A stretch of 64,000 nucleotides of DNA from Arthrobacter sp. S41. GTDB taxonomy: Bacteria; Actinomycetota; Actinomycetes; Actinomycetales; Micrococcaceae. Location: contig NZ_SIHY01000001.1 in NCBI RefSeq assembly GCF_004320535.1, positions 1,426,001-1,490,000 on the forward strand. The letters run 5' to 3'. The position numbers and the translations under genes are program-made. The notes below the pieces were generated by a model, which worked only from the letters and a program-made list of their open reading frames with translations, was not told the DNA's origin and ran no database searches. Below are positions 1-64,000 of the stretch, piece by piece. Each line of letters starts with the position of its first letter. The first letter of the stretch is position 1.

Positions 1-1
1 G

Positions 2-622
2 GCCCATCGCAACGATCTGGGTTGGTGGACTCTGATTCTTGCCGTTTTTGTCGGCCCACTGATTTCTGCGCTGCAGTTTGACCTTCTTGGACTGATCTAC
101 GGTATTCCGCTGTTGCTGCTGCCGATCTTTGGCCTCTGGCGGTTCTCCCAATACAAGCTTCACGGCAAGTTCACCCGTGAAGTAACCCGTACTGGAATCA
201 CCATGTGGTCTGCCGTTGGCATGCTTGTTGGCCTGATCTTGTTGGTTGCTTTGCGATTCGGCCCATTCTTGTTCAACTCCACTTTCCTGAGCGCTACGCC
301 GGAAATTTGGGTCATGTACTTCGCCGACGCAGCGATCTTCGCATCCTTCGTGATGATCGCACGAGGCGTTCGTGAGGGTTGGCTGTTGTTGGCCCTTGCG
401 GCCATCGCTGATCTGGTCATTTACTTCATGATCTCCCCAATGCTGGGCATGATCGGCTTGTACGTATTTATCGCCCTGGCCGCCGTGTATGGCTTCTACC
501 TCTGGCGCAACCTGTCCGGTGCTTCAGAGGTTGCTCATGAGGAACTGAGCGAAGAAGAACTTGCACTGCAAAAGGCAAAGCAAGCCACTTTGGATAAGCT
601 GAACGCTGACTCTGAAAAGTAA
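2..622 (+). CDS. Hypothetical multi-pass membrane protein (5' end cut off)
   Basis: The reading frame is open from base 2, so the true start lies outside the window. The visible 206 residues are mostly hydrophobic. There are about six candidate membrane segments, beginning with one around LGWWTLILAVFVGPL and ending near residue 175. A charged, Glu/Lys-rich cytoplasmic-looking tail follows (EELSEEELALQKAKQA). I do not recognise the family. The gene ends just before a strong bidirectional terminator, so it is the last gene of its transcription unit and converges on the amylase gene. No function can be assigned from sequence alone. Confidence 0.75.
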   Translation, partial: AHRNDLGWWTLILAVFVGPLISALQFDLLGLIYGIPLLLLPIFGLWRFSQYKLHGKFTREVTRTGITMWSAVGMLVGLILLVALRFGPFLFNSTFLSATPEIWVMYFADAAIFASFVMIARGVREGWLLLALAAIADLVIYFMISPMLGMIGLYVFIALAAVYGFYLWRNLSGASEVAHEELSEEELALQKAKQATLDKLNADSEK

Positions 623-636
623 GTTTTCCGCAAAAA

Positions 637-666
637 ATCCCGCCCATTTTTGGGCGGGATTTTTTT
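637..666. terminator. Bidirectional intrinsic terminator
   Basis: A 10-bp stem ATCCCGCCCA/TGGGCGGGAT with a 4-nt loop is flanked by A-tract and T-tract. It serves the membrane protein gene on the left and the amylase gene on the right. Confidence 0.85.
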
Positions 667-673
667 GTTGGAG

Positions 674-2452
674 CTAGTTATGCCAGCTGTCTTTCAGAAC
701 CAGTGATCCATCGGCCCCAACAGTGGCGGTGCGGTTGCCTCCGGACTCCCAACTGGTGTTCCCGTTCTGGTCATACTTGATGTACTTGTACTCAAAGGTT
801 GTCCCGGCAGGAAGGTCCACGGTGCCGGTCCAGCTCGGGTAATTTGCCGAGGAGAGCGCCAGCGCCTTGGCCGGGTCCCAATTACCCAGCATCGCCTGGT
901 TGCCGACAATTCGGATATTCTGCCCCAGTGTGGTTTCGGCAGTTACTGCCACACTAACGTCACCGGCTTCTTCGACCGGGTCGGTTCCCCCACCGATTGA
1001 GCCATCACCGAGTGCACCCACGTGCAACGCCAGTGCACCGTACGCAGGTATGGTCGCGGTGAACTTGCCGTCAGCTCCTACGGTGATCTTCTGCGAGCAG
1101 TCTGCACCGGAGACGACATCGCAGTAGGTCCCGGCAGCTAGCGCGCTAGTGTACTGACGGGTAGTGGCAGCCCCGGTGTTGTTAATGGCGACAAATCCCT
1201 TGTTACCTCGTCCGTAGGCGATCTGGTTATTTCCGTCGTCCCACCAGTTGCTTACCGCAGCGTCGCCAACGGCATTGTTGAATCCGACCATTCCAATAAT
1301 TTCTTCTTGCCGCTGTTCGCAGGTCCATGCCGATGAATCACAGTTGGCGTTGGGCACCGAAGAATCGCTGGCGCCGGGAGCACCGGATTCCTTGTCAGTG
1401 AATGAGAAGCCTGAGTACACCGAGGGCGAACCGTAAGGCCAAGAAAGCATAAAAACGTTCGCTAGCAGGTATTTGGCTCCCCATTTGTAGTTCATGGTTT
1501 CACCATTGCGTTCGGTGTCATGGTTGGTCACGAAGACCCCAGCATTGGCGCCGTTAAGCTTGCCATCACCGATGAAACGCAGGTTGGAAATCTGTGCATC
1601 AAAGTCGTTCTTCAGCTGACGGGCATAGTCGAATTCAAATGAGTCGCCGCTACCTAGATATTCGCTTTCCTGGATAGGTTCCCCAGAGGCTCCGATAACT
1701 TCATGGACCCAGTAAACACCCGAGTTTTTCATCTTTGATTTGATCGCCTCAAGATCAGAAGCCGGGATGTGCTTTGAGGCGTCAATGCGGAATCCGGAGA
1801 CACCTAGCGAGACCAGATCATCAAGATAGTCTGCGATGTTCTGCTGAACGTAGCTGCTGGAAGTCTTCAAATCTTGCAGTCCGACTAGCCGGCAATTTTG
1901 AACCTGCCAGCGGTCAGCGTAGTTGGAAATGTTGGTGCGGCAATCGTTGAAGTCTTGGGCCGAATACTCTGGGAAGTTGTCTTCCGAGAATGGCGAGCCG
2001 GCGGTCCCGGTGCCGGACTGGCCCACACCAGCCATGTGATTGACCACGGCGTCGGCGACTACTTTGACGCCTGCATCGTTACAGCTTTTGACCATGGCCG
2101 AGAACTCTTCGCGGTTACCCAGCTTTGAGTCCACCTTGTAGCTCACGGGCTGATAGGAAGTCCACCAGGCTGTTCCGCGAAGGTGCTCAGCGGGTGGTGA
2201 AACCTGAACGTACCCGAAGCCTGCTGGTCCGATGCTTGATTTACATTCTTGGGCCACCGAGTTCCAGTTCCACTGGAAGAGGTTAAGAATGACATCCTTC
2301 CCGTTGTTTGATGGGGTTGTCGCTTGAGCTGGGGCGGCGAACAATGGGGCAGCCAACAAGGCTAGTGAGGCGGCTAGAGCGGCAGCTGGTTTGGCCGCTC
2401 GTGCTCCGATTCTGCGTCTAGTTGGTTTGGCGCGTGATGACAAAAGTCCCAC
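674..2452 (-). CDS. Secreted alpha-amylase (GH13) with C-terminal CBM20 starch-binding domain
   Basis: Hydrolyses alpha-1,4-glucan bonds in starch outside the cell. I chose the GTG at 2452 because AAAGGAG lies 7 nt upstream; an in-frame ATG at 2524 lacks a ribosome binding site and would give an improbable N-terminus. The 592-residue product has a basic n-region, an Ala/Leu-rich core and an AQA cleavage site near residue 44. GH13 motifs are present: DAVVNH (about 134-139), GFRIDASKH with the nucleophile Asp near 224, HEVIGA with the acid/base Glu near 251, and TNHDTERNG with the transition-state Asp near 312. Residues about 499-592 match CBM20 (GNWDP, FEYKYIKYD). It is a stand-alone gene. LacI-type and Crp-type sites upstream suggest control by sugar availability and catabolite state. 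Confidence 0.95.
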   Translation of the reverse strand: MGLLSSRAKPTRRRIGARAAKPAAALAASLALLAAPLFAAPAQATTPSNNGKDVILNLFQWNWNSVAQECKSSIGPAGFGYVQVSPPAEHLRGTAWWTSYQPVSYKVDSKLGNREEFSAMVKSCNDAGVKVVADAVVNHMAGVGQSGTGTAGSPFSEDNFPEYSAQDFNDCRTNISNYADRWQVQNCRLVGLQDLKTSSSYVQQNIADYLDDLVSLGVSGFRIDASKHIPASDLEAIKSKMKNSGVYWVHEVIGASGEPIQESEYLGSGDSFEFDYARQLKNDFDAQISNLRFIGDGKLNGANAGVFVTNHDTERNGETMNYKWGAKYLLANVFMLSWPYGSPSVYSGFSFTDKESGAPGASDSSVPNANCDSSAWTCEQRQEEIIGMVGFNNAVGDAAVSNWWDDGNNQIAYGRGNKGFVAINNTGAATTRQYTSALAAGTYCDVVSGADCSQKITVGADGKFTATIPAYGALALHVGALGDGSIGGGTDPVEEAGDVSVAVTAETTLGQNIRIVGNQAMLGNWDPAKALALSSANYPSWTGTVDLPAGTTFEYKYIKYDQNGNTSWESGGNRTATVGADGSLVLKDSWHN

Positions 2453-2539
2453 AGAAATGCTCCTTTGATGTGATGATTGGGCAACGATCCGGCGGAACCT
2501 GCGCTCCGAATCGACTAGCCACACATCTCCCCATCAATA

Positions 2540-2555
2540 TGTGACCTGAGACACA
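2540..2555 (-). promoter_or_regulatory. Crp/GlxR-like site upstream of amylase
   Basis: On the minus strand the sequence is TGTGTCTCAGGTCACA, one mismatch from TGTGA-N6-TCACA. It lies just downstream of the candidate -10 box, a position that would repress. Confidence 0.5.
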
Positions 2556-2584
2556 ACTGTAAACGCTTTCTTAGGTCTAACCAA
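2556..2584 (-). promoter_or_regulatory. Candidate amylase promoter
   Basis: TTGGTT (2584-2579) and TACAGT (2561-2556) on the minus strand are separated by 17 nt. Transcription would begin near 2549, about 95 nt before the GTG start. Confidence 0.4.
2558..2571. promoter_or_regulatory. LacI-family-like operator 1
   Basis: TGTAAACGCTTTCT is a CG-centred imperfect palindrome of the type bound by LacI-family sugar regulators. It covers the spacer and -10 of the candidate amylase promoter. Confidence 0.55.
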
Positions 2585-2678
2585 GAAGTAAATTTCTGTA
2601 AACAGGTTAAATCAGCGATATTCTCGGACTAGATTGACGAAAGTTTTTTGCCATGGGTATGAGTTTGAGAACATTTTG

Positions 2679-2690
2679 GAAACGCTTACA
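2679..2690. promoter_or_regulatory. LacI-family-like operator 2
   Basis: GAAACGCTTACA reads TGTAAGCGTTTC on the other strand and so matches operator 1 at 10 of 12 positions. The two centres are 120 bp apart, compatible with looping. Apart from these sites, the promoter and the terminator at 2726, the 320-base gap between the amylase start and paaZ holds nothing I can recognise. Confidence 0.5.
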
Positions 2691-2725
2691 TGGGCTCCAC
2701 AGTTCATCGGAGCAGACACGAAAGA

Positions 2726-2754
2726 GGTGGGCGTCGCATAGTGCGACGCCCACC
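2726..2754 (-). terminator. Hairpin downstream of paaZ
   Basis: A perfect 13-bp stem GGTGGGCGTCGCA/TGCGACGCCCACC with loop TAG lies 19 nt past the paaZ stop. There is only a weak T-rich tail. Confidence 0.7.
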
Positions 2755-2772
2755 TTCTATGGATCTAAGAGC

Positions 2773-4896
2773 TTAGCTTCCGAAGTTTGCGTAAGTGATA
2801 TTTTCTTTCTCCACCAGAGTCAAAACATCGTAGGTTGCCACGATCTCATCATGCTGATTGTGCAAGATTGCGTCCCACGCGACCTCGCCATATTCATCGG
2901 TGACGCGCGGGGTGATTTTCTTGGCCGTCAGCGTCACGCGAATGGCGTCCCCGGCCGAAACTGGAGTGATGAACCGTAGGTTTTCTAACCCATAATTGGC
3001 CAGTACCGGCCCCGGTGCTGGCTCAACAAAGAGGCCCGCGGCCCATGACACCAGAAGATAGCCGTGGGCAACAATCCCTGGGAAGAATGGGTTAGCTTCC
3101 GCGGCTTTGGCGTCTGTGTGAGCGTAGAAGGTATCGCCGGTTTTTTGCGCGAATTCACTAATTTCTTCTAAGTGCACAACACGCAGATCCGAGGCGAATC
3201 CGTCCCCAACGTGCAGCTCGGCAAGTGCCTTACGGAATGGGTGGACATACTGCGCATCGCCACCAAACTTTTCACTTCCAGCCAATCGTTGGTCGGCTCC
3301 TAAGTGCCATACTCCGCTCAACGCGGTGAGCATATTTGGTGAACCCTGTACGGCGGTGCGCTGCATATGGTGCTTGACCGAACGGATTCCGCCTAGCTCT
3401 TCGCCGCCACCGGCACGGCCTGGTCCGCCGTGGACCAGATGCGGTACCGGTGAGCCGTGGCCAGTTGTTGAACGAGCAGTTTCTCGATTCAGGATGTGAA
3501 CACGTCCGTGATGCGCAGCGATGCCCAAGGTCAGCGCGCGCACCGTCTCAGCGTCGTTACTGCACACGGTTGCTACAAGGGACCCGGCACCCATGACAGC
3601 CAGTTCGATTGCTTCGTCCAGGTTCTCGTAGCCGATGACCGAACTGACTGGTCCAAACGCTTCACGCGAGTGCACCAGTGGATTACGTGCATCATTCCAG
3701 CGAAGAACAATCGGTGACATGAAAGCACCGGCTTGTGCAACAGCGTCCTTTTCGGGCGCTACGCGCACCGCTGGCGCGTCAAGACGTCCATAGGCCAGCT
3801 CGCCGCCGGCAGCCATCATATCTTGCACGGCAGCCCGCACATCGCTCAGCTGCTCCAGTGAAGCCAAAGCTCCCATATTCACGCCCGCTACGCGCGGATC
3901 ACCAATGACCACGCGCTGGTCAATGCGCTCTCCGATAGCTGCAATCACTGGGTCAACCAAGCGCGAGGGAACGATGTTGCGACGGATGGCGGTGCACTTT
4001 TGGCCGGCTTTGCTGGTCATCTCAGTGACGGCTACCTTGACGAAGGCCTCAAATTCGGCGCTTCCCACTTCTGCGTCCGAACCTAGAATGGCCGCGTTCA
4101 GGGAATCGGTTTCAGCCGCGAATCGCACTCCCCCGTCGATAACGTTTGGATGGGATTTAAGTTTGTTTGCGGTGGCAGCTGAGCCGGTGAAGGCAAACAT
4201 GTCACGGTAATCCAGATGATCCATGAGGTCTCGGGCTGAGCCTGAAAGTAGCTGCAAGGATCCTTCTGGCAGGATGCCTGAATCGAGCATCAGTCGTACT
4301 GCGGCCTCTGCCAGGTAGCCCGTTGGTGTTGCTGGCTTAACGATGGTTGGAACACCGGCAATAAAGGCGGGGGCAAATTTTTCCAGCATGCCCCAGACCG
4401 GGAAGTTGAAGGCATTCACCTGCACCACTACTCCGCTCATGGCGGTGTAGATATGTGTGCCGATAAATGAGCCGTCTTTGCTTAGTGGCTCAGTGGGGCC
4501 GTCAAGAATGACATTGTTGTTGGGTAGTTCGCGACGTCCCTTGGAAGAGAACGTAAAGAGCACACCAATGCCGCCATCAATATCCACCATGGAATCTGTT
4601 TTCGTGGCTCCGGTTTTGAACGAGATCTCGTAGAGATCCTTGCGTCGTTCATTCAGATACAGCGCCAGTTCCTTGAGCTTCAACGCCCGCTCGTGCAAGG
4701 TGAGCTTGGCAAGTTCTTGGTGCCCGGTGCTTCGGCCATAGACAACGGCGGCGGCAACATCCAATTTGTCACTAGTTACCGAGGCCAGCAACTCTCCGGT
4801 ATTGGCATCGCGAACCTCAGTTCCTCCCTGATATTCGGGAGTCCACCATTGTCCCGCGATGAAGCTGGGTACTGCGCTGATCTGTTTTGTCGACAT
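2773..4896 (-). CDS. paaZ: PaaZ: oxepin-CoA hydrolase / 3-oxo-5,6-dehydrosuberyl-CoA semialdehyde dehydrogenase
   Basis: Bifunctional ring-cleavage enzyme of aerobic phenylacetyl-CoA degradation. Residues about 1-525 form an aldehyde dehydrogenase domain with catalytic Cys301 (AGQKCTAIRRN) and Glu262 (RFAAETDS). Residues about 560-707 form a MaoC-like hot-dog hydratase domain (FFPGIVAHGYLL, ANYGLENLRFITPV). The 707-residue length is close to the family norm. The ATG at 4896 has AAGGAA 8 nt upstream; the GTG at 4902 is too close to that site. A TetR-type operator candidate lies 15 nt upstream of the start. The ring epoxidase genes paaABCDE and paaK are not in the window, so paaZ is separated from them here. 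A beta-oxidation operon about 2 kb away carries a matching operator. Confidence 0.95.
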   Translation of the reverse strand: MSTKQISAVPSFIAGQWWTPEYQGGTEVRDANTGELLASVTSDKLDVAAAVVYGRSTGHQELAKLTLHERALKLKELALYLNERRKDLYEISFKTGATKTDSMVDIDGGIGVLFTFSSKGRRELPNNNVILDGPTEPLSKDGSFIGTHIYTAMSGVVVQVNAFNFPVWGMLEKFAPAFIAGVPTIVKPATPTGYLAEAAVRLMLDSGILPEGSLQLLSGSARDLMDHLDYRDMFAFTGSAATANKLKSHPNVIDGGVRFAAETDSLNAAILGSDAEVGSAEFEAFVKVAVTEMTSKAGQKCTAIRRNIVPSRLVDPVIAAIGERIDQRVVIGDPRVAGVNMGALASLEQLSDVRAAVQDMMAAGGELAYGRLDAPAVRVAPEKDAVAQAGAFMSPIVLRWNDARNPLVHSREAFGPVSSVIGYENLDEAIELAVMGAGSLVATVCSNDAETVRALTLGIAAHHGRVHILNRETARSTTGHGSPVPHLVHGGPGRAGGGEELGGIRSVKHHMQRTAVQGSPNMLTALSGVWHLGADQRLAGSEKFGGDAQYVHPFRKALAELHVGDGFASDLRVVHLEEISEFAQKTGDTFYAHTDAKAAEANPFFPGIVAHGYLLVSWAAGLFVEPAPGPVLANYGLENLRFITPVSAGDAIRVTLTAKKITPRVTDEYGEVAWDAILHNQHDEIVATYDVLTLVEKENITYANFGS

Positions 4897-4911
4897 TGAC
4901 ACAATTCCTTC

Positions 4912-4927
4912 CTGAACGGTCGGTCAG
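4912..4927. promoter_or_regulatory. TetR-type (PaaR-like) operator candidate before paaZ
   Basis: CTGAACGGTCGGTCAG is an inverted repeat which on the minus strand contains ACCGACCGTTC. The same core with one change recurs at 9832-9845 before the thiolase operon. TetR-type PaaR regulators of Actinobacteria bind ACCGACCG-type palindromes; the assignment to PaaR is inferred. Confidence 0.55.
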
Positions 4928-4980
4928 TATTAACTTAAACCATATCAGGAAGAGCGTGACAGGGGACACCTTAAGCTGCC

Positions 4981-5712
4981 TCAGATCAATGAGTCATCTG
5001 TCGCCAAGATTCGTAAACACTCCAACAATGCCGGGTCCATACCCTGCTGTTCGAGGTAGGACTGCGCTGAACCAATCCAAGTACAGAATTTTTCCAGTGC
5101 TACCGCGCGCTCATTGATGACCTGTCGCAGTTCTTCTTCCTCACGAAAACTCTCGTACGGGTGCTTGCGGGGCGATACCCGGTGCCATTCATTAATGCCT
5201 CGCACCGCAAGTTCATCATGCTTCAGAATCCGGTTTCCCTGACCAGCCAAATCAAGCAAGAGCGTCGCAATAAGTCCTGAACGATCACGTCCTGCCGAGC
5301 AATGAATCACGGTGGCCCCTTGTGAATCCGCCAAATTTTCAAAGACCTCACGTAGCTGGCTGCCAAATTCTTCGCAGACCAACCGATACATACTGGTGTG
5401 ATTCATGTAAGGAACCGCGATGGACTCAAAGCGTTGATTGCCCGGGGTTTCCAGTGGCAGGTTCACTAGTTCAATACGAGCAAGACTGACCTCGGGTACC
5501 GCTGGGTCATGTTCTCGCCGATGAATCTCCGCTGGGTTGCGCAGGTCAATTACCTTGGCCACGCCATCGGCATGCATTTGCTGCCAACCTTCAGCGCTCA
5601 GCCATTCATGGCGACCCATGCGATAGAAAGTTCCGCAGATATGTCGCGCATTCACCGCCCCTGACCACGCCAGGTCCCCGACCTGCTTGTGATAGTTCAC
5701 TTCCTGACTCAT
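4981..5712 (-). CDS. Tyrosine/serine protein phosphatase (Y_phosphatase3 type)
   Basis: The 243-residue cytoplasmic protein carries the phosphatase signature HCSAGRDRSG, with nucleophile Cys138 and phosphate-binding Arg144. The N-terminal part (SGAVNARHICGTFYRMGR, VIDLRNPAEI) matches the lipid/tyrosine phosphatase family related to Mycobacterium PtpB. It could act on phosphotyrosine or on phosphoinositides; the sequence alone does not decide. Shine-Dalgarno support for the ATG at 5712 is weak. It is divergent from the RIO-type kinase gene with about 140 bp between them, so a phosphatase and a kinase share one intergenic region, although no functional link is shown. Confidence 0.85.
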   Translation of the reverse strand: MSQEVNYHKQVGDLAWSGAVNARHICGTFYRMGRHEWLSAEGWQQMHADGVAKVIDLRNPAEIHRREHDPAVPEVSLARIELVNLPLETPGNQRFESIAVPYMNHTSMYRLVCEEFGSQLREVFENLADSQGATVIHCSAGRDRSGLIATLLLDLAGQGNRILKHDELAVRGINEWHRVSPRKHPYESFREEEELRQVINERAVALEKFCTWIGSAQSYLEQQGMDPALLECLRILATDDSLI

Positions 5713-5719
5713 TTACCCA

Positions 5720-5749
5720 TTGCAACATATTGATTCACTGTTGTAGAGT
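5720..5749 (+). promoter_or_regulatory. Candidate promoter of the RIO kinase transcript
   Basis: TTGCAA (5720-5725), 18 nt, then TAGAGT (5744-5749). Transcription would begin just before the palindrome at 5757. Confidence 0.35.
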
Positions 5750-5756
5750 CTTAGTC

Positions 5757-5772
5757 ATTGACAAGTGTCAAT
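5757..5772. promoter_or_regulatory. Perfect inverted repeat between phosphatase and kinase genes
   Basis: ATTGACAAGTGTCAAT has perfect 7-bp arms around a 2-nt centre. It looks like an operator. The binding protein is unknown. Confidence 0.45.
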
Positions 5773-5796
5773 CAGTCTATTGAAGGAGGGGTAACG

Positions 5797-5895
5797 ATGA
5801 TTGTTTACCGCTATTCCCGGTCAGTTACCTCTTTCCTTAAGGACTTCCCCCAATGCATTTCCCTGCTGGAGAACCATCCACCAGCTCACAGCTGA
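5797..5895 (+). CDS. Candidate 32-residue leader peptide ORF overlapping the kinase start
   Basis: The ATG at 5797 follows GAAGGAGGGG by a good spacing, the strongest ribosome binding site in this neighbourhood. The frame encodes 32 residues (MIVYRYSRSVTSFLKDFPQ and on) and ends at TGA 5895, 43 nt inside the kinase gene in a different frame. Ribosomes reading it would pass over the kinase start at 5853, which fits translational coupling or attenuation. I recognise no family. It may be a non-functional product whose translation only tunes the kinase. Confidence 0.45.
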   Translation: MIVYRYSRSVTSFLKDFPQCISLLENHPPAHS

Positions 5896-6755
5896 TCACG
5901 TCAAAATCCGCTGACACTGAGACAGAACTCAAATTCCACAAGCACAAGCCTGTCTGGAATGAATCATTCACCGATGAACCACCAGCCGGCCAACGCTACT
6001 CAACGTGGCCATTTGTTGAGAAGGCTCTGAGAGGTCCTCAGCCCTATCCACTGTGGCTCATTGAAGATGCTGGCGCCCTCGATACCGAGTTAGGCATCCT
6101 CAAGACAGGCAAAGAAGGCGACGTCTTTTTGCTTGAACGTGCTATCGGCGAGCGCAAGAGCCTGCTGGCGGCCAAACGTTACCGCAGTCGCGACCACCTG
6201 CAATTTAGCCGTTCGCAGGCCTATAGTGACGGCCGTTCAGCACGTCGCTCCCGTGATAACCGCGCAATCCGCAATAACTCTGCCTATGGCCGAGACATTG
6301 CAGCTTTGCAGTGGTCCAACGCCGAGTGGACCTATCTCTTGCGTTGTTATGAGGCAGGGATCCCGGTGCCCTACCCAGTACAGATCGACGGCACCGAAAT
6401 CCTGATGGAGTTCATTGCCGACCCAGATGATCCGTTCGCCGCAGCCCCGCGACTTCAACAGCTTGCGCGTTTTGATCCACGGCTACCTGCTTTGTGGGAT
6501 CAACTCACCGATGCGTTGGAGAAGTTCGCGCGGCTGGGAGTGGCTCACGGTGACTTATCGGCGTACAACCTTCTGGTCTCCGGCGAGCGCTTAGTTGTTA
6601 TCGATGTCCCGCAATGTGTGGACCTCGCTGGCAATCCGCACGGTATGGACTTCTTACATCGTGACTGCCTGAACCTCTGCGAGTGGTTTGCTTCCAAGGG
6701 TCATGTGCATGATCCCGATGAGCTGTTCGCTTCATTATTAGGCCACCTGTTCTAG
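5853..6755 (+). CDS. RIO-family serine protein kinase
   Basis: Atypical protein kinase of the RIO1 type, 300 residues. Visible motifs are the nucleotide-binding loop GKEGDV (86-91), Lys108 in AAKRYR, the catalytic loop HGDLSAYN with Asp234, and the metal-binding IDVPQ with Asp251. An Arg-rich stretch near residues 126-147 (SDGRSARRSRDNRAIRNN) may bind nucleic acid. A stop codon lies five codons upstream in frame, and AAGGA is 9 nt before the ATG, so the start is well fixed. A 32-codon ORF overlaps its beginning. Bacterial RIO kinases have no well-defined substrate. The gene ends before a bidirectional terminator. Confidence 0.9.
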   Translation: MHFPAGEPSTSSQLITSKSADTETELKFHKHKPVWNESFTDEPPAGQRYSTWPFVEKALRGPQPYPLWLIEDAGALDTELGILKTGKEGDVFLLERAIGERKSLLAAKRYRSRDHLQFSRSQAYSDGRSARRSRDNRAIRNNSAYGRDIAALQWSNAEWTYLLRCYEAGIPVPYPVQIDGTEILMEFIADPDDPFAAAPRLQQLARFDPRLPALWDQLTDALEKFARLGVAHGDLSAYNLLVSGERLVVIDVPQCVDLAGNPHGMDFLHRDCLNLCEWFASKGHVHDPDELFASLLGHLF

Positions 6756-6770
6756 GCTCCTTAAAACGTT

Positions 6771-6804
6771 CAGTCCCGCCGGTCAGCTACGACCGACGGG
6801 ACTG
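6771..6804. terminator. Bidirectional hairpin between kinase and dehydrogenase genes
   Basis: CAGTCCCGCCGGTC pairs with GACCGACGGGACTG apart from one mismatch, with a 6-nt loop. It separates two convergent genes. Confidence 0.7.
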
Positions 6805-6833
6805 AAAGTGTTGTGACCAATTGCCGATATTTC

Positions 6834-7706
6834 CTACCAGCTATAGAAGCCTTGGCCGCTCTTGCGCCCCAGCTTTCCTTCAGCCACCAAATCCTTGAGG
6901 ATCTGCGGTGGCGCAAACCGCTCCCCCAGAGTTTCATGCAGGTACTCGGCAATTCCTAAACGCACATCCAGTCCGACAATATCGGTGGTCTTCAGTGGAC
7001 CGGTCGGGTGCTTATAGCCAAGCACCATGGCGTTATCGATATCTTCGGCGCTGGCGACACCTTCTTCAACCATGCGCATCGCTTCCAATGCGATAGCTAC
7101 CCCCAGGCGTGAGGAAGCAAAACCCGGAGCATCATTGACCACCACTGCGGTCTTTCCCAAGGCCTGAACCCAACCACGTGAGGCCTCGATCAAGCTGGTA
7201 TCGGTTTGTTCACCGATGACTACTTCGATCAATGTGGACGCGGGAACGGGATTAAAGAAGTGCAGTCCGAGGAACTTTTCCGGACGCTCTAATTCTTTGG
7301 CCAAGCCGCTCACCGATAGGGAGGACGTATTCGAAGCCAAGACCGCATCGGCAGCTAGTACCTGCTCAACTGCTTGCAAGGAAGAAACCTTGAGGTCCCA
7401 GATTTCGGGAACCGCTTCGATCACCAGCTGAGCGTTGGCGAACTGCTGATAGTCAGTGCTGACCGAAAAACGTTGCAGTAGCTCGGTCTTGGATTCGCTG
7501 ACCACACCGCGCTCGATGGACTTTTCCACGGACTGAGCTACTCGCTCAAAAGCAGCCTGCGCCGAGGCATCATCGCGCTCAACTATGACCACGGTACTTC
7601 CGCTAATCAATAGTGCGTGGGCGATACCGGCGCCCATGCGTCCGCCACCGAGCACTCCGCTGCGTTGCGGAAGTTGGCCGGCGGCCAAGGTGTTACTTGC
7701 GCTCAT
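6834..7706 (-). CDS. 3-hydroxyacyl-CoA dehydrogenase (PaaH/FadB2-like)
   Basis: NAD-dependent oxidation of an L-3-hydroxyacyl-CoA to the 3-oxo form. The N-terminal Rossmann fold shows GVLGGGRMGAGIAHAL (about 17-32). The catalytic region contains LGLHFFNPVP, and the C-terminal domain includes GYKHPTGPLKTTDIVGLDVR. The 290-residue length is that of stand-alone dehydrogenases. It starts 2 nt after the stop of the enoyl-CoA hydratase gene, so it is the third gene of a thiolase-hydratase-dehydrogenase operon. The proximity of paaZ and the shared operator core suggest a role in the lower phenylacetate pathway, oxidising 3-hydroxyadipyl-CoA. A general beta-oxidation role is equally possible from sequence. 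Confidence 0.92.
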   Translation of the reverse strand: MSASNTLAAGQLPQRSGVLGGGRMGAGIAHALLISGSTVVIVERDDASAQAAFERVAQSVEKSIERGVVSESKTELLQRFSVSTDYQQFANAQLVIEAVPEIWDLKVSSLQAVEQVLAADAVLASNTSSLSVSGLAKELERPEKFLGLHFFNPVPASTLIEVVIGEQTDTSLIEASRGWVQALGKTAVVVNDAPGFASSRLGVAIALEAMRMVEEGVASAEDIDNAMVLGYKHPTGPLKTTDIVGLDVRLGIAEYLHETLGERFAPPQILKDLVAEGKLGRKSGQGFYSW

Positions 7707-7708
7707 GG

Positions 7709-8503
7709 TTACTTCTTCTTTCGATCAAGGAATTCTTGCATACGATCAAATTTGGCTTGGGATTCAAAAAGCATTCCTTGGGCCAAGGTATCGATGAGCG
7801 GGTGGGCTTCACGTGGGCTATGGAATACCGACTTGGTAATGCGCACCGCCAGCGGGTCTTGGGCGGCAATCCGATCAGCCAAAGCTTCAGCGCCGGTATC
7901 AAGGTCCGCCGCCTCATGCAGTTCGGTGACCAGACCAGCCTGAAGACATTGCTGGCCGGTAAGCACTTTGCCTGCCAAGAGGATCTCTTTGGCCAGCGGT
8001 TCACCCACGAGTTCCTTGAGTCGCCAGGTCGCACCGGCGGCAGCCATGATCCCAAGGTTGGTTTCCGGATTGCCCATTCGAAGTTCGGGGGTGCCGATAC
8101 GGAAGTCTGCGGCATAGGCCAACTCAGCTCCGCCACCTAAAGCAAATCCGTCTAGAGCAGCAATAACTGGCATGGGAAGCTTGGCGATGCGCTCGAAGAT
8201 GCCGGAGTTAATTCCGGCCAGGGCGTCATTGCGGCGACGTTCACGTAACTGGGAGATGTCCGCACCGGAGGCAAAGATCCCCTTGCTCCCCTTGGGATTT
8301 TCCTCGCTGGGCGCTTGGCCCGGTGTACCGGCAAGGATCAAGATCTTCGGGTTTTTTTCCAGGTAGGAACACACTGTGTGTAGCTCATCAACCATTAACT
8401 GATCGATGGCATTGCGCACCTCTGGTCGGTGCAGGCGAACCCAAAGCCGATCTTCACCTTCAGTGACGAGAATCGTGTCAAAGTTCTGCGTCAGGTTGTC
8501 CAT
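7709..8503 (-). CDS. Enoyl-CoA hydratase/isomerase family protein
   Basis: Crotonase-fold enzyme that hydrates a 2,3-enoyl-CoA; 264 residues. Visible are the oxyanion-hole segments FASGADISQL and GFALGGGAELAYAAD, and the conserved ETNLGIMAAAGATWRL. The ATG at 8503 gives the usual N-terminus (MDNLTQNFDTILV). It has AAGGTG upstream and sits 2 nt from the thiolase stop; a longer frame to 8554 runs into thiolase coding sequence. Middle gene of the operon. Its likely substrate is 2,3-dehydroadipyl-CoA if the operon serves phenylacetate (PaaF/G-like); otherwise it takes fatty enoyl-CoAs. Confidence 0.92.
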   Translation of the reverse strand: MDNLTQNFDTILVTEGEDRLWVRLHRPEVRNAIDQLMVDELHTVCSYLEKNPKILILAGTPGQAPSEENPKGSKGIFASGADISQLRERRRNDALAGINSGIFERIAKLPMPVIAALDGFALGGGAELAYAADFRIGTPELRMGNPETNLGIMAAAGATWRLKELVGEPLAKEILLAGKVLTGQQCLQAGLVTELHEAADLDTGAEALADRIAAQDPLAVRITKSVFHSPREAHPLIDTLAQGMLFESQAKFDRMQEFLDRKKK

Positions 8504-8505
8504 GT

Positions 8506-9729
8506 TTAGACACCTTCCAAGAGGATCGCTGAACCTTGCCCCACGCCAACACACATGGTGGCCACACCAAGTTTGCGTTCAGCACCTGCCAGTTCACGTT
8601 CTATTCGGCCCAGCAGGCTAATGACTATGCGCGAACCGCTTGAGCCCAACGGATGGCCCAGAGCAATAGCCCCACCGTCGCGGTTCACGATGTCTGGGTC
8701 TACTGACAGTTCTCGGATACTGGCCAAGGACTGGCTAGCAAACGCTTCGTTGATTTCCATGGCGCCGATCTCATCGATCTTTAGCCCTGCACGATCAAGC
8801 ACCTTGCGGGTAGCCGGCACCGGCCCCATGCCCATGATTTCTGGTTCCAGTCCGACGGCCTGGCCGTCGATAATGCGTGCTCGGGCGTTCAGCCCGTACT
8901 TTTTTAGGGCGCGTTCGGAAACGACCAGAATTGCTGAGGCGCCATCGTTGAGCGAGGAAGCATTGCCGGCGGTGACCACGCTGCCGCCCTTTACTACTGG
9001 CCGTAGCCCGGCGAGCACCTCAAGAGTTGTCCCTTCACGTGGGCCCTCATCGGTATCAACAACCATTTCACCTTTGCGGTGCTTAACAATTACCGGAACA
9101 ATCTCGTCACGGAAGTGCCCCGCCTGGATGGCGGCTATGGCTTTGGCGTGGGACTGTACGGCAAACTCGTCGCAGTCCTCGCGGGAGATGCCGTATACGC
9201 GGGCCACCTCTTCGGCGGTTTCTGGCATGGAGAAAGTTGCTTTGCCCTCGCGGGATAGCTCACCGGAGAGAAATTGAGGATTGGTAAAACGCCAGCCAAT
9301 AGACGTGTCAAAAACGGCTCCGGGCTTGGCAAATGCTTTATCTGGCTTCTCCATTACCCAGGGGGCGCGGGACATGGACTCGACGCCGCCGGCAATCACA
9401 ATGTCGGCAGCTCCGGACTTGATCATATGGCTGGCCATGGTGATGGCACTCATCCCCGAGGCACACAAGCGATTGACCGTAATGCCCGGAATACTCACCG
9501 GCAACCCGGCAAGGAGCGCTGCCATGCGGGCCACGTTGCGATTTTCTTCGCCTGCACCGTTGGCGTTGCCAAGAATCACTTCATCAACCGCTGCTGGGTC
9601 AATGCCTGAGGCTTTGATGAGCTGAGAAATAGTGATGGCTGCCAAGTCATCTGGGCGTACCGGACTCAGCGCGCCACCGTAACGCCCCACAGGAGTACGG
9701 GTTCCGCCCACCAAATATGCCTCAGCCAT
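8506..9729 (-). CDS. Acetyl-CoA acyltransferase (thiolase; 3-oxoadipyl-CoA thiolase-like)
   Basis: Cleaves a 3-oxoacyl-CoA with CoA. The 407-residue protein has the nucleophile Cys89 (NRLCASGMSA), the GGAIALGHPLGSSGSR motif with catalytic His, and the C-terminal CVGVGQG with the second Cys. The ATG at 9729 has AAAGGAG 6 nt upstream; a longer frame to 9762 has no such support. First gene of the operon with the hydratase and dehydrogenase. A PaaR-like operator lies about 100 nt upstream, which supports induction by phenylacetyl-CoA and a role as 3-oxoadipyl-CoA thiolase. That is inference from context, not from an active-site signature. Confidence 0.93.
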   Translation of the reverse strand: MAEAYLVGGTRTPVGRYGGALSPVRPDDLAAITISQLIKASGIDPAAVDEVILGNANGAGEENRNVARMAALLAGLPVSIPGITVNRLCASGMSAITMASHMIKSGAADIVIAGGVESMSRAPWVMEKPDKAFAKPGAVFDTSIGWRFTNPQFLSGELSREGKATFSMPETAEEVARVYGISREDCDEFAVQSHAKAIAAIQAGHFRDEIVPVIVKHRKGEMVVDTDEGPREGTTLEVLAGLRPVVKGGSVVTAGNASSLNDGASAILVVSERALKKYGLNARARIIDGQAVGLEPEIMGMGPVPATRKVLDRAGLKIDEIGAMEINEAFASQSLASIRELSVDPDIVNRDGGAIALGHPLGSSGSRIVISLLGRIERELAGAERKLGVATMCVGVGQGSAILLEGV

Positions 9730-9831
9730 GAATACTCCTTTGTACTCCGGGGCCAACCCCACTTATTGAACCTCAGGGGTCAGGGTCCGGAAAGATGTTT
9801 TTCGCGGTGGCGCAAACCACCGCATAAACTT

Positions 9832-9845
9832 ACCGACCATTCGTT
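9832..9845. promoter_or_regulatory. TetR-type (PaaR-like) operator candidate before thiolase operon
   Basis: ACCGACCATTCGTT shares the ACCGACCRTTC core with the site before paaZ, with half-sites ACCGA and TCGTT around a 4-nt centre. Confidence 0.5.
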
Positions 9846-9864
9846 CACTAATAGAATCACAGAA

Positions 9865-9894
9865 AGGTTCACTCGCCGTCAAGAACGTGAACCT
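9865..9894. repeat. Inverted repeat AGGTTCAC...GTGAACCT
   Basis: Perfect 8-bp arms (9865-9872 and 9887-9894) with a 14-nt spacer, beside the PaaR-like site. A further GTTCAC occurs at 9843-9848. The 12-mer GAACGTGAACCT (9883-9894) recurs on the minus strand upstream of bldC. Confidence 0.5.
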
Positions 9895-9989
9895 ATTTGG
9901 CAAATTTCACAGAGCGTCTAAACAAACAAATCCATGTCAAACATTGAATCTCGAATTCTCCTGACGTAGCCTGTGGAGATTGACCGACT

Positions 9990-10051
9990 CTGGGCACCTG
10001 CCCAGATCGTGGACCGTCACCCAGGGTCAATATAACGAGGTATCCCCTGGG
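9990..10051 (+). promoter_or_regulatory. Two tandem hairpins in the transporter 5' leader
   Basis: Hairpin 1 is CTGGGC-ACCT-GCCCAG (9990-10005). Hairpin 2 pairs CCCAGGG (10020-10026) with CCCTGGG (10045-10051), and GGAC with GTCC lie just outside. The structure ends about 40 nt before the ATG at 10091. I match it to no known riboswitch class. Confidence 0.4.
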
Positions 10052-10090
10052 CGTCCGGTCGACGAAAAGCTGAAGAGCAACGGAGCAGTT

Positions 10091-11506
10091 ATGCCACCGG
10101 ATGACAGCCAACCCAACCACGCAACACCTGCCGATTCTTTTTCTCCCGATTTGTCTCATGACATCGGCCCTGACATCAATACCACCGCCGGACGCCAAGA
10201 AATTCGTAAAGCTACCGCCGCCAGCGCCATGGGTAACATGACCGAGTGGTTCGACTACGGTGTATATGCGGTAGCCGTCACCTATATCACCGCACACTTC
10301 TTCCCTTCCGAGGGCGGCACACTCATGGCTTTGGCCACCTTTGCGCTCTCCTTCCTGGTTCGCCCACTGGGCGGACTGGTTTGGGGTCCACTCGGGGACA
10401 AACTGGGACGCAAAAAGATCCTCGCTTTGACCATCATTATGATGTCTCTTGCGACATTCTTGATTGGTGTACTTCCAACCTTTGAAACCATCGGTGTCTT
10501 TGCACCGATCTTGCTTGTCTTGCTTCGCATGGTCCAAGGCTTCTCAACGGGCGGTGAATACGGTGGCGCAGCAACCTTCATGGCCGAATATGCCCCGGAC
10601 CGCAAACGTGGCTTCTTTGGATCATTCCTTGAGTTCGGCACACTGGGCGGGTTCGCCTTAGGCACTGGAATCATGCTTCTGCTGCAGATCACCCTGGGCG
10701 AAGAATCCATGATGGCTTATGGCTGGCGCATCCCGTTCTTCCTCGCATTACCGATGGGCCTGATCGGTTTGTACTTGCGAAGCAAGTTGGAAGACACCCC
10801 AGTCTTCCAGGAGATGCAAGAAGCCGAAGAAACCCAGCAGAAGAGCACACTCAAAGAATTAGTGATGACCTATTGGAAGCCAATGCTCACCATGAGCGGG
10901 CTGGTCATTGCACTGAACGTCGTGAATTACACCTTGCTCAGCTACATGCCGACCTATCTGGAAACTCAGTTAGGTCTGGATTCCAAGGCTTCATTGGCCA
11001 CTATCTTGATCGGTGAGGTGGCCATGATGGCAGTCATCCCCTTTGCTGGATCACTCTCTGACAGGGTGGGCCGCCGACCCATGTGGTACACGTCGGTCAT
11101 TGGATTATTTGTTCTGGCTGTACCAATGTTCTGGCTCATGGGACAAAGCTTTGGCTGGGCCATCGTTGGCTTTGCGGTACTCGGACTGTTGTACATTCCG
11201 CAGTTGGCAACGATTACTGCCACGTTCCCGGCCATGTTCCCCTCACATGTTCGCTTCGCCGGGTTTGCGGTCACCTACAACATTGCTACCGCACTCTTTG
11301 GCGGAACCGCGGCCATCGTTAATGAGGCTGCCATTGATGCCACAGGCTTCCTACTTTTCCCTGCGGTCTACATGATGATCGCCTGCGTCATTGGCATGAT
11401 CGCCATCAAGTACATGCCGGAAACCGCGGGCGCCTCCCTACGAGGCACCGAGATCCCTGATGCCCACGACACCGGGATTCTAGCGACGGTGAAGAAGGAC
11501 CAGTGA
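10091..11506 (+). CDS. MFS transporter, metabolite:H+ symporter family (ProP-like)
   Basis: Inner-membrane symporter of 471 residues with about 12 membrane segments. It resembles E. coli ProP over TEWFDYGVYA, the loop GDKLGRKKILALT, GGEYGGAATFMAEYAPDRKR and GWRIPFFLALPMGLIGLYLR, but lacks ProP's C-terminal coiled coil. The ATG at 10091 has CGGAG upstream. An in-frame TTG at 9980 would add 37 untypical residues and consume the hairpin leader. The substrate could be proline/betaine or an organic acid. It diverges from the thiolase operon and shares a region with a PaaR-like site, so uptake of an aromatic acid is a possible alternative. Confidence 0.88.
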   Translation: MPPDDSQPNHATPADSFSPDLSHDIGPDINTTAGRQEIRKATAASAMGNMTEWFDYGVYAVAVTYITAHFFPSEGGTLMALATFALSFLVRPLGGLVWGPLGDKLGRKKILALTIIMMSLATFLIGVLPTFETIGVFAPILLVLLRMVQGFSTGGEYGGAATFMAEYAPDRKRGFFGSFLEFGTLGGFALGTGIMLLLQITLGEESMMAYGWRIPFFLALPMGLIGLYLRSKLEDTPVFQEMQEAEETQQKSTLKELVMTYWKPMLTMSGLVIALNVVNYTLLSYMPTYLETQLGLDSKASLATILIGEVAMMAVIPFAGSLSDRVGRRPMWYTSVIGLFVLAVPMFWLMGQSFGWAIVGFAVLGLLYIPQLATITATFPAMFPSHVRFAGFAVTYNIATALFGGTAAIVNEAAIDATGFLLFPAVYMMIACVIGMIAIKYMPETAGASLRGTEIPDAHDTGILATVKKDQ

Positions 11507-11547
11507 AGAAGAACTAACGCTAGACGCCTAACGTCAACCAACCGTGC

Positions 11548-11590
11548 GGGGCTTGGGTTTCAGTCAATTTTTGGCTAATTCCCAAGCCCC
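11548..11590 (+). terminator. Hairpin after transporter gene
   Basis: GGGGCTTGGG pairs with CCCAAGCCCC across a 23-nt loop. The T-tract is poor, so termination strength is uncertain. Confidence 0.5.
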
Positions 11591-11669
11591 TTCGCTGTGG
11601 CACCGAGATTCACTGCGTTCAAAACCATCGGTTTGTGCGCCACAGTCCGCGCAAACAGGTTCAAGGTAC

Positions 11670-11675
11670 TAGCAT
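11670..11675 (+). promoter_or_regulatory. Leaderless -10 box of menB
   Basis: TAGCAT ends 7 nt before the GTG at 11683, so the transcript should begin at or next to the start codon. Confidence 0.6.
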
Positions 11676-11682
11676 TTAGAGG

Positions 11683-12645
11683 GTGAATAGCCAGAACAGC
11701 TCAGCCCTGCCCGAAAAGGTTTCCGACGTCTTTGATCCAATGCGCTGGCGCGTGGTTGAAGGATTCGACTTCACCGACGTCACCTACCACCGTCAGGTAG
11801 AGCGCAATACCTACGGCGAAATCACTCGCGACCTACCAACGGTCCGTATCGCCTTTGACCGTCCCGAGGTGCGCAATGCTTTCCGCCCGCACACCGTTGA
11901 TGAGCTTTACCGCGCTATGGATCACGCCCGTATGACCAGTGATGTGGCCACCGTCATCCTCACCGGCAACGGACCATCAGCCAAAGATGGCGGGCACGCC
12001 TTCTGCTCCGGTGGCGACCAGCGCATCCGTGGCCGTGATGGCTACCGCTACGCCGAGGGTGAGACCCGCGAGTCAATCGACCCTGCCCGCGCCGGACGCC
12101 TGCACATTCTTGAAGTACAGCGCCTGATGCGCACCATGCCCAAGGTTGTCCTGTGCGTGGTCAACGGTTGGGCCGCGGGTGGCGGACACTCACTGCACGT
12201 AGTTTCTGACTTGACCATCGCCTCCAAAGAAAACGGCAAGTTTAAGCAGACCGACGCCACCGTCGGTTCCTTTGATGCTGGCTATGGCTCGGCGCTGCTG
12301 GCCCGCCAGGTAGGTCAGAAGACTGCCCGCGAGATTTTCTTCCTTGCCCGCGAATACTCCGCAGATGACATGGTACGCATGGGCGCGGTTAATGAATCAG
12401 TTGATCATGAGCGTCTGGAAGAAGTTGCATTGGAATACGCAGCGGACATCGCCAAGCAATCCCCGCAAGCCATCCGCATGCTCAAGTTTGCGTTCAACTT
12501 GGCTGATGACGGACTGGCCGGTCAGCAGGTCTTTGCCGGCGAAGCTACCCGCATGGCCTACATGACCGACGAAGCCGTAGAGGGACGCGACGCGTTCTTG
12601 GGCAAGCGGGACCCTGACTGGTCCAACTACCCGTACTACTTCTAA
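11683..12645 (+). CDS. menB: 1,4-dihydroxy-2-naphthoyl-CoA synthase (MenB)
   Basis: Crotonase-fold enzyme that closes the ring of o-succinylbenzoyl-CoA in menaquinone synthesis. The 320-residue sequence has typical MenB segments: RPEVRNAFRPHTVDEL, HAFCSGGDQRIRGRDGY, NGWAAGGGHSLHVVSDLTIA and DATVGSFDAGYGSALLARQVG. It ends in the usual DPDWSNYPYYF. The GTG start has no separate ribosome binding site but lies 7 nt after a TAGCAT box, consistent with a leaderless mRNA. It is followed 27 nt later by menE and then menA. MenA-type quinone synthesis fits the cytochrome c genes nearby. Confidence 0.97.
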   Translation: MNSQNSSALPEKVSDVFDPMRWRVVEGFDFTDVTYHRQVERNTYGEITRDLPTVRIAFDRPEVRNAFRPHTVDELYRAMDHARMTSDVATVILTGNGPSAKDGGHAFCSGGDQRIRGRDGYRYAEGETRESIDPARAGRLHILEVQRLMRTMPKVVLCVVNGWAAGGGHSLHVVSDLTIASKENGKFKQTDATVGSFDAGYGSALLARQVGQKTAREIFFLAREYSADDMVRMGAVNESVDHERLEEVALEYAADIAKQSPQAIRMLKFAFNLADDGLAGQQVFAGEATRMAYMTDEAVEGRDAFLGKRDPDWSNYPYYF

Positions 12646-12672
12646 TCACTGGCACCGGCACAAGGAACCACT

Positions 12673-13800
12673 ATGGACGCACAGCTTCAGGAACTGCTCT
12701 CGGCACTGGCCAACGCCGCTAACGACGATGGCCCGGCTGTTGAAGTCATCATCGACGAAAGCAGCGACTCAGGCTGGCGCATCGAATACCTCACCGAGCA
12801 GGATCTGCCCGGCTTTGAACAACCCATGGCGGTGGTGCGCACCTCCGGTTCTACTGGTCGGGCCAAGCGCACGGTGCTCAGTGTTGAGGCGCTGGCATCA
12901 AGTGCGCAGGCCACTGCTGAGTACCTAGGATTTGAGGGCCAGTGGTTGTTGGCTTTGCCGGTGCATTATGTGGCCGGGCTCAGCGTGCTGACTCGCTCCT
13001 TGTTCGCCGGAACCAAACCTGTGGTCATGGATTTGTCGGGTAGTTTTTCAGCTTCCTCGTTCACTCAGGCTGCACAGCAGATGGTTGAAAAGCGACGCCT
13101 CACCTCGCTGGTACCAACCCAGCTAGCTCGCCTGCTTGATGACGCTGATCCGGCTACCTTGACCGCGCTCAAACGCTTTGACGCCATCTTGCTCGGCGGA
13201 GCCCGCGCCAGCAAGGACTTGCTCGTCAACGCTCGACACCACGGACTGAAGATCTTCCAAACCTATGGGTCTTCAGAGACCTCGGGTGGATTGGTGTACA
13301 ACGGCAGCGCACTGCCCGGCGTGCAGCTGGCCGAACACGATTCTCGCATCTGGGTTTCTGGCCCCATGCTGGCCGATGGCTACGTGGATTCCCCAGAGGC
13401 CACCGCAGAGCACTTTGTAGAACACGATGGACACCGCTGGTACGTTACCGATGATTTGGGCTCTGTTCAGGGCCAGCGACTAAGCATCGTTGGGCGCGTG
13501 GATGACGTGATCAACTCTGGTGGCATCAAGCTCTCAGCTTCCAAGATCGAGGGCATCCTGGAAGAATTCTTCACCCAAACCTTGGTCGTTTCAGTGCCTG
13601 ATCCGCAGTGGGGTCAAAGCGTTGGCTTAGCTTTCAGCGGACCCACCAAAACCGAGGCAGCCTTCGACGCGGTGCGCCGAACCTTGGGCAAAGAAGCCGT
13701 GCCAAAGTATGTTCGGCACTACCCTAACGGGTTGCCACAACTGCCCAACGGCAAGTTCGACCGCAAGCTGATCATTGATGAACTCGGTGCGCGCAACTAA
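12673..13800 (+). CDS. menE: o-succinylbenzoate-CoA ligase (MenE)
   Basis: Adenylate-forming enzyme that activates o-succinylbenzoate with ATP and CoA, supplying the MenB substrate. At 375 residues it is short, as in other actinobacterial MenE proteins. The P-loop-like VVRTSGSTGRAKRTVLS lies near 55-71, the mid-domain QTYGSSETSGGLVY follows, then the hinge VGRVDDVINSGGIKLS. The C-terminal Lys in LPNGKFDRK is the usual adenylation lysine. AAGGAA lies upstream of the ATG. Middle gene of menBEA. Confidence 0.95.
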   Translation: MDAQLQELLSALANAANDDGPAVEVIIDESSDSGWRIEYLTEQDLPGFEQPMAVVRTSGSTGRAKRTVLSVEALASSAQATAEYLGFEGQWLLALPVHYVAGLSVLTRSLFAGTKPVVMDLSGSFSASSFTQAAQQMVEKRRLTSLVPTQLARLLDDADPATLTALKRFDAILLGGARASKDLLVNARHHGLKIFQTYGSSETSGGLVYNGSALPGVQLAEHDSRIWVSGPMLADGYVDSPEATAEHFVEHDGHRWYVTDDLGSVQGQRLSIVGRVDDVINSGGIKLSASKIEGILEEFFTQTLVVSVPDPQWGQSVGLAFSGPTKTEAAFDAVRRTLGKEAVPKYVRHYPNGLPQLPNGKFDRKLIIDELGARN

Positions 13801-13875
13801 CTCGATTCGCCTTGCCCGCCCATTCGCGGGAAACTAGAGGGTACGAGTTTTTCTTTTGCCCCGAAAGGACTGAAA

Positions 13876-14760
13876 GTGGCCACACTTTCCCAATGGGTCT
13901 CCGGTGCACGTTTGCGCACCTTGCCTATCGTCATCGCCCCGGTAGTTATTGGCACCGCGGCCGCAGTGGGCGAAACAGGCACCCTTCACTGGGTCCGTTT
14001 TGTTCTGGCGTTGATAGTCGGTTTGCTGTTGCAGGTTGGCGTTAACTACTCCAACGACTACTCCGATGGAATCCGCGGCACTGACGATGATCGTGTCGGC
14101 CCATTGCGTCTTACGGGCTCCAAACTCACTGCCCCGAAGAACGTACGCAACCTCGCCTTCGCCTGCTTTGGCCTGGCAGCTATTGCGGGCCTGACCCTGG
14201 TGGTCGTCTCCGCATCATGGCCGTTGTTGCTAGTTGGCGTGGCAGCCATTTTTGCTGCGTGGGGCTACACCGGTGGCAAAAATCCTTATGGATACCGCGG
14301 CCTTGGTGATATCTACGTCTTCATCTTCTTTGGATTAGTAGCGACCCTGGGCACGACCTTCACTCAGATCAATGAACTGCCACTGACCTCCATATTGGGT
14401 GCGATTGGTACCGGTTTGATTGGCTGCGCGCTACTCATGGCCAACAACGTTCGGGACATCCCCACCGATAAAGAGGTTGGGAAAATTACCTTGGCTGTGC
14501 GCCTCGGCGAACACAATGCCCGTCTGAGCTACGTGTTGATGATTGCCGTAGCGATCTTGTTGCCACTGCTAGCTACCGGAACTTTCCCTTGGCTGTGGTT
14601 GCTACTGCTTACTTTCATCCCAGCTATCGCACCATCGTTGCTGATGCTGCGTGAACACGAGCTTCCCAAGCTGGTTAAGGTTCTCAAGCAGACCGGCATG
14701 CTGAACATGGTCTATGCCTTGCTCTTTGCGCTGGCCATTATCTTGCAGACTTGGTTCTAG
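13876..14760 (+). CDS. menA: 1,4-dihydroxy-2-naphthoate polyprenyltransferase (MenA)
   Basis: Integral membrane UbiA-family enzyme that attaches the isoprenoid chain to dihydroxynaphthoate. It has 294 residues and about eight to nine membrane segments. The first Asp-rich motif NDYSDGIRGTDDDR and the second region ANNVRDIPTDKEVGKITLAVRLG are intact. The GTG at 13876 has AAAGGA upstream. It follows menE by 75 nt in the same direction, so it is probably part of the operon. A strong terminator follows. Confidence 0.96.
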   Translation: MATLSQWVSGARLRTLPIVIAPVVIGTAAAVGETGTLHWVRFVLALIVGLLLQVGVNYSNDYSDGIRGTDDDRVGPLRLTGSKLTAPKNVRNLAFACFGLAAIAGLTLVVVSASWPLLLVGVAAIFAAWGYTGGKNPYGYRGLGDIYVFIFFGLVATLGTTFTQINELPLTSILGAIGTGLIGCALLMANNVRDIPTDKEVGKITLAVRLGEHNARLSYVLMIAVAILLPLLATGTFPWLWLLLLTFIPAIAPSLLMLREHELPKLVKVLKQTGMLNMVYALLFALAIILQTWF

Positions 14761-14793
14761 CCCACCGGGTATTTAGCGCTTAATCACCAAAGC

Positions 14794-14840
14794 CTTGGCT
14801 CATCACTGCCCTCGCGGGAAATGATGAGCCAAGACTTTTT
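14794..14840 (+). terminator. Intrinsic terminator after menA
   Basis: A 12-bp stem CTTGGCTCATCA/TGATGAGCCAAG is followed by ACTTTTTT. Confidence 0.85.
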
Positions 14841-14902
14841 TCTGCTCAAAAGGTCACTGGAGTTAAGAACTCAGTTACCGAGCACGCAAATTATGTTGAC
14901 GT

Positions 14903-15193
14903 TTATTCTGCAGTTCGGTGATTGCGTCGCTGATCTTCATCAAATTCATCTTCGACAGCTTCATCGTCCAGCTGCTTCTGCGTCTTACTTGCCGAGGTTT
15001 TAGCAAAAGCTTTACGCACGTCCTCGTTCGCTTTTAGACGAAGTTTATTAAAGAACAAGTAGGCTACCGCGAACGCGAAGATCAGCCCGATGATTCCGGA
15101 AACGAAGATAGGCCAGTTCAGACCCCACGAAAGACCAAGGAACACTGCGCAGAAGATGCCCAGGCGAAGAGCTGTATATTTCAGAAACTGCAT
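14903..15193 (-). CDS. DUF4229 family small membrane protein
   Basis: The 96-residue protein has two hydrophobic segments (FLKYTALRLGIFCAVFL and IFVSGIIGLIFAFAVAYLF). A charged, Asp/Glu-rich cytoplasmic tail follows. The KYTALRL start and overall form match DUF4229, an actinobacterial family of unknown role. The ATG lies 7 nt after TAAACT on the minus strand. It diverges from the PLD N-terminal-like gene with 53 bp between start codons. In related genomes this family often lies near menA, as here; that statement is from memory. Confidence 0.85.
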   Translation of the reverse strand: MQFLKYTALRLGIFCAVFLGLSWGLNWPIFVSGIIGLIFAFAVAYLFFNKLRLKANEDVRKAFAKTSASKTQKQLDDEAVEDEFDEDQRRNHRTAE

Positions 15194-15200
15194 AACTTCA

Positions 15201-15206
15201 AGTTTA
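15201..15206 (-). promoter_or_regulatory. Leaderless -10 box of the DUF4229 gene
   Basis: TAAACT on the minus strand, 7 nt before the ATG at 15193. Confidence 0.6.
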
Positions 15207-15234
15207 CCGATGAACCTGTGAACTCGATTATCAC

Positions 15235-15240
15235 TAGAAT
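15235..15240 (+). promoter_or_regulatory. Leaderless -10 box of the PLDc_N gene
   Basis: TAGAAT, 6 nt before the ATG at 15247. Confidence 0.6.
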
Positions 15241-15246
15241 GATTAC

Positions 15247-15651
15247 ATGGTCCGTCTCCTTATATTCGCAGCAGTAGTTTCGGTCGCTTTGATGATCTAC
15301 ACCTTGATCGAATGCAGCCGTGCGCCGAGGCATCTGATACGTTCCTTGCCGAAGCCCGCATGGTTCGTAGTGATCATCCTCTTACCGCTGATCGGTGCCG
15401 TATTGTGGTTCGTTCTTGGACGACCTCAAAGCTCGGCAAACCAACCAGCAGGGCAACAAACTGCCCCCGATGATGATGAGGACTTTTTGCGTCAGCTAGA
15501 AGTCTGGCGCCGACAGCAACAACGCGAAGCAGATACTAAGGCTCGTGAGCAAGAACTCAAAGATCAGGGCAAGATTCAAAAGAATACTAATCCTGAACCA
15601 CCGGCTAAATCAGAAGACACCGACACTGATTCACCGGACACCAAGTCCTAG
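15247..15651 (+). CDS. Small membrane protein with PLD nuclease N-terminal (PLDc_N) domain
   Basis: The 134-residue protein has two membrane segments (VRLLIFAAVVSVALMIYTLIE and WFVVIILLPLIGAVLWFVLG). The second is in the form typical of PLDc_N, the region also found at the N-terminus of cardiolipin synthases. No phospholipase HKD motif is present, so it is not itself a synthase. Residues from about 58 on are hydrophilic and rich in Gln, Glu, Asp and Lys. The role is unknown. Confidence 0.85.
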   Translation: MVRLLIFAAVVSVALMIYTLIECSRAPRHLIRSLPKPAWFVVIILLPLIGAVLWFVLGRPQSSANQPAGQQTAPDDDEDFLRQLEVWRRQQQREADTKAREQELKDQGKIQKNTNPEPPAKSEDTDTDSPDTKS

Positions 15652-15687
15652 AAGCCAGTAGCGGCCTACTCACGGCCCGTAGAACAC

Positions 15688-15748
15688 AAGCCCCGACATT
15701 TCCGTTACCGCGCCCTCGCGTGGCGCTCACGGAGGCCGGGGCTTTGTT
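15688..15748 (+). terminator. Large hairpin after the PLDc_N gene
   Basis: AAGCCCCG (15688-15695) pairs with CGGGGCTT (15737-15744). Inside are a partial CCGT/ACGG and a GCGCC/GGCGC stem, and TTTGTT follows. Confidence 0.75.
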
Positions 15749-15790
15749 GTACCTGTTGCTCGGCTGGCGTGGTCTGAGATGAGTAGCGTG

Positions 15791-15819
15791 GATCAGTTGG
15801 GTAGCTCAGATCAGTTGGG
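15791..15819. repeat. Short direct repeat
   Basis: GATCAGTTGGG occurs twice (15791-15801 and 15809-15819) with an 18-nt period, between two terminator hairpins. Confidence 0.6.
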
Positions 15820-15871
15820 AACAAGGTGCCGAGCCCAGCGCCCTTCAAGGCCCAGAATGATCCGCCAACGA

Positions 15872-15914
15872 CAAACGGCGAGCAATACCCCTGATGGGTG
15901 TCGCTCGCCGTTTG
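15872..15914 (-). terminator. Terminator of the cytochrome c biogenesis operon
   Basis: CAAACGGCGAGC (15872-15883) pairs with GCTCGCCGTTTG (15903-15914), extended inward by ACCC/GGGT. It lies 17 nt past the ccsB stop. Confidence 0.75.
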
Positions 15915-15930
15915 TGTATTGCTGCGGGGT

Positions 15931-16995
15931 CTAGACGCCCGCGTAGGAGTGTAGTCCGTTGAAGAAGATGTTCACGATGGTGAAGTTGAAGACCACGCAG
16001 AGGAAGCCGATAATCGACAGCCATGCTGAACGTGGGCCGGTCCAGCCACCGGTAGCGCGGGCGTGCAGGTAGCCTGCGTAGACAACCCAGATCACGAAGG
16101 ACCAGACTTCCTTTGGATCCCAGCCCCAGTAGCGTCCCCACGCTGCTTCGGCCCAGATGGCGCCAGCCATCACGGTGAAGGTCCACATGACAAACGCGAT
16201 GGTGTTGATGCGGTAGGCGAAGTTCTCCAGTGCACCTGCGCCAGGTACTACGCGCATGAATGGCAACTTGTCGCTAAGACCTGAAGCCAAACGGTTCATG
16301 CGCGAGTGCTGCAGCAACTGCAAAACGTTCATGGCGAAGCTAATGGCAAACAGTGAAGAGGAAAGCACTGCAATGGAAACGTGGATGACGATCCATGGCG
16401 ACTGTAACGCTGGCACCAGGTGACCTACTGGAGTAGGGAAACCGATGGTAGCTGCACACAGCATCAAGGTGACCAGACCAGAGATGAACGAACCCATGAA
16501 GCGCAGGTCCTTGATGATCAGAATGATCAGGTACACCAAGGCAACAAGGAATGCACCGGTGGTGAGGAACTCGTACATGTTGCCCCATGGCACACGGTGA
16601 GCAGCCAGAGCACGGGAAACCACAGCGAAACCGTGAAGCGCAGCGGCAAGCCACATCAGCACTACGGCGATGCGCGCCATGGGGCGCTTCGCCGAGAAGC
16701 TGGTGTAGGTCATCTTGTCCGAGACGATCTCTTCACTGATGTGATCTGCTCGGCTATTTTCGCCGCGGCGTTTGCGATTGCTTCCAGCAACAACGTTGCC
16801 AGCACCAACGAGCAGTTCTTCGTCACGCTTGAGCGCAGCAGAGTCCATCTCGGTAATGGACTTGTTTGTCTTGGCCAAATCAAGAGCAAAGATGATGAAG
16901 ACTACGCCATAGACCATGGCTGCCAGCAGCATGAACAACTGGCTGTATTCACCCAGCGATTCATTAATTGGTGATAATGCCCCAGCGTTACCCAT
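15931..16995 (-). CDS. ccsB: Cytochrome c biogenesis protein CcsB (ResC-like)
   Basis: Heme-handling membrane partner of ResB in System II cytochrome c maturation. It has 354 residues with about eight membrane segments. The tryptophan-rich heme motif is WGRYWGWDPKEVWSF near residue 285, and His-containing segments flank it. The ATG at 16995 overlaps the resB stop by 8 nt, so translation is coupled. Last gene of the phosphatase-tlpA-ccdA-resB-ccsB operon. Confidence 0.96.
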   Translation of the reverse strand: MGNAGALSPINESLGEYSQLFMLLAAMVYGVVFIIFALDLAKTNKSITEMDSAALKRDEELLVGAGNVVAGSNRKRRGENSRADHISEEIVSDKMTYTSFSAKRPMARIAVVLMWLAAALHGFAVVSRALAAHRVPWGNMYEFLTTGAFLVALVYLIILIIKDLRFMGSFISGLVTLMLCAATIGFPTPVGHLVPALQSPWIVIHVSIAVLSSSLFAISFAMNVLQLLQHSRMNRLASGLSDKLPFMRVVPGAGALENFAYRINTIAFVMWTFTVMAGAIWAEAAWGRYWGWDPKEVWSFVIWVVYAGYLHARATGGWTGPRSAWLSIIGFLCVVFNFTIVNIFFNGLHSYAGV

Positions 16996-18616
16996 TTACT
17001 GCTCCTTGGTTCTGCTCCTGGCTTGCCAATGGCCAAGCCTTGTCAAAGATTTTTTGTAGTTCTGAAGCTTCGCGTTCCAGTCGTGGGTCTTCGCCACGGG
17101 CCAACAGCGCATATTCGATACTACGCTTGCCATCAACCTGCACCAGTTTGATCCAGACACGACGACGCGGAGTAAACAGCGAGACGCCAAGTCCGATGAG
17201 AGCCAGAGCCGCAAAGATACCAATTGGCAGCTTGCCCGGGTCGTAGTTCACATCCAAGGCTACGTAGCGCTTGAGGTCATCAAAGGTGATGCTTCCCTTG
17301 CCATCTGGAAGATCGTAGGTCTGGCCAGCTTCAAGACGAATACCACCGGCGTCGAGGTCGCGACTGTTCAGTGCCTTCATCTTCGCGGTATCCAGCACAA
17401 AGACGTTCTGCGGATTGCCATTGTCTAGGCCTAGATCACCGTAGAAGGAGTTCAGGTGCAGCTGCGGGTTGATCGCGTTAGGATCTCCCGAGATACCAAA
17501 TCCCTTTTCATCTACCAGCGCGGTAGGAAGTAGGAATCCCTGGAAGCCCAGCTGATCGGGCTTAGCGTCAGGCACCTTCAGCACGAAGATTGAAGTGTAA
17601 ACGGAGTCCTGCGGAACCGAAGCTACCGGACCCGAGTAAGAAACGTTGCCTTTACCATCACGCACGGTGATGACCGGTGCATAGCCGTTGCCCACCAAGT
17701 AAACATCCGCGCCATTAATACGTAGCGGATGGTTCACTTTCAGGTCTTGTTTTACCGGTTCTGACTGCGCAGTCTTACGGACCTGCACGTGCGCGGTGAA
17801 GTCCAGCGGCTGTCCAAAATGTGCCTCTGATTCACGGTCAAAGACGATGTCGAATTTATCGAGTTTCACCGAGTAACCAGGAAGTTTGTCAGCATTAAAC
17901 GCGGTTCCCGGAGTGAACGAGTCGTAGGCAACCAGCGAGTTAACGAAGGTCTCCCCCTCAACAACCACACGCTGTCCGGTGTAGCCGAAGGCCCCACCCA
18001 CGGCGGCGGCAACCAGCACACCAATCAACGAGATGTGGAACATCAGGTTGCCGATTTCACGAACGTAACCACGTTCTGCTGCTACCGAACGTCCCGTCGC
18101 ATCCTCGCGGCGTTCTACTCGATAACCACGCTTTTTCAGGATCTTGTAGGAGTCCTCAATGATTTGGTCATCATCGGGGGTATCCGACTCACCTTCGAGA
18201 ATCTCGTAGGAAGTATATTGCGGCAAACGGTTCAGGCGAGCCGGAGTGCGTGGTGGTGGAGTACGCAGTGCTTGCGCGTGCTTACGCACACGCGGAATGA
18301 TGCAGCCAACCAAGGAGATGAACAGCAGAATGTAGATCGCTGAGAACCAGACCGAGGAATAGACGTTGAACATCTGGAAGCGATCAAGCCATGGACCGGC
18401 CACCGGGTGCTGGTCAATGTAGCCTACGACGTTTTCTGGCCCCGAGGGACGCTGCGGGAAAATCGATCCCGGTACAGCAGCAACAGCCAATAGCAACAGC
18501 AAGAACAACGCTGTTGGCATGGATGTAAGTTGAGTCCAGATCCACCGCAGGGTACCGACAAACCCTAATGCGGGTGCGTCTTGGGTGCCTTTGGACTTCC
18601 GTTGTTTTTTCGCCAT
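16988..18616 (-). CDS. resB: Cytochrome c biogenesis protein ResB (Ccs1)
   Basis: Membrane protein that, with CcsB, delivers heme to apocytochrome c outside the membrane. It has 542 residues. Membrane segments lie near 28-45, 80-100 and 180-200, a large extracytoplasmic domain covers about 215-450, and a final membrane segment (LPIGIFAALALIGLGVSLF) precedes the C-terminal tail. The N-terminus is lysine-rich. Its ATG shares a base with the ccdA stop (TAATG), so the genes are coupled. Confidence 0.95.
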   Translation of the reverse strand: MAKKQRKSKGTQDAPALGFVGTLRWIWTQLTSMPTALFLLLLLAVAAVPGSIFPQRPSGPENVVGYIDQHPVAGPWLDRFQMFNVYSSVWFSAIYILLFISLVGCIIPRVRKHAQALRTPPPRTPARLNRLPQYTSYEILEGESDTPDDDQIIEDSYKILKKRGYRVERREDATGRSVAAERGYVREIGNLMFHISLIGVLVAAAVGGAFGYTGQRVVVEGETFVNSLVAYDSFTPGTAFNADKLPGYSVKLDKFDIVFDRESEAHFGQPLDFTAHVQVRKTAQSEPVKQDLKVNHPLRINGADVYLVGNGYAPVITVRDGKGNVSYSGPVASVPQDSVYTSIFVLKVPDAKPDQLGFQGFLLPTALVDEKGFGISGDPNAINPQLHLNSFYGDLGLDNGNPQNVFVLDTAKMKALNSRDLDAGGIRLEAGQTYDLPDGKGSITFDDLKRYVALDVNYDPGKLPIGIFAALALIGLGVSLFTPRRRVWIKLVQVDGKRSIEYALLARGEDPRLEREASELQKIFDKAWPLASQEQNQGAVNG

Positions 18617-19371
18617 TAAATTGGCAACCTCACTTCATTGGCAAACCAGTTTTGCAGTTCTGACACCCAAGTGCCCCATAGGCCAGTCACCATGACTACG
18701 CCGAGGGCCATGAGCATTGCGCCGCCAAAACGCATGATGAATACCTGATGTTTGCGGAAGAACGCTAATGCCTGCATTCCGCGCTGTAGTCCAAGGGCTA
18801 TCAGGATGAACGGCAACCCTAGTCCTAGGCAGTAGAACGCCGTGAGCAATGTGCCTCGTGCGACGTTGGCTCCGCCACCGGTAGACATTATTAGTACCGC
18901 GCTCAAGGTTGGGCCGATGCACGGTGCCCAGCCTAGACCAAAGGTCAGGCCCAGGACCGGAGCACCCCATAGCCCGGCTGGTGGTTTTTTATGGATCTTA
19001 CGGTCACGCTGCATCCATGAGAATCCGCCCATGAAGACGATGCCCATAAAAATTACGACAATGCCCAGAATCTGGGTGACCCAAGATCCATTAAATTTTA
19101 ACCAGGCGGTCGCCTGGCTGAACAGCACGCCAGCTGCGATGAAAACTACGGAGAATCCAAGAACAAACAGCAAGATTCCAAGGACTACCCGGCCTCGTCG
19201 GTGTTCTTTGAGATCCGCTCCGGTCAGACCGGTGACGTAGCCAAGAAATCCGGGAACCAGTGGCAGAACGCAGGGAGAAAGAAATGATACTAATCCCGCC
19301 AACACCGCTACCGGCGACGCGAGTAATAACGACCCGTCTAGGACGATGTCGGCAAATGGATTTGAGGTCAA
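18616..19371 (-). CDS. ccdA: Thiol-disulfide transporter CcdA
   Basis: Carries reducing equivalents across the membrane to keep the apocytochrome CXXCH cysteines reduced. It has 251 residues and six membrane segments. The first conserved Cys sits in SFLSPCVLPLVPGFLGYVTG and the second in GLGWAPCIGPTLSAVL. I use the TTG at 19371, 8 nt after the tlpA stop; AGG lies just upstream, and no better start precedes the conserved N-terminus. Confidence 0.95.
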   Translation of the reverse strand: MTSNPFADIVLDGSLLLASPVAVLAGLVSFLSPCVLPLVPGFLGYVTGLTGADLKEHRRGRVVLGILLFVLGFSVVFIAAGVLFSQATAWLKFNGSWVTQILGIVVIFMGIVFMGGFSWMQRDRKIHKKPPAGLWGAPVLGLTFGLGWAPCIGPTLSAVLIMSTGGGANVARGTLLTAFYCLGLGLPFILIALGLQRGMQALAFFRKHQVFIMRFGGAMLMALGVVMVTGLWGTWVSELQNWFANEVRLPI

Positions 19372-19379
19372 CGCCTAGC

Positions 19380-20003
19380 TCACAACTCTTCGGTCAAAGC
19401 AGTATCGATCAGCGACTTCAAAGTGCCCGGATCCGCTGCACCAATAACGCGGGCGCGCACTCGTCCCTTGCGGTCTAGGACCAGGGTGGAAGGAACGGCT
19501 TGCAAAGGCACGTACTTGGTCATAGCTAGCTGAATATCGCCAGAGGTGTCTTGGATTGATTCATAAGGAAGGTCAAAGGTGCGTTCAAACGCCTTGGCTG
19601 CCTCCGCTTCATCACGCACGTTGACGCCAATGAACTCCACCTTGTCACCAAACTTGTTGGCCAACTTCTTCAAATCTGGAGCTTCGATACGGCATGGCGC
19701 ACAGGCGGCGTACCAGAAGTTCATCACTACTGGCTTGCCTTCCCACTTGCTGAAGTCAACGTCGGTGCCGTGGTACGTGGTCGCGGTGATCTCTACTGGT
19801 TCACTGCGCTTGGATGCTACGTATTCCTGCACAGCTCCGTCGCCAGCAATGTAGTTTTTCCCATCGCCGTTGTTTGCTTGCGCAGTCAACGTATCTTCCT
19901 TGGCGCCACAGGCAGCCAAAGGAACGATCGCGGCGGTAAGCATCAACGAACGCAGCATGGTGCGTCGGCTCAGATTGCGCGGGGTTGGCACAGGATCAGT
20001 CAT
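19380..20003 (-). CDS. TlpA/ResA-like thiol-disulfide oxidoreductase lipoprotein
   Basis: Thioredoxin-fold protein on the outer face of the membrane that reduces apocytochrome c using electrons from CcdA. It has 207 residues. The N-terminus combines a twin-arginine motif (SRRTMLRS, 12-19) with a lipobox ending at Cys32 (PLAAC), so Tat export followed by lipidation is likely. The active site is Cys101-Ala-Pro-Cys104 in WYAACAPCR. It starts 4 nt after the histidine phosphatase gene, in the same operon as ccdA-resB-ccsB. Confidence 0.94.
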   Translation of the reverse strand: MTDPVPTPRNLSRRTMLRSLMLTAAIVPLAACGAKEDTLTAQANNGDGKNYIAGDGAVQEYVASKRSEPVEITATTYHGTDVDFSKWEGKPVVMNFWYAACAPCRIEAPDLKKLANKFGDKVEFIGVNVRDEAEAAKAFERTFDLPYESIQDTSGDIQLAMTKYVPLQAVPSTLVLDRKGRVRARVIGAADPGTLKSLIDTALTEEL

Positions 20004-20007
20004 TTGC

Positions 20008-20670
20008 TTAGGCTCCAGGAATATTCGCTGCGCCGGCCAGTAGCTCGGGGTTTGGTTCGGTGTATCGCACGGAGACTAATTCGTCCCCTTCAAAGTCGAA
20101 GCTCGTGACCGAGGCCAGCGTGCATTCGCGCTGACGCGGGTCGTGCCACAACGGCTTCTTCTCGGCTGCTCGGCGAGTGACCCAGATAGGAAGCTGGTGA
20201 CTAACAATGATCACTTCGGCGCCTTCGCCGTGTTCGGCGACAGCAGCGCGACGATGCGCATCCATGGCTTCACGCATGCGCTGAACCTGCTGCGCATAAG
20301 GTTCGCCCCATGATGGCTTGAGTGGGTTGACCAACAATGGCCAGAACTTCGGCTGACGAAGGTGCTCGGCGACCTTGGACAGGCCTTGAAGTTTGTTACC
20401 GGCTTCGATGACACGGTCATCAGTGCGAATCGGCAGGTTCAGGGCGTGGCTGGTGGGAGCAGCGGTTTGCTGGGCACGGATCAATGGCGAAGCAACCAAG
20501 CGAACCACCTTGGCTCCCTCGGCCTGACGCTGAGCGAAAAATTCGCCGGCCGCATCAGCCATTTTGAATCCCAGCTCGGAGAGCCCGTAGCCGGGGATCC
20601 GTCCGTAAAGAATACGGTCAGGGTTGAAAACTTCCCCGTGGCGCAACAAATGGACGGTCGATAAAGGCAT
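20008..20670 (-). CDS. Histidine phosphatase (phosphoglycerate mutase family)
   Basis: The 220-residue protein has the catalytic RHG motif (HLLRHGEVFNPDRILYGR, His near 10), the second Arg in VASPLIRAQQTA, and a distal His in IIVSHQLPIW. The true substrate is unknown; the family includes acid phosphatases and mutases. It is the first gene of the cytochrome c biogenesis operon, 4 nt from the tlpA-like gene. From memory, this linkage recurs in Actinobacteria, but its reason is unexplained. Confidence 0.9.
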   Translation of the reverse strand: MPLSTVHLLRHGEVFNPDRILYGRIPGYGLSELGFKMADAAGEFFAQRQAEGAKVVRLVASPLIRAQQTAAPTSHALNLPIRTDDRVIEAGNKLQGLSKVAEHLRQPKFWPLLVNPLKPSWGEPYAQQVQRMREAMDAHRRAAVAEHGEGAEVIIVSHQLPIWVTRRAAEKKPLWHDPRQRECTLASVTSFDFEGDELVSVRYTEPNPELLAGAANIPGA

Positions 20671-20735
20671 ACTTCCAGTGTCTCAAATGTTCAGTGCAAA
20701 ATAGTCATATTGTGTCCACCATCAACTATTCACAG

Positions 20736-20757
20736 CCCATGCATGGGATTCCCATAT
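20736..20757. repeat. Clustered CCCAT/ATGGG inverted repeats
   Basis: CCCATGCATGGG (20736-20747) is a perfect 12-bp palindrome, overlapped by ATGGG-ATT-CCCAT. It lies between the cytochrome operon and the rightward membrane protein gene, and looks operator-like. Confidence 0.4.
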
Positions 20758-20761
20758 AGAA

Positions 20762-20782
20762 AAACCATCCTTTTGGATGGGG
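20762..20782 (-). terminator. Small hairpin with T-tract on the minus strand
   Basis: On the minus strand CCATCC-AAAA-GGATGG is followed by TTTTTC. With only 6 bp it is a weak terminator or an attenuator ahead of the histidine phosphatase operon. Confidence 0.35.
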
Positions 20783-20848
20783 TAGCTCACAGCGCCGAGT
20801 ACTAGTCTTGAACACAACAACAAGTTGACCCCTAAAGGATGATGGATC

Positions 20849-21640
20849 ATGAGTAATTACGACCCGAATCAACCCGGCCAGCCCTACAATCCTGAGTCCG
20901 GCGCTCAAGGTTCAAATCCGAACCCTTACGGCGAAAACCCGTATGCACAGCAGCCTTCCCCGTACGGACAAAACCCATACGGTCAGAACCCGCAAGCCGG
21001 GCAAGATCCTTACGCACAAGCTCCGATGACTGCTGGCTACAACCAGTTCCCTACCCAGGGTGGCTACGCCGCAGTTCAGCCTCCAGCAACCCGACCAAAG
21101 ACCTTGCAGATTGCTTTTATCTTGATTCTGCTTTCTGGTGTTGTCGGTGCGATTGCTAGCTGGATGATCTCCACCTCAAATCTGTTCACCAACATGGTTG
21201 CTTCCCAGTGGGCAGCGGTGGAGACCGAACTAGAAACGCAGATGGAAAGTTCGCCTGAAATGGCTAACGACCCAACCCTGCAGCAGATGATGAACAGCCC
21301 CGAAGCGTTCATGGCACAGGCCAGCTCGGTAGTGGCCGGCATCAGCATTGTTGGTGCCATCATCTCGGTACTTCTGTACTTCTTGGTGGGCTTCTTTGTA
21401 GGCCGTGGTGTGGGCGCGATGCGCGTTATCGCTACCATCTTGGCTGTACTGTCACTGTTCGGCATGTTCTCAACCGTGTCCGCCATCAGCATGTACGGCG
21501 ACTCCCAGGCCGGTGTCCTGAGCGCGGTCTGCATCATTGGTGTATTGCTTGGCGTTGCTGGTGTGGTCTTTGCTTGGCTTCGTCCATCATCCGAATACAT
21601 TGCAGCCCGTCGCATGGCTCGTCGCGCCGGTTACCGGTAA
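20849..21640 (+). CDS. Hypothetical membrane protein with Pro/Gly/Tyr/Gln-rich N-terminus
   Basis: Residues 1-80 are low-complexity with NPYG/NPYAQ repeats (PYGQNPYGQNPQ), a disordered form common in actinobacterial membrane proteins. Four hydrophobic segments follow, with an extracellular-looking Met/Glu-rich loop between the first (IAFILILLSGVVGAIASWMI) and second. AAAGGATG precedes the ATG at 20849. I cannot name the family or give a function. A strong bidirectional terminator separates it from rex. Confidence 0.85.
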   Translation: MSNYDPNQPGQPYNPESGAQGSNPNPYGENPYAQQPSPYGQNPYGQNPQAGQDPYAQAPMTAGYNQFPTQGGYAAVQPPATRPKTLQIAFILILLSGVVGAIASWMISTSNLFTNMVASQWAAVETELETQMESSPEMANDPTLQQMMNSPEAFMAQASSVVAGISIVGAIISVLLYFLVGFFVGRGVGAMRVIATILAVLSLFGMFSTVSAISMYGDSQAGVLSAVCIIGVLLGVAGVVFAWLRPSSEYIAARRMARRAGYR

Positions 21641-21675
21641 ACAGCTGTAGCGCCCGGACTTCAGGGCAAATAGCT

Positions 21676-21726
21676 AAGGCGTTGCCTGTTTTGTCATCAC
21701 TGACAAAAACAGGCAACGCCTTTTTT
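21676..21726. terminator. Bidirectional terminator between membrane protein gene and rex
   Basis: AAGGCGTTGCCTGTT (from 21676) pairs with AACAGGCAACGCCTT, and TTGTCA/TGACAA extends the stem with a bulge. T-tracts lie at the ends. Confidence 0.9.
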
Positions 21727-21741
21727 ATTGCTAAAAGTTGG

Positions 21742-22377
21742 TTAGCCTTGCACGGCCAGATAAGCCAGAATCTGTAATTCTGTCGACAGATCAACACGGC
21801 GTAGGTTCATGCCGGTTGGAACCTTTAAAGGTTTCGGGGCAAAAGACAGCACCGATCGCACGGAATTTTCAGCAAGTACGTAAACGAGATCTTGAGCAGC
21901 ATCACCAGGGACCGCTAGCACCGCAATATTGATTTCTTCGCGGGCTACTACTTGGGCAAGATCCGCTATTGACTCAACGGTCAGTTCACCGACTTTGTCA
22001 CCGATTAGGGCAGGGTCAACATCCAAAATGGCTTTGACGTTGAAGCCACGCGAAGTGAAACCCGCGTATCCGCTCAACGCGCGGCCCAGGTTACCGGCAC
22101 CGACAATCGCTACTTTCCAGTCTTGGTTCAGCCCCAAGGTCCGACTGATGTGTTCAGCCAGTTCTCGCACGACATAACCGACTCCACGCGTTCCATAGGA
22201 GCCGAGCCATGAAAGATCTTTACGCAAGATTGAGGGGTTCACCCCAGCCTCTTTGGCCAACACCCCGGAGCTGGTGCGTTCGCGCCCTTGGGCTTCGAGA
22301 GTGTTCAACGCCCGCAGGTACTGAGTGAGTCGAGCCAAGGTGGCTTCAGGCAGGACACGAGCTTCAAGCTCAGACAT
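21742..22377 (-). CDS. rex: Redox-sensing transcriptional repressor Rex
   Basis: Cytoplasmic repressor that senses the NADH/NAD ratio and controls respiratory and fermentative genes. It has 211 residues. The N-terminal winged helix contains SSGVLAKEAGVNPSILRKDL, where S-x-x-x-R-K-D contacts DNA. The Rossmann domain starts at VAIVGAGNLGRAL near residue 90. AGGGGAACG precedes the ATG. It lies 66 nt downstream of the glutaredoxin-like gene in the same direction. Cytochrome c and quinone genes nearby are plausible targets, but I did not find a clear Rex site. Confidence 0.97.
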   Translation of the reverse strand: MSELEARVLPEATLARLTQYLRALNTLEAQGRERTSSGVLAKEAGVNPSILRKDLSWLGSYGTRGVGYVVRELAEHISRTLGLNQDWKVAIVGAGNLGRALSGYAGFTSRGFNVKAILDVDPALIGDKVGELTVESIADLAQVVAREEINIAVLAVPGDAAQDLVYVLAENSVRSVLSFAPKPLKVPTGMNLRRVDLSTELQILAYLAVQG

Positions 22378-22443
22378 CTTCGTTCCCCTGCACTTTCCAA
22401 TGGGCTAAGCGAGCACCGCGCATGTTCATGTTTGTGGCAACTG

Positions 22444-22689
22444 CTAGTTGGTGAGCAGACGCTCAAGCCGTTGTGGATCGATGGTCCAGAAGTCTCGGAC
22501 CTGTCCGTCAATGAACAGCACTGGAACCTCTTCATGATGCTTTGCCAACAGATCAGGATTCTGATCTATGTCTATCTCAGAAAATTCCATATTCAACCGG
22601 CCCGTCACTTCTGCCACTGTCTGCCGAGCGGCGTGACAAAGGTGGCAGTCTTTTCTAACCAACAGTTGAATCTGATGCAAAGTACTCAC
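22444..22689 (-). CDS. Glutaredoxin-like protein (DUF836 type)
   Basis: Small thioredoxin-fold protein of 81 residues with Cys15-His-Leu-Cys18 (KDCHLCHAA) near the N-terminus and the cis-Pro in EEVPVLFIDG. Likely a thiol-disulfide oxidoreductase of the cytoplasm. The start is GTG 22689. It is transcribed toward rex, so a redox pair is probably co-expressed. Confidence 0.9.
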   Translation of the reverse strand: MSTLHQIQLLVRKDCHLCHAARQTVAEVTGRLNMEFSEIDIDQNPDLLAKHHEEVPVLFIDGQVRDFWTIDPQRLERLLTN

Positions 22690-22738
22690 CTGTCCATAAT
22701 CTCACGAGCCGTAACCACGCTTGAACTTTAAGATGAAA

Positions 22739-22744
22739 TAAACT
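22739..22744 (+). promoter_or_regulatory. Leaderless -10 box of the HAD gene
   Basis: TAAACT, 7 nt before the ATG at 22752. Confidence 0.6.
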
Positions 22745-22751
22745 GGATCAA

Positions 22752-23558
22752 ATGTCTTCCTCAGAATTTGACTCCACGCAGTCTCAAGCTCCGGCATCGG
22801 GTACCGTCGCCGCATTTTTTGATGTGGACAACACCCTGGTTCGCGGTGCCTCGCTTTATCTACTGGCGCGCAAACTCCGTGAACACAAATTCTTCCAATT
22901 CCGCGAGATTCTATGGTTCGCGTTGAAACAACTGCGCTATGCCGCCCGTGGCGAGCATTTGGGCGACATCCATCAGATTCGTGACCGTGCGTTGATGATG
23001 GTGCGCGGAATCCCGGTGGCCGAAATTGAGCAAATCGGCAACGAGATCTATGACGAGTTCATCGAACCGAAGCTGTGGTCCGGGACCGTGGCCATTGCCC
23101 GTCAGCACCTGCATGTAGGTCGCGAAGTCTGGCTGGTCACCGCCACTCCCCTGGAAGTGGCGAATGTCATCTCGGATCGGCTCAATCTTTCCGGCGCTTT
23201 GGGCACCGTGGTGGAAAGTAAGGACGGTTTGTACACCGGGGCGTTGGCTAGCCCAATTCTTCACGCAGCCGAAAAAGCGCAAGCTGTTCGGTCCCTGGCT
23301 AAGGCTCGCGGGATCTCACTTTCGCGTTCCTGGGCCTACTCGGATTCCTACAATGACGTTCCATTGCTAGAAGCCGTTGGCCATCCTGTGTGCATCAATC
23401 CGGATGCTCGGTTACGTGCCTACGCCAAGCGCAGAGGCTGGCAAGTTTACGATTTCCGCACCGGCCAACGAGCCGCCAAGCTCAGCCTGCGAGCAGCCGG
23501 AGTCATCGGTGCGCTGTGGGCCGCTAGGCGCTCTATCCTGCGCCGTTCCGGCTCTTAG
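22752..23558 (+). CDS. HAD-IB family hydrolase (SerB/CicA-like)
   Basis: Phosphatase of the haloacid dehalogenase superfamily, 268 residues. Motif I is FFDVDNTLV (nucleophile Asp24, acid Asp26), motif II is VTATP, and motif IV is SYNDVPLLEAVGHPVCINPD. The helical cap between motifs I and II places it in subclass IB. Substrates in this subclass include phosphoserine and phospholipids; the C-terminal hydrophobic and basic stretch (AAGVIGALWAARRSILRR) would fit membrane association. A TAAACT box 7 nt before the ATG indicates a leaderless mRNA. Confidence 0.9.
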   Translation: MSSSEFDSTQSQAPASGTVAAFFDVDNTLVRGASLYLLARKLREHKFFQFREILWFALKQLRYAARGEHLGDIHQIRDRALMMVRGIPVAEIEQIGNEIYDEFIEPKLWSGTVAIARQHLHVGREVWLVTATPLEVANVISDRLNLSGALGTVVESKDGLYTGALASPILHAAEKAQAVRSLAKARGISLSRSWAYSDSYNDVPLLEAVGHPVCINPDARLRAYAKRRGWQVYDFRTGQRAAKLSLRAAGVIGALWAARRSILRRSGS

Positions 23559-23587
23559 CAGGGTGTTAGTTACTTCTGGATAAAGCA

Positions 23588-23627
23588 ATCGCCACCGTTT
23601 GCAGTTCAACTGCATATCGGTGGCGAT
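23588..23627. terminator. Hairpin between HAD gene and bS22 gene
   Basis: ATCGCCACCG pairs with CGGTGGCGAT, with an inner GCAGT/ACTGC stem. It lies between convergent genes. Confidence 0.75.
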
Positions 23628-23659
23628 GATTGCCTAGCGGCAAAGTGCTCGAAGTAGAT

Positions 23660-23758
23660 TTACTTCTTATTGCGACGCTGGTGACGAGTCTTACGAAGCA
23701 ATTTACGGTGCTTCTTCTTGGACATACGCTTGCGGCGCTTCTTGATAACAGAGCCCAT
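23660..23758 (-). CDS. Small ribosomal protein bS22 (AURKAIP1/COX24 domain)
   Basis: A 32-residue, extremely basic protein beginning [19 protein letters not shown] and ending HQRRNKK. This is the actinobacterial bS22 protein of the 30S subunit, related to the mitochondrial AURKAIP1/COX24 domain. AGGAA precedes the ATG at 23758. It is easily missed because of its length. bldC lies 139 nt upstream in the same direction, an arrangement common in Actinobacteria as far as I recall. Confidence 0.95.
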
Positions 23759-23896
23759 AATGGTTCCTCACAAACTAATAAATGCGTCAACCCAAAATAT
23801 CTGCTTGCACGCAAGCAAAAGGACAAGGTTGACCGGACGTTAAACGTTCCTTAATAGATTACCCGCTTTTCGGTCATGCTCTGACCATCGTGCGGA

Positions 23897-24121
23897 CTAA
23901 CGGCCGTATGAACCAGTACCGTGCTGCGGATCAATAGCCGCGGCACTTAGGTAGGATTCGACAGCGTTCTCCGGTACACGATAGGAGCGACCGAACTGAA
24001 CGGCAGGCAGATCGCCTGCGTGAATCAGCCGATAAACCGTCATTTTGGAAACACGCATCATGTCAGCCACTTCGGCTACCGTCATGAAACGGGCTCCTGC
24101 AAAATTCTGTCTATCCGTCAT
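23897..24121 (-). CDS. bldC: BldC-type MerR-like DNA-binding protein
   Basis: Small helix-turn-helix protein of 74 residues. Its core FMTVAEVADMMRVSKMTVYRL followed by IHAGDLPAVQFGRSYRVPE is typical of BldC. BldC proteins bind DNA head-to-tail and lack the effector domain of MerR regulators. In Streptomyces BldC delays differentiation; in a non-sporulating relative the role is unclear. CAGGAG lies 10 nt before the ATG. Confidence 0.92.
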   Translation of the reverse strand: MTDRQNFAGARFMTVAEVADMMRVSKMTVYRLIHAGDLPAVQFGRSYRVPENAVESYLSAAAIDPQHGTGSYGR

Positions 24122-24377
24122 GCGGGATATTCTCCTGACGCTGATCTCTATTTCGTCGCGTTACTAGCGAAGGTGAACTTACACGACTTTGGATCAACAT
24201 CGGCGATCAGGTTCACGTTCGCTTTGTCCTAGTCTAATCGCACTTTGGTAACTTTCGCATCACGCAACACTTCAGGGCGCATCTGAATCAAAAATTTTGT
24301 TGCTTAATTGAGACAATTCGCGAGCCACGGTCCAATACAACCGGCTGTGACACGCGAGTCGTAATCAAAGGATTCCC
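24122..24377. other. 256-base region between gdhA and bldC
   Basis: It must carry the bldC promoter. Notable are an inverted pair GGTGAAC (from 24171) and GTTCACG (24211-24217), and the 12-mer GAACGTGAACCT on the minus strand (24220-24209), shared with 9883-9894. I see no clear terminator for gdhA and no gene. Confidence 0.4.
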
Positions 24378-25802
<1,425 letters not shown>

Positions 25803-25878
25803 TCATGGAGAACACACCGAGCTAAAATTTGCCGTTAAAAACCAGAAACATAACCGTAACTTGAAAACTGGGGATCAC

Positions 25879-26316
25879 TTAGCGACGGCGGCCAAAGCGC
25901 GGAAGCCGCTCCAAGAATTCTTGAGCACGTCCAGTAACTTGTTCCAGGCCTCGGCCAACGCTGCGGCCAATCTGTTGCGCAGTGGGGTTGGCGGTTGTTG
26001 CCAGCTCAGTGCCCGCTTCAGATTCATGGAGTTCTTGTTGCTCTTCGAGTACTTGTTCTGGCAGCAGATCGGCGCACCAACGAACAAGCTGCTCTAGCGC
26101 GGAGGTATCGATGCTGTAGATACGGCGCTGCCCGGCAGCGGCCATGCTCACCAGCTGCGCCTCACGTAATACCTTCAGGTGCTTGGATACCGTGGGCTGG
26201 GAAATTTCCAGCTCGGTTACCAAAGCGCCCACCGCTTTCGGTTCGCTTTTGAGAGCTTCAATAATTTTGCGTCGGGTTGGTTCTGCCAAAGCCGAGAACA
26301 CTTCATCAATTGCCAC
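25879..26316 (-). CDS. ArsR-family transcriptional regulator
   Basis: Winged-helix repressor of 145 residues. The core begins IDEVFSALAEPTRRKIIEAL, then LEISQPTVSKHLKVLREAQLV as recognition region, then the beta wing AAGQRRIYSID. No metal-binding Cys cluster is seen, so it is not a classical metal sensor. A Gln/Glu-rich linker and an Arg-rich end (RFGRRR) follow. I place the start at GTG 26316, because TAGGGT lies 7 nt upstream and the resulting N-terminus fits the family. Starts at 26322 or 26385 are also open but have no good ribosome binding site. Confidence 0.85.
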   Translation of the reverse strand: MAIDEVFSALAEPTRRKIIEALKSEPKAVGALVTELEISQPTVSKHLKVLREAQLVSMAAAGQRRIYSIDTSALEQLVRWCADLLPEQVLEEQQELHESEAGTELATTANPTAQQIGRSVGRGLEQVTGRAQEFLERLPRFGRRR

Positions 26317-26323
26317 ACACATA

Positions 26324-26329
26324 ACCCTA
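26324..26329 (-). promoter_or_regulatory. Leaderless -10 box of the ArsR gene
   Basis: TAGGGT on the minus strand, 7 nt before the GTG at 26316. Confidence 0.5.
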
Positions 26330-26416
26330 ACGGCATATGACCTTCTGGCCATTGATTTCGCCGGGCTATCCACGGTGAAATTCACGGCAATTGCCTAACC
26401 GATGAAGTTCAAAGGC

Positions 26417-27619
26417 TCAGTCAAACCAGGGGTCGAGTCCAAAGAGCGGGAAGATTTCCTTGCGAGTCGCGATGATCGTGCGGTCCACTGGATCGGCTGG
26501 ATCGTAGCCGACTTCCCAGTTGCGCCACCACAGCTGGGCGTCATCACCCATCAGGTACGGGGTGGCACGACCGTATCGTTCCAAAACATATCGTCGGAAA
26601 GTCTCCGGGACATATGTTCTTAGCGGCACGGGCTTCCCGGCGACGATGGCCGTCAGATGAGTCCACACACGCGGGACCACTGCGCTCACGTTGTAGCCGC
26701 CACCACCGGTGGCCAACCATCGACCTTCGCAGACCTCATCGGCCAGCTGGGAAATATCCAAAGCGGCCTGACGTTGCGCGTCCACGGAGAGTTTGAGGTT
26801 GGTCATGTCGTCGTCACGGTGGGCATCGCAACCATGCTGAGAAACGATAATCTCTGGCTTGAAGGCATGAACCAGCTGGGGAACAATCGCATGGAAGGCG
26901 CGCATCCATCCGGAATCCCCGGTCATGGCCGGCAGCGCCACATTGACTGCACTGCCTTCGGCTTGCTTGCCGCCAATATCGTTGGCGAATCCTGTTCCAG
27001 GAAATAACGACAGGCCAGATTCGTGGATGGATATCGTCAGTACTCTTGGGTCATCCCAAAAAATTGATTCGGTGCCATCCCCATGGTGAGCGTCAACATC
27101 GATGTAGGCAACCCGTTGCACCCCACGGTCGAGCATGCGTTGGATCGCTGCGGCAGCGTCGTTATAGATGCAGAAACCGCTGGCTTTTCTTCGCGCCGCA
27201 TGGTGCATGCCGCCTGCAAAGTTCACTGCTCGAACGGTACTTTCATCCATTATGGATTGCGCGGCAATCACTGAGCCACCCACAATACGCGCCGAAGCAT
27301 TATGCATGCCGGCGAAGACTGGATCATCTTCGGTGCCCAAACCAAAGTCTTCTGCAATCAGTGTCGGATCTTCGCTGACCCGACGCACCTGATCAATGTA
27401 GGCCTGATCATGCACGGTTGCCACAAGCGCATCACTAGCAATTTCTGGAGCATGGATACTCACGTTTTGCGCGCTCAGCACTTCGAGTTCTCCGCTAAGG
27501 CGGTAGGTCAGTTCTAAACGTGATGGGTGCATCGGATGCCAGTCGCTGAATTTGTACTTCAGATACTGTTCATCCCACATGACCATAGTTGGGCGAGGAG
27601 CCTGCTGCGGATCTAACAC
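26417..27619 (-). CDS. acuC: AcuC-type class II histone deacetylase-like protein
   Basis: Zn-dependent deacetylase fold of 400 residues. The active-site segments are present: GGMHHAARRKASGFCIYND with the tandem His, YIDVDAHHGDGTESIFW with Asp/His ligands, and SQHGCDAHRDDD. AcuC proteins deacetylate lysine of acetyl-CoA synthetase in Bacillus. An acs gene with the target motif [11 protein letters not shown] lies at 50.9 kb, so it is a candidate substrate (inference). The GTG at 27619 lies 6 nt after TAGCCT, supporting a leaderless start. Confidence 0.93.
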   Translation of the reverse strand: MLDPQQAPRPTMVMWDEQYLKYKFSDWHPMHPSRLELTYRLSGELEVLSAQNVSIHAPEIASDALVATVHDQAYIDQVRRVSEDPTLIAEDFGLGTEDDPVFAGMHNASARIVGGSVIAAQSIMDESTVRAVNFAGGMHHAARRKASGFCIYNDAAAAIQRMLDRGVQRVAYIDVDAHHGDGTESIFWDDPRVLTISIHESGLSLFPGTGFANDIGGKQAEGSAVNVALPAMTGDSGWMRAFHAIVPQLVHAFKPEIIVSQHGCDAHRDDDMTNLKLSVDAQRQAALDISQLADEVCEGRWLATGGGGYNVSAVVPRVWTHLTAIVAGKPVPLRTYVPETFRRYVLERYGRATPYLMGDDAQLWWRNWEVGYDPADPVDRTIIATRKEIFPLFGLDPWFD

Positions 27620-27625
27620 TTTTTC

Positions 27626-27631
27626 AGGCTA
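27626..27631 (-). promoter_or_regulatory. Leaderless -10 box of acuC
   Basis: TAGCCT on the minus strand, 6 nt before the GTG at 27619. Confidence 0.55.
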
Positions 27632-27650
27632 CCTGATAGTGATCCAACTC

Positions 27651-27797
27651 ATGAATATATGGCGTATTCGGCCACGCAGTCATTCTTTAGGGCGATATGA
27701 CAAGCGTTTGGCCCGGGAAACGCGTAAATTACTAGGAGGACTTGAACCTCCACATCTTTATTCCACCCGGCCAGAAGAAACTGCGAGTTATCGATGA
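27651..27797 (+). CDS. Candidate 48-residue ORF coupled to trkH
   Basis: The frame (MNIWRIRPRSHSLGRYDKR and on) ends in TGA that overlaps the trkH start as ATGA. The trkH ATG has no ribosome binding site of its own, so reinitiation after this ORF would explain its translation. The predicted product is basic and matches nothing I know. It lacks a clear ribosome binding site itself, although it could begin at an in-frame GTG (27639). Moderate to low certainty. Confidence 0.3.
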   Translation: MNIWRIRPRSHSLGRYDKRLARETRKLLGGLEPPHLYSTRPEETASYR

Positions 27798-29227
27798 GCA
27801 TAGGCAGTGAACTGGGCCCCAGCGCCCGGGCAGCTGAATTGCGCGAGAAGCGCCGCAAGCAACGATTTGCGTTTCGCGCGAGAATTGCTGACATCACCGT
27901 ACGCTCCCCCGCGCGCTTAACGCTGAGCGTCTTTCTCTTAGCGATCACACTTTTCACTTCCCTGCTCGCTGCCCCGTTTTCTTCTTCTAAGGGTGAAGTG
28001 ACTCCCCTGCACGACGCGCTGTTTACCGCAGTTTCTGCGGTTTGCGTGACTGGTCTAACCACCGTCTCCACCGCAGCGCACTGGTCCTTTGTTGGACAGC
28101 TGATCATGCTGATCGCTGCATTCATGGGTGGTTTGGGCATTTTGACGCTGGCCTCGATCATGTCGTTGGCCGTCTCACGCAAGTTGGGCGTCCGCGCCAA
28201 GCTCATGGCACAGAAGTCCATGGACAGTTCAGGTGCCTCCGCGTTGGGCGAGGTTAGTTCCTTGCTGCGCATCGTGATCACCACGGCCGTGAGCCTTCAG
28301 GGACTTATCGCGCTGTTCCTGATCCCGCGCTTCTATGTTCTGGGCGAAAGTTTCCTTTCCTCTATTTGGCACGGGATTTTCTATGCCGTCTCAGCGTTTA
28401 ACAACGCCGGGTTCACTCCCCACTCAGATGGTTTGGTGCCTTACGAAACTGACCTGTGGATCTTGATCCCTTTGATGGTCGGCGTGTATGCCGGCTCGCT
28501 GGGCTTCCCAGTAGTCATGGTCTTGTTGGCGCACAAGTTCAACGTCAAAAAATGGAACTTGCACACCAAACTGACCATGCTGGTCACCACGCTATTGCTC
28601 TTTGCTGGCGCGCTACTGTGGCTGGTATTTGAATGGTCCAACCCGCGTACCCTGGGTGACATGTCCATAGGCGACAAGGTCATTCATGCTTTATTTGCCT
28701 CGACGATGACGCGCTCTGGCGGCTTCAACTTGGTTGATCAAAATGACATCCACCAGGTGACGGTGTTGCTCACCGATGCATTGATGTTTGCTGGTGGCGG
28801 TTCGGCATCCACCGCCGGCGGTATTAAGGTCACCACCATCGCTGTTATGTTCCTAGCAATCATGGCCGAAGTTCGAGGCGACACCGAAGTGACCGCGTTT
28901 GGTCGCCAAATTCCCCAGGGAACAATGCGCGTAGCTATCTCGGTAGTTGCGATGGGCGGTTCGTTGGTCATGGTGGCCACCGGCGTTTTGGTCACCATCG
29001 ATGAGTCTGTTGGTTTTTCCCGTGCCTTGTTCGAATCCATTTCAGCTTTCGCCACCGTCGGATTAAGTACCGGCGTGTCTCAAGAGATGCCACCGGCCGG
29101 TAAATACGTACTCAGTATCCTTATGTTTGCTGGACGTATCGGTAGCATCACCCTAGCTAGCGCGCTGACCATGCGCCACCGTAACTCCCTGTTTAGACTT
29201 CCAGAAGAGAGGCCGCTCATTGGCTGA
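27794..29227 (+). CDS. trkH: TrkH/KtrB-type potassium uptake subunit
   Basis: Membrane channel subunit of a K+ uptake system, 477 residues, with the four M1-P-M2 repeats of the TrkH/KtrB family. Selectivity-filter-like segments are visible: SAVCVTGLTTV, SAFNNAGFTPH, TMTRSGGFNLV and SAFATVGLSTG. An N-terminal charged tail of about 45 residues precedes the first membrane segment. The C-terminus overlaps trkA by 8 nt. It works with the cytoplasmic gating subunit encoded next. Confidence 0.94.
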   Translation: MSIGSELGPSARAAELREKRRKQRFAFRARIADITVRSPARLTLSVFLLAITLFTSLLAAPFSSSKGEVTPLHDALFTAVSAVCVTGLTTVSTAAHWSFVGQLIMLIAAFMGGLGILTLASIMSLAVSRKLGVRAKLMAQKSMDSSGASALGEVSSLLRIVITTAVSLQGLIALFLIPRFYVLGESFLSSIWHGIFYAVSAFNNAGFTPHSDGLVPYETDLWILIPLMVGVYAGSLGFPVVMVLLAHKFNVKKWNLHTKLTMLVTTLLLFAGALLWLVFEWSNPRTLGDMSIGDKVIHALFASTMTRSGGFNLVDQNDIHQVTVLLTDALMFAGGGSASTAGGIKVTTIAVMFLAIMAEVRGDTEVTAFGRQIPQGTMRVAISVVAMGGSLVMVATGVLVTIDESVGFSRALFESISAFATVGLSTGVSQEMPPAGKYVLSILMFAGRIGSITLASALTMRHRNSLFRLPEERPLIG

Positions 29228-29891
29228 CAAGAATATAGACCACAATGCCCCAGTTCTGGTGATCGGTCTGGGACGTTTTGGTGCCTCCGTAGCCCAAACG
29301 TTGGTCAAGCAGGGCCGAGAAGTTTTGGCCATCGAACGCAGCCCAGAACTCGTTCAGCAGTGGGCCAGTACGCTCACCCACGTGGTCGCCGCTGATGCCA
29401 CGAACATTGATGCACTACGTCAGCTTGGTGCCCAAGAGTTCTCCTCCGCCGTGGTTGGCGTGGGTACTTCCATCGAGTCATCCGTGCTGATCACGGTGAA
29501 CTTGGTGGACTTGGGAATTGAGCATCTGTGGGTCAAGGCCATTACCCCTTCGCACGGCAAGATCCTCACGCGCATCGGTGCCAATCACGTGATTTACCCG
29601 GAAGCAGATGCTGGGGTCCGTGCCGCGCACTTGGTCGGTGGACGTATGTTGGACTTCATTGAATTTGAAGACGGCTTTGCCATCGTGAAGATGTATCCGC
29701 CAAAGGAGACTCAGGGCTTCACCCTTGCGCAGTCCCAGGTTCGTTCTAAGTACGGCGTGACCATTGTCGGTGTGAAATCGCCCGGTGAAGATTTCACGTA
29801 CGCTGTGCCAGACACCATCGTGACCCGTAGAGACGTGCTGATCGTTTCTGGGCACGTGGACTTGCTAGAAAGATTTGCGGCCCGTCCGTAG
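29220..29891 (+). CDS. trkA: TrkA/KtrA-type regulatory subunit
   Basis: Cytoplasmic RCK protein of 223 residues that gates the TrkH channel by binding nucleotide. The N-terminal Rossmann motif is LVIGLGRFGASVAQTL, and the C-terminal RCK_C domain starts near residue 140. The TTG at 29220 has AGAGAGG 7 nt upstream, inside the end of trkH. The size is that of a single-RCK KtrA rather than the double-length E. coli TrkA. Confidence 0.94.
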   Translation: MADKNIDHNAPVLVIGLGRFGASVAQTLVKQGREVLAIERSPELVQQWASTLTHVVAADATNIDALRQLGAQEFSSAVVGVGTSIESSVLITVNLVDLGIEHLWVKAITPSHGKILTRIGANHVIYPEADAGVRAAHLVGGRMLDFIEFEDGFAIVKMYPPKETQGFTLAQSQVRSKYGVTIVGVKSPGEDFTYAVPDTIVTRRDVLIVSGHVDLLERFAARP

Positions 29892-29921
29892 GCCATTGCA
29901 CGGCGCTTGGCACGGATGGAA

Positions 29922-29952
29922 GAGGCCGGTACCCCTTAGGGGTACCGGCCTC
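29922..29952. terminator. Bidirectional terminator between trkA and proC
   Basis: A perfect 14-bp stem GAGGCCGGTACCCC/GGGGTACCGGCCTC with a 3-nt loop lies between convergent genes. There is no long T-tract. Confidence 0.8.
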
Positions 29953-29983
29953 ACTCATCTTTAGTTGTAAAAAGAAACGGCGA

Positions 29984-30826
29984 TTAGCCTAGTTCCTCGC
30001 TGAGCTTGGCCGCACGTGCAGCAGCAGCCTGGGTGCCCGCAGCAATAATCTTTGGGATACCCTGCTCATCAAAAGTAAGGATGGCCTGCTCGGTGGTGCC
30101 CTTAGGGCTGGTCACAGCCTTGCGCAGCTCACCCGGGTTAGCGTTCGGATCAGAAAGCATCTTGCCGGCACCGGCAACGGTGGCTCGGGCCAGATCGATG
30201 GATAGCTTTTCATCCAGACCCATCGCTACACCGGCGTTAGCCATGGCTTCAGCCAGGTAGAAGGCGTAGGCAGGGCCTGATCCTGAAATCGCGGAGAGTG
30301 CATTTTGCTGGGACTCATCGATGACGTGAACGTCGCCGGAACCTGAAAGTAGGTCGCTGACAAGTTTGGTCTGCGTTTCGCTCACGCTTTGAGCTGGGCT
30401 CAAGCCAACTACGCCTGCGCCAACCATCAATGGGGTGTTTGGCATGGAGCGAATCACCGGCTGGTCAGCAGGCAAGTGTGCCTGCATGCTTGCCAGGGTG
30501 ATGGCGGCAGCGACTGAAACGACAACCTTTTCTGCGGTGAGGGATTCGGAAATCTCTTCACACAAGTCAGTAATTCCTACTGGCTTTACACCCAGGAAAA
30601 TGATGTCGGAGTCGGCGGCAGCCTTAGCGTTGGCCGATGAGTCTTCTTCGCTAACCAGCACGTTGATGCCTAGTTCGCGAAGTTCTGCAGCTCGCTTGTC
30701 GCTACGGATGGTGGCGGTGATCAGCTTGGGATCGTGGCCTGACGCGACAATGCCGCGAAGGATGGCACCATTCATGGATCCGGTGCCGAGGAAGGACAGT
30801 TTTAGGTTCTTTGTTGCTTCACTCAT
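29984..30826 (-). CDS. proC: Pyrroline-5-carboxylate reductase
   Basis: Last step of proline synthesis, NAD(P)H-dependent. It has 280 residues: N-terminal Rossmann motif LSFLGTGSMNGAILRGI, SMPNTPLMVGAGVVGL in the middle, and the C-terminal dimer domain with ALSAISGSGPAYAFYLAEAM and SPKGTTEQAI. The ATG lies 4 nt after the stop of the preceding sugar isomerase-like gene, without its own ribosome binding site, so coupling is likely. Confidence 0.96.
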   Translation of the reverse strand: MSEATKNLKLSFLGTGSMNGAILRGIVASGHDPKLITATIRSDKRAAELRELGINVLVSEEDSSANAKAAADSDIIFLGVKPVGITDLCEEISESLTAEKVVVSVAAAITLASMQAHLPADQPVIRSMPNTPLMVGAGVVGLSPAQSVSETQTKLVSDLLSGSGDVHVIDESQQNALSAISGSGPAYAFYLAEAMANAGVAMGLDEKLSIDLARATVAGAGKMLSDPNANPGELRKAVTSPKGTTEQAILTFDEQGIPKIIAAGTQAAAARAAKLSEELG

Positions 30827-30830
30827 AAGT

Positions 30831-31655
30831 TCATTGTTTCATTGGGTCGCGCTCGGAGCTTGCAGATAAGTGCTCACGAGCAAATTCAAGGGTCTTTCCC
30901 AGCCACTCTTCTTTTTGGCCGGCATTCTTTGCCTTGCGCGTGGAGACTTCAACCGCCATGGTTCCTGACCACTGAACGTCCCGCAAATACTGCAAGGTTT
31001 CGGCCACGCGCTGTGTTCCTAGGCCCGGTACCAAGTGCTCGTCTTTACCGTTATCAAGACCGTCGCAAAGGTGCACGTGGGTTAATCGCTGACCGAGGTC
31101 CTCCACGGCTTGGCGCGAATCGGTATTGGCAATGGCAGCGTGGGAGAAGTCCCACGTGACGTGTTGGTAATTTTGCGGAACTGGGTTCCAGTGCGGCAAG
31201 TACATTTTTGCCTCGCGGCCTCGGGCGCGCCACGGGTACATATTCTCCACGGCGATTTTCATCCCGGTGGTATCAACCAGACGCTGGACACCATCGGCGA
31301 AGCCTTCAGCGTAGGTGCCCTGCCATCTGAATGGCGGGTGTGCCACTACGACGCTGGCGCCCACTGCTTGAGCCAGGATGACCGAGCGTTCCACCTTGGC
31401 CCAGGCCGAACCCCACACCTGCTGAGTCAACAACAGGGTCGGTGCGTGGATGGCCATGATGGGCAGTTGGTACTTATCCATCAATTTTTTGAGCGCGTCA
31501 GCGGACTGGCTTGCAGCATTTCCGGTAATCAGGACCTCAATGCCGTCATATCCCACGTCTTTGGCCATAGCGAACGCGTCATGGACCGATAGCGGGTAGA
31601 CGGACGCGCTGGACAAGGTGACCGGCACCCGGTGAGAACTCTTCTGGTCTTCCAT
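30831..31655 (-). CDS. Sugar phosphate isomerase/epimerase family (xylose isomerase-like TIM barrel)
   Basis: A 274-residue protein of the AP endonuclease 2/xylose isomerase-like fold. Metal-ligand segments are visible: YDGIEVLI, MAIHAPTLLL, VVVAHPPFRW, IAVENMYPW, VTWDFSHAAI and HVHLCDGLDNGKDEHLVPG. The specific substrate is not evident. AGGAGG precedes the ATG at 31655. The gene sits between a Ppx/GppA gene and proC, an arrangement I know from other Actinobacteria without an explained function. Confidence 0.88.
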   Translation of the reverse strand: MEDQKSSHRVPVTLSSASVYPLSVHDAFAMAKDVGYDGIEVLITGNAASQSADALKKLMDKYQLPIMAIHAPTLLLTQQVWGSAWAKVERSVILAQAVGASVVVAHPPFRWQGTYAEGFADGVQRLVDTTGMKIAVENMYPWRARGREAKMYLPHWNPVPQNYQHVTWDFSHAAIANTDSRQAVEDLGQRLTHVHLCDGLDNGKDEHLVPGLGTQRVAETLQYLRDVQWSGTMAVEVSTRKAKNAGQKEEWLGKTLEFAREHLSASSERDPMKQ

Positions 31656-31715
31656 GCCCCTGCCTCCTGTTACGGTGGCGCCCTAGTTCAAGGGCACCTG
31701 TATCACTGAGAAACT

Positions 31716-32735
31716 CTAGCTACTTGGCTCTTTCAAGAACTGGTCTTTTTCATAAGCCAAGGGTACTTCTCCCACACCCACGCTACTACTGAGCGGTGTC
31801 GCTGAAGCAAACATCACGTGATCAAAACGGCGCAGCATCAATCCTTCACGAATTGCCCATGGGCAGATTCGGATGGATTTCAGCTTCAACGCGCTCATCG
31901 CTTCGTGAGCCACAATGGCGCCAGCTAACAGCTGCGGTGCACGGATCTCTGAGACCCCTGGCAGCTCGGCTCGCTCGGCCCAGCTCATCGCTGTCAGACG
32001 GTTAGTCCAGAGCTTTAGCGCGTCACGGTTTAGTACACGTTTCACGTACGGACCTTCATCACTCGGAGCAGCTCCGGTGATGCGGGCCAATGAACGGAAA
32101 GTTTTAGATGTTGCCGTGGCCAACGTTGGTTTTCCGTATTGGCGCAGCTCGGTCGAAGGGTCATTCAGGACGTCGCGTACATAGGTACGCAATTCCTTGA
32201 CCTCTTTGATCGACGGCAAGTCATTCGGCAGCCATTCACGAGTCAGGCGTCCGGCACCCAAAGGCACCGAGAATGCGGCCTGTGGGAATTCGTCGGTGCC
32301 ATAGGCCAGCTCTAACGAACCGCCACCCATATCCAGGTTGAGGATAGATTCCGAAGACCAACCAAACCAACGACGTACCGAGTAGAAGGTCATGCCGGCT
32401 TCTTCTTCACCGGATAGTTCCATCAAGCTCACACCGGTCTGAGTTTTGACTCGTTCCAGCACACTGGCACCGTTGGAAGATTCACGAATAGCCGATGTAC
32501 AGAAGGCCATAAAGTCTTCCACCTGATGGCTTCCAGCAAATTTCACTGCTTCATCAATAAATGAAATCAGCTCTTGCTGGCCCTCTTCGGTAATGGCACC
32601 GTATTCGTTGAGGTAGCGCACCAAGGACAGTGGACGCTTGTGCGATGCATAGGGGACCGGTCGGGCTCCTGGGTATGCGTCGACGAGCAAAAGGTGAACG
32701 GTATTCGAACCGATATCCAGTACACCTAGTCGCAT
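31716..32735 (-). CDS. Ppx/GppA family phosphatase (exopolyphosphatase-like)
   Basis: ASKHA-fold enzyme of 339 residues that acts on polyphosphate or pppGpp. Phosphate-binding segments are LGVLDIGSNTVHLLLVDA at the N-terminus and LNLDMGGGSLELAYG in the middle. The conserved Glu lies in FMAFCTSAIRESSNG. It is of the short actinobacterial type without the C-terminal HD extension. GAGGAG lies before the ATG. The gene begins 32 nt past the topA stop. Confidence 0.92.
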   Translation of the reverse strand: MRLGVLDIGSNTVHLLLVDAYPGARPVPYASHKRPLSLVRYLNEYGAITEEGQQELISFIDEAVKFAGSHQVEDFMAFCTSAIRESSNGASVLERVKTQTGVSLMELSGEEEAGMTFYSVRRWFGWSSESILNLDMGGGSLELAYGTDEFPQAAFSVPLGAGRLTREWLPNDLPSIKEVKELRTYVRDVLNDPSTELRQYGKPTLATATSKTFRSLARITGAAPSDEGPYVKRVLNRDALKLWTNRLTAMSWAERAELPGVSEIRAPQLLAGAIVAHEAMSALKLKSIRICPWAIREGLMLRRFDHVMFASATPLSSSVGVGEVPLAYEKDQFLKEPSS

Positions 32736-32767
32736 GGTGCGCTCCTCATTTGGCCGAGCAAAAAATT

Positions 32768-35572
32768 CTAATCAGTCTTTTTTGCGGTCGTCTTTTTGGT
32801 CGTAGTCTTCTTTGCTGGCGCCTTCTTGGCGGTGGCTTTCTTGGCCGGAGCCTTCTTCGCTGGCGCCTTCTTCGCGGTACGTTTTACCGGGCCGCGGGCG
32901 CGCTTGTCTGCCAGCAATTCGATAGCCTGCTCGCGAGTCAGCTCCTCCAACGACGTTCCTCGCGGAACGGTGATGTTGGTAATCCCATCGGTGATATAAG
33001 GACCGAAACGACCATCCTTGACCACGATGTTCTTTTCGCTTGTCGGATCCGCACCGAACTCTGCCAGTGGCGGAACAGCAGCGCGGCGACCACGTTGCTT
33101 TGGCTGCGAGTAGATCTCCAGAGCTTCATCCAAAGTGATGGTGAAGATCTGATCTTCGCTCTCAATTGAGCGCGAATCGCTACCCTTCTTCAGGTATGGA
33201 CCAAAGCGACCGTTCTGTACGGTGATCTCTTCACCCTCAGCATCTGCACCCAGCACGCGTGGCAAGCTCATCAGCTTCAACGCATCATCCAAGGTCACCG
33301 TCTCAACGGTCATGCTCTTGAATAGTGAAGCGGTGCGAGGCTTAAGCTTGACCGGCTTCTTAGGTGGCTTAGGCTTGCCATTCTTGTAGTACTCCACAGG
33401 CTGAGCAGCCAAATCTTCGGCCGTTGGCTCTGGAATGATCTCCGTGACATAGGCGCCATAGCGACCGTCCTTGGCCACAATCGCACGGCCCGTTTCTGGG
33501 TCAGTGCCCAGTTCGTTTTCCGAGACCTGCGAGGTAGCAAAGAGCTCTTCAGCCTTCTGTGCAGTCAGCTCATCCGGTGCCAAATCTTCAGGCACGTTGG
33601 CGCGCTGTGGCTCGGTACCTTCTTCAGCACCTTCCGGGATGGCACGTTCAAGGTAAGGACCGAACTTGCCCACACGCAAGGTGATGTCATCAGTGACTGG
33701 GATGGAGTTGATGGCGCGCGCATCAATGTCACCGAGGTTATCGACTACATGCTTCAGGCCTTCGGATTCAGACTCTGCGCCCTTGCCGAAGTAGAACAGG
33801 TTCAGCCAATCGCTACGAGCGCGCTGACCCTTGGCGATCTCGTCGAGGTCATCTTCCAACCGTGCGGTGAAATCGTAGTCAACGTACTTAGCAAAATGCT
33901 CTTCGAGCAAACGAATAACAGAGAAGGCAATCCAGCTAGGAACCAAAGCTCCGCCACGCTTGGTGACGTAGCCACGATCCATGATGGTGGAGATTGTTGG
34001 TGCGTAGGTTGAAGGGCGACCAATTTCGCGCTTTTCCAGCTCAGCAACAATCGAGGCTTCGGTGTAGCGTGCTGGCGGGGAAGTTTCGTGGCCCAAGGCC
34101 AGAAGCTCATCTCCTGCCAAGTACTGTCCGACACTCAGCTGTGGCAGGCGTGCCTCAGCGTCAGCGGCAGCAGCTTCAATAGCCTGCTCATCCTTGCCTT
34201 CTTCGTAGGCCGAAAGGAATCCGCGGAAGGTAATCACGGTACCAGAGGCTGAGAATTCAGCAACGCGGCTATCACTAGCGGTGCCCTGAAGCTTGATGGT
34301 GGCGGTGAAGCCCTTGGCATCTGCCATCTGCGAAGCAACGGTGCGCTTCCAGATCAGCTCGTAGAGTGCGTTTTCATCCTTGGACAGCGAGGAACGCACA
34401 TCCTTGGGACGACGGAACATGTCACCGGCTGGACGGATCGCTTCGTGAGCTTCCTGTGCAGCATCGGACTTGGCCTTGTAAACACGTGGCTTGGCTGGCA
34501 CCGAGTCGGCACCATAAAGTTCGGTGGCCTGCTTGCGTGCGGCGGTGGTTGCTTCCTGCGAGAGGAAGACCGAGTCCGTACGCATGTAGGTGATATAACC
34601 GTTTTCATACAGGCGCTGAGCGATCTGCATGGTCAGCTTGGAGCTCCAGCGCAACTTGCGCGAGGCTTCCTGCTGCAACGTGGAAGTGGTAAATGGTGCG
34701 GCCGGACGACGTGTGTACGGCTTATCTTCAACCGAGGTGACAGCAAAGTCAGTGTCGGAAAGATTGGTAACCAGCGACTGAGCCGATTCTTGATCCAGGT
34801 GAGCGAGCTTGTTGCGAGTTGCCTTTAGTGCACCGCGGTCATCAAAGTCACGGCCCGAGGCCACGCGGGCGCCGTCAACGGCAGCGAGCTTCGCTTCGAA
34901 GCCTTCGCCTTCTTTAGTGGCAAAGTTGCCTTTCACGTCCCAGTATCCAGCCGGGATGAACGCCATACGTTCGCGTTCACGCTCAACAACCAGACGAGTA
35001 GCCACAGACTGCACACGACCTGCAGACAGGCCACGAGCTACCTTGCGCCACAGTACCGGCGAGATCTCGTAACCGTACAGACGGTCCAAAACACGACGGG
35101 TTTCCTGGGCATCAACGAGGTCGGTATCCAACTCGCGCATGTTTTCCAGTGCGCGAGAAATACCTTCCTTGGTGATTTCGGTGAAGGCCAGACGACGTAC
35201 TGGAACTTTGGGCTTAAGCACCTGCAACAGGTGCCACGCGATGGCTTCGCCTTCGCGGTCCGCATCGGTTGCGAGGTAAAGTTCGTCAGCTTCTTTAAGC
35301 TTGGCTTTCAGTTCTGAAACGCGCTTTTTCTTGTCTGGATAGACCATGTAGTAAGGCTCAAAGTCATTATCCAAATCAACAGCAAACTTGCCCACCGACG
35401 TCTTCTTCAACTCGGTTGGTAGTTCTGATGGCTGTGGAAGATCGCGAATGTGCCCCACCGATGCATCAACGTCAAAGCCCTCGCCCAAATACTTGGCGAT
35501 CGACTTCACCTTGGCAGGAGACTCCACGATAACGAGTTTCTTACCAGTCTTTTCTTTGGCCTTGGGGGGCAC
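32768..35572 (-). CDS. topA: DNA topoisomerase I
   Basis: Type IA topoisomerase that relaxes negative supercoils; 934 residues. The TOPRIM domain starts at KLVIVESPAKVKSIAKYLG with DADREGEA further on. The active-site Tyr is in NGYITYMRTDS near residue 330. Several toprim C-terminal repeats (FGPY) follow instead of zinc fingers. The last 45 residues are a Lys/Ala/Thr tail (KKAPAKKATAKKAPAKK), as in other Actinobacteria, which aids DNA binding and processivity. The GTG at 35572 has AAAAGGAG upstream. Confidence 0.97.
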   Translation of the reverse strand: MPPKAKEKTGKKLVIVESPAKVKSIAKYLGEGFDVDASVGHIRDLPQPSELPTELKKTSVGKFAVDLDNDFEPYYMVYPDKKKRVSELKAKLKEADELYLATDADREGEAIAWHLLQVLKPKVPVRRLAFTEITKEGISRALENMRELDTDLVDAQETRRVLDRLYGYEISPVLWRKVARGLSAGRVQSVATRLVVERERERMAFIPAGYWDVKGNFATKEGEGFEAKLAAVDGARVASGRDFDDRGALKATRNKLAHLDQESAQSLVTNLSDTDFAVTSVEDKPYTRRPAAPFTTSTLQQEASRKLRWSSKLTMQIAQRLYENGYITYMRTDSVFLSQEATTAARKQATELYGADSVPAKPRVYKAKSDAAQEAHEAIRPAGDMFRRPKDVRSSLSKDENALYELIWKRTVASQMADAKGFTATIKLQGTASDSRVAEFSASGTVITFRGFLSAYEEGKDEQAIEAAAADAEARLPQLSVGQYLAGDELLALGHETSPPARYTEASIVAELEKREIGRPSTYAPTISTIMDRGYVTKRGGALVPSWIAFSVIRLLEEHFAKYVDYDFTARLEDDLDEIAKGQRARSDWLNLFYFGKGAESESEGLKHVVDNLGDIDARAINSIPVTDDITLRVGKFGPYLERAIPEGAEEGTEPQRANVPEDLAPDELTAQKAEELFATSQVSENELGTDPETGRAIVAKDGRYGAYVTEIIPEPTAEDLAAQPVEYYKNGKPKPPKKPVKLKPRTASLFKSMTVETVTLDDALKLMSLPRVLGADAEGEEITVQNGRFGPYLKKGSDSRSIESEDQIFTITLDEALEIYSQPKQRGRRAAVPPLAEFGADPTSEKNIVVKDGRFGPYITDGITNITVPRGTSLEELTREQAIELLADKRARGPVKRTAKKAPAKKAPAKKATAKKAPAKKTTTKKTTAKKTD

Positions 35573-35721
35573 AGCACTCCTTTTAAACAGTCCGGACTTT
35601 AGGAGTCTTATTTAGACCCCGAATCAGTCCGCCATCGCAGCTTCGTTCTTTGTGCCTACTCTATAGCCACATTTCCCGATGATCTTACACCGAGGGATAA
35701 CCGTGGTTTGAGTGAGGCTTT

Positions 35722-36399
35722 TTACAACGCTGCTTCACCGGAACTCTGATATTCGGGAAGCAACGAGATTAAGTAGAACATACGACGGGAGTCAATGCTT
35801 CGTTCCTCAGCAGTAGCTTTCGCCTCGTACTCGTAGACAAGGTCCAACATTCTGCGATTGAACTCACGCTGTTTATCTTCAGAAAGGAAGACCAAACCGC
35901 TAGTGAGCATAGGTGGGCGATCAGGATCTGGGGTGATTCCTGCGTTCGCTTCATTTTGGCGTCGCTGAACTTCGGCGTTCAGCCGTGTTCTAAATGCGTT
36001 TAATTGCACGTTTAGATATGCAGTCTTGGCGTTAGAGGAGTCGATCTGAGTGTTCAGTTCCAACCGTTCACCGGCCGCACGCCACCTACGCTCGCGGGCA
36101 TCACCTTCGCTTGCTGCACGGATCACATACCCGTATTTTTCAAGCGCACGCAAGTGATAGCTCATGGCGCTAGGCGTTAGATCACACAGCGATGCGAGTT
36201 CAGTTGCAGTGCGAGTAGTCTGCGAGGCAAAGAGCTCATCCAAAACGATTAGTCGCGCGTCATGGGCCAAAGCACGAATGGCCTGTGGGTCCGTAATGGA
36301 GACGACCTGTGGAAATTCGCTCTCCTGGGTCGAGGCTGCAGGAGCCTGCTCCTCTATTGTGTTGCGTGTCATAGGCAAGAACTTTAGCGCTTGTTTCAC
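35722..36399 (-). CDS. ArsR-like winged-helix transcriptional regulator
   Basis: A 225-residue protein with an N-terminal winged helix: DPQAIRALAHDARLIVLDEL, then TATELASLCDLTPSAMSYHL, then the wing with EGDARERRWRAAG. The remaining residues are a longer helical effector or dimer domain without a recognised ligand site. The GTG at 36399 overlaps the methyltransferase stop (GTGA), so the pair is translationally coupled. The ligand and targets are unknown. Confidence 0.85.
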   Translation of the reverse strand: MKQALKFLPMTRNTIEEQAPAASTQESEFPQVVSITDPQAIRALAHDARLIVLDELFASQTTRTATELASLCDLTPSAMSYHLRALEKYGYVIRAASEGDARERRWRAAGERLELNTQIDSSNAKTAYLNVQLNAFRTRLNAEVQRRQNEANAGITPDPDRPPMLTSGLVFLSEDKQREFNRRMLDLVYEYEAKATAEERSIDSRRMFYLISLLPEYQSSGEAAL

Positions 36400-37985
36400 A
36401 TTTTACGAAGCATACCGTGTAGCAAGAGGCGCTTCACTGCTTCATAAAGCCGTTCCGCAAAGTCTTCCTCGCCCTCACCGATCAGCGAATCTAGCGCGTT
36501 GACTAGTTGAATTACGGACAAATCACCGTCGCAGGCAGAAACAAATCCGGCTTGTGCAGTATCAAGGAGTTCGGTTCTACGCAGACCCGCACCTTGGCGA
36601 AGCAAAATCACCCCAGGATGCTCAGCTCCGGGACGCTGATGGCGCTCTTCGGTCACGTCTTCGGCCACCAGCAGGTGCCAGTTTTTAAAATCTTCTCCTG
36701 CGGCTGCCAGTTCATCAGCCATGGCGATATCGCGCTGCAAAGTCGGGGCCAGCGGCTGCTCCACCTGGTGGGTGATCTGCTCATAACTTTGCAAGACCCG
36801 ATGGCCGTCTACCGGCTTGCGGAAGTAGACCAACCCGAAGCCCACCGCAGCTACGGCACGGGATTCAAAATCATCAAGGTACGCGTTGTAAGCGGCAATA
36901 TAGGAGCTTGAGTCTTCGGTCTGTGAAGAGTCCCGTAGCCACGTTTCGGCATAACCACTGGGGGTAGTCTGCTCACGTTCAATGACCCAGACGTCCAGGT
37001 CTTCTGCGAACCATTGGCGAACTCGTGTATCCCACGAAGCATCCGACTCGTCATCTATGCGAGGAATCTCCCAGTTAGAGAGCATCTGCAGCGAACCGCC
37101 AGGAGTCAGGAACTGCGGTGCCTGCTCAATGAGCGTGCTCACCAGGTTGTCTCCAGCCATGCCGCCATCACGATAAGTGAATCGGTCTTTGGCTCGCTCA
37201 TTAGAACTGCGAGGGGTGATCACAAACGGTGGATTGCTAGCGATCAGTTCAAAGCTCTGCCCGGCTACCGGTTCGAAGAGGCTCCCCTGCAACAGCGTCA
37301 CACGAGCTTCAAGATTCTGTGGGTCAAGCTTCAGCGCCCGGTGGTTGAGCAACAGATTGAATCGGGCAAAGCCCAAGGCGCGAGCCGAAAGGTCAGTTGC
37401 CGTGACATGTTGTGCATGAGACAGCAGGTGGAAGAGCTGGATTCCGCAACCGGTGCCAAGGTCCAAAGCCCGTTGAACGTCGGCTCGAATTGTCAGCTGT
37501 GCCAGTGTCAGCGATGCTTGGCCAATTCCCAATACGTGGTCAGTGCGCAATACACCTGGGCGCTGATGTGCACCAAGGTCATGAGCCACCCACAGCTCAC
37601 CGTCCACGTCTGAGGAATGCAGCGCCAAGGCGATGGTGGCACGGAAACCACTGGCCCACGCATCGATAAGGCCGAGTTTGATCAGACCTTCCACTTTCAC
37701 ATGGCTAAACGCCTGATTGATCGCGGATTCAGATACGGTTTGGGCCAGCTGGAAGAGTCGGATCACAGATGCCAAAGGCGAATCAGGTGTTTGGCGATCT
37801 AGTATTCGCAAGGCCGGGTGAATTTGGTCCCGGGCAAATGCGGAGGCCGCTTCTTCACCGATCAACTCTATGACGTTTTCGTAGCTATATCCGAGGTCAT
37901 CCAAGTCTTTGACTAGCAAGTCAATCAAGGTTTGATCGGAACTTTGAGGGGTATCGTCCAGGGCAGAAAATTCAGCGGCATTCAC
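36396..37985 (-). CDS. Class I SAM-dependent methyltransferase (RsmC/PrmC-like, N-terminal DUF7059-type region)
   Basis: A 529-residue protein. Residues about 150-340 form the methyltransferase domain with ALDLGTGCGIQLFHLL (motif I), VTATDLSARALGFARFN (motif II) and ASNPPFVITPRS (motif IV). NPPF is typical of enzymes that methylate exocyclic or amide nitrogen in rRNA, DNA or release factors. The N-terminal helical region resembles the one found with this family in Actinobacteria. The GTG at 37985 lies 7 nt after TAGACT. It is coupled to the downstream regulator gene. The substrate is not defined. Confidence 0.88.
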   Translation of the reverse strand: MNAAEFSALDDTPQSSDQTLIDLLVKDLDDLGYSYENVIELIGEEAASAFARDQIHPALRILDRQTPDSPLASVIRLFQLAQTVSESAINQAFSHVKVEGLIKLGLIDAWASGFRATIALALHSSDVDGELWVAHDLGAHQRPGVLRTDHVLGIGQASLTLAQLTIRADVQRALDLGTGCGIQLFHLLSHAQHVTATDLSARALGFARFNLLLNHRALKLDPQNLEARVTLLQGSLFEPVAGQSFELIASNPPFVITPRSSNERAKDRFTYRDGGMAGDNLVSTLIEQAPQFLTPGGSLQMLSNWEIPRIDDESDASWDTRVRQWFAEDLDVWVIEREQTTPSGYAETWLRDSSQTEDSSSYIAAYNAYLDDFESRAVAAVGFGLVYFRKPVDGHRVLQSYEQITHQVEQPLAPTLQRDIAMADELAAAGEDFKNWHLLVAEDVTEERHQRPGAEHPGVILLRQGAGLRRTELLDTAQAGFVSACDGDLSVIQLVNALDSLIGEGEEDFAERLYEAVKRLLLHGMLRKM

Positions 37986-37992
37986 ATCTTCA

Positions 37993-37998
37993 AGTCTA
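37993..37998 (-). promoter_or_regulatory. Leaderless -10 box of the methyltransferase gene
   Basis: TAGACT on the minus strand, 7 nt before the GTG at 37985. Confidence 0.6.
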
Positions 37999-38046
37999 CC
38001 GAGTCACGCAACTGTGCGCAGATAGCTTGATTCGCCCTGCCCCGAA

Positions 38047-38052
38047 TAGGAT
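38047..38052 (+). promoter_or_regulatory. Leaderless -10 box of the first GNAT gene
   Basis: TAGGAT, 6 nt before the ATG at 38059. AGGA within it could also be read as a ribosome binding site for the same start. Confidence 0.5.
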
Positions 38053-38058
38053 GTGGGC

Positions 38059-38637
38059 ATGACTCAAGTGACTGTTACCTTCCTTCAGCAGCTGTCCTCG
38101 GATGAGCTCATCGGCTCCACCAAGACCCTTCCCAGCGACGCACGAATTGAACAAGTTGAGCAGATCACCCCAGAATTCTCACGCTTCCTCTACCAAAGCG
38201 TAGGCAGCGAACTAAATTGGACTGACCGGTTGGATTCGACAAGGGAAGTGTGGAACGAAGTTCTGATACGTCCTGGTTCTGAAACGTGGGTCCTCTATCG
38301 GGGCGGCGCACCACGCGGTTACTTCGAGCTGGTCACCGAAGCCGGGCAGGGTGGAAGCGAAGTGGAGATTTTTTACTTCGGACTTTTCCCTGATGCCACG
38401 GGCCAGGGACTCGGCGGAGTTTTACTTGACCAAGCTTTGACTCAGGCGTGGCGCTTAGCAAGCCGGTGGCCTGCTTTACCTGAGGTCTCCCGAGTGTGGC
38501 TGCATACGTGCTCGCTCGATTCTCCCGCTGCGCTGCCTAACTATCTGGCCCGCGGTCTGAAGATCTATCGCACCGAGGTTGAAGAATCCGAGGTACGCGA
38601 CGCATCGACCGGATTATGGCCGGTGGCTGCCAAATAG
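38059..38637 (+). CDS. GNAT family N-acetyltransferase
   Basis: The 192-residue protein has the acetyl-CoA-binding region SEVEIFYFGLFPDATGQGLGGVLLDQAL (given here for position about 108-135, with the pyrophosphate loop TGQGLGG). The C-terminal part HTCSLDSPAALPNYLARGLKIY is in the usual place of the GNAT fold's last strands. ATG 38059 is preferred over GTG 38053 because both a TANNNT box and AGGA fit it. The substrate is unknown. It diverges from the methyltransferase gene with 73 bp between start codons. Confidence 0.85.
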   Translation: MTQVTVTFLQQLSSDELIGSTKTLPSDARIEQVEQITPEFSRFLYQSVGSELNWTDRLDSTREVWNEVLIRPGSETWVLYRGGAPRGYFELVTEAGQGGSEVEIFYFGLFPDATGQGLGGVLLDQALTQAWRLASRWPALPEVSRVWLHTCSLDSPAALPNYLARGLKIYRTEVEESEVRDASTGLWPVAAK

Positions 38638-38642
38638 AAAAA

Positions 38643-38678
38643 GCTCGGCACCAACTTCGCGAGAAATTGGTGCCGAGC
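38643..38678. terminator. Bidirectional terminator between GNAT and trhO
   Basis: A 12-bp stem GCTCGGCACCAA/TTGGTGCCGAGC with a 12-nt loop lies between convergent genes; A-rich and T-rich flanks. Confidence 0.85.
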
Positions 38679-38695
38679 CTCTTTATGAGATGCGC

Positions 38696-39595
38696 TTAGG
38701 CATCCACGCTGTTGCAATCTGGGCAGCGACGTAGCTGCTCATCATGTGCGCAGTCCTCGCAGAACAGGCGCAGGTTACGACAGGTTGGGTTTGAGCAGTT
38801 TTCAAACTTGTTGGTTGGTCCCTGACAGCCAACGCACTTGCCGATGGTTACGGCATCTTCCGAGAACTCGGTGTGCATACGCTTGTCGAAGACATAGAGG
38901 GATCCTTCCCACAGGCCTTCATCCGCATACTTTTCGCCGTAACGAACGATGCCGCCTTGCATCTGGTACACCTCTTGGAAGCCGCGCTTAACCATCAGCG
39001 CTGAGAGTACCTCGCAACGGATGCCACCGGTGCAGTAGGTAACTACCGGCTGGTCCTTGAGGTGGTCGTATTTGCCCGAATCAAGTTCGGCTACAAAGTC
39101 ACGCGTGGTATCAACTTCAGGAACGATAGCGTCCTTGAACTTACCGATCTGCGCTTCGAAGGCGTTTCGTCCGTCAAAGAAGTGCACCTTTTCGCCGGAC
39201 TTCTTCTTGGTGTCTACCAACTCGTGAAGTTCCTCGGGGCGCAGGTGGGTTCCGCCGCCAACAACACCGTTTTCGTCTACTTCCAGTTCGCCGGGCGCAC
39301 CGAAGGTGACTATCTCGTCGCGGACCTTGACCGAAATACGTGGGAAGTCTTCTGCGGAGCCTTCGGACCACTTGATGTCCATTTTTTTGAAGGCAGGAAG
39401 TTCGCGGGTGGCTTTGACGTAAGCCTTAACAGCCGAGATCTCGCCACCGACGGTACCGTTAATACCTTGCTTGGAGATGATGATGCGTCCGCGTAGTCCC
39501 CAACGTTCCAACAGTGAACGTTGCCACAGGCGAATTGCCTCTGGGTCAGGAAGCGGAGTAAATGCGTAATACAGAACTATGCGATGAATGGCCAC
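38696..39595 (-). CDS. trhO: tRNA uridine-34 hydroxylase TrhO (rhodanese family)
   Basis: Forms 5-hydroxyuridine at the wobble position of certain tRNAs using oxygen. N-terminal region ([19 protein letters not shown]), rhodanese domain with the active Cys in [17 protein letters not shown], and a C-terminal Cys-rich zinc-ribbon-like tail ([31 protein letters not shown]). I place the start at GTG 39595, since TAATAT ends 6 nt upstream and homologues begin at this point. An ATG two residues earlier is only 3 nt from that box. 299 residues. Confidence 0.93.
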
Positions 39596-39601
39596 CATAC
39601 A

Positions 39602-39607
39602 ATATTA
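39602..39607 (-). promoter_or_regulatory. Leaderless -10 box of trhO
   Basis: TAATAT on the minus strand, 6 nt before the GTG at 39595. Confidence 0.5.
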
Positions 39608-39747
39608 GTAGCTTTTGGTCGCGAAACGCCGAGTAAAAGAGCAACGTCACACTGATTCGTCGCGAAATTTCCAGTGGTCCGGTGGTCCAAGAGTTTCAAC
39701 TAGGCAACGATTAGGTCGACATCAGCAAATTCCTAGGAAAGACAAGG

Positions 39748-39753
39748 TAGGGT
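39748..39753 (+). promoter_or_regulatory. Leaderless -10 box of the second GNAT gene
   Basis: TAGGGT, 6 nt before the ATG at 39760. Confidence 0.6.
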
Positions 39754-39759
39754 CAAATT

Positions 39760-40416
39760 ATGGCATCAAACGCAAGCGATGAACTGATCGGCACCTGGGT
39801 CACCGGCTGGGCTGGCGCCCGTGGCTACGAAACTCGCAATGAGGGACGAGTCCATGCTGCCCTGCGTCACGACACCACCGAAGACTGGGAATACGTGATC
39901 TATGGCCCTTCTAAAGAGGAACTGGCTGCAGTCGCCGAAACTCTAAAAAAACACCCTAACCGTCGCCTTACCGCGTTTGATGATTCGGCCGAAAATTTGG
40001 TCGCCATCGCCAGCGAGGTTGGCCTACAGGTTACTGCCGACGACGAAGCACTCATGGTGACTGAACTTGCCGTGCACGACGTTGAAGTACCGTTGCCCAT
40101 TGATGGCTTTGTCTTCCAGATTGAACGCGATGGCACCCACGCTTATGTTTCCTTGCACCCCGAGGGCAACCAAGAAGTAGTGGCCGCCTCAGGTCACGTG
40201 TCGGCCGTTAACGGTGTGGCAATTTTTGACCGCATCATCACCGGTGCAGACTTCCGTCGCCTTGGCCTGGGTACCTTGATCATGCGCGCTCTGGCCTCTT
40301 TGGCTCAGGAACACGACGTGGACGAAGGCCTGCTCATTGCTTCGGTTGACGGCCAGCAGCTTTACGCTTCACTGGGCTGGACTTCCCTGGGCAAAGTTGT
40401 CATGTTCAAAGCCTGA
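39760..40416 (+). CDS. GNAT family N-acetyltransferase
   Basis: A 218-residue two-part protein. The N-terminal half (GWAGARGYETRNEGRVHAAL) resembles the degenerate first domain of tandem actinobacterial GNAT proteins. The second half has the acetyl-CoA loop ADFRRLGLGTLIMRALASLA and a closing YASLGWTSLGKVVMFKA. The substrate is unknown. A leaderless promoter precedes it. Confidence 0.85.
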   Translation: MASNASDELIGTWVTGWAGARGYETRNEGRVHAALRHDTTEDWEYVIYGPSKEELAAVAETLKKHPNRRLTAFDDSAENLVAIASEVGLQVTADDEALMVTELAVHDVEVPLPIDGFVFQIERDGTHAYVSLHPEGNQEVVAASGHVSAVNGVAIFDRIITGADFRRLGLGTLIMRALASLAQEHDVDEGLLIASVDGQQLYASLGWTSLGKVVMFKA

Positions 40417-40436
40417 ACTATCTAGTATTTTTCTTT

Positions 40437-40472
40437 CGCCGTATCCGACGCATCAAAGTGTTGGGTACGGCG
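40437..40472 (+). terminator. Hairpin after the second GNAT gene
   Basis: CGCCGTATCC pairs with GGGTACGGCG, one G-T pair, 16-nt loop. T-rich sequence lies on both sides. Confidence 0.65.
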
Positions 40473-40516
40473 ATAGTCTTTAACTTCAGCAATTTTTGGT
40501 TCCGAAAGGCGTCCAC

Positions 40517-42847
40517 GTGAAGTCAGTGCGTTCCCTGCTGGATCCGTATGACCGGACTAATGATCCGGATGCGGTTCTTCATCGTCGTTCAAGGCCAGCC
40601 AAAGATGAAGTGACCAGCGACTGGCCGCAATGGCTCAGCACTGAACTGATCGAAACTTTCCAAGGCTTAGGCATTCAAAAGCCGTGGTTGCACCAAGCGC
40701 AAGCTGCCAACCTCATCCATGAGGGGCAGCACACCATCGTGTCGACCGGCACCGCCTCTGGTAAGTCGATGGCCTACCTGATGCCAAGTTTGGACGTGCT
40801 GTTCAAGGCGCGAGACAGCGGATTTAATGATGCTGATTCTGCCGCTTCTATCCTCTACATTTGCCCTACCAAAGCCTTGGCGGCTGATCAGCTCTCCGCG
40901 GTTCAAGCTTTGGATGTTCCCGGTGTCCGCGCAGCTCCCTACGACGGCGATACTGATCAGGCCACCCGCGCTTGGGTTCGCCAGCATGCCAATTTTGTTT
41001 TCACCAATCCTGATATGTTGCACCGCGGGATCATGCCCAACCATCCAGCGTGGTCACGGTTCTTCAAGCGTCTGCGCTACATCGTGATCGATGAAGCCCA
41101 TTCCTACCGCGGCGTCTTCGGAGCCCATGTAGCTAACCTGTTACGCCGTTTGCGTCGAATCTGTGAGCACTACGGAAGCACACCGGTGTTCATCGGTGCC
41201 TCGGCAACAAGCTCCGATCCAGAAGAATCTTTTGGGCGGCTCATCGGGGCACCCGCCAAGGCGGTAGTCCATGATTTTTCGTCCAGTGGCGAACTAGTCA
41301 TCGGCTTGTGGGAACCTCCGTTGACCGAGCATAAGGGTGAAAACGGTGCCCCGGTTCGCAGAACTGCCATTGCTGAGAGCGCGTCAATCCTCACCGACTT
41401 GATGGCAGATCACGTACGCACCATCGTTTTCATCAAGTCTCGACGTGGCGCCGAAACCATAGCAACACTGACACGTAAACACCTTGAACGCTTCGCACCA
41501 GAGCTCTCGGTTCGTTTGGCTGCCTATCGTTCGGGCTATCTACCGACGGAACGTCGAGAAGTTGAGCGGCAGTTACGAAGTGGAGAGCTTCTGGGAGTCA
41601 CCTCAACTTCGGCCTTGGAGCTCGGCATCGATATCGCAGGTCTTGATGCGGTCGTCGTTGCCGGATGGCCAGGTACCAGAGCATCGTTCTTCCAGCAGAT
41701 TGGTCGAGCGGGCCGCTCGGGTCAAGATGCCTTGGCTATTTTTGTTGCCGCCGAAGATCCGTTGGATACCTATCTTGCTCATCATCCGGAAGCCATCTTT
41801 GATTTGGGTGTCGAAGCTACAGTTTTTGATCCACACAATAAGTACGTACTGAGCGGACACTTGTGTGCTGCCGCCCAAGAATCCCCGTTGCGTCCCGAAG
41901 AGCTGGAACTTTTCGGCCCGAAGACTGAAGAACTTCTCGAATCTTTAGTTCAGCGAGGCTACTTGCGGCGCCGACCTGCCGGCTGGTTCTGGACCCACCC
42001 GCAGCATGCGGCCGCGATGTTCTCTATTCGCGCTGACGGTGGCGGGCCGGTGGACATTATTGATGCTGAAACTGGCGCACTTTTGGGAACCATGGATTCT
42101 CCTCAGACGCACTATCAGGCGCACCCCGGTGCCATCTATGTGCATCAAGGTGCCAGCTACCATGTGGAAGAACTCGATGAACAAAATCATGTTGTTGTCG
42201 TTAGCAGAGTAAACCCGGATTACTACACCACGGCGAGAGACCTCACTACGGTTGCCATCGATTCTGAAGAACGTAAAAGTAGCCATCGTGAGCTGAACAT
42301 TTACTTTGGTGAAGTCACCGTGACCACCCAGGTCGTTTCATTCCAAAGAAAGTCCGTGGCATCTAATGAAGTTCTTTCAGAAGAACCTCTGGAGCTTGAA
42401 GCCCGTGATCTGAATACCAAGTCAATCTGGTTCACGTTGACCGAGCAACGACTGCTGCGCGCTGGTCTAACCGTGGATCAATTTCCCGGTGCACTTCACG
42501 CCGCAGAACACGCCATGATCGGTTTGTTGCCACTGGTGGCCACCAGTGATCGCTGGGATATTGGCGGAGTTTCTACTGCCCTGCATATGGACACCGGTGA
42601 ACCGACTATCTTTGTTTATGATGCTCAGCCTGGCGGGGCAGGATTTGCCGAGCGCGGATTTGAACGGTTCACCGATTGGGTTCGAGCTACCAGAGAAGCT
42701 ATTGATGCTTGCGAATGCCAATATGGTTGCCCGAGCTGCGTCCAATCCCCCAAGTGCGGCAATCGCAATAACCCTTTGGACAAGGCCGGAGCCATCTTGC
42801 TGCTCAGCGCCGTCTTGGACGATGTCGAGCCTCGACACCACCGCTAG
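40517..42847 (+). CDS. DEAD/DEAH-box helicase with C-terminal Cys cluster (MrfA/YprA-like)
   Basis: Superfamily 2 helicase of 776 residues. Motif I is IVSTGTASGKSMAYL, motif II is VIDEAHSYRGVFG, motif III is GASATSSDP, and motif VI is QQIGRAGRSGQD. The C-terminal domain ends with four cysteines (CECQYGCPSCVQSPKCGN), as in MrfA, a repair helicase for mitomycin damage. This is the helicase of the actinobacterial helicase/secretion neighbourhood. The GTG at 40517 has AAAGG 7 nt upstream. It converges on the Tad-like operon with 27 bp between stop codons. Confidence 0.94.
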   Translation: MKSVRSLLDPYDRTNDPDAVLHRRSRPAKDEVTSDWPQWLSTELIETFQGLGIQKPWLHQAQAANLIHEGQHTIVSTGTASGKSMAYLMPSLDVLFKARDSGFNDADSAASILYICPTKALAADQLSAVQALDVPGVRAAPYDGDTDQATRAWVRQHANFVFTNPDMLHRGIMPNHPAWSRFFKRLRYIVIDEAHSYRGVFGAHVANLLRRLRRICEHYGSTPVFIGASATSSDPEESFGRLIGAPAKAVVHDFSSSGELVIGLWEPPLTEHKGENGAPVRRTAIAESASILTDLMADHVRTIVFIKSRRGAETIATLTRKHLERFAPELSVRLAAYRSGYLPTERREVERQLRSGELLGVTSTSALELGIDIAGLDAVVVAGWPGTRASFFQQIGRAGRSGQDALAIFVAAEDPLDTYLAHHPEAIFDLGVEATVFDPHNKYVLSGHLCAAAQESPLRPEELELFGPKTEELLESLVQRGYLRRRPAGWFWTHPQHAAAMFSIRADGGGPVDIIDAETGALLGTMDSPQTHYQAHPGAIYVHQGASYHVEELDEQNHVVVVSRVNPDYYTTARDLTTVAIDSEERKSSHRELNIYFGEVTVTTQVVSFQRKSVASNEVLSEEPLELEARDLNTKSIWFTLTEQRLLRAGLTVDQFPGALHAAEHAMIGLLPLVATSDRWDIGGVSTALHMDTGEPTIFVYDAQPGGAGFAERGFERFTDWVRATREAIDACECQYGCPSCVQSPKCGNRNNPLDKAGAILLLSAVLDDVEPRHHR

Positions 42848-42874
42848 TACCCGGCTCATGTCTCTCCCCTCTGC

Positions 42875-43255
42875 TTAGGGCTGATCCAGTGGTGGTGCTC
42901 CGGCGCGGGCCGTGGCTTTCGCCGCATAGATTTCGAAGCCCATAATTTGGGAAGCGATGGGGACTTTGGCAGTGACCATCACGGTTTGCCCGTCGGCTTC
43001 AACCAGGCACGATTCCAACTGGGCCTTGTTAGCGTTTGCCAGTTCTCCTGCAACGCCACAAGGATCTCCCGGGCGCAGTCCTCGCGCCGTATCGGCCCCG
43101 GCCAAGGCAGCTAGATCAGCGGCCGAGGCAGCAGTCATTGCCGCGTGGACGGCGGCTACCCAAGTCAGTAGCGCCCCAGTCAGGAGCAAGGCAATGATCA
43201 CCAATGCCGTGGTCACTACAGCGCCGCTGCCTTGCTCATCTCGAATGTTTATCAT
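42875..43255 (-). CDS. TadE-like small secreted/pilin-like protein (Rv3654c type)
   Basis: A 126-residue protein with a short charged leader ending DEQGSG, a long hydrophobic segment (VVTTALVIIALLLTGALLTWV), and a small Ala-rich exterior domain containing two Cys (DPCGVAG, ESCLVEA) that could form a disulfide. This is the form of the Tad pseudopilin family linked to the helicase in Actinobacteria. Its ATG overlaps the upstream TadE gene as ATGA. Last gene of the operon. Confidence 0.85.
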   Translation of the reverse strand: MINIRDEQGSGAVVTTALVIIALLLTGALLTWVAAVHAAMTAASAADLAALAGADTARGLRPGDPCGVAGELANANKAQLESCLVEADGQTVMVTAKVPIASQIMGFEIYAAKATARAGAPPLDQP

Positions 43256-43599
43256 TGGCTACTTCTTTCAACGGCAACACTTGCTTGGCCATGAATCTGC
43301 ATGCTGCCAACGATGGGGATTTGCACCGATTTGCTGACCGTCACCTTCGACAATCCACCGCCACTAGATATGGTGAATCTGGCCTGATTTCCAGCCAACC
43401 TGACTCCGCTGGCTCTTGCTGTTGATCCATCTTCGCCGCGGGCCAATTCCCTAGCCATGGCCCCGGCTGCCTGTTGAACTTGAATTTGTTGGATCCCAAG
43501 GACTCCTAAACACAGCAAGAGCGAGAGCATCAACACAACCGCCGGAAGCAGCACCGCAAATTCTGCGGTGCTGCTTCCTGATTCATCGCTGAGTTTCAT
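43252..43599 (-). CDS. TadE family pseudopilin
   Basis: A 115-residue protein with leader DESGSSTAEFAVLLP followed by a hydrophobic segment, the usual TadE pattern cleaved by a prepilin-type peptidase. The remaining part is a small beta-rich exterior domain. It begins 3 nt after the DUF4244 stop and overlaps the next gene by 4 nt. Confidence 0.88.
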   Translation of the reverse strand: MKLSDESGSSTAEFAVLLPAVVLMLSLLLCLGVLGIQQIQVQQAAGAMARELARGEDGSTARASGVRLAGNQARFTISSGGGLSKVTVSKSVQIPIVGSMQIHGQASVAVERSSQ

Positions 43600-43602
43600 G
43601 GC

Positions 43603-43785
43603 CTACAGCGACAGGGCTTTGCTGATCAGACCCATCAGCATTCCACGTACATCGCCGCTGGATAGAATGCTGATCAGCAAGCCGGCGAATGCCACAGCGG
43701 CCAGGGTGACCATAGCAAACTCGGCGGTTGTGGAACCCTGCTCGTCCTTCAGCTGGTCCATGATTTCGCGGAACTGTCCGTTCAT
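43603..43785 (-). CDS. DUF4244 / Flp-pilin-like small protein
   Basis: A 60-residue protein: MNGQFREIMDQLKDEQGS, then a pilin-like TTAEFAMVTLAAVAFAGLL segment and a short tail. This is probably the major pilin of the system. ATG 43785 has AAAGGTG 7 nt upstream; the longer frame to 43848 is not needed. A 141-nt gap separates it from the TadC-like gene, room for a separate promoter that would allow higher pilin expression. In this gap I see only a weak GTTGGC/GCCAAC hairpin. Confidence 0.9.
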   Translation of the reverse strand: MNGQFREIMDQLKDEQGSTTAEFAMVTLAAVAFAGLLISILSSGDVRGMLMGLISKALSL

Positions 43786-43926
43786 TGTTTTCACCTTTCT
43801 CAGTGTTAGTTGTTGGCGGCTTTGTCGCTGCCAACGGTGTATCTTCACTCTCAGCTAGTCGGTAAAGTTCTTGAGCTAGTTGCAAACGATCTGGGTATAA
43901 CTCTTATGAACATCTCGTCAGGCAAT

Positions 43927-44463
43927 CTAGAGGCTGGGAAACAGCGCGATGATCAGAGGCACAACGCCCAACGCAATGAAAGCGGGCAAGGCACAGGCAC
44001 CCAGGGGCAGAACAAGTTTCGTCGCGAACTGTGCTCCGAGACGTGCCACCTTTTGCGAGTGTTCTCGACGTTGAAGGGCGGCAGTATTACGCAGCAGATT
44101 AGCTGCCGGAGCACCGGTCGTATGGGCGAAGAGCAGTGCTTTGCGCAGTGGCGCAAGCCATTGGGGTGCGGCTTCCCATGCCTTATCCCACGCGAGATTC
44201 ATTTCCAGACACCGAGCGACGCTTCGCAAAACGGTGCACTGCTCTATATTGCTGCCAAGCAAGTCCAAGATCTCCGTAATAGGCATGCCTGCATCCAGCA
44301 GGCTGGCGCTCAAATCAAGGACTAATTCGATGGGCTGCTGGGCGTCACGACGCTTGGATGGCCCTTCTGTTGGTATCAATCGAGCAGACATTCGCGCAGT
44401 AATCCCGGTGCCGAGGCTAAGAAGTCCGGCGAGCGCTGCGGATAACAAGATGAGTGTGTTCAT
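43927..44463 (-). CDS. Type II secretion system F family protein (TadC-like)
   Basis: Inner-membrane platform protein of 178 residues with a T2SSF domain (ELVLDLSASLLDAGMPITEIL, then HTTGAPAANLL) and hydrophobic segments at both ends. ATG 44463 overlaps the preceding stop as ATGA, which is why I prefer it to the longer frame beginning at 44505. Confidence 0.88.
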   Translation of the reverse strand: MNTLILLSAALAGLLSLGTGITARMSARLIPTEGPSKRRDAQQPIELVLDLSASLLDAGMPITEILDLLGSNIEQCTVLRSVARCLEMNLAWDKAWEAAPQWLAPLRKALLFAHTTGAPAANLLRNTAALQRREHSQKVARLGAQFATKLVLPLGACALPAFIALGVVPLIIALFPSL

Positions 44464-45140
44464 GACAGTGCCTGCGCTGAGGTTGAGTGCAGGAGTCGTT
44501 GACACCAGAATCTATTCAAAACCCAGAGCCCTACGCCGACGGCTACGCTCAACTGGGCTGCCCATGAGGAAGTGATTGTTCCGATCACGTCGATGCCTAC
44601 GAGTAACCCGAAGCCGAACCCAACCAAGGGAAGCCAAGTGAGTAACTTGGTGGTGGCTTTCGGTCCGGCCATCGCTGCATCAAAGGATTGCTGAGCTACC
44701 AACGCTGATTCCAGATCCTCGGCTAGCCGTTCAAGGACTTCGGCCAAACTAGCGCCGCTGCGTTCAGAAATTTTCAGGCACCAATGCAATCGTTGAACCG
44801 CCGGATGCCCACTTCGGCTGAGCGATACGGATTCGTTGCCGGGCTGGTTGTTCAACCGATGAGTTGCCTGCAAGCCCTTCAACGCTTGGGCAATATTGCC
44901 TGTGTTTTCTTCAACTTCAAGCAGGGCCTCCAACGCTGGATAGAAACCCACGCCGCTTCGAAGCAGTGCCGAGAGTTCTCGAATAACGCGCGCGTCTTCG
45001 CTCAAGGCCAGATTCTTTTGATGGGCCCCTTGGCTGCTTTTCTTCCATCTTCTCCAGAATTGAGCGGGCTGATGATGCTCACTTTGATGTGCGGGAATCC
45101 CTAGGGCCAGCGCCATGGCGCAACAGATAAGGATCAGCAT
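44460..45140 (-). CDS. Type II secretion system F family protein (TadB-like)
   Basis: Inner-membrane platform protein of 226 residues. The cytoplasmic T2SSF domain contains IRELSALLRSGVGFYPALEALL and ISERSGASLAEVLERLAEDLE, and the C-terminal half has two membrane segments. It overlaps the CpaF gene by 7 nt and the TadC gene by 4 nt. It probably pairs with the TadC-like protein under the CpaF ATPase. Confidence 0.9.
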   Translation of the reverse strand: MLILICCAMALALGIPAHQSEHHQPAQFWRRWKKSSQGAHQKNLALSEDARVIRELSALLRSGVGFYPALEALLEVEENTGNIAQALKGLQATHRLNNQPGNESVSLSRSGHPAVQRLHWCLKISERSGASLAEVLERLAEDLESALVAQQSFDAAMAGPKATTKLLTWLPLVGFGFGLLVGIDVIGTITSSWAAQLSVAVGVGLWVLNRFWCQRLLHSTSAQALS

Positions 45141-46384
45141 GGCCGTTGCCCTACAGCCATGGACTGATTCAAGTCCGCGCAGATCTTGAACATGAGCTTA
45201 GCTCCGAACTTTTTCTCCAGCACCGCCCGAGCCTTTTCTGGCATGGGGTCGGTGCTGTGCAGATCAATCAGGGTGTGCATGAACATGCGTCCTGGCTCAT
45301 CGGTTTCTAGAGTTCCTAGTGCCACTGGTCCACGGCGTCCGTGCTCTCCTCGGCTGAGATGGATGATCAGGTCCAATGCACTGGACGCTTGAAGTGAGGT
45401 TGCCTGAACGCTCCACCCAGCCAGGGCTCCCAGTGCTGCCAAGCGGGCAGGAACCGACTCTGGATTATTTGCGTGCAGGGTGCCAGCGGCTCCTTGATGT
45501 CCGGTATTCATTGCTGCGAGGAAGTCTCTGATTTCTTCGCCGCGGCACTCCCCTACGATCAATCTGTCTGGACGCATTCGCAGTGCTTGGATGACCAGAT
45601 CTTTGAGTTCTACCAGTCCGGCCGATTCCACGTTGGCTGCCCTAGTTTGTAGGGAGACTGCGTGGGGATGATTCACCTGCAGCTCTTGAGAGTCCTCAAC
45701 TATGATTAGGCGTTGTTGTGCTCCTACCTCGGCCAGCATTGCCTGAAGCAAGGTGGTCTTTCCGCTACCTGTTCCTCCGGTGACCAAGAAGTTCATTTGT
45801 TGGGTGGCGATGACACGCAAGAGCGGATCCCAGAAGCCCAGAGAATGTTGCAGCACTTCGGTCAGCCCCAGCTGTGTGCTGTGTTTTACACGGATTGAAA
45901 TCAGCGGTCCCGCGGCAGCGATAGGTGGAAGCACTGCATGAACGCGATAGTTTTTCAGGCTCATGTCCATAAACGGACTGGCCGAATCTAGTCTCCGCCC
46001 AGCCAAGGTAGCTAAGTGAACTGCAAGCTCACGGACTTGTTCAGCTGAAGAGAAGCTAAAATCGGTGAGCTCTAAGCCTCGTGGGGAATCCGTCCATACC
46101 TGGCCTTGTCCGTCTACTAAAACGTCGGTGACATCCGGGATGCGCGCGAATGGTTCAAGAATCGACAGTCCGGCAACTTCGTGTTGCAGAATTTCTAAAG
46201 ACTGCGCTGCACCTTGTGCACCCAAGGCTGCTCCCGAATCATGAACTGCACCGGCCAACGCGATGGCATCAAGTTGTCCACCGGAGAGCAGCGCCCTTTC
46301 GCGTACTGATTCAAGGATTTTTGCATCCAACACATGGCCGGTGGCCACCATGATGCCGTCTTTGCTGTGGCGTCCTGAACTCAT
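45134..46384 (-). CDS. TadA/CpaF family secretion ATPase
   Basis: Hexameric ATPase that powers Tad pilus or secretion assembly. It has 416 residues. Walker A is VTGGTGSGKTTLLQAML, the Asp box follows (IIVEDSQEL), Walker B is in RPDRLIVGECRGEE, and the His box is TGHQGAAGTLHANNP. ATG 46384 overlaps the CpaE-like stop as ATGA, better than the longer frame to 46459. Confidence 0.93.
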   Translation of the reverse strand: MSSGRHSKDGIMVATGHVLDAKILESVRERALLSGGQLDAIALAGAVHDSGAALGAQGAAQSLEILQHEVAGLSILEPFARIPDVTDVLVDGQGQVWTDSPRGLELTDFSFSSAEQVRELAVHLATLAGRRLDSASPFMDMSLKNYRVHAVLPPIAAAGPLISIRVKHSTQLGLTEVLQHSLGFWDPLLRVIATQQMNFLVTGGTGSGKTTLLQAMLAEVGAQQRLIIVEDSQELQVNHPHAVSLQTRAANVESAGLVELKDLVIQALRMRPDRLIVGECRGEEIRDFLAAMNTGHQGAAGTLHANNPESVPARLAALGALAGWSVQATSLQASSALDLIIHLSRGEHGRRGPVALGTLETDEPGRMFMHTLIDLHSTDPMPEKARAVLEKKFGAKLMFKICADLNQSMAVGQRPC

Positions 46385-47502
46385 GAGCGTTGCTCCTGAA
46401 CTTGTGGGATCAAGCAAAAATCCGCTAGTCCTTGTCGCAAGGTGCGGGATTTGAAGCAATCAAGTAGTTCCCCGCGCCCAGTGGCTTTGATGATCCTGCT
46501 ATTGAGGGGGAACGATCCGAGTATCTGCGCGTGATCTTCTGTAGATCTGCGCAAACGCGACTCACCGCACAGCACCGTTTCCCCCGTTTTGGGAATGGTG
46601 GTGTTGTTGGCAGCAAACACGTGGCGGTCTAGAAATTGGTTGATAATCTCTTGCTGAGGATGAACCGCCCGGCCGGTATCTAGCACCACAAAGTCGAACC
46701 CTTGGCGCGCTGCGGCGAGAAGTCTGATGAGTAGTTGTTCTTCCAATACTTCGTGTTCATTAGCCTGTGACCAGGTGAGTACCGAAGTCTCGCGTAGTTT
46801 TGGCAGCGTCTCTGCAAGCTGGTGGGCAGCGAGTGCTCCGCCGGACTTCACCAATTCTTCCCACCCAACCCCTACTGGCGCTCTGGTGGTAATACATGGC
46901 CACAGGCTTTGTGAATGTGGGTCTAAATCAATCAAAACGCTACGTAATCCGCTCAGTGTTCCAGCGTGAGCCAATAACATGGCCAGCGTGGTTGTTCCCA
47001 GTCCCCCAGCTGTGGCGGAAACAGCCAAGGTGTGGCCGTGACCGGCGCGCATGGCCCACAAGCCTAGATACTCTCCGAGCCATTGACCGGCCGAGGGCAA
47101 CAGCGCAACGCGGGCTTTGGGAATGCGGCTTGCTAGCGCCCACAGATGGGATGCATCAGGTTCTAGCCCCACCAAAACATCAACCGGATAATTCTGGTGG
47201 CCGGCAACTATCGCCATATCACTACCCCAGAGCACCGGGCCCGCGATCCACAGAGATAGCGATGCAGGTTCCGTACATTGAATGATGCGCACGGCCGCAC
47301 CGACGGCGATGGCCGCACAGATCTCAATAATTTTCGGATCGTTGCTCACGATGGTGCACACCGGTTCGTTGCCCCTATTGATGTCAGGCAGCTGGCTTGG
47401 TTCAGGGGCAGGTGTTCCCACCGGGTTATCAAGCTTGGTGATCACAAAGCGATCAGTTCGTTGAGACTGGGGTCCCACTGGGGTGTCAGTTAGCCATTTC
47501 AT
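46381..47502 (-). CDS. CpaE-like / septum-site-determining (Ssd) protein with degenerate P-loop
   Basis: A 373-residue ParA/MinD-like protein that heads the Tad-like operon. An N-terminal receiver-like region (about 48-140) precedes the ATPase fold. The deviant Walker A reads ATAGGLGTTTLAML (163-176): both lysines of KGGxGKT are missing, replaced by Ala and Thr. The downstream fold is retained (VLIDLDPHSQSLWP, FDFVVLDTGRA). From memory, actinobacterial Ssd proteins (Rv3660c type) often lack these lysines, so it may bind nucleotide poorly and act as a localisation factor. No clear ribosome binding site is seen. Confidence 0.88.
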   Translation of the reverse strand: MKWLTDTPVGPQSQRTDRFVITKLDNPVGTPAPEPSQLPDINRGNEPVCTIVSNDPKIIEICAAIAVGAAVRIIQCTEPASLSLWIAGPVLWGSDMAIVAGHQNYPVDVLVGLEPDASHLWALASRIPKARVALLPSAGQWLGEYLGLWAMRAGHGHTLAVSATAGGLGTTTLAMLLAHAGTLSGLRSVLIDLDPHSQSLWPCITTRAPVGVGWEELVKSGGALAAHQLAETLPKLRETSVLTWSQANEHEVLEEQLLIRLLAAARQGFDFVVLDTGRAVHPQQEIINQFLDRHVFAANNTTIPKTGETVLCGESRLRRSTEDHAQILGSFPLNSRIIKATGRGELLDCFKSRTLRQGLADFCLIPQVQEQRS

Positions 47503-47589
47503 GCTTCGAGCGTGGCATCAGGCAAAGAAGTACGTACAAGCCCCGGAGCCAACTGGGGATATCTGATGCTGGCACGGCACAATGGAGCT

Positions 47590-49239
47590 ATGAGTGCCAT
47601 CGCCTTTATTGCTTCCGATCCTGAAGGCTACGCCCTGATTGATATCCGTGAGTCCGAAACCGGAGTCTCACTCAAGCCAACCACCGCGGTCACTCGTGAA
47701 GACTTTGTCAGCGTTATTGCAACCACTGAAGCCGAGCTTCAACCGCGCTGGGCCATGCTGCGCACCGATCCGTGGATGACACCTTTGGTGGCCGCCGGGG
47801 TGTATCTGGCCAAGGCGTACATCCTTTCCTTGGCGCAGCGCATCATGCACCGCACTCCCCTAGCTTCTGAAGTTATCCCCGATTTTGATCTTGAACGTCC
47901 GCCTTCTTCCTCCGACCGCTTTAATCAGGACGCGCTCTTTGCCGCTCCTTCCTCCGGTGAGTCTTTGGAAGATCTCATTGAGCTCTACACCCAGCAACGC
48001 CAAGCGATGCCAGCTGATCCTAGTGCCCGACGACGCCTTGAACTACTAGTTCACGCTGAGTCGGTGGGTGCGCTGATTGCCTGCGAGATGGAAGCAGCAG
48101 GGCTTTCATGGGATGAGTCCGAACACCGTGCACTATTGCGTGAACAGTTAGGCGAACGGGTCACCGACTATTCGCGCCCGCCAAAGCTCGCGGCCAAGGC
48201 TCAGGAGTTGGCTTCCGCCCTGAACACCCCGGGGCTCAATCCTGACTCCCCGCAAGAACTCTTGCGCGCATTGCACAAGGCTGGATTTGCGGTGCGTTCG
48301 GTGCGGGCTTGGGAACTTGAGCAGATCAATCACCCGTTGATGAGCCAGGTTTTGGAATACAAAAAACTGGCTCGACTCGCCAGCAGCCATGGGGACGCGT
48401 GGCTGGATCAGTGGGTGAAAAACTCTCGCTTCCATCCACATTATGTTCTTGGCACTGTGGCTTCGGGGCGCTGGGCCGCTTCAGGTGGCGGAGCTTTGCA
48501 GCTTCCCCACGCTATCCGCCAGGTCGTTCGAACCACTGCGGGCCGGACCTTTGTGGTGGCTGATGGCCGGCAACTGGAACCACGTATTTTGGCGGCGATC
48601 TCCAACGATCAACAGTTGCAAAAGGCTGGGCGGCAAGATGACCTGTACCAATGGTTGCTTGACGCCAAGTTGGTCTCCACCCGCCAAGAAGCCAAATTGG
48701 GGATGCTCTCGGTCATTTATGGTGGCGGGGGCGGTGATTCGGGCACCGTGGGTGCGGCGTTGACCCGCAGTTTTCCTACCGCCATGAAATTTGTTGAGCA
48801 GGCTGCCCAAGCCGGCGAACAGGGCCAAGGTGTGCGCAGCTTCTTGGGCCGTGGTTGCCCACCGGCCGATGATGCGTGGATGCGGGCGCAACGAGATACC
48901 GCTGATGAAGGTTCACAACGTGCAGCCGACGCAGCTGCTCGCTCCCGGGGCCGATTTACCCGAAACTTCGTAGTGCAAGCCACCGCGGCCGAATGGGCGC
49001 TGGTGTGGATGGGTCATGCCCGTCATCTGATCCACACCGCCGGCTGGGATTCAGTGTGCAAACAAGTATTTTTTGTTCACGATGAGATCGTTTTTGAATG
49101 CCCGATTGAAATGGCTGATCAGCTGCAGGAGTTGGTCCGGCACGCTGCGATGCTCGCAGGGCGTACCCTGTTTGGATCCGCTTCACCATACTTCCCCGTC
49201 AGCGTGGCCATTAATGCCAACTACGGGGAAGCCAAATAA
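47590..49239 (+). CDS. PolA-like protein (bifunctional 3'-5' exonuclease/DNA polymerase family)
   Basis: A 549-residue family A polymerase-like protein found in Actinobacteria in addition to PolA. Polymerase motif A reads VVADGRQLEPRILA, where PolA has DYSQIELR. Motif B is RQEAKLGMLSVIYGGG. Motif C is FVHDEIVFE. The catalytic Asp residues of A and C are therefore present. The N-terminal third is a reduced exonuclease-like region without an obvious complete DEDD set. I use ATG 47590; an in-frame GTG at 47512 would add 26 residues. Its role in replication or repair is not defined. Confidence 0.87.
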   Translation: MSAIAFIASDPEGYALIDIRESETGVSLKPTTAVTREDFVSVIATTEAELQPRWAMLRTDPWMTPLVAAGVYLAKAYILSLAQRIMHRTPLASEVIPDFDLERPPSSSDRFNQDALFAAPSSGESLEDLIELYTQQRQAMPADPSARRRLELLVHAESVGALIACEMEAAGLSWDESEHRALLREQLGERVTDYSRPPKLAAKAQELASALNTPGLNPDSPQELLRALHKAGFAVRSVRAWELEQINHPLMSQVLEYKKLARLASSHGDAWLDQWVKNSRFHPHYVLGTVASGRWAASGGGALQLPHAIRQVVRTTAGRTFVVADGRQLEPRILAAISNDQQLQKAGRQDDLYQWLLDAKLVSTRQEAKLGMLSVIYGGGGGDSGTVGAALTRSFPTAMKFVEQAAQAGEQGQGVRSFLGRGCPPADDAWMRAQRDTADEGSQRAADAAARSRGRFTRNFVVQATAAEWALVWMGHARHLIHTAGWDSVCKQVFFVHDEIVFECPIEMADQLQELVRHAAMLAGRTLFGSASPYFPVSVAINANYGEAK

Positions 49240-49250
49240 AGGTTGAGCCG

Positions 49251-49928
49251 CTAGTTCATTTGTAGTTCGCGCCGGGTATCCCAGTTTTTGGTCCAGCCCA
49301 GGTCTGTGAACAGTCGGTCCAAGACGATAGCGGTGAAGCCCCAGATGATCCGTTCACCAAACTGGAAGGCCGGTGAGCTGAATTTCTGTCCTCCGCGCTG
49401 AACAACGCCAGTCAGCCGATTTTTTGGATCCAGTAATTCGGCGACCGGTGCACGGAAAACACCAGCGCTCTCGCCAGGATCTACTGCGTGAACTTTGGAC
49501 TCGGCATGCCACCAACCGATCACCGGAGTGACTAAGAAGTTTGAGACCGGCAGTTCGGTCTCTGCAAGGTTTCCCAACACTTCAATGCCGCTGGTATCTA
49601 CCCCTGTCTCTTCCCACGCTTCGCGTAAAGCTGCATCAGTGGCGCCCGAATCTTCAGGATCAATGCCACCGCCTGGGAAGGCAATCTGTCCAGCATGTTT
49701 GCGTAAGGTGGTGGCCCGCTCAACAAAAAGCAGATCCAGATCCCTAGCGCTCGTGTTCTGCGCTAAAGAACCATCACCGGTGGCGCCAAAAAGAATTAGC
49801 ACCGCTGCTTTGCGGGCAGGCCCGGCGTCAAGATCAAGTTCAATCCATTCCTTGGGCAGCTTCTGGGCCGCACCAACCTTGGCTTGAATCTTGGCAATAA
49901 CCTGCTTCAGTTCACTACGTGCGCTCAT
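49251..49928 (-). CDS. CoA pyrophosphatase-like NUDIX hydrolase
   Basis: A 225-residue NUDIX enzyme. The NUDIX box is [26 protein letters not shown], here broken by a short insertion as in the NudL/CoA-ase subfamily (GQIAFPGGG precedes it). It probably hydrolyses CoA or acyl-CoA to 4'-phosphopantetheine and adenosine 3',5'-bisphosphate. Its ATG overlaps the nth stop as ATGA, so it is coupled to nth. Confidence 0.9.
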
Positions 49929-50719
49929 GCGTCCAATCCATATCCTTGCTCCCGCAGCTGCCGGCGAGTGGCGCCTGCCTGCATCTTTGCCAGCAGGTCT
50001 TCGCGCCCCGGTGCGAGCTCATACTTAAGCAACTGTTTAGCCTTGGCGGGTATTTCCTCGCCGATTCCATACGAGGGGCACAAGGACGCCACCGGGCATA
50101 CTCCGCAGGCGGGTTTGCGAGCGTGACAGATGCGCCGACCGTGGAAAACTACGCGGTGGCTGAGCATGGTCCAGTCCCGCTTTTCGAAGAGTGCTCCTAC
50201 CGCTTGTTCCAGCTTGACTGGATCGGTTTCGTCACTCCACCCAAAGCGGTTGGCCAAACGACCAAAGTGGGTATCAACGGTAATTCCAGGCACGCCAAAG
50301 GCATTGCCTAGCACCACGTTGGCGGTCTTACGTCCGACTCCGGGAAGCTTGATGAGTTCTTCGAGCTTGGGTGGAACCTGTCCGCTGTGGCGCTCGACCA
50401 GTGCCGCGGAAAGCCCCAGTAAGGAATCGGTTTTTGCCCGGAAGAACCCGGTGGACCTAATCAGCGCTTCGATCTCGCTTCGCTCCGCTTGGCTCATTGC
50501 CAGCGCATCCGGGAAACGTGCAAAGAGCGCCGGGGTGATCGCGTTGACCCGCACGTCGGTGGTTTGCGCTGAGAGCACCGTCGCCACCAACAACTCGAAG
50601 GGGTTTTCAAAGTCGAGTTCCGGGACCGCATAGGGATAGGTCTGCGCCAGCACCCGATTAATTTTGCGCGCTCGACGCTTGAGCCCCAGTTCAGTTTCCA
50701 ATTTTGGTTTTTTCGCCAC
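49925..50719 (-). CDS. nth: Endonuclease III
   Basis: Base excision repair glycosylase/AP lyase for oxidised pyrimidines; 264 residues. The helix-hairpin-helix has the catalytic Lys in [15 protein letters not shown], and the catalytic Asp is in [14 protein letters not shown]. The 4Fe-4S cluster is formed by C-X6-C-X2-C-X5-C ([17 protein letters not shown]). The GTG at 50719 has neither a clear ribosome binding site nor a TANNNT box. Coupled to the NUDIX gene downstream. Confidence 0.96.
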
Positions 50720-50868
50720 GGATAGATCGTGTCATGTGCGGGCCGTGTTTTCACTGTGGGACACCGTTGTTAGTTGCTGTTCATCGCTGTGAGCTGACCG
50801 TTGAGCGCAGAAATCACACTCTTTCTCCCTGTTCGAGAACACAATTCACCTCCAAAGCCTTATAAGGA

Positions 50869-50884
50869 TGTAACTTTGATCACA
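50869..50884 (+). promoter_or_regulatory. Crp/GlxR-like site upstream of acs
   Basis: TGTAACTTTGATCACA matches TGTGA-N6-TCACA with one mismatch. It ends 37 nt before the acs start. Acetate genes are known GlxR targets in Corynebacterium. Confidence 0.6.
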
Positions 50885-50921
50885 GAGAATATTTATGTTT
50901 ACACGGAAGGAAACGAAGCCC

Positions 50922-52898
50922 GTGAGCGATTCAAAAACCCTAGACAACCTGTCACACGAAGACCGTGCCTTTGCTCCGAGCAAAGAGTTCAGTGACCAAG
51001 CCGTAGCCACCTCGGCCAGCTATGAGGCGGCCAACGCTGACCGCCTGCAATATTGGGCTGATCAGGCGCGCAAGGTACTTACCTGGGACACCGATTTCAC
51101 GCAGACCTTGGACTGGAGTGAAGCACCGGTTTCCAAGTGGTTTGTCGGGGGCAAGCTCAACGCGGCATACAACGCACTGGACCGTCACGTCGAAAACGGT
51201 CTGGGAGATCGTGTGGCCATCTACTTTGAAGGCGAACCGGGCGACACCCGCACCTACACCTACGCCCAGCTGACCGAAGAGGTCAAAAAGGCTGCCAACG
51301 CATTTGAATCCTTGGGTGTTGCCAAGGGTGACCGTGTTGCCGTGTACCTGCCGATGATCCCTGAAGCGGTCATCACCATGCTCGCCTGCGCACGCATCGG
51401 CGCAATCCACTCAGTGGTCTTCGGTGGATTCTCCGCCGACGCGCTACGCAGCCGCATCGATGACGCGGACGCAAAATTGGTTGTCACCGCCGACGGCACC
51501 TGGCGCCGTGGCAAGCCTTCCCCACTGAAGCCTGCCGTGGACGGTGCACTGACTGCTCCGGGCCACACCGTGCAGAACGTCTTGGTCGTTAAGCGCAACG
51601 GCGAACCAGTGGAGTTTGGCCCACTGGATAAGTGGTGGCACGAAGTTGTCGACGAGGCCTCCACCGAGCACACCGCGGTGCCACACGATTCCGAGCACCC
51701 ACTGTTTGTGCTTTACACCTCGGGCACCACCGGCAAGCCAAAGGGCATCGTGCACACCACGGGCGGATTCCTCACCCAGGGTGCAGTCACCCACCGCGAT
51801 ACCTTCGACCTGCACCCAGAAACTGACGTGTACTGGTGCACCGCGGACATTGGCTGGATCACCGGTCACTCCTATGTCACCTATGCGCCGCTAATCAATG
51901 GCGCCACCCAGCTGATGTATGAAGGCACACCGGACACTCCGCACCAGGGCCGCTGGTGGGAACTGGTGGAAAAGTATGGGGTCTCCATTCTTTACACCGC
52001 GCCAACCGCTATCCGTACCTTCATGAAGTGGGGTCGTTCCATTCCCGATGGATTTGATCTGTCTTCGCTTCGGGTGCTGGGCTCGGTTGGTGAACCAATC
52101 AACCCAGAAGCTTGGATGTGGTACCGCGAGGTCATCGGCACCAACAACGGCAAAAACGGTGAACTCAAAGAAAACCCAACGCCGATCGTGGACACCTGGT
52201 GGCAGACCGAAACCGGCGCCCACATGATCGCTCCACTGCCCGGTGTCACCAATACCAAGCCAGGCTCGGCTCAGGTGGCTGTGCCAGGTATCAGCATTGA
52301 TGTAGTTGATGAAGCCGGTGAATCGGTCGGCGATGGCGAGGGTGGCTTCTTGGTCATCCGCGAGCCGTGGCCATCGATGCTGCGCGGCATCTGGGGCGAC
52401 ATGGACCGCTACAAGGAGACCTACTGGTCCCGCTTCGAGAACATGTACTTTGCCGGCGACGGCGCTAAGAAGGATGAAGACGGCGACATCTGGTTGCTCG
52501 GTCGTGTGGATGACGTGATGAACGTGTCCGGACATCGCCTGTCCACCACCGAGATCGAGTCTTCCTTGGTTGCCCACCCATATGTGGCTGAGGCAGCTGT
52601 TGTTGGTGCTAAGGATGACACCACCGGTGAAGCTGTAGTTGCCTTTGTCATCTTGCAAACCGAGCCTGCTGAAGGTGAAGACGTTGTGGCTACCTTGCGC
52701 AACCACGTAGGTAAGGACATTGGACCGATCGCCAAGCCGAAGCACGTGTTGGTGGTTCCTGAACTACCTAAGACACGTTCAGGCAAGATCATGCGCCGTC
52801 TGCTCAAGGACGTGGCTGAAGGTCGTGAAGTTGGCGATGCAACAACTCTCTCGGATTCCACCGTCATGAGTCAGATCGCCCAGTCCATGGGTAAGTAA
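50922..52898 (+). CDS. acs: Acetyl-CoA synthetase
   Basis: AMP-forming enzyme that activates acetate; 658 residues. The P-loop-like [31 protein letters not shown], and the hinge [18 protein letters not shown] are present. The acetylation-sensitive Lys lies in [12 protein letters not shown] near the C-terminus, a target of AcuC/Sir2-type deacetylases. I use GTG 50922 because GGAAGGAA (50905-50912) is suitably placed; ATG 50895 lies upstream of that site and would add nine residues. A Crp/GlxR-type site precedes it. Single gene, ended by a strong terminator. Confidence 0.97.
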
Positions 52899-52913
52899 TC
52901 CAGAAATATTTCG

Positions 52914-52966
52914 ACGCCACCGCCGTGGAGAACAACAACATTGTTCTCCACGGCGGTGGCGTTTTC
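52914..52966 (+). terminator. Intrinsic terminator after acs
   Basis: A perfect 22-bp stem (52914-52935 with 52941-52962), loop CAACA, is followed by TTTTC. It is the longest perfect stem in the window. Confidence 0.9.
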
Positions 52967-53010
52967 TCGTTCATCAATAAAGGTTGGGCAACGAATGCGT
53001 GAGGATGTAA

Positions 53011-53016
53011 TAGATT
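53011..53016 (+). promoter_or_regulatory. Leaderless -10 box of aroQ
   Basis: TAGATT, 7 nt before the ATG at 53024. Confidence 0.6.
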
Positions 53017-53023
53017 TGAGTCC

Positions 53024-53476
53024 ATGACTGACAACGCATCGCGCACCATCTTGCTACTCAACGGACCAAACCTGAACTTGCTCGGTACTCGCGAACCCAA
53101 GATTTACGGACACGACACCTTGGCTGACGTTGAACAGCTGGCCCGCGACACCGCGGCGGCCCACGGATATGAATTGCGCACCTTGCAGTCCAACCATGAG
53201 GGTGTACTCATAGATGCGATCCACGAAGCACGCAGCACTGCCGCCGGTATCGTCATGAATCCTGGCGCCTTCACCCACACCTCAGTAGCCATTGCCGACG
53301 CACTCAGCGGTGTGGAGCTTCCAACCATCGAGGTGCACATTTCCAACGTGCATCAGCGTGAGGCATTCCGCCACCACTCTTACATCTCACCGGTAGCAAG
53401 CTCGATCATTGTGGGAGCCGGCGTTAATGGTTACAAGCTGGCCGTTGAGCAACTGGTGCACCTCCTGAGCAAGTAA
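53024..53476 (+). CDS. aroQ: Type II 3-dehydroquinate dehydratase
   Basis: Third step of the shikimate pathway, dodecameric type II enzyme; 150 residues. [19 protein letters not shown] at the N-terminus contains the catalytic Arg and Tyr region. [35 protein letters not shown] and the late [14 protein letters not shown] follow. It stands alone, not with other aro genes, and has a leaderless-type promoter. Confidence 0.97.
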
Positions 53477-53489
53477 ACAGTCAACACAG

Positions 53490-54680
53490 CTAGTTGGCGA
53501 TGCAGTCCCCGGTGCTCACCGAGGTCCGATTCGAGCCACCAAGCTCCATCGCGTTTTCCATTTCGTCCAGGCTCAGTGCGAAGCCGACCTGATCATCGCT
53601 GCGTGACTTAGCGAAGATCAGGCCAACGGCTTCGCCTTCTTCGTCTAGCAGAGGTCCGCCAGAATTACCCTGAGCTACTTGGGCGCTGAGCTGGTAGACA
53701 GAGATTCGTCCTGGATCTTCACCGTATATATTTGCGATAGACACGTTGGCTCGGGAAGCGATGACGGCACTGCGGATTTGCTGCGGACCACCGGCTGGGT
53801 AGCCGATGAAGGCTGCGGCGTCGCCGCGAGTGAGCTCATCAGGTGCCAAGTCGATGACCGGGGTCTGTAAACCTTCGACATAAAGCAAAGCAATATCGGT
53901 CTCAGGATCAAAGTAAACGACGTTTCCGCGGTGAACTTCATTACGACCGGTTTCTACTGTTGCTGAGCCCAAGCCTGCGACCACGTGAGCATTTGTCATG
54001 ACCATTTCTGGTGCCACGACAAACCCGGAGCCGGTTAGGTTCACACCACATTGAACTGCGGTGCCCGAGACTTTGGCAGCTGATTCGGAAGCGGCGCGCT
54101 GCAAGTCAGTGGCCTGCCAATTGTGGTCCACCGGCTGATCAACCTGCGGTGCAAACGGATCCAGGAAGGCCGGCAAGGTTTCAGCGATCACTTTAGAACG
54201 TGCGCTGGAAATTGCTGAGTTCACAAACTGCGGAGTCGCCGAGCGGATAGCGGTAATCATCCCTGACTTACCAATCTCCATGGATAACTGCGGAATGCCC
54301 ATGCTGGAGGTGGAAAACGCCAGACCACCAATGATCGTGGCGCTAATGACCACGGAAAGCACACCGCCGGCAAAGCGATCAGCTGAACGCAAAAAATCGA
54401 CATTCATCCAGTGCCGAATGCGTGTGGCGATAACCCTGCCTAGAGCTTGGCCAAGGATGATCAGCACCGCTGCGGTGGCGACCATCAGCCCAACACGCCA
54501 CCACGGATTAGTGGCAAAGGTTGAAACCAAGGGGATGGCAAAGAACGCGGCAACACCTCCAAGAATGAGGCCCACCATGTCACCGACGGTCAGAAGAAAA
54601 CCTCGGCGGAGTCCGATGATGAAAAAGATCAGTAAAACTGCACAGATGGCTATGTCGAGCCAGCTGAAAATTCCGAGCAC
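53490..54680 (-). CDS. MarP-like periplasmic serine protease with N-terminal membrane domain
   Basis: A 396-residue protein. About four membrane segments (1-115, CvpA/colicin V production-like) precede a trypsin-like protease domain. The triad is visible: His in VMTNAHVVAG, Asp in DPETDIALLYV and Ser in AQGNSGGPLLDE. A Cys in TAVQCGVNL and one in the final STGDCIAN may form a disulfide as in M. tuberculosis MarP, which protects against acid and oxidative stress. GTG 54680 has GGAG 5 nt upstream; TTG 54683 is too close to it. Divergent from the crp gene. Confidence 0.92.
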   Translation of the reverse strand: MLGIFSWLDIAICAVLLIFFIIGLRRGFLLTVGDMVGLILGGVAAFFAIPLVSTFATNPWWRVGLMVATAAVLIILGQALGRVIATRIRHWMNVDFLRSADRFAGGVLSVVISATIIGGLAFSTSSMGIPQLSMEIGKSGMITAIRSATPQFVNSAISSARSKVIAETLPAFLDPFAPQVDQPVDHNWQATDLQRAASESAAKVSGTAVQCGVNLTGSGFVVAPEMVMTNAHVVAGLGSATVETGRNEVHRGNVVYFDPETDIALLYVEGLQTPVIDLAPDELTRGDAAAFIGYPAGGPQQIRSAVIASRANVSIANIYGEDPGRISVYQLSAQVAQGNSGGPLLDEEGEAVGLIFAKSRSDDQVGFALSLDEMENAMELGGSNRTSVSTGDCIAN

Positions 54681-54811
54681 CAAGACTCCAATGCGTTCAT
54701 TTACTTTGTATTAACCCAAGGTACCCTTAGAAGCTGATGGATTTCTGCGAGCATATCCGCGAGTTTTGACCTGATGAGCGTGACGTTCAACATTTTCTTG
54801 GTAAAACCACG

Positions 54812-54827
54812 TGTGGAAACTGTCACA
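54812..54827 (+). promoter_or_regulatory. Crp/GlxR-like site upstream of the crp gene
   Basis: TGTGGAAACTGTCACA matches TGTGA-N6-TCACA with one mismatch, 57 nt before the start. It suggests autoregulation and may also affect marP. Confidence 0.6.
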
Positions 54828-54884
54828 TTGTTACTGAATACGGCACAATGAGGTAAGCGCCTACTACTGTTGACAGGAGATTTA

Positions 54885-55562
54885 ATGGATATCGAGGTAC
54901 TGCGTCGCGCGCCACTGTTTGCGTCGCTTGGTGATGAAGTATTTACCGCGTTGACCGAAGAATTGACCGAGGTTGATCTGTCTCGCGGTGCATCGGTGTT
55001 CCGTGAAGGCGATCAAGGCGACCGTCTGTACTTCATCGTTTCGGGAAAGATTAAGCTGGGTCGCACCTCTTCGGATGGTCGCGAAAACCTGATTGCTGTT
55101 CTTGGCCCAGGTGAACTGTTTGGCGAAATGGCCCTATTCGATCCACACCCACGCAACGCTACGGCGACTGCTGTGTCGGAAACCCGACTTGCAGGTCTAA
55201 GCCACGAGAACATGCGCAAGGCGATCTTGAACTCCCCTGAGGTCTCGATCCAGTTGCTGCAGGCTCTGGCTGCTCGCTTGCGTCGCACCAACGAGTCCCT
55301 AGCGGACCTAGTCTTCTCCGACGTTCCTGGCCGTGTTGCCAAGGCTCTGCTGGATTTGGCTGATCGCTTCGGACGCCCAGCAACTGACGGCATCCTGGTA
55401 GCTCACGAGCTAACCCAGGAAGAGCTCGCTCAGCTGGTTGGCGCATCGCGTGAAACCGTAAACAAGGCATTGGCTGAATTTGTACAGCGCGGCTGGCTCC
55501 GCCTAGAAGCACGCGCTGTCGTGATTCTAGACATCCAGCGTCTGCGTCAGCGTTCACGCTAA
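54885..55562 (+). CDS. Crp/Fnr family regulator (GlxR-type cAMP receptor)
   Basis: Global regulator of carbon metabolism in Actinobacteria; 225 residues. The cyclic-nucleotide-binding domain includes FREGDQGDRLYFIVSGKIKL and the phosphate-binding loop LFGEMALFDPHPRNATA. The dimer helix follows (about 120-140), then the winged helix-turn-helix LTQEELAQLVGASRETVNKAL. ATG 54885 has AGGAG 7 nt upstream. Candidate sites of its type occur before itself, acs and the amylase gene. Confidence 0.95.
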   Translation: MDIEVLRRAPLFASLGDEVFTALTEELTEVDLSRGASVFREGDQGDRLYFIVSGKIKLGRTSSDGRENLIAVLGPGELFGEMALFDPHPRNATATAVSETRLAGLSHENMRKAILNSPEVSIQLLQALAARLRRTNESLADLVFSDVPGRVAKALLDLADRFGRPATDGILVAHELTQEELAQLVGASRETVNKALAEFVQRGWLRLEARAVVILDIQRLRQRSR

Positions 55563-55575
55563 ACGCACTTAGTAC

Positions 55576-55610
55576 AAAGGCCGAATATCCATCATGGATA
55601 TTCGGCCTTT
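55576..55610 (+). terminator. Terminator after crp
   Basis: A 16-bp stem AAAGGCCGAATATCCA/TGGATATTCGGCCTTT with a 3-nt loop, between convergent genes. Confidence 0.85.
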
Positions 55611-55628
55611 GTGTTTAACTCTAGTTTT

Positions 55629-56612
55629 TTAGTGACCGGCCAGAGCCTGCCAGGGACGCGATGACTCAGCGCTCATTGAGCCGAGCACTTCCAGATAGTG
55701 GATTCCATCGCGCACCAGCAAGTCTGGGTGTTTTAGGTCCAGGGCCCTAGACCGCGAAAGGTAAGCCACAACTCCGTTGGCATCCGACATGGCCTCAAGG
55801 ATCAGCTCCACTGCGGGGTAACTAATCTGCGAAAGATTGAGCCCTACGGTGTTGGGCTGGCCTACGAGGTCTCCCAACGCGGCGCTCTCGCGGCCGGCGA
55901 GAACTTGTTTGGCAACATTCCAGCGGGCCCATTTTCCTTTGCCACGAAGCAACGTCGGTTCTTGGCGAGTGGGAACGGTAGCCGCGAAGTACCAGGTATC
56001 AAATCTGCGCAGCGCAAAGTTTGGGCTGAGCCAGTGCGAGACCGGGCGCAACAAATCGGTGCGTAGTCCCAGTCCGCGACGGCGAAGAAATTCATCAAAG
56101 GATAAGTCCTGAACCGCAATGGCTTCCCGAGCGCTCATCCAGTCATCAGGGTCGGTCATCTCGACAATAGACTGCTCATCGGTGCCGGCTAATAATATGC
56201 CGGTCTCTTCGAACAGCTCACGGATGGCACAGACAATATAGGCCTGCACTAATTGCTGATCCAGCACGTCCATGCGCTTGGACCACTGAGAAAGACTTGG
56301 GCCAAACCATTGGTAAGTTGCTCGGTCACTGGCCTCGTGGCTACCACCTGGAAAGGCTACGTTGCCCAACGGTGAGCCGCCTGGCCGATAGGTCAGGTAA
56401 GTTTCCACACCGTTCGCGCAATCGTGCACCAGCGCAACAGAGGATGCGCGGCGCGGACTTCGAGGTGTGCGAGAGCCGAAGGTAAACCAATTTTCGGCAG
56501 TAGGGATCTGGTGCGGAGGCACATCAAAGATTCGGCGCACCATGCCGCTGCGCGGGCCACAAGGAAAAGCCCTTGCGGTCCGCGCAACTGGCGACTGAAA
56601 TGAACTACTCAA
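55629..56612 (-). CDS. NUDIX hydrolase
   Basis: A NUDIX-fold protein of up to 327 residues. The domain begins RRASSVALVHDC. The first part of the box lies at NVAFPGGSHEASD, and RELFEETGILL comes after a long insertion of about 45 residues, so this is the long-insert NUDT7/19-like type (acyl-CoA diphosphatase candidate). The start is uncertain. TTG 56612 overlaps the RidA gene by 8 nt and suits coupling; ATG 56543 would give 304 residues. Sequence further upstream is the antisense of RidA and can be excluded. Confidence 0.82.
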   Translation of the reverse strand: MSSSFQSPVARTARAFPCGPRSGMVRRIFDVPPHQIPTAENWFTFGSRTPRSPRRASSVALVHDCANGVETYLTYRPGGSPLGNVAFPGGSHEASDRATYQWFGPSLSQWSKRMDVLDQQLVQAYIVCAIRELFEETGILLAGTDEQSIVEMTDPDDWMSAREAIAVQDLSFDEFLRRRGLGLRTDLLRPVSHWLSPNFALRRFDTWYFAATVPTRQEPTLLRGKGKWARWNVAKQVLAGRESAALGDLVGQPNTVGLNLSQISYPAVELILEAMSDANGVVAYLSRSRALDLKHPDLLVRDGIHYLEVLGSMSAESSRPWQALAGH

Positions 56613-57081
56613 ATTCAGCGATGACCTCAACCTCGACTGGCGCATCCAGCGGCAGTACGGCGACACCAACGGCCGAACGTGAATGCAGGCCGGCATCTCC
56701 CAGGACCGCACCGAAGAATTCGGAGGCTCCGTTGATGACGCCAGGCTGTCCGGTGAACGAAGGATCTGACGACACGAAGCCGACAACCTTCACGATTCGT
56801 TTAATGCGATCTAGGTCACCGATCTCAGCCTTGATGGCAGCCAAAGCGTTCAGCGCAGCTACCTGCGCCTGAGCCTTCGCTTCTTCAGCTGAAACTTCTG
56901 CCCCAACCTTTCCAACAACTGAGAGTTCACCATTAATCAGTGGAAGCTGACCCGAGGTGTACACGTAGTTGCCGGTAGTTACTGCCGGCAGGTACGCGGC
57001 AACTGGTTTCGCTACGCCTGGCAGCGTGTGGCCGAGTTCAGCTAGGCGTGCTTCGACACGCGAAGAAGTGGCTTCTTGCAT
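56605..57081 (-). CDS. RidA family protein (enamine/imine deaminase-like)
   Basis: A 158-residue trimeric-fold protein of the YjgF/YER057c/UK114 superfamily. GNYVYTSGQLPLINGEL and ALNALAAIKAEIGDLDRIKRIVKVVGFV are typical. The otherwise conserved Arg in the C-terminal region (family form NxRxAVGVxxLP) appears as SRSAVGVAVLPLDAPVEVE, so it may be of the longer RidA subfamily with a different substrate. AAAGGAG precedes the ATG. Coupled to the NUDIX gene. Confidence 0.9.
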   Translation of the reverse strand: MQEATSSRVEARLAELGHTLPGVAKPVAAYLPAVTTGNYVYTSGQLPLINGELSVVGKVGAEVSAEEAKAQAQVAALNALAAIKAEIGDLDRIKRIVKVVGFVSSDPSFTGQPGVINGASEFFGAVLGDAGLHSRSAVGVAVLPLDAPVEVEVIAEFE

Positions 57082-57113
57082 GGGCTTTGTCTCCTTTAGG
57101 AAGTGTTAATTTA

Positions 57114-57269
57114 TTATTCTTTTTCGCGCTTCAGGTAGGCCACTGGCGAGGAGCCGTTGGGACCTGGAACAACAGTTACCAGCTCCCAGCCATCGTCTCC
57201 CCACTGGTCCAAAATCTGCTTCGTAGCGTGGATCAAGAGTGGCAAAGTAGCGTATTCCCATTTAGTCAT
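57114..57269 (-). CDS. DUF4177 family small protein
   Basis: A 51-residue protein, MTKWEYATLPLLIHATKQI at the start and GWELVTVVPGPNG in the middle. This is the usual actinobacterial DUF4177-like protein beside the penicillin-binding protein gene. Function unknown. The ATG at 57269 lies 7 nt after TAACGT on the minus strand. A long in-frame extension to 57545 is only the antisense of the PBP gene. Confidence 0.85.
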   Translation of the reverse strand: MTKWEYATLPLLIHATKQILDQWGDDGWELVTVVPGPNGSSPVAYLKREKE

Positions 57270-57276
57270 ACTGGAT

Positions 57277-57282
57277 ACGTTA
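57277..57282 (-). promoter_or_regulatory. Leaderless -10 box of the DUF4177 gene
   Basis: TAACGT on the minus strand, 7 nt before the ATG at 57269. Confidence 0.6.
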
Positions 57283-57293
57283 TCGCGTCCTTG

Positions 57294-57299
57294 TAAACT
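57294..57299 (+). promoter_or_regulatory. Leaderless -10 box of the PBP gene
   Basis: TAAACT, 7 nt before the ATG at 57307. It lies back to back with the DUF4177 promoter, 11 bp apart. Confidence 0.6.
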
Positions 57300-57306
57300 A
57301 ATAGGT

Positions 57307-59868
57307 ATGGCAGCCAAGAAGTCCCCCTTTTTTGATACCGCCACCACGTTAGGGAAAGTCGTTGCGTTCTTCGGAATCAGCGCCCTGTGTGGTGTGCTCG
57401 CAGCAGGTATGCTCGTACCCGTAGCAGCTATCGCGAAAACCGGTTTGACCACCGGTAACAGCGTCATTAGTGCACTTCCAAGCACCTTTGAAAAGCTCCC
57501 AATTTCGGAGCCTTCAAAGATCTTGGACGCGGACGGAAAGACCATTGCGTCCTTCTATCAGCAGAACCGCGAACCGGTGAAACTTGATGACATCTCCACA
57601 CACATGCAGAAGGCAATCGTGTCGGTGGAAGATGAGCGCTTCTACGAGCATAAGGGTGTCGACCCTCGCGGTATCGCCCGCGCAGTAATCGGCAACCTTA
57701 CTTCCTCATCCCGTTCCGGTGCTTCCACGCTCACCCAGCAGTATGTAAACAACCTGTTGGTGAACAACCAGGAGCTCACCGGCTCGGAAGAGTCGACCAT
57801 TTCTGGTCAGAAGGATTACGCCGCAAAGATCCGCGAGCTGAAGTACGCGGTAGCTATTGAAAAGGAAATGTCGAAAGACGAAATCCTTGAAGGCTACCTG
57901 AACTTGGTGCTCTTCTCGGGTCGCGAGTACGGCATCCAGGCCGCAGCGCACCGTTTCTACTCGGTTGATGCCAAGGATCTAAACGTCCAGCAGTCCGCCA
58001 TGCTTGCGGGCATGGTTCAGCTGCCCAACGTTTACAACCCAATCAACAACCCTGAGCGTTCGCTTGACCGCCGTAACAAGGTACTTGGCAACATGTACCG
58101 CACCGGCGTCATCACCGAAAAAGAGTACGACGAGGCTGTGAAGTCTGATCTCGAACTCAAGCCAAGTGTTTCCCCTTCGGGTTGCTCCTCGGCCAAGGAC
58201 AACGCTTACTTCTGTGACTATGTCACCAACCTGATCTTGAGCGATGAAGCTTACGGTAAGACCAAGGAAGACCGTGAAGGTCTGCTCTACCGTGGCGGAT
58301 TGACCATCAAGACCACGCTGAACAGCAAGCTGAACGAAAAGGCTGCCAACGACGCTCGCGAGGCGATCGATCCGAACGCCAAGTCCAACAAGGACATTCA
58401 CTCTTCAGTAGTTTCGGTCCAGCCTGGCACCGGCAACATTCTCACCATGGCCCAGAACACCGAGTACGGTCCCGAGAAGGACGACTCGGGCTCAAGCACG
58501 TACTACAACTTCGCTGTTGAACGCTCCAAGGGTGGTGCCGGTGGCTTCCAGGGTGGTTCCACCATGAAGCCTTACACCACCTTGGGTTGGCTCACCGAGG
58601 GTAACCGCATGAACGACACCATCAACGCGAAGAAGCAGGTCTTCCAGCCTGGCACGAAGTTCCGCGCTTCCTGCCTGCCTGGCAGCACCGCGACGGTGGG
58701 CACCAAGTGGGAACCAAAGAACGCTTCCAAGGGCTTCTACCGCCCGATGAGCGTTGATACCGGTTTGTACTGGTCCATTAACACCGCGACCGTTCAGGAA
58801 GCCTACCGAACCGATTTGTGCACCATCGCTGACTACACCAAGCGCCTTGGCGTCTTGGATCAGGATGCTGATAATGGTCAGCCAGGCCCAATCAGCCCAG
58901 CTAACCCATCGTTCATCATTGGTTCGGCCAACATCACCCCACTGTCGCAGGCAGCAGCATTTGCTACCTTCGCCAACAAGGGTGAGTACTGCAAGCCACG
59001 CGCCATCACCGGCGTGACCGATTCAGCTGACAACGAGTACAAGGTCGCTGGCGAATCTTGCTCACAAGAGGTTGATCCAACCTATGTTGCCGATCTTGAT
59101 AAGACTCTGAAGAAGATCGCTACCAAGCGTGTTTCTAAGGGTGTTGTCGAGGGACCAATCGCTGGTAAGACCGGTACTAACAACTACGCCACCTCGACCT
59201 GGTTTGTTGGTTTCACCACCGGCATCTCGACCGCTACGTGGGTAGGCCGTCTGGACGGCAAGGCTGCCACTGAGCAGAATTCGCTGCACGGCGCAATCAT
59301 CAATGATAAGCAAGCACCTGAAATGGTTGACTCCTCCACCTACGCTGCACCGTTGTGGGTCGATTTCATGAAGGATGCAGTCCTTCAGTACGAGCGCAAG
59401 GGCTTTGGTAAGCCGGGCAAACGTCCAGCACCTGTAATCCCTTCCACTCCGGAAAGCGCAAAAACCGAAGGCGAGAAGCAGGACGCTGCTGCAGCGGCTG
59501 CCGCTGCTAGGGCTCGGGCTGCCGCCGAAGCACAGAAGCGAGCTGCTGCCCAGCAACGAGCAGAAGCTGAAGCTCGACAGCGTGCCGCTGATGCTAAGGA
59601 AGCTGCCGAGGATCGGGCCGAAGCTAAGAAGGATGCTGCAGCCAAGAAGAAGGCAGACGAGGCTAAGAAGAAAGCCGACGACGCCAAGAAGAAGGCTGAA
59701 GCTAAGAAGGACGCTGCCGAGGCTAAGGCAAAGGCTGAAGCTGCCAAGAAGAAGGCAGCTGCCGAAGCTAAGAAGAAGGCAGCAGCCGAAGCTAAGAAGA
59801 AGGCTGAAGAGGCGAGGAAGAAGGCGGCACAGTCGTCTAAACCTAAGCCGCCGAAGTCCACTGATTAG
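57307..59868 (+). CDS. Class A penicillin-binding protein (glycosyltransferase/transpeptidase)
   Basis: Polymerises and cross-links peptidoglycan at the outer face of the membrane; 853 residues. A single membrane segment (about 18-42) anchors it. The GT51 domain has catalytic Glu108 in VSVEDERFYEHKGVD. The transpeptidase domain has Ser418-Thr-Met-Lys421 (GGSTMKP), SIN in YWSINTATV, and Lys621-Thr-Gly (AGKTGTNNYATS). The last 130 residues (from about 725) are an Ala/Lys/Glu helical tail without similarity to the enzyme domains. ATG 57307 is set by the leaderless promoter; a frame to 57157 has no support. Confidence 0.96.
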   Translation: MAAKKSPFFDTATTLGKVVAFFGISALCGVLAAGMLVPVAAIAKTGLTTGNSVISALPSTFEKLPISEPSKILDADGKTIASFYQQNREPVKLDDISTHMQKAIVSVEDERFYEHKGVDPRGIARAVIGNLTSSSRSGASTLTQQYVNNLLVNNQELTGSEESTISGQKDYAAKIRELKYAVAIEKEMSKDEILEGYLNLVLFSGREYGIQAAAHRFYSVDAKDLNVQQSAMLAGMVQLPNVYNPINNPERSLDRRNKVLGNMYRTGVITEKEYDEAVKSDLELKPSVSPSGCSSAKDNAYFCDYVTNLILSDEAYGKTKEDREGLLYRGGLTIKTTLNSKLNEKAANDAREAIDPNAKSNKDIHSSVVSVQPGTGNILTMAQNTEYGPEKDDSGSSTYYNFAVERSKGGAGGFQGGSTMKPYTTLGWLTEGNRMNDTINAKKQVFQPGTKFRASCLPGSTATVGTKWEPKNASKGFYRPMSVDTGLYWSINTATVQEAYRTDLCTIADYTKRLGVLDQDADNGQPGPISPANPSFIIGSANITPLSQAAAFATFANKGEYCKPRAITGVTDSADNEYKVAGESCSQEVDPTYVADLDKTLKKIATKRVSKGVVEGPIAGKTGTNNYATSTWFVGFTTGISTATWVGRLDGKAATEQNSLHGAIINDKQAPEMVDSSTYAAPLWVDFMKDAVLQYERKGFGKPGKRPAPVIPSTPESAKTEGEKQDAAAAAAAARARAAAEAQKRAAAQQRAEAEARQRAADAKEAAEDRAEAKKDAAAKKKADEAKKKADDAKKKAEAKKDAAEAKAKAEAAKKKAAAEAKKKAAAEAKKKAEEARKKAAQSSKPKPPKSTD

Positions 59869-59893
59869 TCCGAATAATAGCTAGCTGCCAAGC

Positions 59894-59929
59894 AAAGGCC
59901 GCGTTCAACTTTGGTTGAACGCGGCCTTT
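59894..59929 (+). terminator. Terminator after the PBP gene
   Basis: A 16-bp stem AAAGGCCGCGTTCAAC/GTTGAACGCGGCCTTT with a 4-nt loop. Confidence 0.85.
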
Positions 59930-60001
59930 CGGTTTAGATTGGCAATAGCGGACTTCATGAGAAGTAGCCCCCGGGCATGAAAGGACGATGGCAGAAAAGT
60001 C

Positions 60002-60955
60002 ATGGTTGAACACAATACATTTGGCGCCGCGCTGCGCCACGCAGCGGGTACAACAGCTTTGGCGGCCGGTGGAGCGTTGGCTCTCGGCACCGCCTTGATT
60101 GGCTACGGCATGCTGGAGACCCAGAAGTTTGGACTACGCCGTGAGACCCTGAATGTTCTGCCCAGAGGTGCTGCCGACATCAAGGTCCTTCACCTGTCCG
60201 ACATTCACATGGTTCCGGGCCAAGAGACCAAAATTCAGTGGATCCGTGAACTCGCCGACCTGAAGCCAGACTTTGTGGTGAATACCGGCGATAATCTGAG
60301 CCACCGCAAGGGTGTTCCATCTTTGCTCAAGGCATTGGAACCGCTGATGGCGTTCCCGGGAGCCTTTGTTCCTGGCTCCAACTGCTACTACGCGCCCAAG
60401 CTGAAAAATCCTTTTAAATACTTCTCCAGCTCCGAGGGCTCCCCTAACCCGTCACCAAAGGACCAGCTGCCTTTTGAAGAAATGCACCGCGCATTTGGTG
60501 CAGCCGGTTGGAGCAACATGTCCAACCGCTCCCACTCGACGGTACTGAACGGACTGCGTCTGGATCTGACCGGCGTTGATGATCCGCACATCAACCGGGA
60601 CCACTTCGCCGGATGGACCCGTGGCTCATCCACCAGCGACCAGGCTCCGCACGTGCGTATCGCACTGACTCACGCCCCATACCAGCGAGTCTTAGATCAG
60701 TTCACCGAAGCAAAGGCGGACGTTATTTTCGCTGGGCATACACACGGTGGCCAAGTCTGCATCCCTGGCTACGGCGCTTTGGTCTCTAACTGCGATCTGC
60801 CAACCTGGCGAGCTCGCGGCCTGAGCGACTGGGAGTACGCAGGCAACACGGTTCCGCTAAATGTCTCGGCCGGTTTGGGCACTTCGCGCTTCGCCCCGAT
60901 CCGCTTTGCTTGCCCGCCTGAAGCAATTCTTGTGACGCTGAAGGCACGTAGCTAA
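60002..60955 (+). CDS. Metallophosphoesterase
   Basis: A 317-residue calcineurin-fold protein with an N-terminal membrane anchor (about 15-37). Metal-ligand motifs are LSDIHMV, NTGDNLS, THAPY and AGHTHGGQVCIPGYG. The third motif, usually GNH(D/E) or GSND in relatives, reads PGSNCYY, with Cys where Asp is expected. Residual activity is likely because the metal ligand Asn is kept. Related YkuE-type enzymes act on phospholipid headgroups. No good ribosome binding site or TANNNT box is seen at the ATG. It lies between two terminators, transcribed alone. Confidence 0.87.
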   Translation: MVEHNTFGAALRHAAGTTALAAGGALALGTALIGYGMLETQKFGLRRETLNVLPRGAADIKVLHLSDIHMVPGQETKIQWIRELADLKPDFVVNTGDNLSHRKGVPSLLKALEPLMAFPGAFVPGSNCYYAPKLKNPFKYFSSSEGSPNPSPKDQLPFEEMHRAFGAAGWSNMSNRSHSTVLNGLRLDLTGVDDPHINRDHFAGWTRGSSTSDQAPHVRIALTHAPYQRVLDQFTEAKADVIFAGHTHGGQVCIPGYGALVSNCDLPTWRARGLSDWEYAGNTVPLNVSAGLGTSRFAPIRFACPPEAILVTLKARS

Positions 60956-60975
60956 ACACTAAATATTGTTCTTGA

Positions 60976-61015
60976 GATCCCGGTATTTCGCCTTATCTGG
61001 CGAAGTCCCGGGATC
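60976..61015 (+). terminator. Hairpin after the metallophosphoesterase gene
   Basis: GATCCCGG pairs with CCGGGATC, with an inner TTCGCC/GGCGAA stem. No T-tract follows. Confidence 0.65.
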
Positions 61016-61129
61016 TACTCATTTCCGATGTGAAGCGTTTCTTTCCCAAATTCAGAAATTGATTGAATTATCCCAACCAGTGACTGTAAGCTGAAGCTCT
61101 GTCGAACTTCTGGATGAATACGGGGTACC

Positions 61130-62953
61130 GTGGCGCAAGCACAAAAAGTCGAGACCAAAGCTCCAGTTCCGCTCTCGGCAACGTTGAAGAGACTGTACCC
61201 GTTTGTTAAGCCGATACTTCCTCGGCTCTTCTGCGGATTCCTTTGTGCGCTCGGTGCCGGAATTGTTGCCCTAGCCATCCCCCAGGTGTTGGCGTGGCTG
61301 GTGAACTCTGTTTTTCACCGTGATGGTGCCACCTCCGAAGTCTGGATTTCCGTTGCCATCATTGCCGCCCTCGGATTTGTTGAAGCGCTACTGATTTTCC
61401 TGCGCCGCCAGTTTGTGCTCAATCCCGCCGCCGGGCTTGAAACCCAGATGCGCATTCGTTTCTACAAGCACCTTCAACGGCTGCCTGTTGCCTTCCACGA
61501 GCGCTGGGGCTCCGGCCAGCTACTCTCCCGCTCCATGTCGGATCTGTCGCTGTTGCGCCGTTGGCTGGCCTTCGGCGCAATGATGCTGGTCGTTGAGACC
61601 GTCACTGTGATCACCGGACTCATTCTGATGTTCACTCACTCGTGGATCTTGGGGTTGCTGTACTTGCTTGGCTCTATTCCCATTGCCATCAAGGCTTACC
61701 GCTTCCGCAATGAATACCGTGCGGCCAGCCGGCTCAGTCAGGACCAAGCCGGAGACCTTGCCACCGCCGTGGAAGAATCGGTGCACGGTATTCGTGTCAT
61801 CAAGGCTTTTGGACGCGGTCCACACATCTACGAAGGATTTAATACTCAAGCCAAATCCCTCCAAGAAACCGAAATTGCCAAAGCTAAGACCTTGGCTAGT
61901 TTCTTGCTTACTGTGGTCGCGGTGCCAGAAACCATCTTGGGCATTGGCCTGTTCATTGGTATCGCTCAAGTCGCCAATGGAACGCTCAGTGTCGGCGCGC
62001 TGGTTGCCTACTTCGCCATCGCCGCAGTGATCGCTGGCCCGGTAGAAGGCATGGGAATGCTCTTGGGCATGACCTTGAGTACCAAGACTGCACTGGACCG
62101 GCATTTTGAGGTCATGGACTCGACCAATGACATTGTCTCTGTGGCCAACCCAACCGTCCCTGAAACGCGAGACGGAAGCGTGCAGCTACGTCACGTTCGT
62201 TTTGCCTACCCAGATGTAGCCGGAACACGCCGCCCGATCCTTGCCGACATTGATCTAGACATTCGTCCTGGCGAAACGATGGCCTTGGTGGGAATCACCG
62301 GTTCAGGCAAATCCACCTTATTGAACTTGATCCCCCGTCTGCACGATGCAACGGCCGGGGAAGTGCTCATCCATGGACAGAACGTCAAGGACTGGGAATT
62401 AGATCAGCTACGCACCGAAATTGCCGTGGCTTTTGAAGACACCACATTGTTCTCAAACACCATTCGAGAGAACGTCCTGCTCGGTGCCCCAGAACAACTA
62501 AACGAAGAACAACGCGAAGCACTGCTGAGCGAAGCACTAGACGTAGCCCAAGCGCACTTCACCTATGACCTGCCTGCCGGCGTAGATACTCTCATCGGTG
62601 AAGAGGGGCTTTCGCTCTCCGGCGGCCAGCGTCAGCGCATCGCGCTAGCACGTGCCATTGCGGCCCGTCCGAGCGTACTGGTCCTTGATGATCCGCTGTC
62701 CGCTTTGGATGTGAAGACAGAAGAACTGGTGACCGAGAAACTTCGAGAAGTTCTCGCCGGAACCACCACGCTCATCGTGGCTCACCGACCATCAACGGTG
62801 ATGCTCGCAGACCGAGTGGCGTTGCTGCGCGATGGACGAATCGACGCGGTGGGCAGTCACACCCACCTGCTGAGCACCAATGAACACTACAGATTTGTCA
62901 TTGCCAGTTTGCATGATGAAGAACAATCAGCAATTGAGGGAGCCTCCCGATGA
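61130..62953 (+). CDS. ABC exporter half-transporter, subunit 1 (degenerate Walker B Glu)
   Basis: Fused membrane domain (about residues 30-320, six segments) and ATPase domain, 607 residues. Walker A is GITGSGKSTLLNL, signature LSGGQRQRIALARAI, Walker B VLVLDDPLSALD, and H-loop IVAHRPSTVM. The residue after the Walker B Asp is Asp, not the catalytic Glu, which is typical of the degenerate half of heterodimeric exporters such as TM287/288. The GTG at 61130 begins the conserved frame. It overlaps the next subunit as ATGA. The substrate is unknown (lipid or drug). Confidence 0.93.
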   Translation: MAQAQKVETKAPVPLSATLKRLYPFVKPILPRLFCGFLCALGAGIVALAIPQVLAWLVNSVFHRDGATSEVWISVAIIAALGFVEALLIFLRRQFVLNPAAGLETQMRIRFYKHLQRLPVAFHERWGSGQLLSRSMSDLSLLRRWLAFGAMMLVVETVTVITGLILMFTHSWILGLLYLLGSIPIAIKAYRFRNEYRAASRLSQDQAGDLATAVEESVHGIRVIKAFGRGPHIYEGFNTQAKSLQETEIAKAKTLASFLLTVVAVPETILGIGLFIGIAQVANGTLSVGALVAYFAIAAVIAGPVEGMGMLLGMTLSTKTALDRHFEVMDSTNDIVSVANPTVPETRDGSVQLRHVRFAYPDVAGTRRPILADIDLDIRPGETMALVGITGSGKSTLLNLIPRLHDATAGEVLIHGQNVKDWELDQLRTEIAVAFEDTTLFSNTIRENVLLGAPEQLNEEQREALLSEALDVAQAHFTYDLPAGVDTLIGEEGLSLSGGQRQRIALARAIAARPSVLVLDDPLSALDVKTEELVTEKLREVLAGTTTLIVAHRPSTVMLADRVALLRDGRIDAVGSHTHLLSTNEHYRFVIASLHDEEQSAIEGASR

Positions 62954-64000
62954 GCCAGACACAAGGCGTCGCCAACGAGGACGCCATCAAACTCAACGCT
63001 GCTGATCGTAAGGTAGTACGCCAGCGGTCCTTCCGATTGCTCGGGGCACTGGCTTTGCCGCAGAAAAAGCTTTTTATCCTCACCGTAGTTTTGGTGTTGC
63101 TCTCCAATGCAGCACGCGTTCTGCTGCCGGTAATCATTGCCTTTGCTATCGACTGGACGCTACCTCAAGTACGTGAGGGCAACTGGTCAGCCTTGGGCCT
63201 TACCGGCGCCGGCTACATTATCTGCGCGATCCTCAGTGGCTTTTTGCTTTCTTGGTACATCAACTCTGCAGCAAAAATTTCGCAGGCTATGCTCTTGGAT
63301 CTGCGACAGCAAGTGTTCCGTCATACCCAGCGCCTGAGCCTTGAGTTTCACGAGAACTACACCTCCGGTCGCATCATCTCCCGACAGACTTCAGACTTGG
63401 AAACTCTGCGAGAGCTGCTTGATCAGGGAGTCTCCGAGCTGGCTTCCTCCTGCGTCTTTGTTATCTTCACGCTGATTTCGATTTTCTTCCTCGACTGGCG
63501 CAGTGGATTAGTAGTCTGTGTTGCCGCGATTCCAGTGACCATCTTGTTCTTCTGGTACCAGCGCCGCTCTGAAGTTCTGTACCGCGAATCCCGCGTCGTT
63601 TCAGCCAAGGTGATTTCCACCTTTGTCGAAACGATGACCGGCATTCGCGCTGTGAAAGCTTTCCGCCGAGAACGGGCCAACGACGAGAACTACCAAGAAA
63701 TTGCGGAAAAGTACCGGGATAATTCGGTCCGCTCCTTCAACCTGTTTGGTGTTTTGCAGCCCGGACTGGTGCTCATTGGCAACCTCACTGTGGCCGCTCT
63801 CTTAGCCTACGGTGGATTCCGAATCATCTCAGGGACCATGGCCGTCGGTGCCATGGTGGCGATCCTCTTGGCCTCAAAACGGCTCTTTCAGCCTGTAGAA
63901 CAGATTGCGATGTTCTACTCGTCTCTGCAGTCAGCAACAGCGGCGTTGGAGAAGGTCTCGGGTCTGCTTGAAGAAGAACCAACGGTGCGTGAACCTGCGC
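62950..64000 (+). CDS. ABC exporter half-transporter, subunit 2 (3' end cut off by window)
   Basis: The frame begins ATG 62950 (MSQTQGVANEDAIKLNAADR), overlaps the first subunit by 4 nt, and stays open to the window end. The visible 350 residues hold the membrane domain: about six hydrophobic segments (LFILTVVLVLLSNAARVLLP, SELASSCVFVIFTLISIFFL) and the coupling-helix region TFVETMTGIRAVKAFRRER. The ATPase domain lies outside the window. It should supply the canonical catalytic site that subunit 1 lacks. Confidence 0.93.
   Translation, partial: MSQTQGVANEDAIKLNAADRKVVRQRSFRLLGALALPQKKLFILTVVLVLLSNAARVLLPVIIAFAIDWTLPQVREGNWSALGLTGAGYIICAILSGFLLSWYINSAAKISQAMLLDLRQQVFRHTQRLSLEFHENYTSGRIISRQTSDLETLRELLDQGVSELASSCVFVIFTLISIFFLDWRSGLVVCVAAIPVTILFFWYQRRSEVLYRESRVVSAKVISTFVETMTGIRAVKAFRRERANDENYQEIAEKYRDNSVRSFNLFGVLQPGLVLIGNLTVAALLAYGGFRIISGTMAVGAMVAILLASKRLFQPVEQIAMFYSSLQSATAALEKVSGLLEEEPTVREPA

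Follow-up and report, generated by a model that had tools for sequence, protein, structure and literature searches.

The 5' end of the RIO1-like kinase mRNA in Arthrobacter sp. S41 is probably a cis-acting leader in which translation of a small ORF unfolds a hairpin that would otherwise hide the start of the kinase gene. Sequence comparison established the anatomy of this leader, its conservation, the lack of amino acid selection on the encoded peptide, and a co-varying pairing between clades. To our knowledge, little has been described about what RIO kinases do in bacteria or how they are regulated, and a leader that is spread over the actinobacterial class would offer a handle on when such a kinase is made.

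RESULTS

A small ORF overlaps the start of the RIO kinase gene

The window is a 64,000-nt stretch of Arthrobacter sp. S41 DNA (assembly GCF_004320535.1, contig NZ_SIHY01000001.1, forward strand, positions 1,426,001 to 1,490,000), and all coordinates given here are window positions. Its genus is the one that contains Glutamicibacter nicotianae. We refer to the small leader ORF before the RIO kinase gene as the uORF. The features of the leader and the kinase gene were as follows.

5720..5749, + strand: candidate promoter, TTGCAA - 18 nt - TAGAGT, picked by eye
5757..5772, no strand assigned: palindrome ATTGACAAGTGTCAAT, a possible DNA operator or 5'-end mRNA hairpin
5783-5789, + strand: Shine-Dalgarno (SD) sequence of the uORF, AAGGAGG, read from the sequence; also the predicted 5' arm of inner helix P2
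5797..5895, + strand: uORF, 32 codons plus stop, with a 43-nt overlap with the kinase gene, from the sequence and the ORF lists
5839-5843, + strand: SD sequence of the kinase gene, AAGGA, inside the uORF, with GGA predicted to be paired in outer helix P1
5853..6755, + strand: RIO1-domain protein kinase, 300 aa (Pfam RIO1, PF01163)

The original prediction described a 32-codon ORF that has a strong SD, overlaps the kinase gene out of frame by 43 nt, and contains the kinase AAGGA, and the sequence and ORF lists bore this out to the base. Specifically, GAAGGAGG was located at 5782-5789 upstream of the uORF ATG at 5797, and the in-frame TGA at 5893-5895 was located 43 nt within the kinase gene, which is read in a different frame. 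The distance from the kinase AAGGA to the kinase ATG at 5853 was 9 nt. An in-frame TTG at 5758 was present upstream of the uORF ATG, and the ORF list started the uORF at this codon.

The kinase matched Pfam RIO1 (PF01163) with 100.9 bits (cut-off, 22), and its best solved relatives were RIO1 proteins (4otp_A, E 1.1e-15; 1zp9_A, E 7.8e-15). It scored below the cut-offs of the NCBIfam RIO equivalogs PA4780 (136.5 of 350 bits) and haloarchaeal Rio1 (87 of 480 bits). The kinases of four same-genus loci were identical to those of named records, namely, Arthrobacter sp. NIO-1057, G. nicotianae NBRC 14234, Arthrobacter sp. MYb214, and Glutamicibacter sp. JC586.

Promoter-like hexamers recurred before same-genus loci (TTGCAT in L014 to L016 and TTGCAC in L017 and L018), and the second hexamer was variable in L011, L013, and L018. 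Because a stricter scan of the window leader yielded no promoter-like site, we graded the candidate promoter at 5720..5749 as weak. The sole exact match to ATTGRCNNNNGYCAAT in the Arthrobacter sp. S41 genome was the palindrome at 5757-5772, which may be the operator of some regulator. As judged by eye, similar palindromes were present in most same-genus leaders, and those in several other genera overlapped the presumed -35 element.

The overlapping uORF is kept in the genus and far outside it

The kinase gene was present in all 18 same-genus genomes searched, and in every one of them an SD-led ATG uORF of 27 to 37 codons overlapped the kinase start by 31 to 59 nt. Frame and stop had been expected to persist in close relatives, and they did: the frame was open across the kinase start in 18 of 18 loci, and the stop was equally distant in 14, which had an overlap of exactly 43 nt. 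The uORF SD contained AGGAGG and was spaced 7 nt from the ATG in all 18 loci. The kinase SD contained AAGGA in all 18 as well, and the kinase start was ATG in 11 loci and GTG in 7. In alignment A2 (17 rows, without L005, which is near-identical to L003 and L006), 14 of the 24 invariant columns belonged to the uORF start codon or to one of the two SDs.

Kinase matches were found in 60 of 395 genomes (8 of 32 genera) of the family, 94 of 396 genomes (32 of 109 genera) of the order, and 65 of 394 genomes (24 of 138 genera) of the class; these searches had genomes in common, and by our count 194 distinct genomes had a match. We classified 130 distinct loci. Two were named records (L142, a Nocardioides MAG, and L143, Microlunatus endophyticus), and 128 came from the searches: 59 from the family (all except a broken copy), 43 further ones from the order, and 26 further ones from the class, with loci outside the family taken mostly best scores first. 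The broken copy (L060), in which the kinase consisted of two short adjacent matches only and the gene was apparently broken, and L061, L062, L063, and L065 (duplicates of L038, L050, L052, and L057) were left out before the counts were made.

An SD-led uORF overlapped the kinase start in 95 of the 130 loci and stopped 31 to 76 nt before the kinase gene in 29, and 6 loci (L027, L050, L051, L052, L053, and L099) had no uORF. A fixed-rule script assigned 111 of the 124 uORF loci (86 overlapping and 25 non-overlapping), and the other 13 were placed manually with less strict criteria, either because the kinase start lacked a passing SD (L021, L032, L035, and L160) or because the uORF had a weak SD, began with GTG, or had been picked wrongly by the automatic procedure (L069, L076, L077, L081, L084, L116, L117, L163, and L168). 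L163 was left out of the by-clade mate-swap, the opening-energy calculation, the 86-locus fold counts, and the f45 pN/pS set described below. Four script-assigned uORFs also had a GTG start (L143, L155, L156, and L158). In the 86 script-assigned overlapping loci, the uORF was 24 to 44 codons long, the overlap was 17 to 71 nt, and the distance from the uORF start to the kinase start was 53, 55, 56, 58, 59, 61, 64, 65, 67, 70, 71, or 73 nt. In f45 and its neighbors, the distances were 58, 61, 64, 67, and 70 nt, that is, steps of 3.

In three g21 genomes without a uORF, the presumed promoter abutted the kinase ATG in our reading of the sequence, and the uORF and the hairpin seem to have been lost together as one unit. 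In L050, L051, L052, and L053, the kinase start follows the presumed promoter immediately in our reading, without a leader between them, and the kinase mRNAs of these loci may be leaderless. A loose search of L050 and L052 gave frames that started upstream of the presumed promoter, and these frames were left uncounted.

A predicted hairpin pairs both ribosome sites

Two helices were predicted in the leader, with the following arms in addition to the uORF SD.

5774..5778, + strand: 5' arm of outer helix P1, AGUCU, predicted to pair with 5841-5845 in the MFE fold and in the consensus of 17 same-genus leaders
5824..5838, + strand: 3' arms of inner helix P2 (5824-5831 and UCCUU at 5834-5838), predicted in the MFE fold and in the consensus folds of three genera
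5841..5845, + strand: 3' arm of P1, GGACU, predicted in the MFE and consensus folds

In the MFE fold of the window leader, P2 paired 5783-5787 with 5834-5838 and 5788-5795 with 5824-5831. In the MFE folds of overlapping loci, P1 joined the kinase SD or its neighbors to the segment before the uORF SD, and P2 joined the uORF SD to a pyrimidine tract immediately upstream of that of the kinase. As raw counts without a shuffled control, at least 4 P1 pairs were found in 79 of the 86 overlapping loci, at least 4 P2 pairs in 79, and both in 74; the kinase SD was at least half paired in 83, and P1 was absent from the fold in 7.

The letters of P1 varied by clade. They were AGUCU/GGACU in the window, AGUAACU/AGUUACU in L022 (g23), GAAUCGACUCC/GGAGUCGAUUC in L042 (g24), and CCUGAGAGG/CCUCUCAGG in L143 (Microlunatus), and within the window's genus they were AAUGAGUCU/GGACUCAUU in L013 and CAAUCGGU/ACCGAUUG in L018. 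RNAalifold consensus folds contained P1 and P2, independently and unprompted, in the window's genus, g24, and g23. For f45, RNAalifold on a sequence-made alignment gave neither P1 nor P2 and predicted another pairing of the kinase SD instead.

We compared the pairing with slid and shuffled controls. The g23 leaders were 90.4% paired versus at most 61.5% when slid, and none of 500 shuffles matched the observed covariation score or percentage paired. The g24 leaders, for which the outer helix was extended by hand, were 86.7% paired versus at most 61.7% when slid; 14 of 500 shuffles matched the changes on both sides of a pair, and 22 of 500 matched the covariation score. In the window's genus, the leaders were 93.8% paired versus at most 75.6% when slid, and covariation was not above that of shuffles (403 of 500).

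In a mate-swap test, the 5' and 3' halves were exchanged between loci. With 39 chosen representatives, which mixed clades of different GC, the native mean energy was reached in 0 of 20000 permutations for P1, 159 for P2, and 0 for both, with own halves pairing better than exchanged ones. The test was also run by clade on chosen representatives from the window's genus (10 loci), the rest of the family (20 loci), f45 and neighbors (21 loci), and f17/f13/f8/f15 (14 loci). In that order, the native mean energy of both arms was reached in 63, 0, 0, and 0 of 20000 permutations, that of P1 alone in 533, 0, 1110, and 37, and that of P2 alone in 1362, 8038, 724, and 2313. Thus, P2 alone was nowhere strong, and P1 alone was not clear-cut in f45 and neighbors. 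With shuffled partners as the control in 63 script-assigned overlapping loci, P1 ranked among the top 5% at 28 loci and P2 at 10.

In the window alone, P1 had 5 pairs and an energy of -5.5 kcal/mol (p 0.30 versus shuffles), P2 had a p value of 0.04, and the fold of 5750-5900 had a z-score of -1.6, with 12 of 200 shuffles folding equally well. Given the cross-clade pairing and these weak window statistics, the predicted hairpin is supported by the comparison between loci and weakly in the window alone. We infer that the hairpin forms in the cell.

A known riboswitch or RNA family was rejected as a candidate: Rfam 15 matched none in the leaders of 23 loci. Four matches at E values up to 1 were obtained in these loci, all of them outside the leader. 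Two were above gathering, SAM-IV at 1307-1420 in L100 and guanidine-III at 708-774 in L161, and two, c4-a1b1 (L106) and mir-1949 (L146), were far below gathering and were probably chance.

Translation of the uORF probably opens the kinase start

In the mechanism that we propose, P1 would mask the kinase ribosome site, and P2 would pair the uORF site with the adjoining pyrimidine tract. Ribosomes would load on the strong uORF site, probably during transcription of the 3' arms. Because a uORF ribosome in the overlapping class would cross both 3' arms and stop 17 to 71 nt past the kinase start (43 nt here), it would open the hairpin fully, and the unmasked kinase start would be used by a new ribosome. 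As an alternative second route, the terminating uORF ribosome might move back to the kinase start. Kinase synthesis would be tied to uORF translation, mainly by RNA unfolding, and the peptide itself would be irrelevant.

The arrangement and the predicted masking hairpin are kept in relatives, so uORF translation probably switches the kinase on. We infer both the coupling of kinase synthesis to uORF translation and its positive sign, in which more uORF translation would raise kinase synthesis. The original prediction that uORF translation governs whether the kinase start is accessible gained partial support from the conservation far outside the genus and from a co-varying hairpin that includes both ribosome sites. 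The support is partial because the sign of the effect is presumed, the hairpin is weak in the window alone, and own-genus covariation did not exceed that of shuffles. A single mechanism may not fit all loci because the uORF stops before the kinase in 29 of 130. We also calculated opening energies in the 86 script-assigned overlapping loci (group f1g1, n = 23, includes the f1g18 and f1g16 loci). A mask over the uORF start and an equal mask placed in the loop reduced the energy needed to open the kinase site to the same extent, and this footprint calculation therefore does not discriminate.

The main rival to this mechanism is occlusion, by which uORF ribosomes would run over the kinase start, lower kinase synthesis, and keep the kinase scarce, with relief when initiation on the better-sited uORF drops. 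In line with such an effect, the SD match was longer for the uORF than for the kinase in 84 of the 86 script-assigned overlapping loci, and 95 of the 130 loci had a uORF that runs out of frame over the kinase start. However, occlusion leaves unexplained the co-varying pairing that would hide the kinase site, and also the 29 loci in which the uORF ends before the kinase start, and we consider it rather unlikely.

We give a still smaller chance to an attenuator-type leader peptide, in which stalling caused by amino acid shortage or a ribosome-targeting drug would switch alternative hairpins. In favor of this design, ten f19 loci with a non-overlapping uORF (L064, L066, L078, L080, L083, L085, L086, L098, L102, and L104) have three segments that, as judged by eye, could form mutually exclusive hairpins resembling a translational attenuator: GRGGCC.. 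at the uORF end, GGCCUCC in the middle, and GGAG.. at the kinase SD. Ribosome-mediated attenuator leaders of the trp and erm type likewise have a short ORF and hairpins upstream of the gene. In contrast to those leaders, no regulatory codons were seen here; no shared codon run was apparent by eye, and the peptides differed between genera and lacked amino acid selection and conservation. A scan of 5601-6000 found no terminator-like site in the window leader, which speaks against a transcriptional attenuator.

The initiation site and open frame are conserved rather than the peptide

The pN/pS ratio in the uORF frame was 1.22 (distance 56 set) and 0.83 (distance 53 set) in the window's genus, 0.83 in g24, 0.94 in g23, 1.21 in f45, and 1.02 in f19, and in each of these six sets another frame had a lower value. 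No set had a stop in the uORF frame, which results partly from how the ORFs were picked; stops occurred in the second frame in five sets and in the third frame in two. Among the 11 same-genus loci with a distance of 56, the uORF frame had no stop before the overlap, and a stop was present in the second frame in 5 and in the third frame in 8.

A functional micropeptide made from the uORF is highly improbable. MSTTVxG-like N termini recur in families f17 and f45, but pN/pS was between 0.94 and 1.22 in four of the six sets, peptides of different genera were unlike one another, and the window peptide had no match in Pfam. The lack of amino acid selection and of a family match ruled out a small protein. 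As for the conservation of peptide and overlap in relatives, originally suggested as a check, the overlap was kept and the peptide was not. Judging from the alignments, the peptide is free of amino acid selection, and what is conserved is the initiation site and the open frame; translation itself therefore seems to matter. A 32-codon ORF can thus be conserved for its translation and not its product, and annotation based on peptide conservation will miss such ORFs.

Fusion of the uORF to the kinase by frameshifting was ruled out because the frame relation differs between clades. In the 86 overlapping loci, the start-to-start distance modulo 3 was 2 in 24 and 1 in 62, and in the window's genus it was 2 in 17 of 18 loci and 1 in L017.

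For the chance background, which refers to the Arthrobacter sp. S41 genome only (other families are more GC-rich), we searched 464 kb made up of the window and 20 pieces of contig C1, each 20 kb long, with genes taken as ORFs of at least 150 aa. The strict search accepted an out-of-frame ATG ORF of 10 to 60 aa with an SD of at least 6 nt before an SD-led gene start, provided that the ORF overlapped the gene start or stopped no more than 40 nt before it. Among the 365 called genes, it returned one case, the RIO kinase. Short frames are often open in high-GC DNA, but with a uORF in 18 of 18 loci of the genus, kept across families, and a single case among 365 genes, a functionless chance frame has next to no probability; the overlapping uORF is not chance.

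DISCUSSION

Coupling of this depth has precedents in RNA phages. As reviewed in PMC12548453, the coat and lysis genes form coupled pairs with a spacing of -50 nt in MS2 and -38 nt in fr, and RNA structure encloses the start site of the MS2 lysis gene. As in these pairs, the downstream gene here starts inside the upstream ORF, and the 43-nt overlap lies between the two phage values and thus within the range of known coupled pairs. Unlike the coat gene, the upstream ORF is a leader of 24 to 44 codons without a selected product, and the element is chromosomal and spread over an actinobacterial class. If the coupling holds, the deep out-of-frame type seen in RNA phages would have a cellular counterpart.

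The rpmI and rplT genes of E. coli are both protein genes. According to the same review (PMC12548453), translation of rpmI, the first gene, prevents an inhibitory structure at the second ribosome site. The leader described here would be similar in that a structure at the downstream ribosome site, in our case a predicted one, is undone by upstream translation, and it differs in its 43-nt overlap versus a spacing of +52 nt without overlap. Korolev et al. 2016 (PMC4833913) proposed that actinobacterial leader genes raise translation by reinitiation; these too are short cis-acting leader ORFs before actinobacterial structural genes. Unlike our analysis, that survey considered only leader ORFs lying clear of the structural genes, and the words "RIO" and "kinase" are absent from its main text.

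Literature searches that covered few subscription papers returned no such leader, in agreement with the earlier remark that no described one was known for bacterial RIO kinases. The coupling principle is known, and the element, its conservation, and its link to a RIO kinase appear to be new.

A speculative extension, to which we assign a low probability, is that the leader is an old actinobacterial RNA element that reads translation-initiation capacity, with the kinase made only while ribosomes load on the mini-ORF. If true, the ribosome sites of the mini-ORF and the RIO1-like kinase would lie on opposite strands of one hairpin. RIO kinases of archaea and eukaryotes have a role in small-subunit maturation, and under this reading the bacterial kinase may therefore join a feedback loop on ribosome supply.

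A divergent gene of the tyrosine phosphatase family (Y_phosphatase3, PF13350) was located at 4981-5712 and had a short intergenic region in common with the kinase gene, and the two genes possibly form a kinase-phosphatase pair. The region around the pair (2773-13800) encoded aldehyde dehydrogenase-MaoC, 3-hydroxyacyl-CoA dehydrogenase, enoyl-CoA hydratase, sugar-transporter, and AMP-binding domains, surroundings that we take to resemble a phenylacetate-type catabolic cluster.
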